From Myotis daubentonii (taxonomy: Eukaryota > Chordata > Mammalia > Chiroptera > Vespertilionidae), in assembly GCF_963259705.1 (NCBI RefSeq), contig NC_081842.1, positions 89,820,433-89,884,432 of the forward strand: a stretch of DNA of 64,000 nucleotides, written 5' to 3'. The notes below the pieces were generated by a model. The model saw nothing but the letters and a program-made list of their open reading frames with translations. It was not told where the DNA came from and did no database searches. Both the position numbers and the translations under genes were made by a program. Positions 1-64,000 of the stretch are shown one piece after another. Numbering within the stretch: the first letter of the stretch is position 1; the number at the start of each line of letters is the position of its first letter.

Positions 1-560
1 CCCCTGATCACCCTGCGGCTCTGTGTGTGACAGGGTGCGGCGCCCCAACCCTCCCCCGCCACGGGCCCTGCTCTGTGTGTGACGGGGTAGAGCCATAACC
101 TCCCATTGGCCCTGCCCTGAGTGTGACAGTGGCGGTGCCCCAACCCCCTGATCGGCCCTGCAATGTGGGTGATAGAAGGTGGCGCCCCAACCCCCTCATC
201 TGCCCTGCTCTGTGTGTGACAGGGGGCGGTGCCCCAACTCCCCTATTGGCCCTACTCTGTGCATGACAGGGGGGAGCTCCTCAACCCCCTGATCAGCCCT
301 GCTCTGTGTGTGACAGGGTACGGAGCCCCAACCACCCTGATGGGCCCTGCTCTGTATGTGACAGGGGGTGGCGCCACAACCTCCCCGTCGACCCTGTCTT
401 GAGTGTGACAGGGGGCAGTGCTCCAACCCCCCAATCGGTCCTACCCTGAGTGTGACTAGGGTGGCATCAGAACCTCCCGGTCCGCCCTGCTCTGTGCATG
501 ACAGGGGGCGGCACCCCAACTCCCCAATTGGCCCTGCTCTGAGCCCGACCACGAGCTGCA
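1..560 (+). repeat. 47-bp minisatellite inside Helitron
   Basis: About 12 diverged units, each with a core like CCCTGCTCTGTGTGTGACAG followed by a G/C run and CCCCAAC. Spacing is about 47 bp (for example unit starts near 67 and 112). The same repeat in opposite orientation fills 38147-38945. It is the source of several long spurious reading frames on both strands. Confidence 0.85.
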
Positions 561-727
561 CCTAGGGATTGGGCCTGCCCTCTGCCACCCAGGAGCAGGC
601 CTAAGCCAGCAGGTCGTTACCTCCCGAGGGGTCCCAGACTGTGAGAGGGCACAGGCTGGGCTGAGGGACCCTCTCTCCCCCCACCCCCTCCCCCGAGTAC
701 ACAATTTTTTGTGCACCGGGCCTCTAG
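1..727 (+). mobile_element. Helitron (Helibat-type, non-autonomous), 5' end outside window
   Basis: The right end is a canonical Helitron 3' terminus: an imperfect GTACACAA...TTGTGCAC hairpin (about 697-716) followed by CTAG at 724-727 and a T at 728. Most of the body (about 1-560) is a GC-rich minisatellite of about 47-bp units. The final 150 bp match, in reverse complement, the 3' module of the composite Helitron at 37971-38990, so the two belong to one subfamily. No Rep/helicase coding is visible. Whether the missing left part has a second module is unknown. The open frames here are produced by the repeat. Confidence 0.85.
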
Positions 728-728
728 T

Positions 729-835
729 CATTACATAAAAGGGTACGGTCTTTTTTTTTTTTTTTTTTTTTTTTAGTTTTATTCATTTCAAACGGGCCCG
801 GATCAGGCCTGCTGGCCGTAGTTTGCCCACGGCTG
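729..835 (-). mobile_element. hAT MITE fragment cut by a Helitron
   Basis: On the minus strand this starts with a hAT-like terminus, CAGCCGTGGGCAAACT, and continues through a GGCC-rich segment, GTTTGAAATGAATAAAACT, and a long A run (T run at 751-774 on plus). It stops where the Helitron begins at 728/727. The remainder should lie beyond the Helitron's other end, outside the window. The next bases, CTCTAAGG, would be its 8-bp target duplication. The exact family name is not certain. Confidence 0.6.
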
Positions 836-1229
836 CTCTAAGGGCTATTTACAGAGTTTAAATCATTGTGGGATTTTTTGTTTTTGTTTTTGGGTTATTT
901 GTTTAAGTAATTTTCAGCAATTTCACTGAGGTGGGTATCCTCAGAGTGCCTCATATTATCTTGCTGGAAGTGGAACTCTTTATTTCAGTTCTGCAATATT
1001 ATTAACAATAACACACATTTGTATGTATCACAATCAAAATCTATGATTAGTTCTACTGTTTGTGCTACTTGTGAAATGATAAGGTGGTCACACATCACAT
1101 GACATCTGTAACAAGCAACCTATAAAAGAGATTAATTTATTCATAAAGTATTCAAACTTATGCATGGAAATTGCTAGCTACTACTGCCCGGAATTATAAC
1201 TGGTGCTATAAATTCTAGGTATATTAATT
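836..1229. other. AT-rich interval, nothing recognised
   Basis: No reading frame, repeat terminus or RNA-like structure stands out here. Confidence 0.5.
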
Positions 1230-1630
1230 TGCTAGAAATTTCACATAAGGCACCACAGAGCACGTGACTTTAACATGAGATGTTTATTTTCTCAGTTATG
1301 GAGGATGGAAGTCCTTGGGCAAGGTGTTACAGGGATTGGTTCCTTCTGTGGGCTGTAAAGAAAGACTCTGTTTTAAGTCTTTCTCCATGGCTTGTAAATG
1401 GCGGTCTTCTTTCTATGTTTTCACATCATCTTTCTTCTACTCACATTTGTGTCCAAATTTTCTCTTCTTAAAATACATCAGTGATATTGAATTAGGGCCT
1501 ACCCTCTTAATCTCATGTTGATTTAATTATCTCTTTAAAGATCCTATCTCCAAATAAGGTTACTTTCTGAGGATTTATGGGTTATGACTGGAGCATATGA
1601 ATTTTTAGGAATTACAATTCAGCACATAAG
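1230..1630 (-). mobile_element. MaLR (MLT1/MST-type) LTR, antisense
   Basis: The plus strand reads like the reverse complement of a mammalian apparent LTR retrotransposon LTR. Landmarks in order are TTTATTTTCTCAGTTATGG, GATGGAAGTCC, CAAGGTGTTACAGGG, TTGTAAATGGCGGTCTTC, ATTGAATTAGGGCC, CTCTTTAAAGATCCTATCTCC, and a terminal GAATTTTTAGGAATTACAATTCAG. It is old and diverged. No internal retroviral sequence flanks it, so it is a solitary LTR. Edges are approximate. Confidence 0.7.
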
Positions 1631-1807
1631 CAGTAAGACAGTAACATTCAGTTGCTACTCAGCTTACTTTAAAATATGTTTTTAAAACATACTGAAAATA
1701 AATCTTAGAAAAATATAGGAATACCATGTAGTTTAATATATTGGAACAAAATTAGCAATAGAAATTAAGATTGGAGTATGGAGGAAAAAGAGGCTACATA
1801 CTAAACC

Positions 1808-2446
1808 TGACAAGGTCTGGGGAGCCTGCATATGGGCCTTACCAACTCAGGGACCTAAAGTAACCACATAGGATGCTCTGAAATTAAAACTTCCTAACTA
1901 AAGGTAAGTAATGTAGGTAGTAATGTCCTAGGCCAGTATCTTCCTTGACAAAGGTCAATCTTTACCTTAACTGAGTTCATCTATTGTCTTCTTGCATCTA
2001 CCATAACACACCTTTGGAATGACAGTAATGCCCTTTTATTCCAGACCCCTCAGGGCAAAATCTCCCATCATAGCAAGAGACCAAAGAACCCCTCATTGCT
2101 ATTTTTTCTCCTGCACACCATCTACACGTGCTGTAAATGTTAATTGTTAACTATACTGTGCCCACCAATGTAAGAGAAATATGTGTCTGTCCATTTTACA
2201 TTTTATCCAATCCCAGAGACTTCCAACCCTTTGCTTTCTCACATCTCCTTAATATACCTCTATTGAATGTCATGTAACCCTCCTTAAGCCTCCTCCTTTG
2301 ATTCTGATGTATAAAATAAGACCCAAACATGTCATTCTCTGAAGCATTTTATCAATCCTTTGAGATTTTGCTTCCCAGTGATTGTCATCAGTTTGGCACA
2401 AATAAACTCATAAAAATTCTTACAGGTTTGAACATTTATGTTGACA
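1808..2446 (+). mobile_element. Candidate ERV-type solo LTR
   Basis: The segment has the architecture of a U3-R-U5 LTR: a possible TG start near 1808, a TATA-like TATAAAA at 2310-2316, AATAAA at 2401-2406, and a ...TTATGTTGACA end at 2446. The spacing of about 90 bp from TATA to poly(A) signal is typical of an R region. I do not recognise the family and saw no target duplication, so the left edge is a guess. No gag, pol or env sequence is adjacent. Confidence 0.45.
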
Positions 2447-3437
2447 GTTGAAACATTTAAACATCTTTTAATTTCAGACCAGCCTAATGTGTTTTTGCAT
2501 TAAAAATACTAATTCAATTACATTTTAGGGAGACATTTAAAAAACTGTTAATAAGCATTAATAACATATTAATTATTTAAAAATATTAAATTTGCAAATC
2601 TTGCAGTGCAGATCAAAACCATAAGTCCTAAAATAATCAAAAGCATACTATTTAGTTTTTAACAGGTTAACTTTTTGATTTATAAATAAATAACTTTCAA
2701 ATAAAAATTTTAATATGACTACTAATTTCTAAGAACACGCAGCTAATAAAAGCAAATTTGTTATAAATTTAAATAATATTGTTATATTTTATAGATAACC
2801 TTCAAAATAAAGCTTTATTGTTATTTTCCCTTTGCTTTTCTTGTGTCATTTAGTGTTTAAATGAATATTAAAACATTTTTGTTCATATTTTCTAAATATA
2901 CAGAAAATATGTGTATGTCTTTACTAAAAATTGAATAAATATTATTTTCAAAAATTAAACTTTATTACTGTTATATTTGCTATATTTTTGACATATTGAT
3001 TAATGCTTTAAAATATTAACTATAACAACAAAATATTTCAGTGATAACATAGGCCAATAATAACACATTTTATAATTGGATTTGTGAATTATTATACTTT
3101 ATTGAAGAAATAAAATGAACAAATAAAGTCCCTTTTTCAAATGCTAAATTTTTGATTTCCTGTTATCTTCTTTTATAATGTACTTTTAGCTTTCCTTTTC
3201 ATTTATTTGTACATCTTCCAATTTCTTTAAAAAATTAAGTCTATTAGTTTTAGTTGACTCATATGTGCTAATTAAATTTGTATTATAACAGGATCCTGGT
3301 ACATAATCACCATTGTAGTTAATTTATAATTAGCTAGCAAATGACTAGTTCTGGTTATGGCCACCATTGCTATAGGTGATGGTGGTGGTGGTGGCTGAGT
3401 TTAAAGAGTTTTGTGCCCTTTCCCATACATATAAAAA
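2447..3437. other. AT-rich interval, nothing recognised
   Basis: Very AT-rich, with a short GGT-rich run near 3378-3394. No repeat family or coding sequence could be assigned. Confidence 0.5.
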
Positions 3438-3969
3438 CTAGAGGCCTGTTGCACAAATTCATGCATGGGTGGGGTCCCTTGGGGTAGCCTGTGGAAATTG
3501 GGCCCTACCTCGTGCCCCCAGCCTCGCAGCCCTGCAGCCCCACCTGGCACCCTGCCTTGCCCAGGTGCCATCCCCTCACCTGCTCCACCATCCCGCCTGT
3601 GGAGCGATTGATTGAAGCCAGGCCTCCTACCCAGCTCCCTTAGTGCCTGGGAGCCAAGTGGTGGCCCTGCCCCCCACTACCACTGCTGGTCGCTGTCTGC
3701 AGGGCGATTGGAGGGGCCATCGGGTCCCTGCTCACACATGCTTTGGCCTGGCGCCACCGACTCACCTGGTCCATCATCCCACTCTCGTTGGGACCCATCG
3801 GGGCCAGCAGTGCCTCCACTGCCGCCTGCTGCCAGTGCTGCATCGCCAACATCCCCCATGTTCCACTTCGCCCCCTCATGGTCAGCACATGTCATAGCGA
3901 GAGGTCAAACTCCCGGTTGAACGACCACCCGAGGGGACAACTTGCATATTATGCTTTTATTATATAGGA
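3438..3969 (-). mobile_element. Helitron (Helibat-type, non-autonomous)
   Basis: Read on the minus strand, the element begins TCCTATATAATC... (5' end at 3969, T beyond it at 3970 on plus) and ends with the hairpin TGCATGAATTTGTGCA and CTAG (3438-3441), flanked by A at 3437. It contains the common Helibat segment GCTATGACATGTGCTGACC near its 5' end. It is 532 bp with no coding capacity. The TATATAGGAT motif is duplicated just outside (3970-3980), so the 5' boundary could be 10 bp further right. Confidence 0.88.
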
Positions 3970-3979
3970 TTATATAGGA

Positions 3980-4800
3980 TAGTTATTGCTTTGCTAATCT
4001 CCTCCTCCCCCTTTTTGACCCTGAAAAAGCCACGATGTAATTAGCTGATTGCAAGTTCTTTAATAGCTTAGACACAGTTATTGGGAAATCCGTATATCTT
4101 CCCCTATAATATAAGGAGTCTAGTTTACTTAATCTCCTTTCAATATTTCTCTCAGTCTACTATTAAAAAATGTTAGATCTAGAGCCACTCTAAAGACATT
4201 CTAAAGTTATATTTTTTTTCTTTATTTCTGTTTATAACCCTGACAGGTCAGTTAATATGTTTTTTTAAAGTTGCAATTTTCTTTCAGCCTTTTTCAGCAG
4301 TGCCAAGGATTCTTTGGTTGTAGAGCTAAGTATTTGTCTGATGATGATGTCTCTCCACTAACCAATTTATTAGCTTCCCACAGCCTAGCTTCTTTAGATT
4401 AGTTGAGCAGATCGCATGGTTTTAGGGTGGACAGTGTTTGTTCAGTGTCTAAAAGCCCCATTTGCTTCATTATTTTCGGTAACAGGATGGCTATGTTGCC
4501 TCAGTTGAGACCACTGGTGTCAAGGAAACCAAGCAACAGAATATGAGTGAATGAATGGATGCAAATTCATCTCCCTTCCTGAAAAAACAACTAAATTGAA
4601 TGCCCTGCTAATGAAAATCTAATCCTATCAACTATAAGTACTTATCAATTCAATAAACATTAAACAATGGGAAAATTATATAAATAATCACTTGATATTA
4701 TTTGAAACTTGAAGAAATCTTGGTCAATGTGCCCAGTGTAGTTTTTAGTAACAAGGATTTGAAGTTATGCAAACTGAACTTAAAATCCTATTTATAGCAA
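3980..4800. other. Unassigned sequence
   Basis: No terminal motifs, coding frame or known repeat recognised. Confidence 0.45.
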
Positions 4801-4807
4801 TTATTGC

Positions 4808-4856
4808 ATGATCTTGGAAAAGTATTTAACCTCTCTAAGCTTCAATTCTACTGGCA
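4808..4856 (+). repeat. MIR SINE fragment
   Basis: The stretch around GTATTTAACCTCTCTAAGCTTC matches the MIR core (CTTAACCTCTCTGAGCCTC in the consensus as I recall it). Only this core segment is recognisable, followed by a short GAT-rich run at 4861-4885. Confidence 0.6.
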
Positions 4857-4885
4857 CTGGTGATGATGATGATAATGACGATGGT

Positions 4886-6137
4886 GACTTTCATTATTAA
4901 AGTTGAGTCATTTATTCTGTGGCCATGGTAATATGTGTCAACAAGTAAGATACTCTGAATTGCTTATAAGTAAGTGTTTATTATGGAAATTTACAGTGAA
5001 GTTGAGGGATAAACTAACTACTGTACAACAAAAAAGCTAAATAAACAGATATAAAATAACTAAAATAGCTGAATTCAGATAAGACCATATGTAGACACTA
5101 ACATAAAATTGAGTAGCTTATGAAAAATGCCAACCATATAAATAAGAATTGAAGCAACTAGGTTTTACATTTAAAATAGTTTTCAATAAACACTTGCATA
5201 GTTTATTTCTTCTTCATATTTTCCTTAAATTAGTGCAAAAATTATTATATTCAGTAGAAAGGTACTATAAATTGTTGCCCTAAATGTGACAACACATTTG
5301 TAAGTTATTAATGTGCTTATTAGAGAAACATTCTGTATTTCCTTTGAAAATATTACAGTATTTTTTTCTTGTTAAGAATGTCTTCAATCTTTTGCCTTAA
5401 GCATTGCTTTTCTGGCTGATATAATCCCAAGGAGCATTGGTAATAAACAATTTTAATAGAGAGTATAAAAATACCTTTTTAAAAGATACACTCCAATAGA
5501 AATAATATCTAATGGACAATATTTCTTCTCAACCTCCTTGTTTTTTTTTCTTTAAGATCAAGCCTGTAAATCTCACTATGCTTTTGATCCTCTCCATTTA
5601 TGCTTATGTAGAATTTTGGGTCAATCCAGTCAGAGTTCCAGATAGTTGTAGTTAAAAGCCATGCAAAAGTTTAACATACACACATAAACATACTACAAAG
5701 TTGGAGACGTTGGGAGATTAAGATTTTGAATCACGTTTATTCATTTTATTCTCATTACTCTTTCAAAATATTTGATTATTAAAATTTCTGGGGATATGAA
5801 GGTGGCTTATTTACTGGTATATCAAGTTATAAAGCACTGATTATTACATGACAAACATTACGTAATCAGGCAAAGGTTAATATCCTTTATGAAGCTGAGA
5901 AAGAATGAACAGAGAATAATATATTTAAAAATTGAATTCAAAGGCAATATTACGGTCATTTCTCATCAAACATCAGTGAAGATTTCTTCCCTCTACTTTC
6001 ACTATTCTTTTTGTCAGCTAGATTCATTTTTTACAATAATTTCTATTTATCTGTCTATTTATCTATTTCCCTAATATTTTACTCTAATGATATTTTTTCT
6101 ATCTGATAAAATATGCAACAGAACTTTAAGTCTTTAA
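4886..6137. other. AT-rich interval, nothing recognised
   Basis: No reliable repeat termini or exons. A 61-codon open frame at 5889-6074 ends in a simple ATCTATTT-like tract and has no coding character. Confidence 0.45.
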
Positions 6138-6156
6138 ATATATATATATACACACA

Positions 6157-6195
<39 letters not shown>
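6138..6195. repeat. (TA)n microsatellite
   Basis: An alternating TA tract with a CACA interruption. Confidence 0.95.
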
Positions 6196-6513
6196 TTTGC
6201 AAAATTAAAGTAGACTGAACAATTAGAATAATGTTAGGCCATCTTGAACAAAGACTTAAATACGCATTCAAATAAACTGACTTTCTTTTTGGATACATAA
6301 TCTTCAATCACTATTTCAATATTTATAACTTCATCCATAATCTGTAATACTTCTGAGACTGTTGTAAAAACCAAGACTTTAAAGAGAGTCAAGCCATTAA
6401 ATAGCTGTATAAATGACTAGGTAGATACCTTCAAACCATCTCACATCTTCACACATTATCAGTTAAAGGGCTCATAGGCAGAAGACATTAGCAGGATAAA
6501 TAATAGTTACATG

Positions 6514-6789
6514 CCCTGGCTGGTTTTGCACAGTGGATAGAGTGTCGACCTGCGGACTGAGGGGTCCCAGGTTTGATTCCGGTCAAGGGCATGTACCTTG
6601 GTTACAGGCTCCTCCCCAGCCTGGGCCCTCATCAGGGCTCATGAAGGAGGCAGCCAATTGATGTTTTCTCTCACATCAGTGTTTCTCTCTGTCTTTCCCT
6701 CTCTCTTCCACTCTTCCTAAAAAATAATGGAAAAAATATCCTTGGGTGAAGATTAAAAAATATAATAAAATAAAATTGTTTTTTTAAAA
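6514..6789 (+). mobile_element. Ves SINE with perfect target duplication
   Basis: The tRNA-derived head contains an A-box region (CACAGTGGATAGAG) and B box GGTTTGATTCC, then CAAGGGCATGTACC, the GGAGGCAGCCAATTGATG segment and a CTCTCT-rich body. The 3' end is ATGGAAAAAATATCCTTGGG, then GTGAAGATTA and an A-rich tail. The 12-bp duplication AATAGTTACATG is perfect (6502-6513 and 6790-6801), which fixes both ends. It is a pol III retroposon, not a tRNA gene. Confidence 0.95.
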
Positions 6790-6801
6790 AATAGTTACAT
6801 G

Positions 6802-8204
6802 TTTAAAAGTTTTCTGGTAGAGTAGGGATCTACATTTGGCCAAAGACATTTAACTGATAAAATGACAATAATATCAAAATTGTAATATTTGGAGAGGAAG
6901 GTTGTACCAGACTTTGTGGCTAATCAATTTAGTCACATAGACCAGATCCAAAATACATGCCTCAGAGTATCCATGTAATTAACTTCTCTCCATATCTCCT
7001 CCTTACTGTGAAACATAAAGGCCTCATGCAAACTCAGTATTTATTGGTCTAGACAAGTATATAGTAACCAATTTTTGACCTGTTTTTACTTATGCTGTTT
7101 TTGACAAACAGAAGGCAATAGAACAAATTATAACTATGTTGTGCCCTTGAAAGGATGTTAATAATGGGTCTTATCTTTAAGGAGAAAAAAATGCCTAGAG
7201 TAGAAATACTCTGTGAATGTACTCCAGGTGAGCCACTATTTGAATGATCTCACAGAGAACAGTCCTCACTTAGGTGGAAACCTGCAGCGAAAATACATAG
7301 CATTCCAGTTACCCAGAGCTATAAGAAGGGGCTTCATCAAGGATGGGGTTTAAAGTAAAGGTGATAAAGATACTCCAAACATGAGGAAAACCCATACATG
7401 CAAGAACCTAAACCAGCGGGACTGAGTAATGAGTGCTGACTCCTTGTGCATCCATAGTTTTGAGTCACTCCACAGTGGGACTACCCTCAGTGTGTGCATT
7501 CGATGATATTTTTGTAATAGGTGATTGATTCTGCTATCCTGGAAATGATACAATGCAAAGGGTATATTTAAAGTAACATCAAGTGAGAGGAGAAAGTTCA
7601 GTTTCTGAATAAAGATAATGGAAAATTATTCAAGCAACAATTAAACATTCAGGGCCTCTCCTGTTTGCAGGACTGCCTTAGGCCACATTTAGTTTCAGAG
7701 GCTGTGGTGGCAAATCAATAAAGTGCAATGCCCCATTTATTCTACATTGCTGGGTAATGAGGTGTTCCAGCAAGGAGAATTTTCCCAGTGAAGTTTACCC
7801 TTCAAAAAATGATTTTATAAAAGCCACTTTCTAGGCTGTGGTCTTCTAACCACATTTAAGTCTTGAATGCTCAGATTTTCATCTGCAAGTTTGAAAAGTC
7901 CATTTCTAACTCCAAAGTAAATTGTTCTTTAAAATATTTCTAAATAGTATTATATTTACCTTTTTTTCTTAAACAGAGTACATGGCCTTTAGAGAAGAGA
8001 GAATTCAAAAGTATTTATAATTTTTCTTAATTATCTGTTTTTAGTCAAGATAACACCCATACATAAAGAAAGAAGTTCCTGTATTTTGTCTTATTGAGAT
8101 TTAAAAAAAAAAAGAATGCTGGAGAACCAGCTGCCTGACCTAAGAATTGTGCTTGGAACTTTTTAAAGTGACCATCTCTCTATGTGAACCTGGAAACACA
8201 AAGC
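6802..8204. other. Unassigned sequence
   Basis: Moderately AT-rich single-copy-looking DNA with no recognised repeat. The 67-codon minus frame at 7350-7553 shows no recognisable domain. Confidence 0.45.
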
Positions 8205-8300
8205 TAGAGAGACCTTCTGGCTTTCTTAGTCCAACCTCCTCCTTTTAGGATGAGGAAACTGAACAACAAAGAGGTGAAAGTTTGCCCACCAATGGCATGT
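8205..8300 (-). repeat. MIR SINE fragment
   Basis: The plus strand reads like reverse MIR: AGTCCAACCTCCTCCTTTTA, then GATGAGGAAACTGAACAAC, AAGAGGTGAAAGTTTGCCC. This is a typical ancient mammalian fragment. Confidence 0.75.
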
Positions 8301-8532
8301 CAGTGCTATTACTATCTCCTATATTAAGGATTGGGAAACCATGGCTTACAGGCCAACTTCAGCCTTTCTCTTGTTTTTGTAAATAAAGTTTTATTGGAAC
8401 AGAGCCATGTTCATTAGTTTGCATATTATCGAGGACTGTTTTCATGCTACAGCTACAGAGTTGATCAGTTGGGGCAGAGACCAGGGAGAGATATCTGGTC
8501 CACAGACATACTATCTGTCCCTTTATAGAAAG

Positions 8533-9897
8533 CTAGAGGCCCAGTGCACAAAATTCGTGCACAAGTAGGGTCCCCAGGCCTGGAGGGAGATCAGGGCCAA
8601 TCAGGGCCAGGCCGTTCGGGGCTTGAAGGCCCCAGCAGGGTCAGGAGAGGAGGTGACTGTTGCCTGGCTGGGAGCAGAAGGAACAGACGCCAGATGCCGA
8701 CACTGCCCTTGGTGCCTCACCATCCCACAGTTCCCTGCCTCCCCTCTCCTCCTTCCCTCAGTATTGCACTGCCACCAGGGGCCTGCTGGCTGGGGGAGGG
8801 CTGGGGGAGGGTTCCAGGGAGGTTTCAATCCACAGTTTGGAATGTTCAGGAGGTGGCCAATCAATAATTCTCTATCATCATTGATGTTTCTAGCTCTATT
8901 TCCCTCTCTGAAATCAATCAAATATATATTTTTAAAATGCAAGGTTTTTAGAGGAAGAAAGGTAGGACAAGGGAGCTATCAACAGGGAGGCATTTGAGAT
9001 CTTGCTCACATTTCAAATAGGATAACAGACGGTGGTCCTCAGGGGGTGACAGGTGAGGAGTGGCAGTGGGTGGAGCAGGGCACAGCAAGCTGAGGAACGG
9101 GCTGTAATGACTGAGGATGTCTGTGACAGTGACACCGTGTGTTGGGGCCAGTGCTGGGATCATTCACCCCCCAAGAGGTTTTGATTCCAGACGGGAGGAG
9201 AAACATGGAGATCAGCGGGCCTTTCTTAGCCTGGAAGGTGATGTGGGCACCAAGAACGAGCTGCCTTGCTTCCCTACAAATGGAAACAGTGTAACTGCAC
9301 ATGAACGTCCGTCAGCAGCCAAATCAATGCCCAGCCAGCTCTGGTGGCTGTGTCTTGCCACTCTCTGGCTGTGCTGTGGCACTATTGGTCGGGGAGGCTG
9401 AAGCCATGCCCACAAGCTCACATAGTGTACGAAGGGGAGGGCAGGAAGCCAAAAGCTGGAAGTTGGAGCTGACATGGCCTGGCAGTGATGCTTCTGCCAT
9501 GGAGCTGGATGGGAAGCAGCTGTCGGTGCGACAGGCTTTGGAGTCAGAGGGGCTGTGCTTCCTACACATCACTGGGAAGTCCCTGCAAGCCAGCTAGGCC
9601 GGGTGGGGCTTAAGGAGACCTTTCCCTCCTGGAGCTGTTCTTCTCAGGGTGGCAGGGTCAGGCCACTTTTTTTTGTTGTTGTTGTTTATTTATTTTTTTA
9701 TTGGAAAGCAAGCTCTGTGCTTGCAGTTTCTGGGATCCCTGGGCCATAGCGTGCACCTCATGCCTCACTGTGCCCCCCCCACCCCTCCTCCTCCATTGAG
9801 CATCTGGCCCCTGGTGGTCAGTGCGCATCATAGCGACTGGTCAACAGGTCATTCTGGTCGCCCCACTATAATGGTTGCTTGACTTTTATTATATAGA
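8533..9897 (-). mobile_element. Helitron with large unexplained interior
   Basis: The 3' end is at 8533-8536 (CTAG) beside the hairpin GTGCACAAAATTCGTGCAC. The 5' end is at 9897 (TCTATATAATAAAAGTC on minus), with the usual GCTATGATGCGCACTGACC segment near it. It is 1,365 bp, much longer than its neighbours. Two inserts stand out: a Ves SINE 3' tail (8847-8935) and about 750 bp (8940-9690) resembling no repeat I know. The base left of CTAG is G rather than A. It could instead be two Helitron pieces joined through the SINE tail. Confidence 0.7.
8847..8935 (+). mobile_element. Ves SINE 3' tail inside Helitron
   Basis: The segment from AGGAGGTGGCCAATCAATAA through ATCATTGATGTTTCTAGCTC to CTCTGAAATCAATCAAATA and ATATATTTTTAAAA is the 3' half of a Ves SINE without its tRNA-related head. 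It is either a 5'-truncated insertion or captured material. Confidence 0.7.
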
Positions 9898-10566
9898 CTA
9901 GAGGCCTGGTGCACGAATTTGTGCATGGGTCGGGTCCCTCAGGGTGGCCTACGGGGATCAGGCCAAAACCCGCAGTCCAACGCTGTCTGCCACTCCTGCC
10001 TGCCACTCCCGCTTATCCCAGCCCTGCTGCACCTGCTGTGGGCTCATGCCCAGTCCGTCCCGATCAGGAGTGCCCTGCATCTGGTGCCTGTCCCAAGGCG
10101 GGGCAGCGGGATGCGATTGGCCTTCCAGGCGGGCTGTGGGACGCCCTTGCTGGCCCAGGATCCAGATCCGTCCCGATGATGTTTGCGCTGGTTGTCGGGA
10201 GCCACTTGGTGGACACTTTTATATTATTTCTTCCTTACAGAGTGTCTAGGGAGGGGAAGCGGCCGCAGTGTCCAAGGCCAACTTCCAGGAGGCCAGAGGC
10301 ACTGTCGGGATCATGCCGGCAGTGTGGGTTCGTTGGTGCCTGCCCCGTTCTCTGGAGATTGGAACTGCAGGACTATTGAGGGAACTGCCGCCAGGCTGGT
10401 GGGGCACTGGGACAGATGGGTCAGTCAGCTAAGCTTTAGCAGCACACTGACCACCAGGGGCCAGCTCCTGCATTGAGCGTCTCTCCTTTGCTGGTCAGTG
10501 CACATCATAGCGACCAGTCGACCAGTTGTGTGGTCAGTCAGTCATTTAGGCTTTTATATATATAGA
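9898..10566 (-). mobile_element. Helitron abutting the previous Helitron
   Basis: CTAG lies at 9898-9901 with hairpin GTGCACGAATTTGTGCAT. The 5' end is at 10566 (TCTATATATATAAAAGCC on minus), with T at 10567. The left neighbour base is the terminal A of the preceding Helitron's 5' end (9897 on plus), so it sits exactly on that element's boundary, an A^T site. It is 669 bp and GC-rich inside, with no transposase coding. Confidence 0.88.
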
Positions 10567-10582
10567 TGTTTAGTGATTCCCG

Positions 10583-11950
10583 CCTTAAATCAGCCAGTGC
10601 CTGCCCAGTACTTTCCCTCTCTTCATAGTAAATGTTATTTGTTTGCTAAATTTGTACCTCATGCATAGGTACAAATATCACACAGGGACCTAGGGTGCCT
10701 GATGAAGAAACTTATGTGTTGGCTCTTTTACAGGGCAATATCTGAAGATCATATTACTTTATACCATACAGCTTTTAGACCACGCTACTTTTAATATATA
10801 CTATGTCACATTGTCCCACTCCAAACTATTGGGGTGAGAAAGATACAGAAAAAGTGCCCCTCCCTTTTATCTTCTTCCTAGTTTGCATGCTCGGATCACT
10901 TAGTCCATTGAAGGAAGAAAATATATGATTTACTAGTAGTTACTAACAAACCTTGCTACATGGTTAAAACTATATGGAACTTGGTGATACTTTTTGTAGT
11001 GTTGTATATGTTTATGATAGTTAATATTAATTGTATCTTCTTTAGAATTGAAAACTCACATGAATTTACTTATGATTAGGAATTAAGAGATGTCTTACTC
11101 AATAAGTACCCCCCAGTCCCCTATCTCATAGAATAAGCCCTCTGTATAGAAGTCTGGGTAAAGGGGAAACTCCTGCTGAAATTCAAAATACTTCAGACAA
11201 GCTTTCTCATTCACAAAATACTGCGCTTAATTGGTTCTTAACTAAATTAATTAAACTGGTATGACTCACTCTCCAGCACAACTCAACTTGAGAAACACAA
11301 AGGACTGTGGCTAGGCTAACAAAAGCTAAGAGCCCGAATCACTCCTGATTTTCCTATTAACAAGGGAGGTCAGTCCAACGAGAAAAGGTTAATTTGTTTT
11401 TTAATGGGCTTTTGAAAGACGTGATCAGGTCTAGTGTGATAATTTATGGTTAATCATATGTTTAGAGGCAAGAGGGATTAATCTTTGAGTATTAGAGCCA
11501 TTTTTTGTAACATAAAACAAAGTTTTCTTCATAGGAATTTTAAAAATCAGGTCAGACTTTTTTTTTTTTGAGCAAAGGTGGCAAATTGATGACAAGAAAA
11601 TGGAAATTCTGTGTGAGCAGCGGCACAGGGAGAACAGAATGACAGCTGGGCTCCCTGAGCAGGACCCACTCCCAGCCCGTCTCCTTTTTCACTTTGCCAT
11701 ATCTCACGAGTTAAACATTATTTCCACTACAAGGGCTGTGGGCTGGACCCTCACAAGTCAAGGAGAATACTGTCTCTTTCAGTTCTTTCGATCGATCATT
11801 CCCCTCAAAAATATAACTTCTGGAGCAGAACTTAGCTAAATTCAACCACAGTTATTTTACCACATCAGAATCTTGCAAAGAGCACCCACAAAGAGAGAGA
11901 CCACGGTGGAATAGCAGCATACAACAACAGAAGTTGACAACCTATGGACA
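10583..11950. other. Unassigned sequence
   Basis: No recognised repeat or gene. A T run lies at about 11551-11561. A short open frame at 11600-11839 shows no recognisable domain. Confidence 0.4.
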
Positions 11951-12401
11951 TGTCTTTTATGGGTTGTCTTGTAGTCCCTCCCCACCCCACCCCCACCAAA
12001 GGATGCATCCAAATCCTATCTCCCAGTACCTCAGGATGTGGCCTTATTCTGAAGAGGACTTTACAGAGGTGAACTTAAAATGAGGTCCATAGGAAAGCTC
12101 TAATCCAATATGTTTTTAAAAAGGGACACATGAATACAGAGAGAGGCATGTTCACAGGAGAGATGGAATGGAGACAGGGAGAGCGCAGTCATGTGACTGG
12201 AGTGAGGCGTCTATAAACTAAGAGACTGGAAGGATTTCTGACAAACCTCAGAAGCTAGAAGAGGCACAGAAGGGTTCTCCTCTAGTGCCATTAGAGGGAG
12301 AGTGGCCCTGCCCACACTTTAATGCTAGGCTTCCAGCTTCCAGACTGTGAGGCAACAGTTTCTGTGGTTTTAAGCCACTCGGGTTTATGTGCTCTGTTAC
12401 C
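11951..12401 (+). mobile_element. MaLR (MLT1-type) LTR
   Basis: Landmarks in order: TTTTATGGGTTGTCTTG, CCAGTACCTCAGGATGTGGC, CTTATTCTGAAGAGGACTTT, ACAGAGGTGAACTTAAAATG, AGGTCCATAGG...TCTAATCCAATATG, AGCTTCCAGACTGTGAGGC, and TTAAGCCACTCGGGTTTATG near the 3' end. This is the sense orientation of an MLT1-type LTR. No internal sequence is attached. Confidence 0.8.
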
Positions 12402-12506
12402 GCTTGTCCAGAAGACGAATACCGGACACCAGGCGCAGTTTTCTTTCAGGGCCTAGTGAGGTGCTGACAGGTCGGAAAAGACTGACAGGTCGGCATAAAC
12501 AGTGTT

Positions 12507-12713
12507 GCCCTGGCTGGGGTGGCTCAGTTGGGTGGGCATCATCCCGTGCACTGAAGGATCTCTGATCGGTTGATGCCCAGTCAGGGCACATGCCCAGATT
12601 GCAGGTTCAATGCCCCCAGTAAGGGGTGTGCAGGAGGCAGCCAATCCATGTTTCGCTCTCTCCCTCTCATTTCCTCTCTCTCTCAAAACCTTTTAAAAAC
12701 AACAACAAAAACA
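12507..12713 (+). mobile_element. Ves SINE
   Basis: It starts GCCCTGGCTGGGGTGGCTCA and contains B-box-like GGTTCAATGCC, GGTGTGCAGGAGGCAGCCAA and CTCTCTCCCTCTCATTTCC, ending in an A-rich tail. The head differs from the 6514 copy (TCAGTTGGGTGGGCATC in place of GTGGATAGAGTGTC), so it is another subfamily. No clear target duplication was found. Confidence 0.88.
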
Positions 12714-14180
12714 TGGTTTTATTATGTGAGATCCATTTTAAAACTTAATCTCACGTGGTTACAGCAGCAGCACAATTGTAGAGATGGCGGAACATCCCAT
12801 TTGGTGCAGGCTACCACCTTGATCAGATTTGACGAAAGTTAACACCGTTGTCGGGGTTTCTGTTATGAGTAGATGAAATATATGAAAGCTCAGCTATAAT
12901 GCTGTGCCTTTTTCCTTGTAAATGATAGTGCTTGACAGGGTTGGTACATGCTCAGAGATAATAAAAAAATCTGATCATAAAAGCTCCAATTCAAAATCTT
13001 CCAAATAAAAGTTGTATTTCAGAGAAATAATATTAGGATAACTTATTTATAGGACTTTATAGATGTGAAAGGATATTTAAACGTATCTGGTCCATCCCCT
13101 TACTCAACACTGCAGAGCTTTCGTGCCGTGGAAATATAACTAACCTGGCCACCGTGCTCTGGCCCTTCCTTAGCACTGCTGGGCTCAGACTGCACCTGCG
13201 CTCAGCTCCACGGGATCTGAGGTCACCTGCCTTCTAGCCTCAGCCTCTCACGTCTGGGCCGAGCTTTGTGCCCTGACCTGGTTTAGATAAACTTTGTTTT
13301 ATTTTCTACTCATGTAATTGTGTATGTGACTTCAACCAAACCAAATGATGCAAATAATAAGTAGCAGCCAAAGTCTTTTCCTTTAGCATCCTGATCATCC
13401 TTTTCTTATCATCTCCTGATCATCCCAATCACATTCCAGCTTCAAGTTACCTCCACAACCTTAAAATGAAAAACAAATTATTTAACCTCAGTGTCAAATT
13501 AATCCCTGATTTGCTGCAAACCTACTGATTTTCTCTTTATTCATTTTAATTCTAAAAGAAATTTACTAAAGATCAGTTTTCTTAGTTGCAAACTCATCTT
13601 TACATCCTCTGTCGCTTTTTCTGAAAACTCACTTTTCTTCTTTGGGTTTATATGCTCTCTAATTAAACAATAATTTTGTCCATCATGGTAATACAGTAAA
13701 GGGCACAAATTTCATCCTGGGGGGCCCCTTGCTAACTTTAACCACTTCCACAGCCAGAGACTGCACGCTCGCCAATTGCTTTTGTACACAGGACCAGCTA
13801 AGTGTCTACTATAACCTACATAATTCCTAGTTCCTAACCTGGAAGAAAAATTATAAGGGACATTTTTGACAGAAAATTGATTGCTCATTTCAAGCAAGCG
13901 AGAAGCTCTGGAGAGAAGTGCTTGAAACAGAGAGGAGGGAGACACTAACTAACATATTTGAATGCTCTATCTCTGGATATCAACAGGGTGACAAATAAAA
14001 TGCCAGAACCTTTTTATATCTACCTTTTCAGAGCAGGTAAATCATTATATTTAGGCATATTTTAAAATGTTTGAATATATTTAGAATACATTATTACAAA
14101 AATATTCAAATATGTAGATATATGAATTAAAAGTTTCCAAAGCACTTTAACATAGTAGGTTTATCCATTCCTTCCACCAA
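12714..14180. other. Unassigned sequence
   Basis: Mixed-composition DNA with no recognisable exon or repeat boundary. A weak MIR-like stretch near 13070-13110 was not strong enough to call. Confidence 0.4.
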
Positions 14181-14181
14181 A

Positions 14182-14285
14182 TCTGGAAACTGTTAGATGG
14201 AAAAATTATGGCTCTTAGAGAGTAATACATTCCCAAAGTCACACACAGCCAGAAATGGGTTGAATCAAGATTCAAGCATGGGACA
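14182..14285 (-). repeat. MIR SINE fragment
   Basis: Plus-strand order: CTGTTAGATGGAAAAATTAT, GGCTCTTAGAGAGTAATACA, CCAAAGTCACACACAGCCAG and TTGAATCAAGATTCAAGC, a diverged reverse MIR. Edges are approximate. Confidence 0.6.
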
Positions 14286-14289
14286 TATA

Positions 14290-16051
14290 TTGAATCACTA
14301 AACATGCATGCGTCACCTATTCTACACTGGATACATGCTTGAAGTAAGATCAAGAATTGTCTTGTTATATCACTATGGCTTTAAAGCATATGATCTAAAT
14401 AGAATAGAAAGATAATAATTCTAAAGTCATTGTTGAATTGTTAGTTCTTTCAAAACAATCTCATAAATTTTTTGGTTTAGACATGAGAATTGTTTGAAAC
14501 TCACAATATATAACCCTATAGCATTAAATAATTTTTGAATACTGCTGAAACATTAGTTTATTTGAGATGTGAAATTGTAGTAAATTCTCTAAATTAACTT
14601 TAAGTTATGTCTAGGTATCACTAAACATAAACAAAATTATTCTTAAAATGACTTTAACTTGGGAAGCATATTTGTATTTTTCTAGTAGAAGGCACAGTCA
14701 CAGTCATCCCTGGATTTTATAACCAAAGTAAAGCATCATGTTTTGTTTTATTTAAACAATGTCAATAATGGACACGCAAGATGTCATATCAGTAATTTTC
14801 TTATCATCTGTGTTTGATTTCTAGGATCCAAGTAGAAGGCATGGCTACAGAATCTCTTAAAGTAAAATAAAGTACTTTGCTTGTTAAAATCTAACTGAAT
14901 ATAGTTAGTTGGCTTTGTAAGTTGCCTTAACCTGGGACTTGAGAAAAAAATATCAACTCTAGGTAACTCAGAATTCTGTTAAAACCAAGACAACCTGATA
15001 TTCACTGTCCTGCTTTTCTATCTTTACACTAACTCTCAGTTCCACAGACATCCAAGAGCATTTAGTGATTTGTCAGCTTTAACAGTCCATATTTATTTTT
15101 ATTATCAACCCTTTCATTCCGATTTTCAGTTCACTCACAAAGCTGTAAATTCCACAGTATTCTGGCTCCGTAGATTCACAGTTTGTGATAGCTTTCAGTA
15201 TCATGCTACAGTCTAGGCGTGTGTCTTTGAATTTGCAGTCTCCCTGGACCTCCAGACAGTAACGTGATCGGCAAAGCCAGACGACTGCTCTGGGGAGTCA
15301 CACCTTCACGAACTGACCAGCTTTGCTGGTTCAGATGTTCACTTTTGTTAGTATATCTGGGTATGATTAATCTCTGATTCTCAGTGATCATACTTAAAAG
15401 AGATTGCTTTATAAGCCAGAATGCTAATAATTTACAACTGGGTAGGAGAACTTGGCATCTGCTCAGCATAGCACCTTCCAAGGAAATAGGTTTATTCAGA
15501 TAAATAAATAAAGATCAGGAGGCTGCCTGGTGAATACCATGTTAGAGAAAAGGAGGACACTATTTTAAAAGAATTTGTGTATCCTAACTGAAAACAACTT
15601 GCTTGCACTGCAGAGAAAGTTTAAAGAAAAGAGATCAATCATTAGAAACACAACCCTCCCTGAAGAAAGCCAAGGCAACTAGCAAAGCTCCAACTCATAT
15701 ACTTCAATACCCCACCCTTGAATTGCATTTAACATTGTATTCCTCCTTTGTCCTTCAAAACATATGTAAATGTTTTGTCATTTATATTTTTAAAGTTATA
15801 GCAGGAAACCTCATTAATTTTATAAAGAAATTTTGTCCAAATTGTAGCATGAATTTCTTTAGAAGTTTCTCAAGCATCTTTTTCTAATCATTGTTTCATT
15901 TATTTATTCAATCTTTTATATTTGTTCATTCAAAAATAGCATAATGTGTCTTGTTAGCTTCAATCAGAGAGAATATATCTTTCTTCTCTCAATTACTTCC
16001 TTTAATAATTTTCTTGAATAATTATTAGACCTTTTTCATAATTCAAGTTTG
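14290..16051. other. Unassigned sequence
   Basis: No repeat family recognised. Similar phrases at 14685-14696 (AGTAGAAGGCAC) and 14831-14842 (AGTAGAAGGCAT) are too short to build on. Confidence 0.4.
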
Positions 16052-16063
16052 GGCTTTCATTCT

Positions 16064-16275
16064 ATTTTGAATAAATATTTTATATTGATATTTAGAGAAA
16101 GAGGGAGAGAGAAACATTGATGTGATGGTGAAACATCATTGATTGGCTGCCTCCTGCACACCCCCTATTGAGATGGAGCCCAAAACCCAGGCATGTGCCC
16201 TGATCAGTAATTGAACAGCAACCTTTTTCTGCATGAGGCAATGCCTAAACCAACTGAGCCACACCAGCCAGGGCT
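16064..16275 (-). mobile_element. Ves SINE with target duplication
   Basis: On plus it runs from an A/T-rich tail through TTGATATTTAGAGAAAGAGG, GATTGGCTGCCTCCTGCACA, AGGCATGTGCCCTGATCAG and GAGCCACACCAGCCAGGGC. Flanks GGCTTTCATTCT (16052-16063) and GGACTTTCATTCT (16276-16288) are a near-perfect duplication. Several promoter-box bases have decayed. Confidence 0.9.
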
Positions 16276-16288
16276 GGACTTTCATTCT

Positions 16289-17449
16289 CTACAATTGATT
16301 CTCACCTGGGTAAATTTCAATATACAAAGAATATTTAACTTTCTTTTATATCCCTTACCTAAAGTTTTATATCATAGTGAATGTTTCTGGACCTCTGAGC
16401 TCTCAGTTACCTGTCATTAACAGCAGGAAAAGCTAAATGCTTCAATAAACTCTCAGAGACTGCTCTAATTTGGAATATGAAATTCTCTATTAGCTCTATT
16501 CCTAGAGTTAAGACAAAAGGATCAATAATATCACGGGGTTAACCAGCTTTGAAGCTTGAGCTAAATATTCCAAAGCATGAAAGCATACATTACTATAAAA
16601 ATCACAGAAAAATTAAGTTTTCTTAAAGATATAGAATTCCTAGTTTTCTTAAGGATATAGAATTTCTAGATTTTTAGTTTGCATAATTGTGACTAGTTTT
16701 AAATATTTGTTTTATTTTCAATTAATTTTTAGGAAAAATGGAACATATAAACTTGACTCTATTTCCCAAAGTAATATTAATTCTTTATAGATATAGAAAG
16801 ATCCAAACAAGGGTAAATTTGGCCAGTTTTGCATCACTGTTTCAAACAAGATTGCCAAGAAGTCAAATGGGAATGCCCTCCCTTGTCCTTAACATGGTTG
16901 CAAGCAGATCATCTTTCCCTTCAGCAGTGTTAGAAGCTGATTGCTTTCTCTCCTCAGCCTGAAAGTTGAGTCATTGTACATCCCAAGCTAGGGGAAAGAA
17001 CCAAACACACTGCTGAAGAGAAAATTAAGATTGGTTTAAATATTAGATAAGCATCTTCAAGGTACAGGTTGACTGTCACTGCACACAATATGAGACCTAG
17101 ACTTGACAGTACATCAACTTAGAGATCTGACATGGTGGTAGGCTTCAACTATGAATCCCTAAGGGAATTCATAATGGTGTATGAGTGATATGGCAACAAA
17201 TAATCTGATATATTGAGATTATACTTTCTAAGAACTACCAAAACATAAAATAATTATATTAGATGTTAAGTGCAAGATATAGTGCTTTGTCTTTTTTAAT
17301 GAAACCTAGTACACAAGTGTATTCACTTATTAATGCAGATAAAAATTAAGTAATAATCAGTACTATACTTTCCCAGCTAGCCTCCAATAATAAGAACATT
17401 GATATATGATTCAATTTAGGAAACTTTTATTTGGATATTTATTTCTTAG
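16289..17449. other. Unassigned sequence
   Basis: AT-rich, with a short local duplication (TTTTCTTAAGGATATAGAAT-like at 16618-16639 and 16640-16668). No gene or repeat family recognised. Confidence 0.4.
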
Positions 17450-19041
17450 AAATTCATCTATTTTTATTTTATTTTAATTTTTATATTCAATATTATTTTG
17501 TATTAATTTCAGGTGTATAGCATAGTGGTTACACAATCATATACTTTATGAAGTGTTCCCTTGTTATCCCCCATAACCAATAGGCACCGTACATAATTAT
17601 TACAATATTATTGACTATATTTCTTATGCTGCACTTTACATCTCCATGGCTATTTTGTAACTACCAATCTGTACTTCTCAATGCCTTCACCTTTTTCGTT
17701 TAGTCCCACAACCCCCATTCCCTCTGGCCAATCATTCTGTTTTCTGTATCTATGAATCAGTTTATTTTCTTTGTTTGTTCATATTATTCTTTAGGTTTCA
17801 CATATAAGTGAAATCATATTGTATTTATCTTCCACTGACAGATTTCACTTAGCAGAAACCCTCTAGGTCCATCCATGCTATCACAAATGGTAAGATTTCA
17901 TTATTTTTAATGGCCGAGTAATATTTCATTGTATTTATATATCACAGCCTTTTATCCACTCTTCTATTGATGGGCACTGTGGTTGCCTCCACATCTTGGC
18001 TATTGTAAATAATGTTGCAATGAATGTAGTGTTTTGGATTTCTTTGGTTATATGACCAGAGGTCGAATCACTGGGTCATGAGGCTGTTCCATTTTTAAAT
18101 TTATTAGGAACTGTTATACTGTTTCCAACATTAGTTGTACCAATCTGCATTTTCACTAACTGTGCAGAAAGTTCCCTTTTCTCCACATTCTTGCTAATAC
18201 TTATTGCTTGTTGATTTATTGATAATAGGCATTCTGACTGGTGGGAGGTGCTATCTCCTTATGATTTTACTTTGCATTTCTCTGATGATTGGTGACCTTG
18301 ATCATCTTTTCATATCTATTGGCCATTTGTATGTCATCTTTGGAGAAGCGTCTATTCAGTCCTCTAACCATTTTTTAATTGGATTGTTTTTTGATGTTGA
18401 GTTGTGTGAGTTCTTTATAAAGAGCTTGGATATTAACCCCTTATCAGAGATATCATTGGCAATATGTTCTCCCATTCAGTGGGTTGCCTTTTCATATTGT
18501 TGATGGTTACCTCTGCTGTGCAAAACCTTTTTAGTTTGATGCAGTTCCATTTGTTTATATTTTTCTTTTGTTTCCCTTGCCAAAGGGGATACATCAGAAA
18601 AAAATATAAATAAGAGAAATGTTTGACATTTTAATACCTAATTTTTCATTTAGTATTTTTATGGTATTGTCTTACATTTAAGTCTTTAATGTATTTTGAG
18701 TTTATTCTTGTATGTAGTATAAGAAGGTAGTCTACCTTCATTATTTTTCAAGTATCTGTCCAATCTTCTCAATGCCATTTATTGAGTAGACAGTCTTTAA
18801 CCCATTGTGTGTTCTTGCCTGTTAGCTCAAGCATTAATTGACCATGTGGCATGGGTTTATTTCTGGGCTCTCTGTTTTGTTCCTTTGATCTATATGCCTG
18901 TCTTTATGCCACTATCATGCTGTTTTGAGAACCGTGCCATTGTGGAATAGTTTGGTATCAGGTAGCTTAATAAAACCAATTTTGTTTTTCTATCTGAACC
19001 TTGCTGAGGCTATTTGGGGTCTTTTGCAGTTCCATATAAAA

Positions 19042-19377
19042 TTATGAAATATCTATTCTAGTTCTGTGAAATATGCCATTCATATTTTGATAGGAATTGT
19101 GTTGAATCTTCAGATTGCTTTGGGTAATTAACATTTTAACACTATTAATTCTTTCTTTCCATGAGCATGGTAAATGCTTCCATTTATTTGTATCTACTTC
19201 AATTTTTTCCAGAGTCTTATAATTTTCTGAATATGGGTCTTTTACACCTATTTTTAAATTATTTCCTAGGTGGGGTGTTTTTGTTGATGAAATTATAAGT
19301 GAGGTTATTATTATTATTATTATTATTATTTTTAGTTTCCCTTTTTGATAGTTCGCTATTGGTGTATAAAAATACAA
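19042..19377 (-). pseudogene. L1 ORF2 remnant, downstream of reverse transcriptase
   Basis: The readable minus frame contains a segment around DTNKWKHLPCSWKERINSVK, matching the well-known L1 ORF2 motif [17 protein letters not shown] that follows the RT domain. The reading is intact for about 110 codons only, with stops and frame changes on both sides. It is part of the full-length L1 at 17450-24924 and encodes no functional protein. Confidence 0.8.
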
Positions 19378-20593
19378 CTGATTTCTGGATATTTATTTTG
19401 TGTCCTATTAACTTTGCTGAATTTATTCATCAATTGCAGCAGCATTCTGATGGATTTTTTAGGGTTCTCAACATGTAGTATCATGTCTTCTGCAGATAAT
19501 GACAATTTTACTTCTTCCTTTCAAATTTGGATCACTTTTATTTCTTCTTCTTGTGTAATTGCTATGGCTAGAGTTTCCAATACCATGTTGAATAAGAGTG
19601 GTAAAAGCGGACATCCTGTCTTGTTCCAGATATTAAGGGAAATGCTTTCTTATTGAGTATGATATTAGCTGTGGGTTTGTCATATATGGCCTTTATAATT
19701 TTGAGATATTTTCCTTCTATTCCCACTTTGCTGAGAGTTTTTATTATAAATGGATGCTGGGTTTTGACTAAGTTTTTTCCACATCAATTGATATGGTTGT
19801 ATTATTTTTATGCTTTGATTTGTTTATGTGGTGTATCACATTTACTGATTTGCAGATATTACACCAACCTTGCATCTAGGAATACATTCCACTCGATCAT
19901 GATATTTAATCTTTTTAATGTATTGCTGAATTCAGTTTGCTGATATTTTGTTGAGTATTTTTGCACTTATGGTCATCAGTGATGCTGGCCTGTAACTTAT
20001 GTTCTTTGTGCTGTCTTTATCTGATTTTAGACTTAGGAAAATGCTGGCTTCATAAAATGAGCTTGGGAGTCTTCCCTCCTCTTGAATGTTTTTGGAATGG
20101 TCTGAAAAGGATAGGTGTTAGTTCTTTGAATGTTTGGTAAAGCATTCAAGTTCTTCTTTGAATGGCTTCTGTGAAGCCATTTGGTGCAGGGCTATTGTTT
20201 GTTAGAAGTTTTTAAATTACTACTTCAATTTTATTAGTTGTAATAGGTCTGTTCAGATTTTCTGATTTGCTTGATTCAGTTTTGGGAAACTATAAATTTT
20301 TAACAATTTATCCATTTCTTCCAGACTGTCCAATATTTTTGCCTATAAGTATTCATAATATTTTCTTACAATCCTTTGTATTTCTGTAGTGTCAGTTGTT
20401 ACCTCTCTTTCATTTCTGATTTTATTTATTCGGGTCATCTTTTTTTTTGGGGGGGGGGGAGTGAGTCAGTAAGAGGTTTATCAATTTTATTCATCTTTTC
20501 AAAGAGGCAGCTCTTGGTTTTATTGATCTTTTGTATTGTTTTTTAGACTCTATTTTCATTTATTTCTGCTCAATCTTTATTATTTCATTTCTT

Positions 20594-20842
20594 CTATTCA
20601 CTTTGGATTTCTTTCTTCTCTTTTTTTCCAAGTTCCTTTAAGTGTAAGGTTAGATTTTTGTGTTTTTTTTGAGATTTTTTTTTCTTGATGTAGGCCTGTA
20701 ATGCTATGTATTTCCCTCTTAGGACTGCTTTTGTAGTATCCCATAGATTTTTAGTTGTTGCATTCTCATTTTTATTTGTTTCAAAGTATCTTTTGATTTC
20801 TACCTTTATCTCACGTTTAACCCACTCATTGTTTAGTAACAT
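20594..20842 (-). pseudogene. L1 ORF2 remnant, between endonuclease and reverse transcriptase
   Basis: The minus frame has [18 protein letters not shown], then [20 protein letters not shown] and a lysine-rich stretch, matching the L1 ORF2 region ahead of the RT domain (NLWDTAKAVLRGKFIA in mammalian L1). About 82 residues are readable before disruption. It belongs to the same dead L1. Confidence 0.85.
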
Positions 20843-21157
20843 GTTATTTAGTCTTCATATGTCCATGTGTTGTTCACTATTTTTCCTGTGTTGGATTTAT
20901 AGTTTCATATAATTATGGTCAGAAAAGATGCTTAATATAATTTCAGTCTGTTTAAATTTATTGTGTCTTGTTTCATGGCCTCATAGGGGTTCTATCCTAG
21001 AAAATGTGCACTTGAAAAAAGTGCATAGTGTTTCATTTAAAGCCTCTGTTTCCACGTTAATTTTCTCTCTGGGGGGATGTCAATGGCGTGTTAAAATCTC
21101 CTACTATGACTGTATTACTGTTGATCTCTTCCTTTATGTCCATCAAGATTTGCTTTA

Positions 21158-21332
21158 GCCCTGGCTCAGTTGGTTGGAGCATTGTCCCATGCACCAGAGG
21201 GTGTCAAGTTCAGTTCCCAGTCAGGGCATGTACCTAGATTGTGGGTTCAGTCAGAGACAATGGATTGATGTATTTTAAATCGCTCTCTCTCTCTCTTTTC
21301 CTTTCTCCTTCTCTAAAATCAATAAAAAAATG
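21158..21332 (+). mobile_element. Ves SINE nested in the full-length L1
   Basis: It starts GCCCTGGCTCAGTTGGTTGG, with TCAGGGCATGTACCTAGATT, a CTCTCTCT tract and AAAATCAATAAAAAAA. The duplication TTTGCTTTA is perfect (21149-21157 and 21333-21341). A central section is missing relative to other copies: the GGAGGCAGCCAAT segment is absent. It postdates the L1. Confidence 0.92.
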
Positions 21333-22073
21333 TTTGCTTTATATACTTAGGTGTTCCTTGGTTAAGTGCATAAATGTTTACAAGGGCTATATTTTCTTGG
21401 AGAATTGCTCCATTTATCATTAAGTAGTGTTCTTTTTGTGTCTTATTTAAGCATTTATTTTAAGGTCTATTTTGTCAGGTATAAGTACTGCTAACTGAGC
21501 TTTCTTTTTTTCATTTTCATGATATGTATATCTTTTCATCTCTTTACTTTTAGTCTGTTGTTTTCTTATCCATTCAACTACCCTATGTCTTTAGATTGCA
21601 GCATTTAAGCTAGTTACATTTAAAGTAATCATTATGTATGTATTTATTGCTTTTTTTTTTCCTTCATAACTATGATCCTCTCTCTTTTTTTCTTTTTTTT
21701 TCTTCATTTTCAAGACGACCCTTCAACATATCTTGTAATAATGGTTTAGTGATAATGAACTCCTGTAGCTTTTTCTTGCCTGGGGAACTCTTTATTTCTC
21801 CTTCAATTTTAAATAATAATTTTGTTGGATAAAGTAGTCTTGGTTATAAGTTTTTGGTTTTTATCACTTTGAATATTTCATTCCAATCTCTTAGGCCTGA
21901 ATAATTTCTGTTGAGAAAACATCTGATAGTCTTATGGGAGCTCCCTAGAAGGTAACAAACTGCCTTTCTCTTGCTGTTTGTAAAATTCTCTTTGCCTATA
22001 ACCTTTGCCATTGTAATTATGATTGTCTTGGTTGGACCTCTTTGGGTTCACTTTGTTTGAGACTCTGCATTTT

Positions 22074-22271
22074 CTAGACTTGTGTGTCTTTTTCCTCCAC
22101 CTGGTTAGAGAAGTTTTCAGTCAGTATTTCTTCAAATAAGTCCTCTATTCCTTTCTCTCTCTTTTCTACTTCTGGTAACCCTATGATGTGGATTTTATTA
22201 TGCCTCATGTTGTCCCAAAGGTGTCTTAAACTATCCTCACTTTCTAAAACTCTTTTTTTCCTGTTTGCCAC
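22074..22271 (-). pseudogene. L1 ORF1 remnant
   Basis: About 65 residues are readable, including RHNKIHIIGLPE followed by EKREKGIEDLFEEILTENF. This is the start of the RRM-like RNA-binding part of L1 ORF1p (NIRIIGVPE...EKGAENLF in related elements). The coiled-coil part and C-terminal domain are broken by stops. Its position right of the ORF2 remnants on the minus strand agrees with ORF1-ORF2 order. Confidence 0.85.
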
Positions 22272-24924
22272 TCTGATTAGGTGTTTTCTGCTACCTTATC
22301 TTTCAAATCACTGATTATATCCTCTATTTTATCTTACCTACTGTTTATTCCTTTTAGTGTATTATTCATTTCAGCTATTGTATTTTTCACTTTTAACTGG
22401 ATCTTTCTATGGTTTCTGTCTTTTTTCATGCTGTTACAGTTCTTACTAAGTTCCTTGAGCATCCTTATAACCATTTTTTTGAACTCTATATTTGGTCAAT
22501 TGCTTTCCTCCATTTCCATTAGCTCTCCCCACCCACCCTCCCCCTGGATATTTCTCCTCTGCTTTCATTTGGGGTATGTTTCTTTGTATCCCCATTTTGG
22601 CTGTCTCTTTGCATTTGCTTCTATGTATGTAGTATGTGTCCAGTGGGATTCTGTGGCACAGTCTCCTTAATCCCTTGAGCTGGGTGCTCCTTTGTGTGGG
22701 TTATCTGAGCTCCTCTGTTCTAATTGAACCTATTGCTATTGGCCCATTCATGCATGGGGTCAGCCCTCAGAGTGGCTGACTGTGAGTATCAACATCAACC
22801 TCAGTGTATGAGTTGCTGTGCCGATGCTGACCACAAGAAGCAAAATTCGCCTCAGCAAGTTATGGTGCCTGATGAGATCTCCCTTTGGATATTCTGCTTA
22901 TGAAGCTAATTAGATTCTGTACTGTTTTCTAAAGCTAGCCACTGGGTGTGTTACTTCTGGGGCATCTTGAAAGGTACTCTGGTACAAGTCAATTTCAGAC
23001 ACTGCATGTAACTGGCGATGGGCAACCTATTTGGAGCTACAGAGTGTTCCACAGTTTGTGGCTGCTTCTGCTTAGCCTGGGTGTGTGTGGGAAGGACCAA
23101 ACTGCACATCAAGTCCAATTTCCACCAGCACTGAACTTAGAGCATGTTAGCAAAGACCTAGGGCACACCATGATCTGCCTCTACCTGCTGGCTGCCTGTT
23201 AAGTTAGGTTGCAGGAGGCTAAAGCTAACAGCAGTTAGCATATTAATGCAGAAAGAAAACATTGGAAGGTCAATGGACTTTGATATTCAGCAGGGCTTAA
23301 AATAAGCATAATACTGCCCTGGTGTGGGCTCAATGGCTCAAGGCAATTTCCTAACCTGATAATCCTTATACTGTTTACCAAACTTTACCTTTGATCTGCC
23401 TGTGTGCAATGCTAAAGGGAAAATGTGTATTCAAGTAAATAAAAAGCAGACCAGGTGAGAAGTTGGTGTGTCTCTTCAAGAAAGAGGCTCCACCTGGCCC
23501 CCAATGCCTTCTAAATTCATATTTCTTATATAGCATTTTAATTTGTGCGTCAGCCCCTCCTTCAGATCCTGAACCCTAGCTGTGAAAGTCGCAGCATTAG
23601 GTCACTGAAAAAGTCCTTGGTGGTTCTTGAGTTGCATAAGGTAGGCTATTAGTGAGTCACCAGGTGGGGCAAGTGGTGTTCACCGGATTGATACAGGTTC
23701 AGCCTTGGTGCCATTTCTGGGTTTGAAGCCACTCAGCAAAAGTCCGAGGGCATACCAAGTCTAGCTGCCACCCTCTGGTTTCCTGCAGACCTTTGTAGTG
23801 GGGCAGGTCTCAGAGCATTGTCAGGGTGAGGCCATCAGATTCTGTCAGGCCCAAACTTACCATGATTTGGCCATGTGATTAGAGGTCTCTTCACCAGTTA
23901 TGCATGTGAGGGGAAAATGTCCCCTGTCCTAGAACAAGACAACTCAGTCTGTCCCAAACTCTTCCAGGATCTTTCAATGAGCCATCAAGAACTGGATGGG
24001 TGGGGCCACCGGAAGTCAGGTGGGTGAGGCTAGTGGATGTTCTGTGACATAGAGGTGCTGGTCAGACTCATGGGAAGGTGAGGGCAGTGGCCCCCTCCAA
24101 AAAGCCACAAAACTCAGTTACTGATACCACCTGTGTCTGCCCCATTTCTATACTCTGTCCACGGCCGCTGGCTCCTCTACAGGGCATGAGCTCTGCAGGG
24201 CGGGGTGACAGGGAATCAGGAAAGTGAGGCTATTGAATTTCCCCTGGATGATGACGTAAGAAGGGAAATATTCCATCCAAGAATGATGGCATCTGTGGTG
24301 TGAGAAAGGAGCTCAGCACAGGGATCCTGGCAGCTGTCACTTCAGAGCTCTCCCTGGAGCCACAAACCCCAATCTCTCCTCATACAACTATAGTTCACTC
24401 CTTGTGCCAGATCCCTGGGTGAATAATTGAGGACAAGGTTTTGTGCATTGTCCCTTTAAGAGGTTGCCAGTATTTCTAGCAGACTATGGTCTCTCCTGGT
24501 AGATAGAATCAAAGCCAGATGTTATGTGGGCACCTCTACCCAGCTGTGGTGCTCAGGGCTGGATTGGCCAGTTTGGGGTTGAAAGCCCCTCTTTTCAGAG
24601 GGAAACTTTGCAGCTGAGATATCCCTCTGGAATCTCAGCTGCCTCCTGTGGGAGCAGGGCCAGTTTTTTGTTTGTTTGTTTTTTGTTTGTTTGTTTGTGT
24701 GTCTGTTGTTGTTTTGTTCATCTCCTCCATTCCTACCAGTCTCAATATGACTTCTTCTATAAAACCTTGGTTAAAAGACTACTGTTGAGCTAGATTTCAG
24801 TTGGTTATTCAGGTTGATTGTCCTATATTTTAATTGTAATTTCAGCTTGGTCCTGGGAGAAAGCGAGTGTACCTTATACTTCTGCCACTGCCATCTTGGA
24901 TCCTCTCCAAAATACATCTATTTT

Positions 24925-25567
24925 AACATATAATTTAAAGTAGACTTCCTGGTCTACTTATTCTTTGCAATTATACATACTTCTGATTCTTTAAGAACAA
25001 TAAATAATGTATTCATGTTTGTTTTATATCTTTGGGGAAAACATAGATATTTATAAATAAAATTATCAAGGATAGTACAAATGATAAATATTGCAAAAAA
25101 AATAACATTGAGGCTTGTAAAATTCTTATGAACTATTTTTGCCCCAATTTGTACCAGTCTGAAAGTTCATGTGTCTGGGAGAGAAAACCTGCCTAATGAA
25201 CCTGCCTCAAAAAGATAATAGAATTATGATTTGATTTTACTAGTGCCCATCACTCATGCCACAGAAAAATAAGCAGAAAACATGAGGGCACTCCCAGTTT
25301 TAGGCAATCTCTTATTTGTGTCAGCAATGGTTGCCAGAGCACCACTTGGTGTGTGCCAACAAGAATAAATAATGGCAAACTACTTGGATATTTAAAGAAA
25401 TAAATTGATCTCAGAAGTAGGAAAGATAAGTTCAGTGAGTATATTTTATTTTCATTAGCTATGCCTTTCAATTGGGAATAGAAAAGATAGTAACTTCTAT
25501 CTCATAGTCTTTGAAAATCTTTCTAACTGCTTTCAAAGGCTAATCCAGACTTTCAAAAACAACATTT
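24925..25567. other. AT-rich interval, nothing recognised
   Basis: No repeat family or coding sequence recognised. Confidence 0.4.
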
Positions 25568-25690
25568 TCATTTACTCTGTAATCAACATTATTGGAATGT
25601 TTCCTATGTGCCCAACAGTGGGCTATGCACTGAAGAAAAAATGATGGGTAAAACAGCCATATATAAATAGAATAATCTAAGCTCCTCAAT
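25568..25690 (-). repeat. L2 LINE 3' fragment
   Basis: Reverse-L2 landmarks on plus: GGAATGTTTCCTATGTGCCC, AACAGTGGGCTATGCACTGA and GATGGGTAAAACAGCCAT, a diverged form of ...CACCTACTATGTGCCAGGCACTGTGCTAG...GTGAACAAAACAGAC. Ancient and short. Confidence 0.5.
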
Positions 25691-27084
25691 TAATTTTAGT
25701 GTTTTAAGGTATTCCTTAACTACAGGACATCCTAATTTCAAATTTTATAAAGCCCTCAGTTCAGGTTTTGTAAAGCCTAAAATCTATGAATAGAAATAAA
25801 TATTAAATGTTCATAGATTTTACATACATAGTGCATACATATATAATGTGTATTTATGGATAATTATATATAATATTGTGTTATATAATGCTATTAATCA
25901 TTAATAGTAATATAGTATTATATGTTATATATACATATATATAAAATCTAAGCCTTTAATGGAACTTTAAAATGCCTTTTTGAGTGTTTATATAATGTAA
26001 TAACATATAATCCTAAGTGTAATATAATTATATAATAGTAAAAAATTCTAGAATGAAATTTTGCCATTTAATTTTCTAGATCACAGGTTATTCCATTTAA
26101 TACAAAATCCAGATAAATATTATGTGTAGAAATAAATAATTGCTAACATTTACTCATTCAGTAAACATATATTTGCACTTGAATAGTAAACACAACAGAG
26201 AGGCAGAATTATTATTGTTTTTTAAAGGAGGGGAAGAAACCTTATAAAAGTGTGTGAAAGTGCAGCTGATATAATTGGTGAGTATAAAATTGTTAAACAG
26301 CAAAGATTCTTTGTAATGGGGTTGCACAGGATATTTGAGCTCATGTTTGTGTTCAACAAAAGAAGCTTTCATTCCAGACTCAGTCTGAAAAAAAGAAAAG
26401 TACACTTTGTTTAAAAAGCTGGCAGGAGAATATCCCTCCCTCTGTAGTAGTAAAAGCAGACCATAGAAGCAGTGAGTAAGACAGACGCAGAGAGCAGAGC
26501 AGTGGGAAGATGAAAGTGGAAAGACAAACTCTTCTTCAGTCGAAGTAACTAAGGGTGTATGTTTTGCTAAGCACATTTAAAGGAGGAAAAGCCTCAGCAG
26601 AGTAAATAATATGCTGTGCCTAATAGGAATGCTGAGGATTTTCTGCAAATAATACAGGAAAGCATCAGTGTACGTTATCCTGGGAGAAGAATGGCAAAGG
26701 GACTCCAGAGAAACATAGCAGAATTTGGATGACTTAGCATAAAGGGAAAGGTTCCTAGAACCAAAAAACAAATGTGTTTTTCTCTAGTTCCTTAGTGGGG
26801 AGAGTGAAGATTAACTTCAGTATTTTCACTTTGTTATGTGTTTTCTGAATACAATTATATTTATGTTACTTATGATCTATTAAGCTGTGTCATTCTCACT
26901 CTAAAGGGACAGTTCAATCATTTTCATAAATACCTTTACTATATCCACAAACACATCTTTTAAACAATTCTGGATTAGTTTTCACTGTCATTCTAGGAGT
27001 CTGTTGTAGGAAACAAACACTATCAAGTAAGTACAAGTAAATACATGTGTCTGTGGAGGTGTGTCAAATAAATAAACCTGCAGG
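25691..27084. other. AT-rich interval, nothing recognised
   Basis: Very AT-rich at 25790-26060 (TATA-rich). The minus-strand open frames at 26154-26576 and 26577-26771 are compositionally biased, without domains, and I do not call them genes. Confidence 0.4.
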
Positions 27085-27440
27085 TTGAATGTCCATCTAT
27101 AAGAATAAATTAAATAAATTAGCGTGCATCCATTGCATGACTCTTATGCATCCATTAAAAAAAACAAACTGAAATAACAGTAGTCTAGAAGAGTTAACTA
27201 GGCAGTAATTACAGGTTATAAAGCAAGGTGCAGAAGAGTGCAATATGTACATTTTTGTAAACTGCCAAATAGGCCCCAGACCCTTTGTGTTTCTATGGGT
27301 CTGTATGCTCACATTTATAAAATATCTGTATAAAATTACATGAACATAAAAAAAATAGAGAAGGGTACATACTAATTTAACAGGTTCCCGAGAATGGCAG
27401 GGCATGGAGAATGGGGCTATTTTGAAGCTAAATGAAGATG
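27085..27440 (+). repeat. Old L1 3'-region fragment
   Basis: Diverged match to a mammalian L1M 3' region: GTGCATCCATTGCATGACTC, TTATGCATCCATTAAAAAAA, AAGCAAGGTGCAGAAGAGTG, then AGAGAAGGGTACATACTAAT and GAATGGGGCTATTTT. The 145-codon minus frame overlapping it is a by-product. Confidence 0.5.
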
Positions 27441-27826
27441 AGAAAGAAAAGTCAGAAGAGGAGTAATAATAGAATAATGAGTCTTCAAAACAAAGCTTTG
27501 ATATAACAGAATTGTTTATATATTTATGCAGCATTATATATGTGTCTATGCTTATGAAGAACTTTAATTAAAACTTATAAAAAAGAAGATTCTGATTCAC
27601 AGAGTGATTAAAATAATAAGTGGAACATCACACAGATCTTTTTTTAGTTCTTATAGTTGAACTTCATTACAAAATGAATGTCAGTTCAATTGCTTTCATC
27701 CACCTTGAAGTGTCTAGAACTCCAAAATCATAAATTTAATTTGGAAGTATTTCCAAAAATAAAATTTTTAGACAATATATTGATACTCCACAGGAAAAAT
27801 GATATATTTAGGTAAATATTTATATA
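27441..27826. other. Unassigned AT-rich sequence
   Basis: Nothing recognised before the composite Helitron begins. Confidence 0.4.
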
Positions 27827-29168
27827 TTAGAGGCCCAGTGCACAAAAATTTGTGCACTCCAGGGGGGTATCCCTCAGCCTGGCCTATGCCCTCTTGCAGT
27901 CTGGGACCCCTCAGAGGATGTCCACCTGCTGGCTTAGGCCTGCTCCCCCGGGGATCGGGCCCAAGCTGACAGTAAGACATCCCTCTGGCAGCCCGGCAGA
28001 CCTCGGGGGATGTCCACTTGCCAGCGGGGAGCAGGCCTAAGCTGCAGTGGGACATCTTTAATGGTGCTGAGGAGGCTGGAGAGGCTCCCACCACCACCGC
28101 TGTGCTGGCAGCCATCAGCCTGGCTTGTGGCTGAGCAGAGCTCCCCCTATGGGAGCACACTGATGACCAGGGGACAGCTCCTGCATTGAGCATCTGCCCA
28201 CTGGTGGTCAGTATGTGTCATAGTGACCAGTCATTCCCAGGTTTTCTGCTGTTAGGGTCAATTTGCATATTACCCTTTTATTATATAGGTGCACGGTTGG
28301 GGGCTGGCTGGTTTGCCCTGAAGGGTGTCCTGGATCAGGGTGGGGGTCCCGCTGGGGTGCCTGGCCAGCCTAGGTGAGGGGCTGATGGCTGTTTGCAGCT
28401 GGTCACACACCCTTATAGGTGGGGGTCCCCACTGGGGTGCCTGGCCAGCCTGGGTGAGGGGCAGATGGCTGTTTGCAGGCTGGTCAAGCCCCACCCAGTG
28501 GGGACCCTCACCCCATGGCAGTTTTGCCAGCCTGGATGAGGGGCTGATGGCTGTTTTCAGGCTGACCACACACCCTTTAGGGTGGGGGGTCCACACTGGG
28601 GTGCCTGGCCAGTATGGGTGAGGGGCTGAGGGTCGTTTTCAGGCTGGCCAAACCCCCCAGTGAAGGAAGCTCCCAACCTCTCCTTTTTTTCTTTTTTTTT
28701 ATTCTGGGATTTTTTTAAAATTAATTAATTATTTATTTTTTTAAAATTTTTATTCTGGGATTCATTTGCCTTCTATAATTGAAACTTTGTAGCCTTGAAT
28801 GGAGCTCAGAACCAGCCAGGGCGGGTGGGAAGCTTGGTTTCCTTTATTGCCAGAGGGAACCCAAGCCTCCTGCTTGCTCCAGCTCCGTGGCCACTGCAGG
28901 CTGAAAGCAGGTATCTGGGGTTTATTTATCTTCTATAATTGAAACTTCGTTTCCTGAGTGGAGCTCAGAGCCGGCTGCGGCAGGTGGGAAGCTTGGCTTC
29001 CTCCATCACTGGGGCAACCAAGCCTCCTGCTTGCTCCAGCTCAGTGGCTGCCGGCTGCCATCTTGGTTGCGTGAATTTGAATATAGTCGCTCTGATTGGC
29101 TTGTGGACTTGGCTTAATGCATAGCAAAGGTATGGTAAATTTGCATGTTTGTCTTTTATTAGTGTAGA
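27827..29168 (-). mobile_element. Composite two-module Helitron, copy 1
   Basis: The outer 3' end is TTAG (27827-27830, CTAG with one change) with hairpin GTGCACAAAAATTTGTGCAC. The outer 5' end is at 29168 (TCTACACTAATAAAAGAC on minus), flanked by A and T. Inside, at 28289/28290, a complete Helibat 5' end (ATTTGCATATTACCC, TTTTATTATATAGG) is fused to another Helitron's 3' region, which lacks the hairpin. The same fusion recurs at 35845/35846 and 38990/38991. Here about 12 bp covering ATAGAGGCCTGG are missing at the join. There is no coding capacity. Confidence 0.85.
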
Positions 29169-29255
29169 TAAATTTTCTTAATATTTCCCATGTCTAATTA
29201 TGATGGTTTCTGAAGCATAATTTAAAATTAAAATATACTAGTATCAATGTCCAAA

Positions 29256-29917
29256 TCTCTCTATATAAAACCTTAATATGCAAATAGACTGAATGGCAGA
29301 ACAACCAAACAACCGGTCGCTATGACATTTGTTGACCACCAGGGGCCGTGTGCGGAATATGTCGGGTATTGGCAGCAGGTGGCAGAGCATGGAACATGGT
29401 AAGCGTCAGCTGTGGTGGGATGGTGGAGCAGGTGAGTGGGGGTGCCAGACCAAGGCAGGGTGCCAGTCATTGTCACCAGGGAGAGCCTCTGGTTGTTACT
29501 GAAAATTCTTTGCTCCCATGCTCCACTGTCCCATTGCTCAGCTCTGTCAGTGTTTGCCAGTGGCAGCTGCCAGCTCTGATCACCCCTGAGGGCTTCTCCA
29601 CCTCCCCCTGCTCCTGAGGGGTGATTGAGTTAGTAGCCGCCGCTTGCACCCACTGATGGAGCTGGCCCCGTTTGCACCCATTGCTGGTGCTGGCCCCAGT
29701 CGCTCCACACTGTCAGCAGATACGAGTGGGGCCGACGCCGTCAGCATGTGGGAATGATGACGGGAGTGGGGCTGCCGCAGACAGGGGACCAGGGGTCACG
29801 GTGGGAGGAGCTGGGCAGGAGCACAAGGGATGGGCCCAGACCTGCACCTGTGCCCACCGCAGCCTCACGACCCACAGTTCCTTTCAATGTGCACGAATTC
29901 ATGCATTGGGCCCCTAG
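29256..29917 (+). mobile_element. Helitron (Helibat-type)
   Basis: The 5' end is TCTCTCTATATAAAACCTTA after A at 29255, followed by AATATGCAAATAGACTG and CCGGTCGCTATGACATTTG. The 3' end is hairpin GTGCACGAATTCATGCAT and CTAG (29914-29917), then T. The last 60 bp, in reverse complement, match the start of the Helitron at 30634, and both carry GCAGCAGGTGCAAG-like repeats, so the two are inverted copies of one subfamily 700 bp apart. Confidence 0.9.
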
Positions 29918-30220
29918 TAGTAAAAAAAATAAAAGGGTGTTATTAGTATTACTATTTAGCATTTAGCTGCATTTGGTGACTTTTAAAATAGTTAGTTTTG
30001 TAATATAGTAATGCAGGATGTAGTATATATATGGATTTTTCTGTAGCTTATTTTCTGATTAAAGTTTTGGTTAACTGAAAAGGGAATATCTTTTGAAATG
30101 ATGAATTATTAAGGAAATTGAGTGCAGTTATATTTTGGAAGTCATTTGATGTTTTGCTTGATTATAATAAATTAAATAAAGTATTTGTAAATGGCATATT
30201 TCCAATCAATCTTTATCTAG

Positions 30221-30462
30221 TTTTTTTTTAATATATTTTATTGATTTTTTTTACAGAGAGGAAGGGAGAGGGATAGAGAGTTAGAAACATTGATGAGAGA
30301 GAAACATCGATGAGAGAGAAACATCAATTCAGCTGCCTCCTGCACACCCCCTACTGGGGATTTTCCCTGCAACCAAGGTACATGCCCTTGGCCGGAATTG
30401 AACCTGGGACCCTTTAGTCTGCAGGCCGATGCTCTATCCATTGAGCCAAATCGGTTAGGGCA
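30221..30462 (-). mobile_element. Ves SINE, well preserved
   Basis: It runs from a T-rich tail through TTTACAGAGAGGAAGGGAGA, duplicated GATGAGAGAGAAACAT units, CAGCTGCCTCCTGCACACCC and CCGGAATTGAACCTGGGACC (B box on minus) to GAGCCAAATCGGTTAGGGC. Flanking TTTATCTAGTTTT and TTCATCTAGCTTTT form an imperfect target duplication. This is the closest to a young Ves consensus in the window. Confidence 0.93.
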
Positions 30463-30633
30463 TTCATCTAGCTTTTTAAAAAAAAATTATTTAAGTGTAG
30501 GTGACATGCAATAGTATATTAGTTTTAGGTGGACTATAGTGATTCAACATTTATATACCTTACAATGTAATCACCACACTAAATATAGTAACCCCTGTCA
30601 CTGTGCAAAATTGTCACAATATTATTGACTAAA

Positions 30634-31367
30634 CTAGGGGCCCAGTGCATGGATTTGTGCACCTTGAAAGGAACTGCGGTTCATGATGCCGCGGAGGCAC
30701 AGGGGTAGGTCTCAGCCTATCCTCCACACCAATGCCCGGCCTCTTCAGCTGCGGCCCCCAGTCCCCTGCCTGCCGGCAGCCCTGCTCCCATCACCACTGC
30801 TCCTGCCAGCCCTGCTCGCACCTGCTGACAGCACAGAGCCATGGGGGCCGGCACCAGCAGTGGGTGCAAGAGGGGCCAGTGCTGTCAGTGGGTGCAAGCG
30901 GTGGCTGCTGACCCAATCACCCCTCTGGAGCAGGGGGAGGGGGAGGTGGAGAAGCCCTCAGGGGCGAGTGGGGCTGGCAGCCACCACTCGCACCCACTGA
31001 TGGTGCCAAGTGATTGAGACCAGCACTGCCAGCAGATGCAAGCGGTGGCTTCAGCACCAGCAGCGGGTGCAAGTGGGGCTGACGCCAGCAGCAGGTGCAA
31101 GTGCCCGGTGGGACTGTGGTACATGGGACCAAAGAATTTTCAGTAACCACCAGAGGCTTGCCCTGATGACAGTGACCAGTGCCCTGCCCTGGTCTGGTGC
31201 CCCCACTCACCTGCTCCATCATCCTGCCTCAGCCAATGCCCGTCATGTTCCACACATGCTCCCTGGTGGTCAGCGCATGTCATAGTGACCAGTTGTTTGG
31301 TTGTTCAGTTGTTCCAGCTGTTCTGCTGTTCAGTCTATTTGCATATTAGCCTTTTTATTATATAGGA
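30634..31367 (-). mobile_element. Helitron inserted in L1 (doublet, first member)
   Basis: CTAG is at 30634-30637 after A, with hairpin GTGCATGGATTTGTGCAC. The 5' end at 31367 reads TCCTATATAATAAAAAGGC on minus, then TAATATGCAAATAGACTG. It shares its 3' 60 bp with the inverted copy at 29256-29917. The interior has GCAGCGGGTGCAAGTGGGGC-like short repeats. Confidence 0.9.
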
Positions 31368-32001
31368 CTAGAGGCCCGGTGCACGAAATTTGTGAACAGG
31401 GGGTGTCCCTCAGCCCAGCCTGCACCCTCTCCAATCTGGGACCCCTTGAGGGGTGTACGACTGCCGAATGTCCCTATGAGATCGGGCCTAAACCAGCAGT
31501 CGGACATCCCTCTCACAATCAGGGACCACTGGCTCCTAATCACTTGCCTGCCTGCCTGCCTGCCTGCCTGATTGCCCCTAACCACTTCTGCCTGCCAGCC
31601 TCATCCCCCCCCAACTGCTCCCCTGCCAGCCTGATCACCCACAACTGCCCTCCCCTGCCATCCTGATTGCCTACAACTGCCCTCCCCTGCTGCAACCCAC
31701 CTCCTCCACTGGGACCCGCCTCCTCCACTGGGACCTGCCTCCTCCACTGGGACCCGCCTCCTCCCCGCAGGGCGGCAGAGATGCAAGGACCAGCCTCCTC
31801 CTTGCTGCACAGAGCCACAGGACCCCCAGGCCTCACTGTGCAAAGCGTCTGCCAGGCCCCGCCTCCGCTGTGCACGTGGCCATCTTGTGGCGGCCATCAT
31901 CTTGTGGCGGCCATCATCTTGTGGCGGCCATCATCTTGCGGCAACCATCATCTTGTGGCAGCATTGCATGCGAGGGCCACCTAGGGTTTTATTAGTACCG
32001 A
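31368..32001 (-). mobile_element. Helitron abutting the previous Helitron (doublet, second member)
   Basis: CTAG is at 31368-31371, directly next to the terminal A of the neighbouring Helitron's 5' end, with imperfect hairpin GTGCACGAAATTTGTGAAC. The 5' end at 32001 reads TCGGTACTAATAAAACCC on minus, with T at 32002. Internal repeats are (CCTG)n at about 31547-31570, CCTCCTCCACTGGGACC units (31706-31763) and GGCCATCATCTTGTGGC units (31873-31945). Confidence 0.87.
31873..31960 (-). repeat. 18-bp tandem repeat with GCCATC/ATCTTG motif
   Basis: About four to five units of the type ATCTTGTGGCGGCCATC close to the Helitron 5' end. On the minus strand each contains CAAGATG-like sequence, resembling part of a YY1 core. 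Unit divergence is low. Confidence 0.85.
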
Positions 32002-32856
32002 TTCCCCATCATTCTTTTCACCATCCCTTTCCCCCTCTTCTCTTGCAGCCGTCAGTTTGATATCTGTTTCTTTGAATCTGTATTTGTTTTGTTTTTTTGT
32101 TTTGTTTTTTTAGATTCCATATATAAGTGAAATCATATGGTATTTGTCTTACTCATATGATTTCTTTCATTTAGCATAATACCATCTACATCCATCCATG
32201 TTGTCACAAATGGCAAGATAGCATTGTTTTTTATTGCTGATAGCAGTCCATTGTACTAGTACATAGATTGCTTACATATCTTGGCTATTGTAAATAATGC
32301 TGTAGTGAACATAGGGGGGGGGCATATATCTTTTTTGATTTAATGTTTTCATTTACTTTGGATACATGCCAAGAAGTGAAATTGTTGATCATAAGGTAGT
32401 TCTGTTTTTAGTTTTCTGAGGTATCTATAGTGACTTTTCCATAGTGACTGAACAGTTTACATTCCCACTAATAGTGCTAGAGGGTTGGCTTTTCTCCACA
32501 TCCTTGCTAACCCTTGTTACTTAATGACTTTTTTTTTATAGTAGCCATTCTCACAGGTGTGAGGTGGCATCCATTTTAGTGTTGATTTTCATTTCCCTGA
32601 TAATTTATGATGTTGAGCATCTTTTCATATGTCAACCAACTATATGTCTTCTTTGCAGAAATTTCTGTGCATGTCATTTTTTAAAATCAGGATTGTTTAT
32701 TTTTTTGTTATTAAGTTGTATGAGTTCCTAACATAATTTGGATATCAACCACTAATCAGATGTATCATGTGCAAATATATTATACTATATTTTCTCATTT
32801 GACAGATTGTCTATTTTTTTAGATAGTTTCATTCCCTTAGCCTTATAAAACTTAAT

Positions 32857-33410
32857 ATTAGCTAACATTTATTGAGTTATGGTTACTACTCTTGGTGATT
32901 TATATGTGTGAACAATTTAAAACAATTCTGTAGAAGTAAGAACCATTGATAGTTAATTACCTATGAGGAAACCGATGAACTAAAAGATTAAATACATTGT
33001 TAAGAAATTCAATGATTATAAATTTTCAGTTATACTAGATGAATATGTTCTAAAGATCTTCTGTACCACATTTATGCCTATAGTTAACAACATAGTATTG
33101 TGCACTTAAAATTTTCTTAAAGGGTAGATCTCATGATTTATTCTTACCACAAAAATAAAAAGACATAAGAAAACTCTGAGAGGTGTCGGATATGTCTGTA
33201 AACTTGATTGGGATGATGGTATCACACGTGTTTGAATATGTTCAAATTCATCAAATTGTTAACATTAAATATATGTAGTTTATATATCACTTATGCCTAA
33301 TAAAGCCACCAAAAAAGAAAATGAATTTGTCTAGGTCAGTCAGCCAAGATATGTAATGCCAAGTTTCAAACCAGTCAGATCATGCTCTTAACCATTATAC
33401 CAGGCTTTAT
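32857..33410 (-). repeat. MIR SINE split by an L1 tail
   Basis: The left piece (32857-33010) has TTAGCTAACATTTATTGAG and CTATGAGGAAACCGATGAAC. The right piece (about 33325-33410) has GTCAGTCAGCCAAGATATG and CATGCTCTTAACCATTATAC. Joined, these give the normal order of a reverse MIR. The interruption is an L1 3' end. Confidence 0.7.
33015..33315 (+). mobile_element. 5'-truncated L1 3' end inside MIR
   Basis: It reads ATACTAGATGAATATGTTCT, GCCTATAGTTAACAACATAG, TATTGTGCACTTAAAATTTT, CACCAAATTGTTAACATTAAA-like sequence and ends in CTAATAAAGCCACC, the classic L1MA/L1MB 3' UTR. A short A-rich tail (AAAAAAG) follows. Confidence 0.8.
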
Positions 33411-33456
33411 TAACTTTAGCAATAACGACATTTTTAATAAAATAATTTCTGTTGTA

Positions 33457-33602
33457 GGGGAAGTTCCTGATCACTGTAGTATGCTTAGCAGTATCCTTGT
33501 CCTATAGCAGATGCCACCCCATGAAAGATTACAATCAACAATGTCTTCAGATATTGCCAAATGGCCCCTGGTGACAAATCTCCTCCACTTGAGAAATACT
33601 GG
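33457..33602 (-). mobile_element. hAT-Charlie MITE fragment
   Basis: It contains GTATGCTTAGCAGTATCCTT, AACAATGTCTTCAGATATTG, CCAAATGGCCCCTGGTGAC and ends ACTTGAGAAATACTGG, a diverged GGTTGAGAACCACTG terminus. The left terminus is missing. Confidence 0.7.
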
Positions 33603-33739
33603 GTTAAACTAATCAAAACATTAGGAACCTTGACCTAATGGAGGAGGAGAAAATGAAAATCAGGCTTCTATTTAGAAGGGAGGATGAAGGAATGGATGTT
33701 GGGTAAGTGGCCTGTAGTACGCACTAGCTATATTGTAGT

Positions 33740-33860
33740 TACGTATTGGAATTTGTCCTTTAGTAGAATGGATATTTCTTGAGTATTGATTTTTGCTTCT
33801 GTTATTCCTAGTACCTGGCAAATACTGGGTTTTTGCTAATTGTTATTTGAATGGCTATAT
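33740..33860 (+). repeat. L2 LINE 3' fragment
   Basis: TTATTCCTAGTACCTGGCAA followed by ATTGTTATTTGAATGGCTAT resembles the L2 3' end (CCAGTGCCTGGCACATAG...TGTTGAATGA). Confidence 0.5.
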
Positions 33861-34129
33861 AAAGTATCCATTGGGGGAAAATATTTTTTAGTGTCCTTGC
33901 AATTCTACTTATCAATCATTTTGTGACATTGTGAAATATACCAGTGTTACATTGCTTCAGGTTGAGAACAATTGCAATAGACACTGCCTCTCAGTAACTA
34001 ATCCAGATATTTTCATAAACGTGATTATTTAAAAATTGTGCTAGGCCAATCATTTTGATTCCCTAGCAAAAGTATAATGTTCAAGATAAGAAACACTCTG
34101 TATTTTAATGGAACTGCTACCTCCTTTTC

Positions 34130-34645
34130 CCTCATGACACTACTACGTCCTTATATCCCATAGCCCACCCTCAAATTCTGGATTCCAGTCAGCCTAAAGT
34201 ACTTCTTTTTCTCTTAATTAAAGTTATTATTATCTGTTAATGCTTTTCTCAATGGCTGCTCTTCCCACCTGTATCTAGCTAACTCCTATTGCTTCCTGGG
34301 ACTCATCTCTCACAGCTGACATCCTAAAAACCCAAGGCTTCACTACAGTTCCCTATATGCTCACATATATGCATATACCCATTTATCCTTCTAGCATAGC
34401 ACTTACCACACAATGCTTTTGTGTTATTTTCCCTTTAAACTATAAGTTTGTTAAGAGAAAAGTATACAGGGTGCCCCAAAAAATGTATGCACACTTTTAA
34501 CCCATTATTAATTCCAATAGGTTAAAACAGAAAAGAAAGACACATAAATTGAGCTAAGAGCTATTAAAGTGTGTGTACATTTTTTTGCGCACACCCTATC
34601 ATTGGTCCTCCTGCTGCCTAGCACATAATAGACTTGTTGAATGGC
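34130..34645 (+). mobile_element. L2 LINE 3' end split by a mariner MITE
   Basis: The left part has TAGCATAGCACTTACCACAC and AACTATAAGTTTGTTAAGAG. It resumes at 34599 with CTGCTGCCTAGCACATAATA and GACTTGTTGAATGG. This is the expected L2 3' order with a 130-bp insertion. Confidence 0.7.
34467..34596. mobile_element. Tc1/mariner-type MITE
   Basis: Terminal inverted repeats of about 30 bp are visible. The left begins CAGGGTGCCCCAAAAAATGT then ATGCACACTTT; the right, reversed, is GGGTGTGCGCAAAAAAATGT then ACACACACTTT. It sits next to TA dinucleotides (34465-34466 and 34597-34598), the mariner target. At 130 bp it is non-autonomous. Confidence 0.85.
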
Positions 34646-35381
34646 TGAGGATTAGAATCCATTTTGACAATCAATGAAGTCTAATTATTGAATGATTTAC
34701 TCCCCCAAGAAAAGTTTGAAGTATAAATTTATTTTAGCATCTATCACATGATTTTTAGAGTGTAAATTCAAAAGAGAATCAGTTGAATAACAGCTAAAAA
34801 AGGAGTGAAAAGGACTAATTATACACAATTTGAAAATATTTATTCAAATCTGATTACTTGTTAATTTTAATTTTTAGTGCAAAAAGGCCCCTGCCAATAT
34901 TTCAAATTCAAAGTGAGTATCTACTGTAGCTCAGTAACAGCTCACATCAAACTCTGCCCTTCATTGGTCATGTCCCAAATGTCTTTTATTTACCTCAAGT
35001 GAAACTGCCAGGTAATAACTGATTGTAAAAATATCATATTAGCTTTTTTATATTATAAATAAAATGAACAATAATCATGTACTTCAGTGGTTGAATAGGA
35101 GGTAGGTCAGAGTTGACATATAATTAAAAAATATATTATTTTTTAATTCTGGCTTCACAAACCTCTTTTCTTATAAAGGGAAAGCTTAATTTTTATATGA
35201 TTAAAGATCTTAGTAGTTGGTAAAGACATACCATGTTGTTAAAAATCATTTGTGACAGAATGGCAATAAACAAATGATGCCATTATATGGATAGCAATAC
35301 TAATAATGTAAACTAAATTACTTAGTGGAAATATCAGTTTAATGATCAAATGAGCAAAGACAAATATAATTTTATTTATTA
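34646..35381. other. AT-rich interval, nothing recognised
   Basis: No repeat or gene recognised. Confidence 0.4.
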
Positions 35382-36558
35382 CTAGAGGCCCAATGCACAA
35401 AAATTTGTGCACTCGGGGGGGGTGGTCCTTCAGCTCAGCCTGTGCCTTCTCACAGTCTGGGACCCCTCAGGGGATGACCACTTGCTGGCTTAGGCCTGCT
35501 CCCGGGGGATTGGGCCTAAGATGGCAATCAGACATCCCTCTGGCAGCCCAGCAGTGCTCGGGGGATGTCCACTTGCCAGCAGAGAGCAGGCCTAAACTGC
35601 AGTAGGACATCATTAGCGCTGCCGAGGAGGCAGGAAAGGCTCCCACCACCACCGCTGTACTGGCAGCCATCAGTCTGGCTTGTGGCTGAGCAGAGCTTCC
35701 AAAGTGAGAGCGCCCTGACCACCAGAAGGCAGCTCCTGCATTGAGCATCTTCCCCCTGGTGGTCAGTGTGTGTCATAGTGACCAGTCTTTCCCAGTCTTT
35801 CTGCTGTTAGGGTCAGTTTGCATATTACCCTTTTACTATATAGGATAGAGGTCTGGTGTACGGGTGGGGGCTGGCTGGTTAGCCCTGAAGGGTGTCCCGG
35901 ATCAGGGTGGGGGTCCCGCTGGGGTGCCTGGCCAGCTTAGGTGAGGGGCTGATGGCTGTTTGCATCAGGTCGCACTCCCTTCAGGGTGGGGGTCCCCTTT
36001 GGGGTGCCTGGCCAGTCTGGGTGAGGGGCTGAGGGCTATTTTCAGGCTGGTGGGTGACTGAAGCTCCCAACCTCTCCTTTTCTTCTTCTTTTTTTTTTTT
36101 ATTATTCTGGGATTTATTTACCTTCTATGGATGTCACTAGAGCTGAGAGCCGGCTCCAGCTCTGAGGCCCAGCTCCAGCTTGAGGTCTCAGCTGTTGAAA
36201 GCAGGTATCTGGGGTTTGTTTGGCTTCTATAATTGAAACATTGTTGCAGCTCCAGCTCTGAGACCTCGGCTGCTGAAAGCAGGTATCTGGGGTTTGTTTA
36301 GCTTCTATAATTGAAACATAGTTGCTTTCAGAGCTGTTGCTTTTGGAGCTATTGCTTTCAGGCTCAGAGCCGGGCACAGCAGGCAGGGAACCTTGGCTTC
36401 CTCCATAGCCGGGGCAACCAAGACTCATGTTCTCTTCAGCTGAGTGGCTGCCGGCTGCCATCTTGGTTGGCAATTAATTTGCATATCACCCTAATTAGCC
36501 AATGGGAAGTGTATCAGAGGTATGGTTAATTACCCTATTTGTCTTTTATTAGATAGGA
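35382..36558 (-). mobile_element. Composite two-module Helitron, copy 2
   Basis: The outer 3' end is CTAG (35382-35385) after A, with hairpin GTGCACAAATTTTTGTGCAT. The outer 5' end at 36558 reads TCCTATCTAATAAAAGAC on minus, with T at 36559. The internal join lies at 35845/35846, where TATATAGGA is followed directly by TAGAGGTCTGGTGTACGGG. The inner module's CTAG has lost its C and its hairpin is gone. The target-site flanks are at the outer ends only, so the pair inserted as one unit. Confidence 0.88.
36457..36503 (-). promoter_or_regulatory. YY1-like / octamer / CCAAT cassette in composite Helitron 5' module
   Basis: Within about 100 bp of the Helitron 5' end lie GCCATCTTGG (36457-36466), ATTTGCAT (36477-36484) and CCAAT (36499-36503). 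On the minus strand these read ATTGG, ATGCAAAT, CCAAGATGGC. The arrangement repeats in other Helitrons of the window. Whether it binds anything is not shown. Confidence 0.4.
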
Positions 36559-37024
36559 TATATACATATATAACTTTTAATTAATATTAATCATGATTTT
36601 TCTGTAATGTTCAATAATCAGTTCAGCTCTCTATAAATTAACTATTCTGACTTGTCTCACACCATATGTTCTTACATATTGCTAAAATTAACCAAAAGAA
36701 TTTCAATCTATTAAATTGCTTTAAAAACTATTAGTGAATGCTTCCATATAACAACTACTTAATATACTAACTCCCTATTGAATGCCTAAATTACATATGC
36801 TAAAAAAGTAAAAACATTTGCTTTTTCTGAAAAAATTCTTGAGATTTTTTAAGTTTGTGAATTAGCTAACTTAAAATTCTATTTCAAAGACTTTTAAATT
36901 CACAGATCTAAAAGAGGTTATTTTGTCTGTTTTACACTGGAATTCAGCCAGCCCTAAATCAGGGTTTCTTCCTTGACATGATATTCAAAGTTTATATTTT
37001 TCAAATATAATAAATATCTTTTGT
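36559..37024. other. AT-rich interval, nothing recognised
   Basis: No repeat or gene recognised. Confidence 0.4.
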
Positions 37025-37125
37025 ATCTATATCTAATATATATCTATATCTATATCTAATATATATCTATATCTATATCTATATCTATATCTATATCTAT
37101 ATCTATATCTGTATCTATACAAGTC
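37025..37125. repeat. (TATATC)n microsatellite
   Basis: A near-perfect hexamer array, TATATC/ATATCT, with TAATATATA interruptions in its left half and a pure run of about 8 units on the right. Confidence 0.95.
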
Positions 37126-37724
37126 ATGTATGCCATAACAAAATAGATTAATAAAAAAAATGGTTATGGCATCATTGGCTAAAATAGCATCTTAAGGCAT
37201 ATATTAGTGTTGTTCATAATTATTAAAGAAGGATCATCTTTATAAATTATCCTCATAAGTGTCTGATGGTTTTCCATTTTAAAGGAAAGTCTAAAGATAT
37301 GTCCTACTTACTCTACAAGCAAAATAAACATGGGTATGGTCATGCTCTCTAAATTTAGCACTATAGTATTATAATCTTTTGAAAAGTTTCTTCCTCATTT
37401 TTCAGAATTCATGCATCATAATTTTGTGTTCATAAATGATACAAATAATAATATTTCCCTTTATCTTTACATATTTAAGAAACTTCTTCAGTCAAGCCAA
37501 TATGTTAAATATTATGAAAGTTTTTTAAATTACATACTAATGATGTAAAGCCATGTTCACAATATTTTAAAAAGAAAGTGATTTAAAAAACAAACGATAA
37601 AAACAAAGCAAACACTTGAACATTGTGACAGAAAATACTCATCATTTAAGTGGCTATAATGCATATAATATCACTTATTCATGTGAACAAAAGTATCTTT
37701 ATTCAGATATCTCCTTATATAGTA
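37126..37724. other. AT-rich interval, nothing recognised
   Basis: No repeat or gene recognised. Confidence 0.4.
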
Positions 37725-37970
37725 CTAGAGGCCCGATGCATGAAAATTCATATAAGAGTAGGCCTTCCTTTCCTCGGCTGCCTGCACTGGCTTCCCTCCA
37801 GCACCCGGGGCTTGGGCTGCTGGCACTGCCTTCCCATCAGTACCCGGTACCCGGGCTTGCTTCCTCTAGCCACCAGCAGGCACCCAGGACCCAGCTGGCT
37901 TCTCTCCAGCCTTGGCTTTGTCAGGAAGACGTCTGGTCTAATTAGCATATTACCCTTTTATTATTATAGA
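37725..37970 (-). mobile_element. Short Helitron abutting composite copy 3
   Basis: CTAG is at 37725-37728 after A, with diverged hairpin GATGCATGAAAATTCATAT. The 5' end at 37970 reads TCTATAATAATAAAAGGG on minus, then TAATATGC. The 246-bp body has GCACCCGGGGCTTGG-type short repeats. Its 5' boundary is exactly where the next Helitron's 3' end lies. Confidence 0.82.
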
Positions 37971-39273
37971 CCAGAGGCCCAGTGCACAAAAATTTGTGCC
38001 CTCGGGGGGGAGGAGGGGTCCCTCAGCCCGGCCTGTGCCCTCTCGCAGTCTGGGACCCCTCGGGAGATAATGACCTGCTGGCTTAGGCCCTCTCCCGGGT
38101 GGCAGAGGGCAGGCCCAATCCCTAGGTGCAGCCCCTGGTCGGGCTCAGAGCAGGGCCGATTGGGGAGTTGGGGCGCCGCCCCTTGTCATGCACAGAGCAG
38201 GGCAGAATGGGAGGTTGCGATGCCACCCTCAGTCACGCTCAGGGTAGGGCCAATTGGAGGGTTGGGGCACCACCCCCTGTCACACTCAAGGCAGGGTCGA
38301 TGGGGAGGTTGCGGTGCACACCCCCGTCACACACAGAGCAGGGCCAACCAGGGGGTTGGGGCGCTGCCCCCTGTCATGCGCAGAGCAGGGCCCATCAGGG
38401 GGGTTGGGGCTCCATACCCTGTCATGCACAGAGCAGGGCCCATCAGGGGGTTGGGGAGCTCCCCCCTGTCACTCACAGAGCAGGGCCGATCAGGGGGTTG
38501 AGGAGCTCTTCCCTGTCACTCACAGAGTAGGGCCGATAGGGGAGTTGGGGCACTGTCCCCTGTCACCCACAGAGCAGGGCAGATCAGGGGGTTGGGGAAC
38601 CACCCTCTATCACCCACAGAGCAGGGCCGATCAGGGGGTTGGGGCACTGCCACTGTCACACTCAGGGCAGGGCCGATGGGGAGGTTATGGCTCTACCCCA
38701 TCACACACAGAGCAGGGTCCATGGGGTGGGGGTTGGGGCACTGCACCCTGTCACAGACACAGCCGCAGGGCAATCATGGGGTTGGGAAGCTCCCCCTATC
38801 AGGCACAGAGCAGGCAGATCAGGGGGTTGGGGCACCTTCCCCTGTCATGATCAGAGTAGGGCGGATAGGGAGGTTGTGGCCCCGCCCCCTGTCACACACA
38901 GAGCCGCATGGCGATCAGGGGGTTTGGGCATTGCCTCCTGTCATGCTGATCCCGGTGCTGGGAGGCATATTACCCTTTTACTATATAGGATAGAGGCCTG
39001 GTGCATGGGTTGGGGCCGGCTGGTTTGCCCTGAAGGGTGTCCTGGATCAGGGTGGGAGTCCCCACTGGAGTGCCTGGCCAGCCTGGGTGAGGGGATGATG
39101 GCTGTTTGCAGCTGGTCACACACCCTTCATGGTGGGGGTCCCCACTGGGGTGCCTGGCCAGTCTGGGTGAGGGGCTGAGGACTGTTTTCAGGCTGGCGAG
39201 TGACTGAAGCTTCCAACCGCTCCTTTTTTTCTTTTTTTTTATTCTGGGCCATGTTTCTCTTTTATTAGATAGG
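37971..39273 (-). mobile_element. Composite two-module Helitron, copy 3 (minisatellite variant)
   Basis: The outer 3' end is CCAG (37971-37974, CTGG on minus instead of CTAG) with hairpin GTGCACAAAAATTTGTGC. The outer 5' end is at 39273 (TTTATTAGATAGG on plus), with T at 39274. The internal join at 38990/38991 reads CTATATAGGATAGAGGCC, as in copy 2, and the inner module again lacks the hairpin (GGTGCATGGGTTGGGG). The 3' module interior is a 47-bp minisatellite rather than the sequence in copies 1 and 2. Long plus-strand frames here come from the minisatellite. Confidence 0.86.
38147..38945 (-). repeat. 47-bp minisatellite inside Helitron
   Basis: About 17 units with core AGAGCAGGGCCGATCAGGGG then GTTGGGG and a CCCCCTGTCACAC segment. 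Unit starts at 38147, 38194 and 38241 give a 47-bp period. It is the inverted counterpart of 1-560. All three plus frames stay largely open across it because 47 is not a multiple of 3 and stops are scarce. This is not evidence of a protein. Confidence 0.93.
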
Positions 39274-39845
39274 TACTAGAGCTGTGATGCTCTTGTCTTC
39301 CTGTTACAGTCTTCTGGGTTCCCTACATGTATGTCCCTAGGGCCTTTTATAGGTCCCAAGAAAAAATTCTGCTAAGTCAGTATTCACTTTACCAATGGAA
39401 CGGGCTAGTGATTTTAATAGGTAATACACATTTTCATAGTTAACATTCTCAGGCATGCCTTAGCTAATGCAACATGCTGATGAGTTTTCAATCATGTGAA
39501 GTTAATTTCTGTAGAGAGCCTGGGGAATGACATCAGGTTTCATGAGTAAATCTGCTAAGAAATGAAAGACCAGTACATGAAAACTTTTCCTCAATTTAGC
39601 ACTGCAATGGCCTTTGATGATCACTTAGAGCTCTGCTCATGCAAGGAAAGTAATATTCAGAAACCAAGTTATATGACTTTGAGTGGGATAAATAATTCAA
39701 AGAAAAGCAGTGTATGGCACCTTCCTGTTCTAAGCTAAGGTCTCTCACCATTAATAATAACAATGATGATCTAATTAATAACATTAATAATTATCAGATA
39801 TTGAAAAATCTTATTTAAAATAGATGTTTTTCTATTATATGAATA
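39274..39845. other. Unassigned sequence
   Basis: No repeat family or exon recognised. Confidence 0.4.
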
Positions 39846-40056
39846 CTAAAGGCCATGTGCACGAATACGTGCATGGGTGGGGTCCGGCCAGCCTGCCCCA
39901 CCCCTTATCAGGGTGTTGGGGACTGGGTCGGCTGGGCAGGGGTGATTAGGGCCTGGATCAGGCTGGTTGGCTGCCACAGTGTGTGTCATAGCCACCAGTC
40001 CTTCTGGTCATTCTGTTTGTTCACCAGTCCGGTCACTGGGCTATTATATGTATAGA
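39846..40056 (-). mobile_element. Minimal Helitron, 211 bp
   Basis: The 3' end is CTAA (39846-39849, CTAG with one change) with hairpin GTGCACGAATACGTGCA. The 5' end at 40056 reads TCTATACATATAATAGCCC on minus, with T at 40057. It retains the GACTGGTGGCTATGACAC segment and little else. Confidence 0.83.
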
Positions 40057-40660
40057 TTATTATCTTCCTTAAAATTACCATTATTTTTAAGAAAAGGACA
40101 ATGGTGATCTTACATAATCCTGGGGGATGGATATAACTCCTTCTTCAGGAATTAGAGTTATAAAGTTTCATCATTTTAGAAATGTAACATAATATAGTTT
40201 TGAATTTTACAGATAATTTTTTAACTTGTTAGAAGGTACTGGTCAATGCATATGAGTGTTTTTTATGATGTCTCAATTGAGCAATATCTAATCTAGGCTA
40301 GTAAATGAGAAGAAAATAAAATTTTGAGTCATAAGAAAAATTTTAAACCAGAAACGAATTGTTTTTAAAATAATATACTTTTACTTAATTGTAGTTTTAG
40401 ATAGCGCCTATGCTCATACAATTCTCTTGTGATGAGGTTTAAATGTGTAAAACTTTGTAGCTATAAATAACAATGGGATTTTACCATAAGTCTTTAATAG
40501 AAAGTCTACCCTTTTAAAAATATGAACCTATGCAATTAACTTGCCATAGTCTGGCTCAGCTAACTAAACTGCATACAATGCGTAGAACTTCCTTGCTTAT
40601 TATGTGAATTCTGCAGGGATGAATAAACTCTATGCCCTAAATAATGCCAATTAACTTATC
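40057..40660. other. AT-rich interval, nothing recognised
   Basis: No repeat or gene recognised. Confidence 0.4.
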
Positions 40661-40735
40661 TTACCAAGGGGTGTGATTGCTGGATCACATGGTAACAATG
40701 TGTTCTGGTTGTAAGAAACTGCCAAACTGATATTT
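40661..40735 (-). repeat. Old L1 ORF2/3' UTR fragment
   Basis: ACCAAGGGGTGTGATTGCTG, GATCACATGGTAACAATG and GTAAGAAACTGCCAAACTG correspond to the late part of L1, antisense. It abuts the T-rich tail of the younger L1 and may be its insertion site. Confidence 0.7.
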
Positions 40736-41150
40736 TTTTCCTTGTTGTTGAGTTTTTATTTTTTGTTTTGTTTGTTTTTTATTGTTTAAAGTATTTCATA
40801 GGTCTCCTTTTCCCCCCATCAGCCCCTCCCTGGCCACTCACACCCCCAGGACAAGCCCCCACCGCCCCAGTGTCCATGTCCATTGGTTATGCCAATATGC
40901 CTGCATACAAGTCCTTTGGTTGATCTCTTATCCCTCCCCCGCCTCCTGACTTCCCTCTGAGGTTTGACAGTCTGTTCAGTGTTTCTCTGTCTATGGATCT
41001 ATTTTTGTTCATCAGTTTATATTGCTCATTATATTCTACAAATGTGTGAGATCATGTGACATTTATCTTTCTCCGACTGGCTAATTTCAGTTAGCATAAT
41101 GCTCTCTAGGTCCATTCATGCTGTTGCAAATGGTAGGAATTCCTTCTTTT

Positions 41151-42008
41151 CTACAGCAGCATAGTATTCCATTGTGTAGATGTACCACAGTTTTTAATCC
41201 ACTCATCTGCTAAAGAGCACGTAGGCTGTTTCCAAATCTTAGCCATTGTAAATTGTGCTGCTATGAACATAGAGGTGCATATATCCTGATGATTGGTGTT
41301 TCTGGTTTCTTGGGATATATTTCTAAAAGTGGGATTACTGGGTGAAATGAGAGTTCCATTTTTAATTCTTTGAGGAAACTCCATAGTGTTTTCCATGGTG
41401 GCTGCACCAGTCTGCATTTCTACCAGTAGTGCACGAGGGTTCCTTTTTCGTCACATCCTTGCCAGCACTTGTCATTTGTTGATTTGTTTATGATAGCCAT
41501 TCTGACAGATGTGAGATGGTAAGTCATTGTTTTGATTTGCATCTCTTGGATGATTAGTGATATTGAGCATGTTATCATATGTCTCTTGGCCTTCTGTAGA
41601 TCCTCTTTCGAAAAGTATCTATTTAGGTACTTTGCTCATTTTCTTATTGGGTTGTTTATTTTCCTTTTGTTAAATTGTATGAGTTCCCTGTAAATTTTGG
41701 AGATTAAACCTTATCAGAGATAACATTGGCAAATATCTTGTCCCATGCTGTGGACTTTCTTGTTTTCTTGATGGTTTATTTTGCTGTGCAAAGCTTTTTA
41801 TTTTGATGTAGTCCTATTTGTTTATTTTCTCTTTAGTTTCCATTGCCCTGGGAGCTGTGTTGGTAAAGATATTGTTAAGACATATGCCAGATATTTTGCT
41901 GCCTATAGTTGCTTCTAAGATTTTTATAGCTTCCCATCTTACGTTTAAATCCTTTATCCATTTTGAGTTTATTTTTGTGTATGATGTAAGTTGGTGGTCT
42001 AGTTTCAT
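41151..42008 (-). pseudogene. L1 ORF2 C-terminal remnants
   Basis: Two readable minus stretches correspond to the C-terminal part of L1 ORF2p. One is 41814-42008, with TKINSKWIKDLNVRWEAIK. The other is 41151-41417, with ENTMEFPQRIKNGTLISPSN and MFIAAQFTMAKIWKQPTCS (consensus VYCSTVHNSKDLEPTQMP). They lie in the correct order after the RT remnant and are separated by stops. Confidence 0.85.
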
Positions 42009-42495
42009 TTTATTGTAGGTATATTTTCCATTTTCCCAGCACCATTTATTGAAGAGACTGTCTTGACTCCACTGTATGCTCTTGCTTCCTTTGTCAAATA
42101 TTCATTGAGCATAATGGCTTGGGTTTATATATATCTATTCTTGTGCCAGTACCAGGCAGTTTTGAGAACAGTGGCTTTGTAATATAGCTTGATACTTGGT
42201 ATTGTGATTCTGCAACTTTGTTCTTCTTTCTCAGGATTGCTGTGGCTATATGGGGGGGGGGTCATATTTTATTCCAGATGAATTTTTGGAACGTTCGTTC
42301 TAGATCTGTGAAATATGCCATTCATATTTTAATGGGGAGTGCATTGAATCTATAGATTGCTTTGGGCAGTATGGACATTTTAATGATGTTGATTCTACCA
42401 ATCCATGAACATGGTATGTTCTTCCATCTGTTTATGTCTTCCTCTATCTCTTTTTTCAGTGTCCTGTAGTTTTCTGAATACAGGTTTTTACCTCC

Positions 42496-43325
42496 TTAGT
42501 TAAGTTTACTCCTAGGTATTTTAATTTTTTTGTTGCAATGGTAAGTGGGATTGTTTTTTGTTTGTTTGTTTGTTTGTTTTTTTGTTTCTCTTTCTGTGAG
42601 TTCATTATTGGTGTATAAAAAAGTCATAGACTTATGGGTGTTAATTTTGTATCCTGCTACATTGCCAACTTCATTTATTAAGTCTAGTAGATTTTTGGTG
42701 GAGTCTTTAAGATTTTCTATGTACAATATTATGTCCTCTGCAAATAATGACAATTTTACATCTTTTCCAATTTGGATGCCTTTTATTTCCTTTTCTTATC
42801 TGATCACTATGGCAGTACTATGTCAAACAGGAGTGGTGAAAGTGGGCATCCCTGTCTCGTTCCTGTTCTTAGGAGAAATGACTTTAGTTTTTGCCCATTG
42901 AGTATGGTGTTGGCTGTAGGTTTGTCATATAAGGCTTTTGTTATTTTGGGGTATGATCCCTCTATTCCCACTTTGCTGAGAGTTTTTATCAAGAAAGGGT
43001 GTTGGATATTGTCAAATACTTTCTCTGCATCAATTGATATGATTATGTGATTTTTGTCTCTCAATCTGTTTATGTGATGTAACATGTTTGTTGATTTACA
43101 GATACTGTACCAGCCTTGCATCCCTGGAATAAATCCCACTTGGTCATGGTTTATGATCTTTCTCATGTAATGCTGGATCTGATTTGCTAGAATTTTTTTG
43201 AGGATTTTAGAATCTATGTTCATCAGGAATATTGGCCTGTAATTATCTTTCTTTGCAGTGTCTTTATCTGGCTTTGGAATTAGGGTAATGCTGGCTTCAT
43301 AGAAAGAGCTTGGAAGTGTGCACAT
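42496..43325 (-). pseudogene. L1 ORF2 reverse transcriptase remnant
   Basis: The minus frame from 43325 carries [71 protein letters not shown] and [16 protein letters not shown], the finger and palm blocks of L1 RT. A stop near 42807 ends this frame. The catalytic box continues in 42496-42753 as [10 protein letters not shown], with Glu (codon 42736-42738) where most L1s have the first Asp of FADD. With no ORF1, no endonuclease domain and internal stops, it cannot be active. Confidence 0.93.
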
Positions 43326-44349
43326 TCAGTGGCACATGCATATTTGTAATTTGATATTTTGTGTTTTATCAATTACCTTTAGCTTATTTCTCATTAGAAA
43401 ATGAGTCTGTTTAGAACAAAAATCTCAGTGTAGATTTTGACACTTGTTTACTCAATAACAATTATTAAGAATAAAATCAGTGCGGCAAAGTTTACCCCAC
43501 AGTACATATAACCTAAGATCTAGTTGTAAGTTTGTTCACTCATTTTGAAGCTATTATAACTCTTCCTAAAATGTTTGATTCCAAGGGCATTTGTAATATC
43601 TGTAAGCAATTGAAGTAATAAATAAAGACACAGGGCAGCACTGACAATTTAGATCTAAAAACTCATTTCCTGCAGAAAAAACTATAATCTCAAATGATTA
43701 TTTTGCAAACCATTTTGTATTATTTGAGAAAGAAATCTTTAACATTGTTGGCTATAACTGTTTTGAAAAGTCAATTACTTATTTAAAAATTTTCCCAGCA
43801 GTAAACAGATTTATCCTTACCACCTTTGAAACTCAAAAGGCTGACAGATAAATACTCTCTTTCTGATATACATGAAATTATTAGTAAGTGTCAAAGTGAA
43901 AGCAATATAATATCAAATATAATTTTATTTATTCTTTCTTTATCATCATACACCTGACTATTACTTTGCTTACATATTATTACATATAAAATGATATAAA
44001 ACTTATTCTTATGAGAAAAATCATTTTCATAAAGCAACAATAGCTACAATATTTACAGGATGAGGCATATATACTGGTAAAAGTGACTGCTTCTGGGAGG
44101 GAGGGAGACTGCGTGTGTTTGGGCCCTCACTTTTAATGAAAAGAGGCTATGAATCCCTTTAATAATTCCACAACGATATCTTTCATAATTAATTATCAAT
44201 TCTGCAGCTTTGTCCCAAAGCCAACAACTCACATAATTTTGGCAAAAGGTTATAAGCATGACCAGTACACTATTCTAAGTGCTGGTATTTTAAAATCTTT
44301 TTTATTTATAAGAAAATATTATATTTGAATATATGGGTATTATTTAAAA
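43326..44349. other. AT-rich interval, nothing recognised
   Basis: No repeat or gene recognised. Confidence 0.4.
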
Positions 44350-44813
44350 TTAGAGGCCTGGTGCATGAAATTCGTGCATGGGTAGGGTCCCTAGGCCTGG
44401 CTGGTGATCAGAGCTGATCTGTGGGGTGACCAGTGAGGTGAATGGGGGCCTCTGCTGGCACCTGCCTTGGCCAGCCTGGCATCACCCACTCACAGACCTA
44501 GTCCCCTGCCTCCGCCATCAGTCATCTCTGTGGCAGGTGACCAGTGGGGAGATCGGGGGGTGGCACCGGCCCACTCATCAGCCAACCCCACCCCTCACTG
44601 CTGCTGCTGGCCACTTCCCTTTGTGGGGCAAGCAGCAGGCGATCGGGGAACCACCGCTGGCATCCACCTTGGCTGGCCTGGGCCTGCAGGCTGGGGGCAG
44701 TTCCTGCATTGACCATCTGCCTCCTGATGGTCAGTGCATGTCATAGCAACCAGTCATTCCACCGGTTGTTCCCCGTTGGGTCAATTTGCATAGTAGGCTT
44801 TTATTATATAGGA
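44350..44813 (-). mobile_element. Helitron (Helibat-type)
   Basis: The 3' end is TTAG (44350-44353) with hairpin ATGCACGAATTTCATGCA (minus strand). The 5' end at 44813 reads TCCTATATAATAAAAGCC on minus, then a TATGCAAATTGACC segment and GGTTGCTATGACATGCACTG. T follows at 44814. It is 464 bp and lacks coding sequence. Confidence 0.9.
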
Positions 44814-46226
44814 TATACACGTTTAAGAGATTTATTTGTAATAGTGTAAAATAAATTACTTCTATATTCTCTACTTTTATGAAGTGCATGTGAAGAATTG
44901 ACCAATTTTTATGTAACATGTAGATAAACTTTCTTACAACTAAATCTTGTCATATTTTGTAAGGGGGAAACTACCCATTACTTAAAATGTTTGAGCCCAA
45001 GATAGATAACCATTTATTAGAAACTGTAGAGGATTGATTCACTGACTAAAGGTTGCATAGGTGACCATTAGGATTCCCCAAAACTCTAATATTGGATCAG
45101 TTAACTCATAAATATGCTCTAAAGATATTTGTTGGAGTTTCATTAATGTGTGCTAAACTGAACCAGAAAACAAGTATTACTGGGCTATTAAGTCATGCCC
45201 TAGGGTGTCTTTAAACCACATGTCATTTAGGCTTACATTTAATTAAAAATTAAAGGCTATTTTTGGCAATTGAACTTGCTCTTTCATCAGAAAAAGCTTA
45301 GGAAAAGTAAGATTATTCACTTCTTTGTTAAATGTTCAGCATCAATTAAACTTTTTCAAATCACTAGACACTGTTCCCAAAGTTCTAATTCTAGAGACCC
45401 ATTTCATTTGCATAATACATTTTTGCTTTGAAAAGAGTTTAGGGTAATAGTCTTACATTTAGTCAGGCTCAGAGGCCATTGTGATTTTAAATAGACTTAT
45501 AATCTATATACATAGACACATGGCTTTTTCACATCATATTGTCAAGGCAATATTCAAAAGAGTAAATCTTTAGTATGAGTGGAAGAATCTGCAATTTTTA
45601 TATATTGTTTTACAAGCTTGACTGGGATTCACCCCAATGATGCATACTTTGTGGTCAATATGTAATCTTATCACCTGAATGGTTACCAATGTTTGATTTG
45701 TAAGAGATTATGAGAATTTCTGTAATAGTACTTTTAAGTGATTAATGGTGGAAGGAAGAACTCTGAATCTACAAGGTGTCAAGAAGATTGTGTTGGAAAT
45801 GTAATTCATTGTACATTATGTGTATGAATCTTCAAGGAGTTCAACTCTTGGTGGGTTGATACCCAGACTAAAAAGAATAAAAAATTAATATAATTCAAAA
45901 AGAAAGTCATTAGATCCACAAACATAAGCAGAGCCTAAATTCTAAATTTAGTACAGAAATATATTTTGTGAAAGAATGTTGAAGGATGCCAGGTGGAGCA
46001 AAAATCGGTCCCATAAACGTTTAAAGGCCTCACTGAGATGGTTCGGGTGGAATGAGCTCTGATTTGCCATTCAGGAAGCAACCTGCTAACTAGTGATTAT
46101 GTGGATTTTGCTGGGAAAAGACCTACACACATTGTGCTTTTCTTTTCTTTTTCCTTCAACATAAAAAATGTGATCACTGTTACTATTAAGTAGAAAAAAA
46201 CTCGAGATTTACCAAGTTATTAATTT
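44814..46226. other. AT-rich interval, nothing recognised
   Basis: No repeat or gene recognised. Confidence 0.4.
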
Positions 46227-46237
46227 AAAAATAATTT

Positions 46238-46428
46238 TAATCCTCACTAAAGGATATGTTTTCATTGATATTTTAGAGAGAGAGACAGACAGATGAGAAA
46301 CGTAGATGGTTTGCCTCCCATGAATGCCTCTACCTGGGATTAAACCCACAACCTAGGTATGTGCCCTGACTGGAAATTGAATCCTTAAACTTTTGACACT
46401 TCAACCAATTGAGTCACCTGGTCAGGGC
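46238..46428 (-). mobile_element. Ves-related SINE, older subfamily
   Basis: It begins on plus with TTTTAATCCTCACTAAAGGA and TATTTTAGAGAGAGAG, the reverse of the GTGAGGATTAAAA tail, and ends CACCTGGTCAGGGC. A/T-rich flanks AAAAATAATT and AAAAATTATT are a weak duplication. Promoter boxes are eroded. Confidence 0.8.
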
Positions 46429-46624
46429 AAAAATTATTAATTTTTGAAAAATCATTTGAAAAAAATCCTGATTTTATGTCTTGCCAGATTTTAAAAAGAG
46501 AAAGCACCATAACTAAAGCATATTAAATTTATAAGAAAAAGGTTATATACTATGAAAGTAATTTTTAAAAATTCCCTTTGTGCCTAGTGATTACATATTA
46601 GCAGTGAAATATGAAACAGTATTG

Positions 46625-46766
46625 CTTTAGCCAAATCTAGTGGATAGAGTTCAATCTTTTCCGGCCAGGCACTTTCTCTCACACCGATGTTTCTCTCTGT
46701 TTTTCACGCTCTCTTCCATTCTTTCTAAAAGTCAATGGAAAAATATCCTAGGGTGAAGATTAAAAA

Positions 46767-46810
<44 letters not shown>

Positions 46811-46812
46811 AA
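46625..46812 (+). mobile_element. Ves SINE with internal deletion and (GAAA)n tail
   Basis: A degenerate head (AGCCAAATCTAGTGGATAGA) is followed directly by the 3' half (TTTCTCTCACACCGATG, TCAATGGAAAAATATCCTAG, GGTGAAGATTAAAAAA). The tail has become a tetranucleotide array, AAAG/GAAA, at about 46768-46812. Confidence 0.78.
46768..46812. repeat. (GAAA)n microsatellite grown from a SINE tail
   Basis: A perfect array of about 11 AAAG units directly following the SINE poly(A) region. Confidence 0.95.
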
Positions 46813-47749
46813 CAATATCGTTTTTTCTCTGGCTTGAAATTAATTTGTGAACAATTTGGAAATGAAAAACAAAAGAATAGTACACTTTATAAAAGCTAGA
46901 AAAATCATTAGAATGAATTCAAATTTTTAGTATTATATTAGGAAAATAAGACATCACTTTCTTTAATGAAATATCTAATATTTCATGGAAAACACACTGT
47001 ATAAGTCCAAAATAAATAATTATTCACTTGTTGGCAATCTAGACACCATTTGGAATTTCAGAAAAAAGAAAGCGATATCCCCCTAATATAATTTAGCTTA
47101 GAAAGGGGGTGTAACTGCTTTAAAAAAGTACATTTTTGTAATTAAATAAATGTGTTTATCAATATATCATTACTATTTTTAGAAATAACTTTACTGTTCT
47201 AGTTAATTTGTGATAAAAAGAATCAGATTTTTATATGAACCAATGAATCAATATATCATTACATACCCAATGCTTTTTGTTTTCAGATCATTACAATAAA
47301 GTGCTAATTCAGTCAACAGCTATTCTTATGAATGCCAAATGTTTTTCATCTTCAGTGTCTTGGTATTTGGGTTTTTCAAATTCCTTTACATACACATCAC
47401 CTATAGAGTTTGACCGGTAGAGGGAGCCATTATCTACATAGTCTAAAATTTGAAAATAAAAGTAGTTTATTACAGAATCTTAAAGTCATTTTATTAATCC
47501 CTTTTAAAATTAAAAATAAATAAATAAACTACATAAATTTGCTTCCAGTAGTTATATATGACTTAATACCTCTATTAATCAAAGAAAAACATCTTGTGAC
47601 TACTTTTAAGTAGAATTTCATTAGGGATTGTAAATGATCCTTCACTTTTCACAGTCTTACTGTCCTTACAATTTAATAATGTTCTTACTTTATCACAGTG
47701 GTGATAGCTACTCAAACATGGCCCTTGTTTGTACCAAACTAACGGGTCT
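46813..47749. other. AT-rich interval, nothing recognised
   Basis: No repeat or gene recognised. Confidence 0.4.
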
Positions 47750-47860
47750 AGATAAGCACTTCAGCAAACATGCTCTAACACTGACACGTGGCAGGCACTG
47801 TGCTAGTGGAGATAAACTGTTGATTCAGCACAGGCCAAAAGAATCCCCCACAACTTCATA
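47750..47860 (-). repeat. L2 LINE fragment
   Basis: GACACGTGGCAGGCACTGTG, CTAGTGGAGATAAACTG resembles the reverse L2 end (TGTGCCAGGCACTGTGCTAG...). Weak but in the right order. Confidence 0.42.
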
Positions 47861-47933
47861 TTTAATGTGCTTTATGTAGCAAGAAATCAGACAAGTTAGT
47901 CTTACCTGGTAAGAGAGGTCTATACCTTGCCAC

Positions 47934-48086
47934 TCAGTGTGTTCCAATATCCAGTAGCACTGGCCTCCCCTGGGAGCTTATTACAACTGCACTCTCAGGC
48001 CCCTTCCCACATCTGCTCAACCCGAATCTGCATTTTAATAGGATCCCCAGGTACTTGGGACACACTTTACATTTTGAGAAGCCCCT
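47934..48086. mobile_element. hAT-Charlie MITE (MER5/MER20-like)
   Basis: CAGTGTGTTCCAATATCCAG, CTCCCCTGGGAGCTTATTAC, GAATCTGCATTTTAATAGGA, TCCCCAGGTACTTGGGACAC and TTTTGAGAAGCCCCTC follow the order of the small Charlie MITEs of eutherians. No clear 8-bp duplication. Confidence 0.72.
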
Positions 48087-48093
48087 CTTTGGG

Positions 48094-49130
48094 GAGATTT
48101 CTCCAGGACACAGGGGATTCCCAGAGCTCTAGTGTCTCTAGTATAAAAAAAAAATATATGACTTTAAAACTGAGTAGTTTTGTAAAACTGCAAGAAATTT
48201 TTCTAATTCTTAGATGTCTTGTTTGTGCCTAGAAATTCTACTATAAATTAGGAGTTGAAGGTGTAGCACAGAGTGATCATGAACTTGAACATTCTGGGTT
48301 TAATTCTAAAATCACTAAACGGTTATTTTCTAGTTATCCTATCTTTTTCAGAAGAAAACAATATTTATTAGAAATGCATCCATGACTGCCATCACATTAT
48401 TGTCCTGGTTTCCTTTATGCCTGCAAAATTTTGGGATTTAAATAATCACTGTAACATAAGCAGCTTTTATAATAGGAAGTGAAAATATGTTGCTAAGGTT
48501 AGAAACATCACTCATATCATTATTGTTATCATTGAAAATCCCAGCACACAAACTTTGACATGACAAAACAAGCAATGACTCAAATGTCATTCGCTGCTCC
48601 TCATGAACAGAGGAGGAGAGGCAGCCTGTAGAATGCTGTAGAATACTGTGGTTACATGTGATCCACAGACCGGCTCTCTTACCTCACTGACAGAGTGATC
48701 ACCCTCGTGTTCAGCAATTTTGGGTGCTCTGTTTATCCCTGGCCAAACTATATCTTTGTTGTCCCAAGCAATATCACTTTTATTATGATATGAAATGAAT
48801 GGATGAAAAAGTCAAATTCATGATGTAGGGTCTAGCAAAGTGGAAGCTCTTCCCTCAGCATAGAACTGGCCTGGTGTTACTTGCAGTGTGTGTGATAACC
48901 CAATCAATGACATTCCCCCTAGGAGCCTGTCTCATGTGGCAGAGAAGCAGAGGGGAGTAGTAGGAGAAGGGTAGCAATTCCATTGCCTAAAGTATCCCGA
49001 GGTTGTATCTACCACTCTTGTATGTGTGCAAACACCTGCACAAAACTAGTGCTTCAGGTCTCCCTGTCCTTTCTCCGTTATCACAATTCACAGCCTCAGG
49101 GAATCAGCGTCATGCAATGGAGGAGATGGA
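48094..49130. other. Unassigned sequence
   Basis: No recognised repeat. Mixed composition with no exon-like open frame. Confidence 0.4.
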
Positions 49131-49134
49131 AAAA

Positions 49135-49250
49135 TCAGCCCCTTCAATTACAGATATGGAAACTGAGGTTGGGTGAGGCCAGGAAACTTGCCTCCAGTTT
49201 CAAGATAGTTTTCAGCAGGACTGACAGAGTCAAATCAAAACTTAATCAGG
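49135..49250 (-). repeat. MIR SINE fragment
   Basis: TTACAGATATGGAAACTGAG followed by GGAAACTTGCCTCCAGTTTC and GGACTGACAGAGTCAAATC gives the order of a reverse MIR. Confidence 0.6.
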
Positions 49251-49293
49251 GCCTAGCTTTCTTCCATAGCTTCCTCAGACTACACTTAACTTT

Positions 49294-49493
49294 ATTTTAA
49301 AAATATATATATTTTTATTTATTTTAGAGATGAAGGGAGAGGAAGAGAGAGACAGAAACATCAATGATGAAAGAATCATTGATCAGCTGCCTCTGGGGAC
49401 AGAGCCCGCAACTTGGGTATGTGCACTACAGGGATTCATATAGTGACTGACTGGTTCATAGGTCACTCAACACTGAGCCTCACTGGCCGGGCT
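49294..49493 (-). mobile_element. Ves SINE, diverged
   Basis: It runs on plus from TATTTTTATTTATTTTAGAG through GATGAAGGGAGAGGAAGAGA, ATCATTGATCAGCTGCCTCT and GAGCCCGCAACTTGGGTATG to TGAGCCTCACTGGCCGGGC. The middle (the former B-box area) is badly eroded. No clean target duplication. Confidence 0.83.
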
Positions 49494-49796
49494 CCAAAGA
49501 CTGCATTTTTAAAATGTCTGGATTTCATCTTCCCTTAACGGCATCACGCCTAACATAACATTAAGATTGGGAAGAGAAGGAAAATGCTCTGTGCATTAGC
49601 AACTCTGGATTTTTAGACTGGTCAGATTGAATACATAATTAGTAAGTGTCTACTATATTCAAGACAGTGTTAAGTGGTAGATGCATAGGTGAGAAATGTT
49701 GGCGAGCACAAGAGACTTGGTTGGAAAGTTGTAAGGAGGACATTATGAGAAAAGGGAAGTGTGTGGAAGGCCACCTGCCCTGTTTATCGGAATTCC
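49494..49796. other. Mostly unassigned; weak L2-like stretch
   Basis: AGTAAGTGTCTACTATATTC followed by AAGACAGTGTTAAGTGGTAG (49640-49680) resembles reverse L2, but weakly. Nothing else recognised. Confidence 0.35.
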
Positions 49797-51133
49797 TGTT
49801 GTAGTGTACCCTGCGAATCACACAAGGACACCCAAGAAGTCAAATTAAGGAGTCATTTATTTGAAAGCCGGTGGCTACAAGGGGGCAAAGGCTCTTCAAA
49901 TCTCGTAGCCCTGAATGGCAGTAACATCAGGCTTATAAAGGCAAAAAATCACAAAGGTAGCAATTACGTCCCTAGTGTTGAAATGAGGAACTGTTTTGCA
50001 AAAGCAGTTTTGTACAGAAGCTAAATTGAGCAAGTTAGTTATTTCTAAAGATTAATGATAGTTTTAGTTCTTGGAGCAACTGAGTCAACGGAAAACATTC
50101 CCGGAGCTACTGAGCCAATGGAAAAGTGATTAAAGCAATTAAAGCAATTTTCCTTGATCTGGTTCCCATGTGCAGAAGAATGTCCATTTTAAAGACCACA
50201 ATCAATGGGGTATACAACTGAATGGGGTGATTTATATAAGTTCAGGAGATCAAAATAACTTCTCTATTATTTTAGCAAGCAAACAATTACAGAAGCCAGA
50301 ATAGCAGGGTTAAAGTTTAATCAGCAGTTTTTACCCGAGATGAATGTTCTATGCTTCATTCCGACTTAGGGGAGACAGGAGAGTGTTGAAGGCGACGCCC
50401 CTCAGTATTCCTTGACCTTTTCAAACAAGTCTGTGCACGTGCAGACCCCCGGGTGTTTAGTGGAACCCTTATGCTCAGCGGTTCTCAACCTGTGGGTCGC
50501 GACCCCTTGGCGGTCGAACGACCCTTTCACAGGGATCACCTAAGACCGTCCTGCATATCAGATATTTACATTACGATTCATAACAGTAGCAACATTACAG
50601 TTATGAAGTAGCAACGAAAATAATTTTATGGTTGGGTCACAACATGAGGAACTGTATTTCAAGGGCCAGAAGGTTGAGAACCACTGCTTATGCTTAATCT
50701 CTGGACGCCTTTGCCCAGAGGACAATGTAAACACATGCGTCCTCCCAAGATTACTCACCTACTGATTGTATCTAAAGGTAAAAATTCCAATAAAGGCCTA
50801 AAGAGGCAGGCAATTGAGGCTGCCTGGCTTCCATCAGTGAGGTCTTCCCTTAGCCCTCTACCCCACAGTGAAACTGTATCAGAGTAATCTGTTCATTCCT
50901 CGTTCAGGGCTTGCTGGTCAGCCCAAGGCAAAGAAATATGGCCCTCTTTTCTCACTGAGCCGATGTATATGCAAAGACTAAGGATTGTCAACAGGCTGCA
51001 AAAACTGACCAATTCTCTCCGGCAGGAGGTCACAGTAGACTGTGGTAAGTCTCTGTGGGGATGCCCCTCTCTCCCTTCTCCGTCATGCCTGTGCCTAGAA
51101 GGCTGCACACACCCCTAGGAATTCCCTGAGACA
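49797..51133 (-). mobile_element. ERV-type LTR, antisense, with SPIN insertion
   Basis: On the minus strand there is a TATA-like TTTATAAG (49932-49939 on plus), AATAAA about 75 bp downstream (49856-49861), and a short U5 ending ...GTACACTACAACA at 49797. That is a good U3-R-U5 layout. The upstream (right) edge is uncertain; TGTCTCAGGG at 51133 is one candidate start. No primer-binding site follows the 3' edge and no polypurine tract precedes the 5' edge, so it looks like a solo LTR of about 1.1 kb. No viral gene is present nearby. Family not identified. Confidence 0.6.
50476..50686 (+). mobile_element. SPIN-type hAT MITE with perfect 8-bp target duplication
   Basis: The ends are CAGCGGTTCTCAACCTGTGG and, reversed, CAGTGGTTCTCAACCTTCTG, followed inward by GTCGCGACCCC, CATATCAGATATTTACATTA, CGATTCATAACAGTAGCAA and ATAATTTTATGGTTGGG. 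These are the hallmarks of SPACE INVADERS (SPIN), a hAT family known to have been transferred horizontally among tetrapods including vesper bats. The target duplication CTTATGCT is exact (50468-50475 and 50687-50694). At 211 bp it is non-autonomous. Confidence 0.95.
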
Positions 51134-51939
51134 TAAACAGGTCAACCGGACTTAACTGTCACTCCCTGAAAAAAAGCAGACCAATATCCCTTCAGACGTG
51201 AACATCTGGTTGAATTGAAAGGAACAAACCAGAGAAATATTGAAATTCTGAGTATAGTATTGTGTTGTTGAAATTCCATAAAGCAGACTGTTTTATCAAA
51301 CACCACCATCACTTTATTTTGCCACACATTGGGTTTTAAAAAAATTAAAGAAAGTGACCTCCACAATTTAAGATGACAATATTATTTTGTAAAACTTGTT
51401 ATAAAACTGCAAATTAAAAAAAATTGAATGTTGGACCTTTGATCTAATTTCTTTCTCTGTTAATAAAATGATCAGTGGCAAGCATCAGCTCTCCTGTCAA
51501 GTATAGACAGGCATCCTACTGTTTTTGCAAGAGCATAAAATTATAATTCTTACTGAGAAAAATCATAAACCTCTTATTATATCATTTCTTCCTTCACCAA
51601 CATCAAATAGAAAGAATGCGAGGAAGACTGGCATTATTACTGATATTTCTCTCTAAAAATGTGCTGAAGCAATTCCAATACCTCCAACTAGAATTCTGTT
51701 GTTTTAAGCCATTCAGATGCATGGGTGGAGAATCAAACACAGATCATTGAAACACTCCTAGAGCATAAGAGATGAATGTTTAGCTAATTGGCGAAGGGAC
51801 AATTAATAAAGGAACAAATAAAAACTGTGTAGAAAGATTGTAGGTGTTACATACATTTTCATGCAATGCACCTAATAAAATATTTTTAAAATGTCAACAG
51901 TGCCCATGTCCATAGTGGTTGCACAGAATTTAATTTTAG
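51134..51939. other. AT-rich interval, nothing recognised
   Basis: No repeat family or coding sequence recognised. Confidence 0.4.
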
Positions 51940-52625
51940 CTGCTGCCATTGTCTCTGTATAAGTCCAGATCCTCATTTCTCACCTGAAATATCGCTTCAG
52001 TCCCTGACTGGTCAGCCTCCTACAAGTTTCTCTAGACAAATCCATCTGATAAGTTGGCACAAAAGGTACTTCCTAAAAACATAATTTGCCATGCAGCTAC
52101 CTGGTTTTAGAATAGCCCTTCCCTATTGCTTGTCCATGGGATAAAATCTCACTTAGTTTAGGCCTTAGCTCCCACATCATTTGCAACCTGCTTCATACAA
52201 GGTATAACTTGGGCTGCCAATACTCTGAGCTTCTCAACATTTCCCCAGCAAGCGAGACATCATTTAATGCCTCTGGATATTTCTCTCTACCTGGAATACT
52301 CTTCCTCCCTTTCTCATATGGCAAACTCCTAAGTTTTCTTAGTAAACCTGACTTCAAAGCAAGCTAGTGAGAAAGGACACGTTGGTAACGCTGCTTCTGC
52401 CTCTTTAAGTCATGATTTACCTCAATATTGTACCTTGAAACATCTATTCATCTATCTGCAACCGTCACTCAAAGGTGTAGTATTATAAAAATTTACTAGT
52501 GTCTCATCTATTTCTTACACTGGATTGGAGAGAGTTACTCTCTTATCTAGTTTTCTATTTCCAGTTTTCATTATCAAACACAGTACCAGGCATATGGTTG
52601 CTTCTCAATAACTAATTGCTCAGGG
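51940..52625 (+). repeat. L2 LINE 3' region, diverged
   Basis: Order of landmarks: TCACCTGAAATATCGCTTCA, TTTGCAACCTGCTTCATAC, TCTACCTGGAATACTCTTCC, TCCCTTTCTCATATGGC, AACCTGACTTCAAAGC and AACACAGTACCAGGCATATG then GCTTCTCAATAACTAATTG. This matches the 3' L2 layout (TGCCTGGAATGCTCTTCC ... GTGCCTGGCACATAG). Old, without coding. Confidence 0.6.
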
Positions 52626-53122
52626 GAAAATTAACTAATGACCCTAATCAGATGGGGAGAGCACACTCAGAAAGTTAAATAGTTCACCCTTTTCCAATTC
52701 ATTAGCACAATATTTTGTAGCTCAAATTATACTTCACATTTTATTTAATGGCACTACAATTATAGTTTATTGGCTGTTTCTCATGTTTGGTGCTTATTCC
52801 TTTTTTTTTTTTTAATGTATTTTAACTGAGAAATGGTGTTATTAAAATTCGGTTTCTCCATTTAGACCCTAACTAATTTTTTCTACTATTGTAAAATAGA
52901 TAATTGTATGATGTTTCTTAGATTTCTATATAACTTTCTATAATATTTTGTAAAACAACAATAAAACTTCATGGGTATCATACAATATTCTGTTTTATCT
53001 CCCAAAATTGTTATATCCTAAGCACATGCTTTGAATTATCATCTTGTACCCAACAAGCAAAAATTTCAAATCAAATTAATTGAGAATATAAAGTTTTAAC
53101 CTACCTCCTTTGTGTGCTATTA
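52626..53122. other. AT-rich interval, nothing recognised
   Basis: A T run lies at 52801-52813. Otherwise nothing recognised. Confidence 0.4.
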
Positions 53123-53813
53123 TCAACACTAATAAAAGAGAAAAATGGTAATTGGCGTACGACGATACCCTTTTCATTGGCTAATCAGGGCTATATGCAA
53201 ATTAACTGCCAACTAAGATTGGCAGTTAACTGCCAACTAAGATTGGCAGTTAACTGCCAACAAGATGGCGGTTAATTTGCATATGTAGGCACAATGCAGG
53301 GAGGCGAAAGGGAAAGCAGGAAGAAACCCCCTGCCACTGACAGTGATCGGAAACCCAGGGGGGAGCTAAGAGCTGGGGGGCAGGGCAAAGGCGGCCCTGG
53401 GGCCACCTTTGCCCTGCCTCCCAGCCATGATTGGAGAATCAGGTGCCTTTTCCGCCCTGGCCAGTGATAGCAGGAAGTAGGGGTGGAGCCAGCGATGGGA
53501 GCCAGCGATGGGAGCCAGCGATGGGTGGAGCCAGCAAGGTCGAAGCTAGCAGTCCCAGGAGCTAGGGGACCCTTGCCTGGGCCTAAAGCGAAGCCCACGA
53601 TCGTGGGGCCGCTGCAGCTGCAGGTCCCCACTGCCCGGGCCGGACGCCTAGGCCAGAGGCGTCAGGCCTGGGCAAGGGGCCGATCCTGCGATTGGAGGGT
53701 GATGGGGGTCAACGCCTGAGGGCTCCCAGTATGTGAGAGGGGGCAGGCTGGGCTGAGGGACACTCCCCCCCCACACACACCCAGTGCACGAATTTCGTGC
53801 ACCGGGCCCCTAG
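53123..53813 (+). mobile_element. Helitron with promoter-like 5' cassette
   Basis: The 5' end TCAACACTAATAAAAGAG follows A at 53122. The 3' end is the near-perfect hairpin GTGCACGAATTTCGTGCAC (53784-53802), then CTAG (53810-53813) and T. It is the same family as the inverted copy at 62159-63431: the first 170 bp and the 3' region match closely. The 24-bp unit containing TTGGCAGTTAACTGCCAA is duplicated here (53219-53236 and 53243-53260) but single in the other copy. Only one unit of the 80-bp palindromic repeat is present. Confidence 0.92.
53176..53282 (+). promoter_or_regulatory. CCAAT / octamer / YY1-like cassette in Helitron
   Basis: ATTGG (53176-53180), ATGCAAAT (53195-53202), AAGATGGCGG (53262-53271) and ATTTGCAT (53275-53282) lie within 160 bp of the 5' end. 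These match consensus sites for NF-Y, POU/Oct and YY1, a combination common in TATA-less promoters. The octamer-CCAAT order is conserved in the 58.8 kb and 63.3 kb copies. Activity is not shown. Confidence 0.4.
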
Positions 53814-54144
53814 TAGTTAATAAATAACCTCTATGTAACTTGCAACGGCTCAATGATCTAGCCATGTAATAATAGGAAATATTCAACTTGTAATTAATTT
53901 AACTTGATATGTATTTCAAAAAAAAAACAGAACCTACATTTTTTTTTTCATCAACACACACCATGATTCTCCTGTGTGTCATAAGTCTGGATTAAATTTT
54001 GTTAGAAACGCCTTAAACAAAATGACTGCATACCCTGTAGAAAATGATGGCTAGAAATAAGTGACCACTATAGCGACTGTCTGATAAACATCACCCCGTT
54101 TAGAGGTGTTGGACAGATGTGAACTCACCACTTCCACTGCTGTA
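53814..54144. other. AT-rich interval, nothing recognised
   Basis: No repeat or gene recognised. Confidence 0.4.
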
Positions 54145-54366
54145 GTAGTATGTTAAATAGAAATGTTGAAAGGTGACATTCTTTTTGTATTTCCAATATT
54201 GAGATGGAGGGAATGTTCAATGTTTCCCCATTAGAGGTGACGTGAACTGTAGGTTGCTATAGCTGCTCACTTTTAGATTGGGACATTCTCTTCTTAGTTT
54301 GCTGATAGCTTTTAGCATGAATCAGTGCTAAATTTTATCAAATGATGCTTTATGTATCCTTTGATA

Positions 54367-54431
<65 letters not shown>

Positions 54432-55345
54432 GGTAACCAATTACACTGATTTATTTTTGTGGTAAACCATTTTGCAATCTGGGATAAAACCTACTTACAT
54501 ACCTCATGGTATGTTCTCCTTTTTCTGTATTACTGGGAGGGATTTACTTTGTTAGAGATATCAGTCTGCATTTTTCTTAGATTTTTGTATCAGGGTTATG
54601 CAGGCTTCAAAAAAGCAATTGGGAAGTGTTCTCTCCTCTAAGTTCTCAAAAGAACTGCTGTTTGTATTACGTGGTATTGTATCTTCATTAAGTGCTTTAT
54701 GGAATTAATTAGTGATGCTGTTTTATTCATAAGGTTTTTTAATTAAAAATATTTAATAAAAGAGGTAGTGATACTTAGATTTTCTATTTCTTCATTCGGG
54801 TTTTGCAAATTGTGATTTTCGAGGAATATACTTATTTCACCAAAGTTGTTAATTTTAATGGCACAATGTTGTTATAATCTTTTAAATGTTATTAAAATTT
54901 GCAATGATGATAACTTTTTTATCATGATATTGGTACTTTGTGCTTTCCCCCCTCTTTTTTATTTTTCATGATCAATCCAAGGTACTTAACAATTTTATTA
55001 ACTTTATTAAAGAATCAACTTTTGACTGTTGATTTTAGGTATTGTTTATCTATTTTTTAATTTCATTAATTTCCACTATTATTTTTACTATTTATTTTCT
55101 ATTTTATAGCTTCTTAAAGTGACAGCATTATTGATTTTGCATCTAATAGAAACATTTAAAATATCTTTATTTCCCCTCCAAACATTTTCTAGGCGGGATT
55201 CCATGAATCTGGGAATACTTTGTTTTCTTTATTATTTATTTAGAAATATTGTTTAAATAGTTACTAGAATTTATTCTATAAACCTATGCTTATTTGGAAG
55301 CAGATTGCTTAATTTTTGATATTTCAAGAATTTCCAAATATCTTT
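54145..55345 (-). repeat. Old L1 ORF2 fragment, antisense
   Basis: Diverged reverse ORF2: TGTTAAATAGAAATGTTGAA, TGATAGCTTTTAGCATGAAT, GGGATAAAACCTACTTACAT, TTTGTATCAGGGTTATGCAG, GGGAAGTGTTCTCTCCTCT and AAAGAATCAACTTTTGACTG appear in L1 order, covering the RT core and the region upstream of it. An (AT)n array has expanded inside it. No reading frame survives. Confidence 0.8.
54369..54423. repeat. (AT)n microsatellite
   Basis: A perfect run of about 27 AT units inside the old L1 fragment. It is highly likely to be polymorphic. Confidence 0.97.
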
Positions 55346-55364
55346 TGTCATTAACTTTTCAAGA

Positions 55365-55447
55365 TTTTTTAATTTTTTTTTTTTTTTTTTTGAGAGAGAG
55401 AGAGAGTGGAAGGGAGAGGGAGGGATTGATCTATCAGCTGCCTCCAT
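55365..55447 (-). repeat. SINE-derived fragment
   Basis: A T run, GAGAGAGAGAGAG and GGGAGGGATTGATCTATCAG then CTGCCTCC resemble the reverse 3' half of a Ves SINE. It stops at the Helitron-like segment that follows. Confidence 0.5.
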
Positions 55448-55687
55448 CATGCTGATCAGCAGCTGCCACAGAGGCTTCGGATGAGACCCTGCTTCTCTCT
55501 CTGGGCCTCACCAGCAGCTGAAGAAGCTGCTGATCAGCCCCACCTCTCACTCTCTCTCCGAGAGGTCAGCAGTTCAGCCCACTCGCCAGTCCCCACCCAC
55601 CTGAGCCTGCTGCGCACACAGCCTGGCATTCAGTTGTCCCTTCAGTCGTTTTGGATGTTATGGACCCTGGCTCTTTATATATATAGA
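55448..55687 (-). mobile_element. Probable Helitron 5' portion
   Basis: The minus strand begins TCTATATATATAAAGAGCC at 55687, with T at 55688, like the 5' end of the Helitron at 9898-10566. The body has inverted repeats such as AGCAGCTG and GCTGATCAGCAGC. No CTAG/hairpin 3' end is present, so it is truncated or a different repeat. Confidence 0.45.
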
Positions 55688-55688
55688 T

Positions 55689-57102
55689 ATACAGATAGAT
55701 AGATAAATATCAATTAATACTTATCAATCAAATTTCTATAGTTTTCCTACTGGATTTTCAATGAAAATCTAAATTGTTTCAGGACTCTTGGTCCTGATCT
55801 GGACATTTTTCCAGGAGGAAAACCTAGCAGACCAGTTGTTCATGGCCAGCCTGAAGAGAGGTCACTGCCATCACATGTACTGTTTCTGTGATACAGGAAC
55901 AAGGCCTATGGAGCTCTTAGTAAAAGACATCTAGCTCTAGAAATTTAGAACAGCGGTGTGGGAAAAGGTAGGAGAAAATAAATCCATACTTTCCTAGGCT
56001 AATTGCTTCATGTCAAATATGCTCTTCTGTTAAGAGCCTATACGTCATGAGTGCTAAATTTAATCAGCTTCACAAAAGTGAGGAAGGAAATCAGAAGTTA
56101 CTTCAACTTTAAGAGCTATGAGATTTGATTACACAGCTGGAGAAAATTATAGAATAATACCTTAAAGAAATTGTGTATAAATAACATATGTTTTTTATTC
56201 TCACCCCTCCTCAACACACACACACATTTACTCAGTCTTCATATCTTCTTAACCTCCACATTCAGACCCAGAAATCATTGATTTCTGAATATAGAATGGC
56301 AAATTTGTAAAGGTACCATTGTATTCCTCATAAAATTATTTTTGCATAACAAGATTAAAAAATAATTTTAATGAAAATATTTGATTCAGTGGGCCCTAAC
56401 GACACATCCTACATATTTTTTCCTTTAATAAAAATACAGGGATAAAATGTATGAAGAATACACTTTAGTTAGGATTCCCATAACCTATTTTTATTTCCTT
56501 CTTTGCTGCTACAAGGATCAACAAATTTAAAAGTGCAGAAGTATTTCAATATATAAGTAAATTATAGCAGTTTTTCGTTTACTTTACAAAATCTATTTGT
56601 TGTTTTTCAAGTAGTCTACTTATCAAATTCTTTCTTTTAAAAGGTCCTGCAATGACCTTGGACCACATTGAAACCTGGTAACAAGAGTGATGTCTATTCA
56701 TTAAGGTGCTCTAGAAACCAGGGTATGGGAATCTTCATTAGCTGCATTTTTGTGTGTGTAATAAAGTGTGTTTTTCTAAAAAACTATTTCTAATAACATA
56801 ACAGCCATTATGATGAGATTTCCAAGTGGGATAATTTTAGCAGAGAACACTGTGGGGATTTTATTGGATATAGTTATAATAACATGTGCACTTTTTTTTT
56901 GCTTTATCACTTCTCTTCTATTTAGTTATTACATTGATTTGTGTGATTTTACTGCCTCCTGTACTCATATAATTTGAGAGATGAAAATCAGTTGAGAGAA
57001 ACAAGCTGGGAAAATTCTAGTCAAAGGAATAATTTAAATCTGGTGGTGCTAAAAATGTTGAGATATATATATTTAAATAAGTCTTACAGAATATCTTACT
57101 GA
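55689..57102. other. Unassigned sequence
   Basis: A short GATA-type array lies at 55686-55706 and (CA)n at 56213-56224. No repeat family or gene recognised. Confidence 0.4.
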
Positions 57103-57700
57103 TAATTTTTTTCAGCTTCATTGATGTATAATTGATACATAACACTGTGTAAGTTTAAGGTATACAATGTGATAATTTGATATACATATATTCTGTGAGA
57201 TATTTACCACAATAATGTTTTTTGTTTTAATCCTCATCTGAGGATATTTTCCCATTGATATTTAGAGAAAGTGGAAGGGAAGGAGGAGGGGAAAAGAGAG
57301 AGACACATCAATTGGTTGCCTTCTGCATGCCCAACCAGATCCGAGGATCCAGCCTGCAATCCAGGTTCATGCCCTTGACCAGGAATCAAACTCCTGACCC
57401 TTGGGTCCAAGTTCTGGTGCTCAAATCACTAATCCAAACTGGCTAGGCTAGGGCTACCACAATAACGTTTGATACATCTTTTACCTGACATAATTACCAT
57501 CTTATTAGTGTTCTGGTGATTTATGTTGTTACGGTTAAAGCTCTCCTCTTACAGCAACTTTCAAGTACACAATACAGTATTGTTAACTATAGTCACCATG
57601 TTGAACATTAGATCCTAGGAACTTTATTCATCTTATAATTGTAAGTTTGTACCGTTTGACCAATATCTCTCCATTTTCCTCCTGAGCCACTGGTAAACAC
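57103..57700 (-). mobile_element. L1 3' UTR split by a Ves SINE
   Basis: The left piece has TTCATTGATGTATAATTGAT, GTGTAAGTTTAAGGTATACA, ATGTGATAATTTGATATACA. The right piece resumes with AGCAACTTTCAAGTACACAA, TATAGTCACCATGTTGAACA and TTTGTACCGTTTGACCAATA. Together they give a reverse mammalian L1 3' UTR. Confidence 0.85.
57221..57454 (-). mobile_element. Ves-related SINE with 16-bp target duplication
   Basis: It starts on plus TTTGTTTTAATCCTCATCTG, then AGGATATTTTCCCATTGAT and ends CTGGCTAGGCTAGGGC. The duplication is TACCACAATAATGTTT (57205-57220) and TACCACAATAACGTTT (57455-57470), one mismatch. It carries the GTGAGGATTAAAA-type tail, like the 6514 and 46238 copies. Confidence 0.93.
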
Positions 57701-58774
57701 TATTCTATTCAGTGGAAAAGTTTTAGGTGCTTAGAGTTAGGTGTGTTTTTGTGTTATTGTGGGCTTGCTGCTGTCTTATCAGAGAGTTAAAAGTGTGTCC
57801 CAAAGTAATGTGGTCTCAGAGAAGAGTTTAGAGACTTAGAAGCAGAATTAGCCAATTCTTTGGAGTCATTCTTGAGTACTTGTGAAACATTTAGCATATT
57901 CATCTTGGAAAGTATCTTCATTAATGGAGAACAAATCAAAACTGCTTCCAACAACCATGTCATAACCTCTTTGTTTAAACTCTCCCAGAAAATAACATTA
58001 AATTAAGTGTTGGGTTGTGGTTTACTAAATTTAACTGGCTAGTCTCTACCTTAACCTGCTTGAAACAGTTGTGTTACTCAAAGTATTATTCCATATGTTT
58101 GAAAGTTTATTAATTATTTAAAAAAAAACAGATTGTGCATGTGGAATAACTATTTTAAAACAAGTATATGTACCTAAAATAATTTTGTGGCTACAAAAGT
58201 TAAAAAAAAAAAAGCTCATTTTTTTTTTACCAGGATAATCTTAAAAATTATTATCTCCCTGAGAAAACTGTTATCTATAGTGTACATTTAACATATAGAT
58301 ACTAATTTAAAATGTTATTTTTCAAGTATATGTATTTTTTTTTGCCAAGTAAAAGCCAGTGCCATAGCACTATAATTATGCCCATTTTGCATTTGGTGAA
58401 ATGGAAGGCTAATTTGTTGAACATCATACAAATAAAATAAGATAGAGTAAATGAATATATCTATCATATATACATTTACATAATTTTATATTGTTTAGGA
58501 CCTACTTCAACACTATGCCTAAATACACACAAATATACATATGAATAAATACAAAATAGACTAATGGACTGATTTGTTTTCTAAAATAACTTGTGTGAGT
58601 ATAAATATAGAAATATGCATTAATTAGTTGATTACTATTTCATATGATCACATTATATACAGTTGGGGAGAATAGAGTTCAATTTATAACCACAAAGAAG
58701 TAAATCTTAAAACCTATAATAAAATAGATCACTTAAAGTACCAGATAATGAAGAGATGTCTAATAAAATTATTA
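57701..58774. other. AT-rich interval, nothing recognised
   Basis: No repeat or gene recognised. Confidence 0.4.
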
Positions 58775-58828
58775 TCCTATCTAATAATAGAAAACGTGGT
58801 AATTGACCGTACCTTTGCTATGCCTCCC

Positions 58829-58885
58829 ATTGGCTAATCAGCATGATATGCAAATTAACCGCCAACAAAGATGGCTAATTTGCAT
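58829..58885 (+). promoter_or_regulatory. CCAAT / octamer cassette in Helitron
   Basis: ATTGG (58829-58833), ATGCAAAT (58848-58855), AAGATGG (58868-58874) and ATTTGCAT (58878-58885) follow the same order as at 53176-53282, with the 24-bp palindromic units absent. Functional status unknown. Confidence 0.4.
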
Positions 58886-59005
58886 ACTGCAGGCGGGGCT
58901 GGCAGCAGGAATTGGGATCCGGACCCCTGACCCGGCGAGGCAGGGCCGGGGGATCCGGGCCTTGGATCCGTGACCTGGCGAGGGAGCAAAGCGGCGGAGA
59001 AGGGG

Positions 59006-59160
59006 GAGAGCCCAGGTGGCAGAGAAGGGAGGGATCTGAGGGCTAAGTGACGAAGGGAGGGAGCGAGGCAGTGGAGAAGGGAGAGAGCCCAGGTGGCAGA
59101 GAAGGGAGGGATCTGAGGGCTAAGTGACGAAGGGAGGGAGCGAGGCAGTGGAGAAGGGAG
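59006..59160 (+). repeat. Perfect 77-bp tandem duplication
   Basis: Two copies starting at the CCCAGGTGGCAGAGAAGGGA motif (59011 and 59088) appear identical over the whole unit. The identity points to a recent duplication or to copying within the Helitron family. Confidence 0.92.
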
Positions 59161-59287
59161 AGAAGCCCGCCTGGGTGGGCTTCGCTCCCTTCTCTGCTTC
59201 GCTGCGGTCTCAGGACGCCCTATTCTTGCAGGAATAGGCCTGAGGAAGCCCTATTCTTGCAGGAATCTTCCTGCAATGGGCATCTAG

Positions 59288-61589
59288 CTCTAATATAAAA
59301 GTCATGGATAGTTATGTTCTCAAGGGACAACCCCAAAACTTTATTTTTTCTTTTGCAATAGGGTTCATTTTTGTATAAATCAGAATCTATCCCAGTGAAA
59401 ATAGAAATGCATGGATACATGAAGATAATGCAACTCAACAAAAATATTTGTAGTCTGGGTTATTAGGAGTAGGCAAACAGATGAGAAACACAAACCATAC
59501 AATTTGTAATCCTAGATTCAGAAGCAATCAGAAAGGACCACTACTCAAATCAACAATGTGGTTGCCATCTAGTTTCAGACACACTAATTTAGGGTCAAAC
59601 AAGTTTGATCTTCTCTTGTATCCTTTAATTTTTTCTGGATGGAATGGACAGCTCAGAGTAATGGCAATAATCTCCTGGCTGGTGTTGGCTTAGGGACTTT
59701 CTAGCTCATTACCTTCCTTAATATTTTAGTCTAAAAAAACCCAATTTCAATTCTATTAAATAATTTCTTGCTATAATTCCTCTTTGTCTATTTTTTTACA
59801 CATAGGATTATTTTCTCCTGCCTTATCTGAACATGTTTCAAAAGACAACATCCCGTGTGCCTTATACTTTGCTGCTTGAAATAGGTTATATTTATACTAT
59901 TATCATATACAATAGATTTTTGCAAAAGTTCAAAAATATGTAGTTCTATTTATAATGAAATATTAACACCCAATGGATTTTGAATAGTTATTTACATCTA
60001 TATTTAATTAAAATATTAAGATGGTTGAGAAACACTTTTCTGAATGTCAAATTTGATTGTCTTACATTTAGACTTCGTTCTTAAGTTATAGGAAATCAAA
60101 GTGAGAGCATTTGCACAGTAATGCCTGTCACCAGTATTTTCTACATATCCTGCATCCTTGTCAGTTATTAAATCAGTGTGCTTCATTTTCCCAGCCTCAT
60201 GCTACTGCAGAAATGATGTGAACAGTTGAAGCAACTGCTTAAATTTTGCCTGAATTTCTCAAATAATCCAGGCAGAAATAGAAAGTTTGCTTGAAGCATT
60301 ATTGTTATCCTTCTTTTCACAAGTTGAGTCATCCCTAAGCCTGTCAATCAAATGTCCTCTCCCTTAGATGGTTCCACTCTCTTAACCATCATTGCTCAAA
60401 ATGTCTAGCACTCACACATTTCCCTTTTTTATTATTGGAAACACTCTTTAAAAATATAGACCTCACTTTAGATAGAGAATACATACATTGTCAGAAATGA
60501 ATTATAGCAACATTTTTGTAAGTAAAATATTTTATTATGCATTTCTGTATAAAAATTTCAAACCCTTCATACCAACATGATTATATTTCCCCCCCATATA
60601 AAAATAAAAACATGTGGTTATCAGGTATTGTGAATTTGTAAATGAATATCTTCAAAATAGTACTTCTAAAGGCTGTTTATTCAGAAGTAATTATTTTGAA
60701 AAAATATTTCAAATGTTTTTAGAGTCTACCCAAATGTCTGTGGTAGATTTGTTGGATTTCTATTATAATTCTATACCCATAAAGAATATATTCATGTCAT
60801 CAGTCCCACAACCTCATCAAACATTCCTTCTGTCAAAAATAGAACTCTGAGCTGGCACCCTTAGGTTTTCCATCCTGATCACACTATTCTTTATCCTTCC
60901 AGGATAACCACGCTGCTGATTTCTGTCATCAGATGCAGCCTTGTCTTTCTTTATGATTATCACTCAATCATTCTTAAGCAGTATTGTCTATTCTTGGCCA
61001 TTTAAAAAATCTTGATATGTATTTTAAGTTTCTTTTAAACTGCAGGACCATTTTCTTTTTCCTTATTTTCCTTAAAATTGTAAATGTTAATTATTAGGCC
61101 ATTTGCCCTGCAGGGTCTTCCCTAGTCTGGATGCTGTTGATTACATGCCTATTGTGTAATTCAAAGTGTTTCTTTGTCAGCAGTATTTCCTGCAAATTGG
61201 TCACTGAATTCAGAGACTTGATCAAACTTAAGTTGGATTCCTTCCACAAGCCCATGGTTGCTGTTGTTGGTAGTGGTGGTGGTGGTGGTGGTAATGGTAT
61301 CTGTGTGTGTGTTTCGGGAGGCACATCTTTTCTGGTTTGGATTCTTTCTGATGTCAGCATCAGTTAGTGACTACTGCCTGGATCCTTTATTTGATGGGGG
61401 GCTGGAAAATGGTGATAGTCTGTCATTTTGGTTTCATTTACTCACTGGTATAATTCTATTAAAAAATAATTTTTCTCCTCTGTTATTTGTTTGTACAATA
61501 ATAGAAAAAGCAGGATAAATGCTTGATTTTTTTCGCTCTTATTTACCCAGAGACCTTGTGGATGCTTCTAATAGCCTCTTGCTGCTTAA
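59288..61589. other. Unassigned sequence
   Basis: The longest stretch without an assignable repeat. It has a GGT-rich run at 61270-61297 followed by a TG run. Open frames here are short and unconserved-looking. No splice-bounded exon could be argued. Confidence 0.4.
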
Positions 61590-61865
61590 AAGCATAAGGG
61601 AAAAAAGGTGGGTTGGCCCATTAGGGGATGAGAAACTGCATGGACAAAGGGGCAACTACCAGACGTGTGAGCGGGGACATCTTGGATCCTGGCCCACCCA
61701 CCTGCAGCTGTCAGCTGACTTCCATGTACTGATGATTCCAAAAAGACCAGTAGTAAGAAACCACCTGGCTGTGCCCAAATTGCTTACCTAAAGAATTATG
61801 AGCAAATAAAATGGATATTTAAAGCCATGAAGTTTTCATGTGGTGTTTTACACTGCAATAGACAC
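61590..61865 (+). repeat. Possible MaLR-like LTR 3' part
   Basis: GGACATCTTGGATCCTGGCC, GCAGCTGTCAGCTGACTTCC, GAGCAAATAAAATGGATATT and CACTGCAATAGACACCTGAC follow the order at the 3' end of some old mammalian LTRs (AATAAA, then a CAGCAATAGATAACTG-like end). Too diverged for certainty. Confidence 0.35.
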
Positions 61866-62284
61866 CTGACGCAATATAGTTAAAGATAAAATATTTTGTG
61901 TGTTCATACTCATATTTCCAATTCAAATTAGACTATAGCTTATTACTTCACCTCTTTCCTAATGCATCTGAATCTTCTTCCACACTAACAAACCTAGTTC
62001 TGAAGAACACAGGGATGATAATTACTCATTTGCATTATTTCACATTACCTATACAACAATCTCAAAAAAAAAACAAAAAACACAGTAGTATTGATCATGA
62101 TTATTGAAAACATTAAAATGCTTGCAATACTCTTCCCACATTATCCTTATATATTTTACTAGGGGCCCAGTGCACGAAATTCGTGCACTGGGTGTGTGTG
62201 TGGGGGGGAGTGTCCCTCAGCCCAGTCTGCCCCCTCTCACATACTGGGAGCCCTCAGGCATTGACCCCCATCACCCTCCAATCA

Positions 62285-62985
62285 CAGGATCGGCCCCTTG
62301 CCCAGGCCTGACGCCTCAGACAGAGGTGTCAAGCCTGGGCAGGGGACCCTCATTTCCCCCCATCACTGGTTCTGCCCCCAGCCCAGGCCTGATGCCTCTG
62401 GCCCAGGCGTCAGACCTGGGCAGGGGACCCCCAGACCCCTCCGATTGCTGGCTCTGCCCCTTGCCCAGGCCTGATGCCTCGGCCAGAGGCATAGACCCCC
62501 ATCACCCTCCGATCACCTGATTGGCCCCTTGCCCAGGCCTGACGCCTCTGCCAGAGGTGTCAGGCTTGGACAGGGGACCCCATCTCCCCCCAATCACTGG
62601 CTCTGGCCCCCGCCCAGGCCTGAGGCCTCTGGCCCAGGAATCATGCCTGGGCAGGGGACCCCCATCTCCCTCTGATCGCTTGCTCCACCCCCCGCCCAAG
62701 CCTGACGCCTCTGACCCAGGCTTCAGGCCTGGGCAAGGGGACCATCATATCCCCCCAATCCCCGGCTCAGCCCCCCGCCCAGGCCTGATGCCTCGGCCAG
62801 AGGAGTTGACCCTCATCACCCTCCGATCACCAATCACCAGATCGGCCCCTTGACCAGGCCTGAGGCCTCCGGCAGAGGTGTCAGGCCTGGGCAGGGGACC
62901 CCCAGCTCCCCGCGGTTGCAGGCTCTGCCCCTGCCCAGGCCTAACGCCTCTGGCCTAGGCGTCCAGCCCGGGCAGTCGGGACCCG
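62285..62985 (-). repeat. 80-bp minisatellite with internal palindrome
   Basis: Nine units, each with GCCCAGGCCTGACGCCTC followed shortly by GAGGTGTCAGGCCTGGGC, so each unit can fold into a hairpin with arms of up to about 18 nt. Unit starts lie near 62303, 62380, 62462, 62530, 62612, 62693, 62778, 62850 and 62932. The 53.1 kb copy has one unit. Confidence 0.9.
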
Positions 62986-63306
62986 CAGCTGCAGTGGCCC
63001 CGCGATCATGGGCTTCGCTTTAGTCCCAGGCAAGGGACCCCTAGCTCCCGGGACTGCCAGCTTCGACCATGTCCAGCTCCCATCGCTGGCTCCACCCCTA
63101 CTTCCTGCTATCACTGGCCAGGGCGGCAAAGGGACCTGATTCTCCGATCATGGCTGGGGGGCAGGGCAAAGGCGGCCCCAGGGCCGCCTTTGCCCTGCCC
63201 CCCAGCTCTTAGCTCCTCCCTGGGTTTCTGATCACTGTCAGTGGCAGGGGGCTTCTTCCTGCTTTCCCTTTCGCCTCCCTGCATTGTGCCTACATATGCA
63301 AATTAG

Positions 63307-63378
63307 CCGCCATCTTGTTGGCAGTTAACTGCCAATCTTAGTTGGCAGTTAATTTGCATATAGCCCTGATTAGCCAAT
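63307..63378 (-). promoter_or_regulatory. YY1-like / octamer / CCAAT cassette in Helitron
   Basis: CCGCCATCTT (63307-63316), ATTTGCAT (63352-63359) and CCAAT (63374-63378), the mirror image of 53176-53271. A further octamer, ATGCAAAT, lies at 63296-63303. Confidence 0.4.
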
Positions 63379-63431
63379 GAAAAGGGTATCGTCGTACGCC
63401 AATTACCATTTTTCTCTTTTATTAGATAGGA

Positions 63432-64000
63432 TGTTTTATCATATCTGCATCATCAGATTTTATAGTCATTAAATAGCATTCTCTCATTTAACCCTCACTT
63501 AACCTCTGTTTTACTCTATATATTGAATACTCACTGCAAATCCTTGCATCAGTTTTGCTATAGTCATTATTAACATTTTGAATTATATTATCTCCACTTT
63601 TGTGTGTTGATAAGAACTTTCAATTTTTATAATTGAAAATCAGTTTTACTGGATATAAATAGCTTATTGCATTTTCTTTCTTCAAAGATCTTACATATTT
63701 ACTCTGTTTTTTTCTAAAATAAAGCATTGCTGTCGGAAAGCCTGATGATAATACAATTTTCTTTGCCACAATAGTCACATTTCCCCTCCAGATATACAAA
63801 CTATTTGTTTTTCCTTTTGTTTAAATTCCAGAAAATGTGCTAGATTATGTGACACGTCCCAGATAAATACTGCAGCATATCAAAACACCTCAAAACGTAA
63901 GCCAAAACAACCATCATGGTATTAAGCTCACAGATTCTGTGGTGGTGAGGGGCGGTGGTGGTGGGGGATTGGAAAGGTCACAGAGGGGTCAGTTTAATAC
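63432..64000. other. Mostly unassigned; faint L1 similarity
   Basis: A weak resemblance to antisense L1 ORF1-region sequence around 63640-63770 was not strong enough to call. A GGT/GGGG-rich stretch lies at 63944-63965. Confidence 0.35.

Follow-up and report, generated by a model that had tools for sequence, protein, structure and literature searches.

The window, by which the whole 64,000-nucleotide stretch of DNA analysed is meant, contains a composite Helitron made of two modules, H1 and H2, joined directly to each other. Its founder was very probably formed by fusion of two previously separate Helitrons, H1 and H2 moving thereafter as one element through bypass of the inner end. Comparison of copies throughout the genome gives good support to the view that the composite constitutes a large family, in which one founder fusion was amplified to thousands of copies.

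The features of the composite copy under study (copy A), together with those of two further copies found in the window, are reported in Table 1. As stated in the original prediction, a complete Helibat 5' end is joined directly to the 3' region of another Helitron at 35845/35846: the position was correct, and the join can be read in the sequence as ..CACCAGACCTCTA/TCCTATATAGTAAAAGGG (here and below, a slash marks a join or an insertion point). The inner end was also rightly described as devoid of a hairpin, although the missing base, named at the time as the C of CTAG, corresponds to the closing G when the element is read along its own strand. An intact hairpin, CTAG and A/T flanks, expected at the outer ends only, were confirmed there from the letters and, as far as the hairpin is concerned, by DNA folding. 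Within the last 60 bases of H1 no stem is predicted at the terminator position (z -0.18 versus shuffles), while the last 60 bases of H2 fold into an 8-bp stem, though with a modest z (-1.82); as z ranged from -7.13 to +1.17 in five other ends, it discriminates poorly, and hairpins were hence judged from the letters.

Table 1. Features of the composite Helitron and of related elements in the window
Feature	Position	Strand	Sequence, basis and remarks
Composite two-module Helitron (copy A)	35382..36558	-	Read directly; near full-length relatives genome-wide
Module H1 (5' module)	35846..36558	-	Read directly; starts with TCCTATCTAATAAAAG, 5' TC at 36558, preceded by A at 36559; 3' end ..CTCTA
Inner 3' end, without hairpin and without final G of CTAG	35846..35864	-	...CCCGTACACCAGACCTCTA, last base 35846; letters, DNA folding, tally of 97 places
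Module H2 (3' module)	35382..35845	-	Read directly; first bases TCCTATATAGTAAAAGG, from 35845; outer end GTGCACAAATTTTTGTGCATTGGGCCTCTAG at 35412-35382, then T at 35381
Intact internal 5' end of H2	35830..35845	-	TCCTATATAGTAAAAG
Intact outer terminator hairpin	35393..35412	-	GTGCACAAATTTTTGTGCAT; letters and DNA folding
Outer CTAG 3' end	35382..35385	-	Flank T at 35381
Target A flanking the 5' end (plus-strand T)	36559	-	Read directly
Copy B of composite	27827..29168	-	Join at about 28289, further 12-bp deletion; outer end CTAA with hairpin
Copy C of composite	37971..39275	-	Internally deleted H1 (to 38991), same join, type II H2 body
Third Helitron adjoining the 3' end of copy C	37725..37970	-	TCTATAATAATAAAAG .. 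CTAG, flank T

Judging from its ends and target, copy A is a non-autonomous Helibat-type Helitron. At 1177 bp it is too short to encode the 1,496-aa Helraiser protein, and would be mobilised by a RepHel transposase supplied in trans. The Helitrons of the window share TC/CTAG ends, 3' hairpin and A/T target with the Helibats of vesper bats (protein length and Helibat features from PMC4778049; this and the other papers are cited from excerpts), and by these elements the host would be a vesper bat. A search for gene capture in H1, in which a 32-residue peptide, taken by eye from the consensus, was compared with solved structures, gave no convincing match (best E 0.98), and tRNA and Rfam searches of the window returned no matches. 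The H1 consensus holds a short ORF, and promoter-like words are found in H1 at about 36504-36457 on the minus strand, namely CCAAT (on one strand), a ATGCAAAT-like word and CCAAGATGGC.

The distribution of the join was analysed in one genome, by searching 2.13 Gb in which the window corresponds to C4:89820433-89884432. The consensus junction 30-mer, CACCCGTGCACCAGGCCTCTATCCTATATA, occurs in 2886 exact copies, 1448 forward and 1438 reverse, as compared to 0 for a reversed control; this figure is a lower bound, and the three window copies, which carry changes inside the 30-mer, are themselves outside it. Queries designed on different parts of the element all led to the same join. With the whole element, the join was present in 40/40 copies, the best 40 of 14863 first-look candidates (L009-L048, of which L048 is the copy in the window). 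With H1 only, the last 64 bases being omitted, the same join was reached in 30/30 loci among the best 40 of 9845, 19 of the 30 being already within the first 40 whole-element copies, and also in 10/10 lower-ranked loci sharing 80-85% identity; in one locus, L066, an extra H1 repeat shifts the join downstream. With H2 only, the first 65 bases being omitted, a hairpinless H1 end was found to precede 36/36 new loci among the best 40 of 6532, the remaining 4 of the 40 being already known copies. Since only the best 40 candidates of each list were scored, the closest copies are over-represented and divergent members under-sampled in these figures.

Removal of overlaps left 97 distinct places. In 97/97 of them the last 60 bases of H1 contain no two-arm hairpin, the longest stem being 5 bp, while the same test detected the hairpin in 11/11 hairpin-bearing relatives used as positive control; stem length alone is a poor test, being only 4 bp in 2/11 of these controls. 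The join reads CTA/ in 91 places, shows one-base variants in 5 and a short deletion across it in 1 (L102). CTAG reads across the join in 1/97 only, L031, by virtue of a T-to-G change. Neither H1 nor H2 was met as a solo element in the loci read, and no H1 sequence was seen downstream of H2 in the copies read, which rules out a nested insertion of H2 deep within H1. Scans with the junction and H1 of viral, genome and phage contig collections, which hold no bat genomes, gave no matches. A single breakpoint is thus common to 97/97 places, and separate fusions with different breakpoints, named in advance as the result that would speak against the original prediction, were not found. The other sign named there, an A/T target signature at the inner join, lends itself to two readings: an A does precede the TC of H2, and it may be either H1's own, as the end of CTA, or the old target A of H2.

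The outer ends behave as those of a mobile element. The 5' TC is present in 33/40 copies, flanked by A in 37/40, and the outer 3' end reads CTAG in 36/40 copies and CTAA in 2 more, with a flanking T in 38/40; the longest perfect stem at the outer end reaches at least 6 bp in 34/40. Some match between 200-base flanks is shared by 49 pairs of the 40 copies, but both-sided matches, as expected of duplicated loci, number 0, indicating that the outer insertions are independent. When the two flanks of each copy were joined, 8/40 pairs aligned across the join within the window and the loci read, in most cases with other Helitrons or simple repeats, or with a second id of the same locus. Two cases look like clean empty paralogous sites: L035 aligns to window positions 17754-17466 (73% over 300 columns, with small gaps away from the join), and L023 to 42814-42923 (73% over 111 columns, no gap at the join). 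Examination of the outer target sites, which had been suggested as a check, thus produced both A/T flanks in most copies and two candidate empty sites.

Pairwise distances among the H1 and among the H2 modules of the 40 copies are correlated (Mantel r 0.44, p 0.0005, 2000 permutations), as expected if the modules travel together. Mean non-CpG K2P distance to the consensus over the same copies is 0.045 for H1 and 0.031 for H2. Bat neutral sequences change at about 2.4e-9 per site per year; on this basis, these copies may be dated, very roughly, to ~13-19 million years ago.

In order to be compared with the hairpinless end, hairpin-bearing versions of the H1 3' terminus were searched for with the pattern GCCCCCACCCRTGCACN{6,9}TGCACCAGG, which occurs in 11 places genome-wide (L181-L191), read with about 75 bases downstream. 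Nine of these termini end in CTAG and two in CTAA; the next base is T in nine and C in two. The relatives resemble H1 at the terminus only, their bodies being unlike it, and in eight of them the downstream bases are not recognisably Helitron. A comparison of the H1 3' end with 56 hairpin-bearing ends from other loci read likewise gave no close relative, the matches being weak or confined to the terminus. The two CTAA cases, L183 and L189, adjoin another Helibat 5' end, while L185 lies a few bases from one. In L189 the first 54 bases of the neighbour, within the about 75 bases read downstream, are 83% like H2, the join reading CTAA/TCC: by its sequence this locus looks like an ordinary tandem, and it may resemble a possible pre-fusion arrangement, but the hairpin is present. 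None of the 11 hairpin-bearing termini shows the CTA/TCC join.

Conversely, the hairpinless end is followed by G in 64 places genome-wide, 20 of which were read. In 15 the sequence is CTA/GCC.., the same join altered from T to G and followed by H2; L176 shows a short deletion, and L166, L169 and L178 read CTAG/TCTATATA, then H2, which can be explained by two substitutions or by a kept G and one lost C. No hairpinless H1 end stopping on its own was found among the ends read. In one locus, L174, the 5' end that follows the hairpinless H1 end is that of a different Helibat (CTAGCTATACTAATAAAAG), which may be another fusion partner or have replaced H2.

Loss of the hairpin may be traced by comparison with L185, whose terminus differs from that of H1 by 12 bases, GTGCACGAATTC, located between two copies of GTGCAC. 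Since this word reads the same on both strands, the arms of the hairpin are also direct repeats, and slippage between them could remove one arm and the loop. The original prediction held the hairpin to be deleted between its GTGCA arms; the 12-base difference is indeed there, while the deletion itself is presumed. The order of events that we consider most likely starts from H1 inserting at the A/T site of a resident H2, formed by the left flank A and the first T of the latter, which would give a head-to-tail pair. The H1 terminator would have been already broken, or would have broken then, by loss of the 12 bases making up one arm and the loop. As to the last G of CTAG, absent at the H1 end, a hairpinless H1 terminating one base early, on landing at the A/T of H2, would account for it in one step; alternatively, if the A preceding H2 is the old target A of H2, H1 would have lost two bases. 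The transposase, starting at the 5' end of H1, would most likely have passed the inner end and stopped at the hairpin and CTAG of H2: the H1 terminator being broken, it would have run to that of H2, making H1 and H2 mobile as one unit, and the founder could then be amplified to thousands of copies and diversify. Several orders of hairpin loss, loss of the G and fusion would fit the sequences, no intermediates having been met among the loci read. A single founder appears to stand at the origin of the hairpinless copies, so that hairpin loss and read-through are associated in one event, not many. The mobility of the two-module element, as originally proposed, is supported by the thousands of copies, the one join and the independent outer A/T sites.

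Other explanations of the composite were considered. Helitrons do lie next to each other in this genome by ordinary means: head-to-tail tandems reading CTAG/TC, with hairpin, are found in the window on the minus strand at 9898/9897 and at 31368/31367 (the latter with one arm mismatched), and 16/86 composite 3' flanks are exact Helibat 5' borders. It could hence be supposed that side-by-side insertions took place independently at many places, Helibat 5' borders being favoured targets. Independent pairs, however, should keep CTAG/TC and the hairpin and combine many partners, whereas 2886 copies of a single join, devoid of hairpin and final G, were counted, and the two modules diverge in a correlated manner. 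This makes the explanation extremely improbable, and for the composite family it is refuted by the H2-only search, the 30-mer count and the 97-place tally. There is practically no chance that the composite is a tandem dimer of one element made by rolling-circle replication: although Helraiser circle junctions of the CTAG/TC type have been reported (PMC4778049), H1 and H2 differ in 5' end, body and 3' end, and this difference in sequence refutes a self-dimer.

The join could also have arisen independently of transposase, through a small deletion between neighbouring Helitrons or through template switching, with a product that was mobile by chance. At least one base is in fact missing at the join, two (AG) if the A before H2 is its old target A, and deletions at this place are exemplified by copy B. 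Yet H2 is complete from its first base and H1 lacks only its last one or two, and a random deletion would rarely fall so near both ends, unless the pair was already head to tail; we regard such an origin as improbable. A more serious, if still rather unlikely, alternative is that the hairpin was still present at the first bypass, and that hairpin and G decayed later, before amplification. Helraiser can skip an intact end, and an internal terminator would lower the yield of the full composite. The absence of the hairpin in 97/97 places, which dates its loss no later than the root of the sampled family, is compatible with this timing, and L189 does provide a hairpin-bearing H1-type end directly upstream of an H2-like 5' end. 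Against it, hairpin-bearing composites number 0/97 places and the CTA/TCC join is found in 0/11 hairpin-bearing termini. Fusion of two Helitrons with bypass of an inner end devoid of its hairpin is the origin we favour.

Several of the required steps are known from Helraiser/Helibat1 (Grabundzija 2016, PMC4778049), which the composite resembles in its TC/CTAG ends, A/T target and 3' hairpin terminator, as well as in the downstream transduction and new 3' ends that follow terminator loss. According to the Helraiser model, the hairpin pauses the helicase and CTAG is nicked, while without hairpin the transposase continues to another terminator (PMC4778049): that hairpin loss permits read-through in Helraiser, as stated in the original prediction, is published. 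When Helraiser was deprived of its hairpin, at least 36% of events took a downstream cassette along, and de novo 3' ends are described in 39/395 copies of Myotis HelibatN541/N542/N580, including insertion beside another Helitron and one bypass case, a natural exemplar in which CTAG was passed over in a terminus without palindrome (all from PMC4778049). The composite differs in that its new 3' end was supplied by another Helitron and in forming a family of thousands of copies, rather than being confined to a single case or to cell culture; in the excerpts of PMC4778049, no fused and amplified family of this kind is described for HelibatN541/N542/N580.

Head-to-tail Helitrons of maize and Myotis (PMC2267711) keep CTAG, while the join of the composite is defective and recurs as a unit; the maize pair was interpreted as insertions occurring one after the other, and tandem repeats were proposed for the Myotis pairs (PMC2267711). 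Tandem Helitrons of Fusarium and other fungi, whose origin by insertion or by rolling circle has been discussed, belong to a different Helitron group with a different target, and no terminator-less fused family is described in the excerpts of that report (PMC5148889). A fused, amplified two-Helitron family was not found in the excerpts of the literature searched, including PMC4778049, PMC2267711, PMC5876387, PMC5148889 and PMC4971623. The separate elements, namely the read-through model, adjacent Helitrons and a naturally occurring bypass copy, have all been published. The composite family may well be listed in Repbase/Dfam as one subfamily, its bipartite origin unmarked.

The composite would represent the natural, genome-scale outcome of a terminator-loss read-through known from cell culture and from a single natural copy. 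It also suggests a route by which modules may be gained, Helitrons landing on each other's left ends and the terminator being deletable by slippage between its arms. In addition, the nearly identical termini with and without hairpin offer a ready test pair for the termination model.

The tendency to land on other Helitrons was evaluated in two sets of 3' flanks. The composite is directly followed by another Helibat in 13/39 copies of the first set (L022, with no clean 3' end, being omitted) and in 10/47 of the second, for a total of 23/86 flanks (L009-L078, L115-L150) in which insertion occurred at or within the first bases of a Helibat 5' end, as called by a word list chosen after both sets had been seen. 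In 8 cases of the first set and 8 of the second, 16/86 in all, insertion falls exactly at the TC border. About 15 Helibat 5' ends are recognisable by eye in the window among 11468 A/T sites on both strands (~0.13%): with respect to this proportion, exact border hits are in large excess.

In targets other than Helibats, TATAAAA- or TAATAAAA-type words tend to occur at +1..+18. The TATAAAA-type motif, defined on the first set and scored on the second, was found in 9/35 targets of the latter versus 2.16 expected from AT-matched window sites (P 0.0001), and is the sole target signal that held up clearly. In register, these targets of the held-out set resemble the left end only weakly (5.65 versus a shuffle mean of 5.25, sd 0.26), and without the first three bases the match is modest, being reached by 118/5000 shuffles. 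Helraiser targets are AT-rich, most strongly on the 3' side, likeness to the left end not being named in the excerpt (PMC4778049, section 10); for the left end, an AT-rich stretch close to the cleavage site is mentioned in connection with DNA melting (PMC4778049, discussion). This could explain both the AT-richness of targets and their likeness to the left end. It may be tentatively suggested that the transposase favours targets resembling its left end, and therefore resident 5' borders, and that this, combined with a slippage-prone hairpin, makes module-by-module accretion a routine route to new families, a possibility we hold with some doubt.

In the window, the 32-mer spanning the join is found twice as an exact match, at 35851-35820 (copy A) and 38996-38965 (copy C), versus 0.00 expected from shuffles. 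The outer end of copy C reads CTGG, with one arm of its hairpin mismatched. At least two H2 bodies, CAAACTGACC.. and CCTCCCAGCACC.., occur in composites, the second being found in copy C, L155, L157 and 8 of L161-L180, which points to an old founder that kept evolving. In copy C this type II body (38964-38100, minus strand) appears by eye to consist of successive GC-rich units, diverged and resembling a minisatellite. A Helibat 5' end with doubled first bases, TCCTATATAATCCTATATAATAAAAG, lies at about 3979-3950 on the minus strand, and the 3' flank of L037 is similarly doubled. Single-module Helitrons, combining an H1-like 5' end with an H2-like, hairpin-bearing 3' end, are located at 63431-62159 (minus strand) and 53123-53813 (plus strand).
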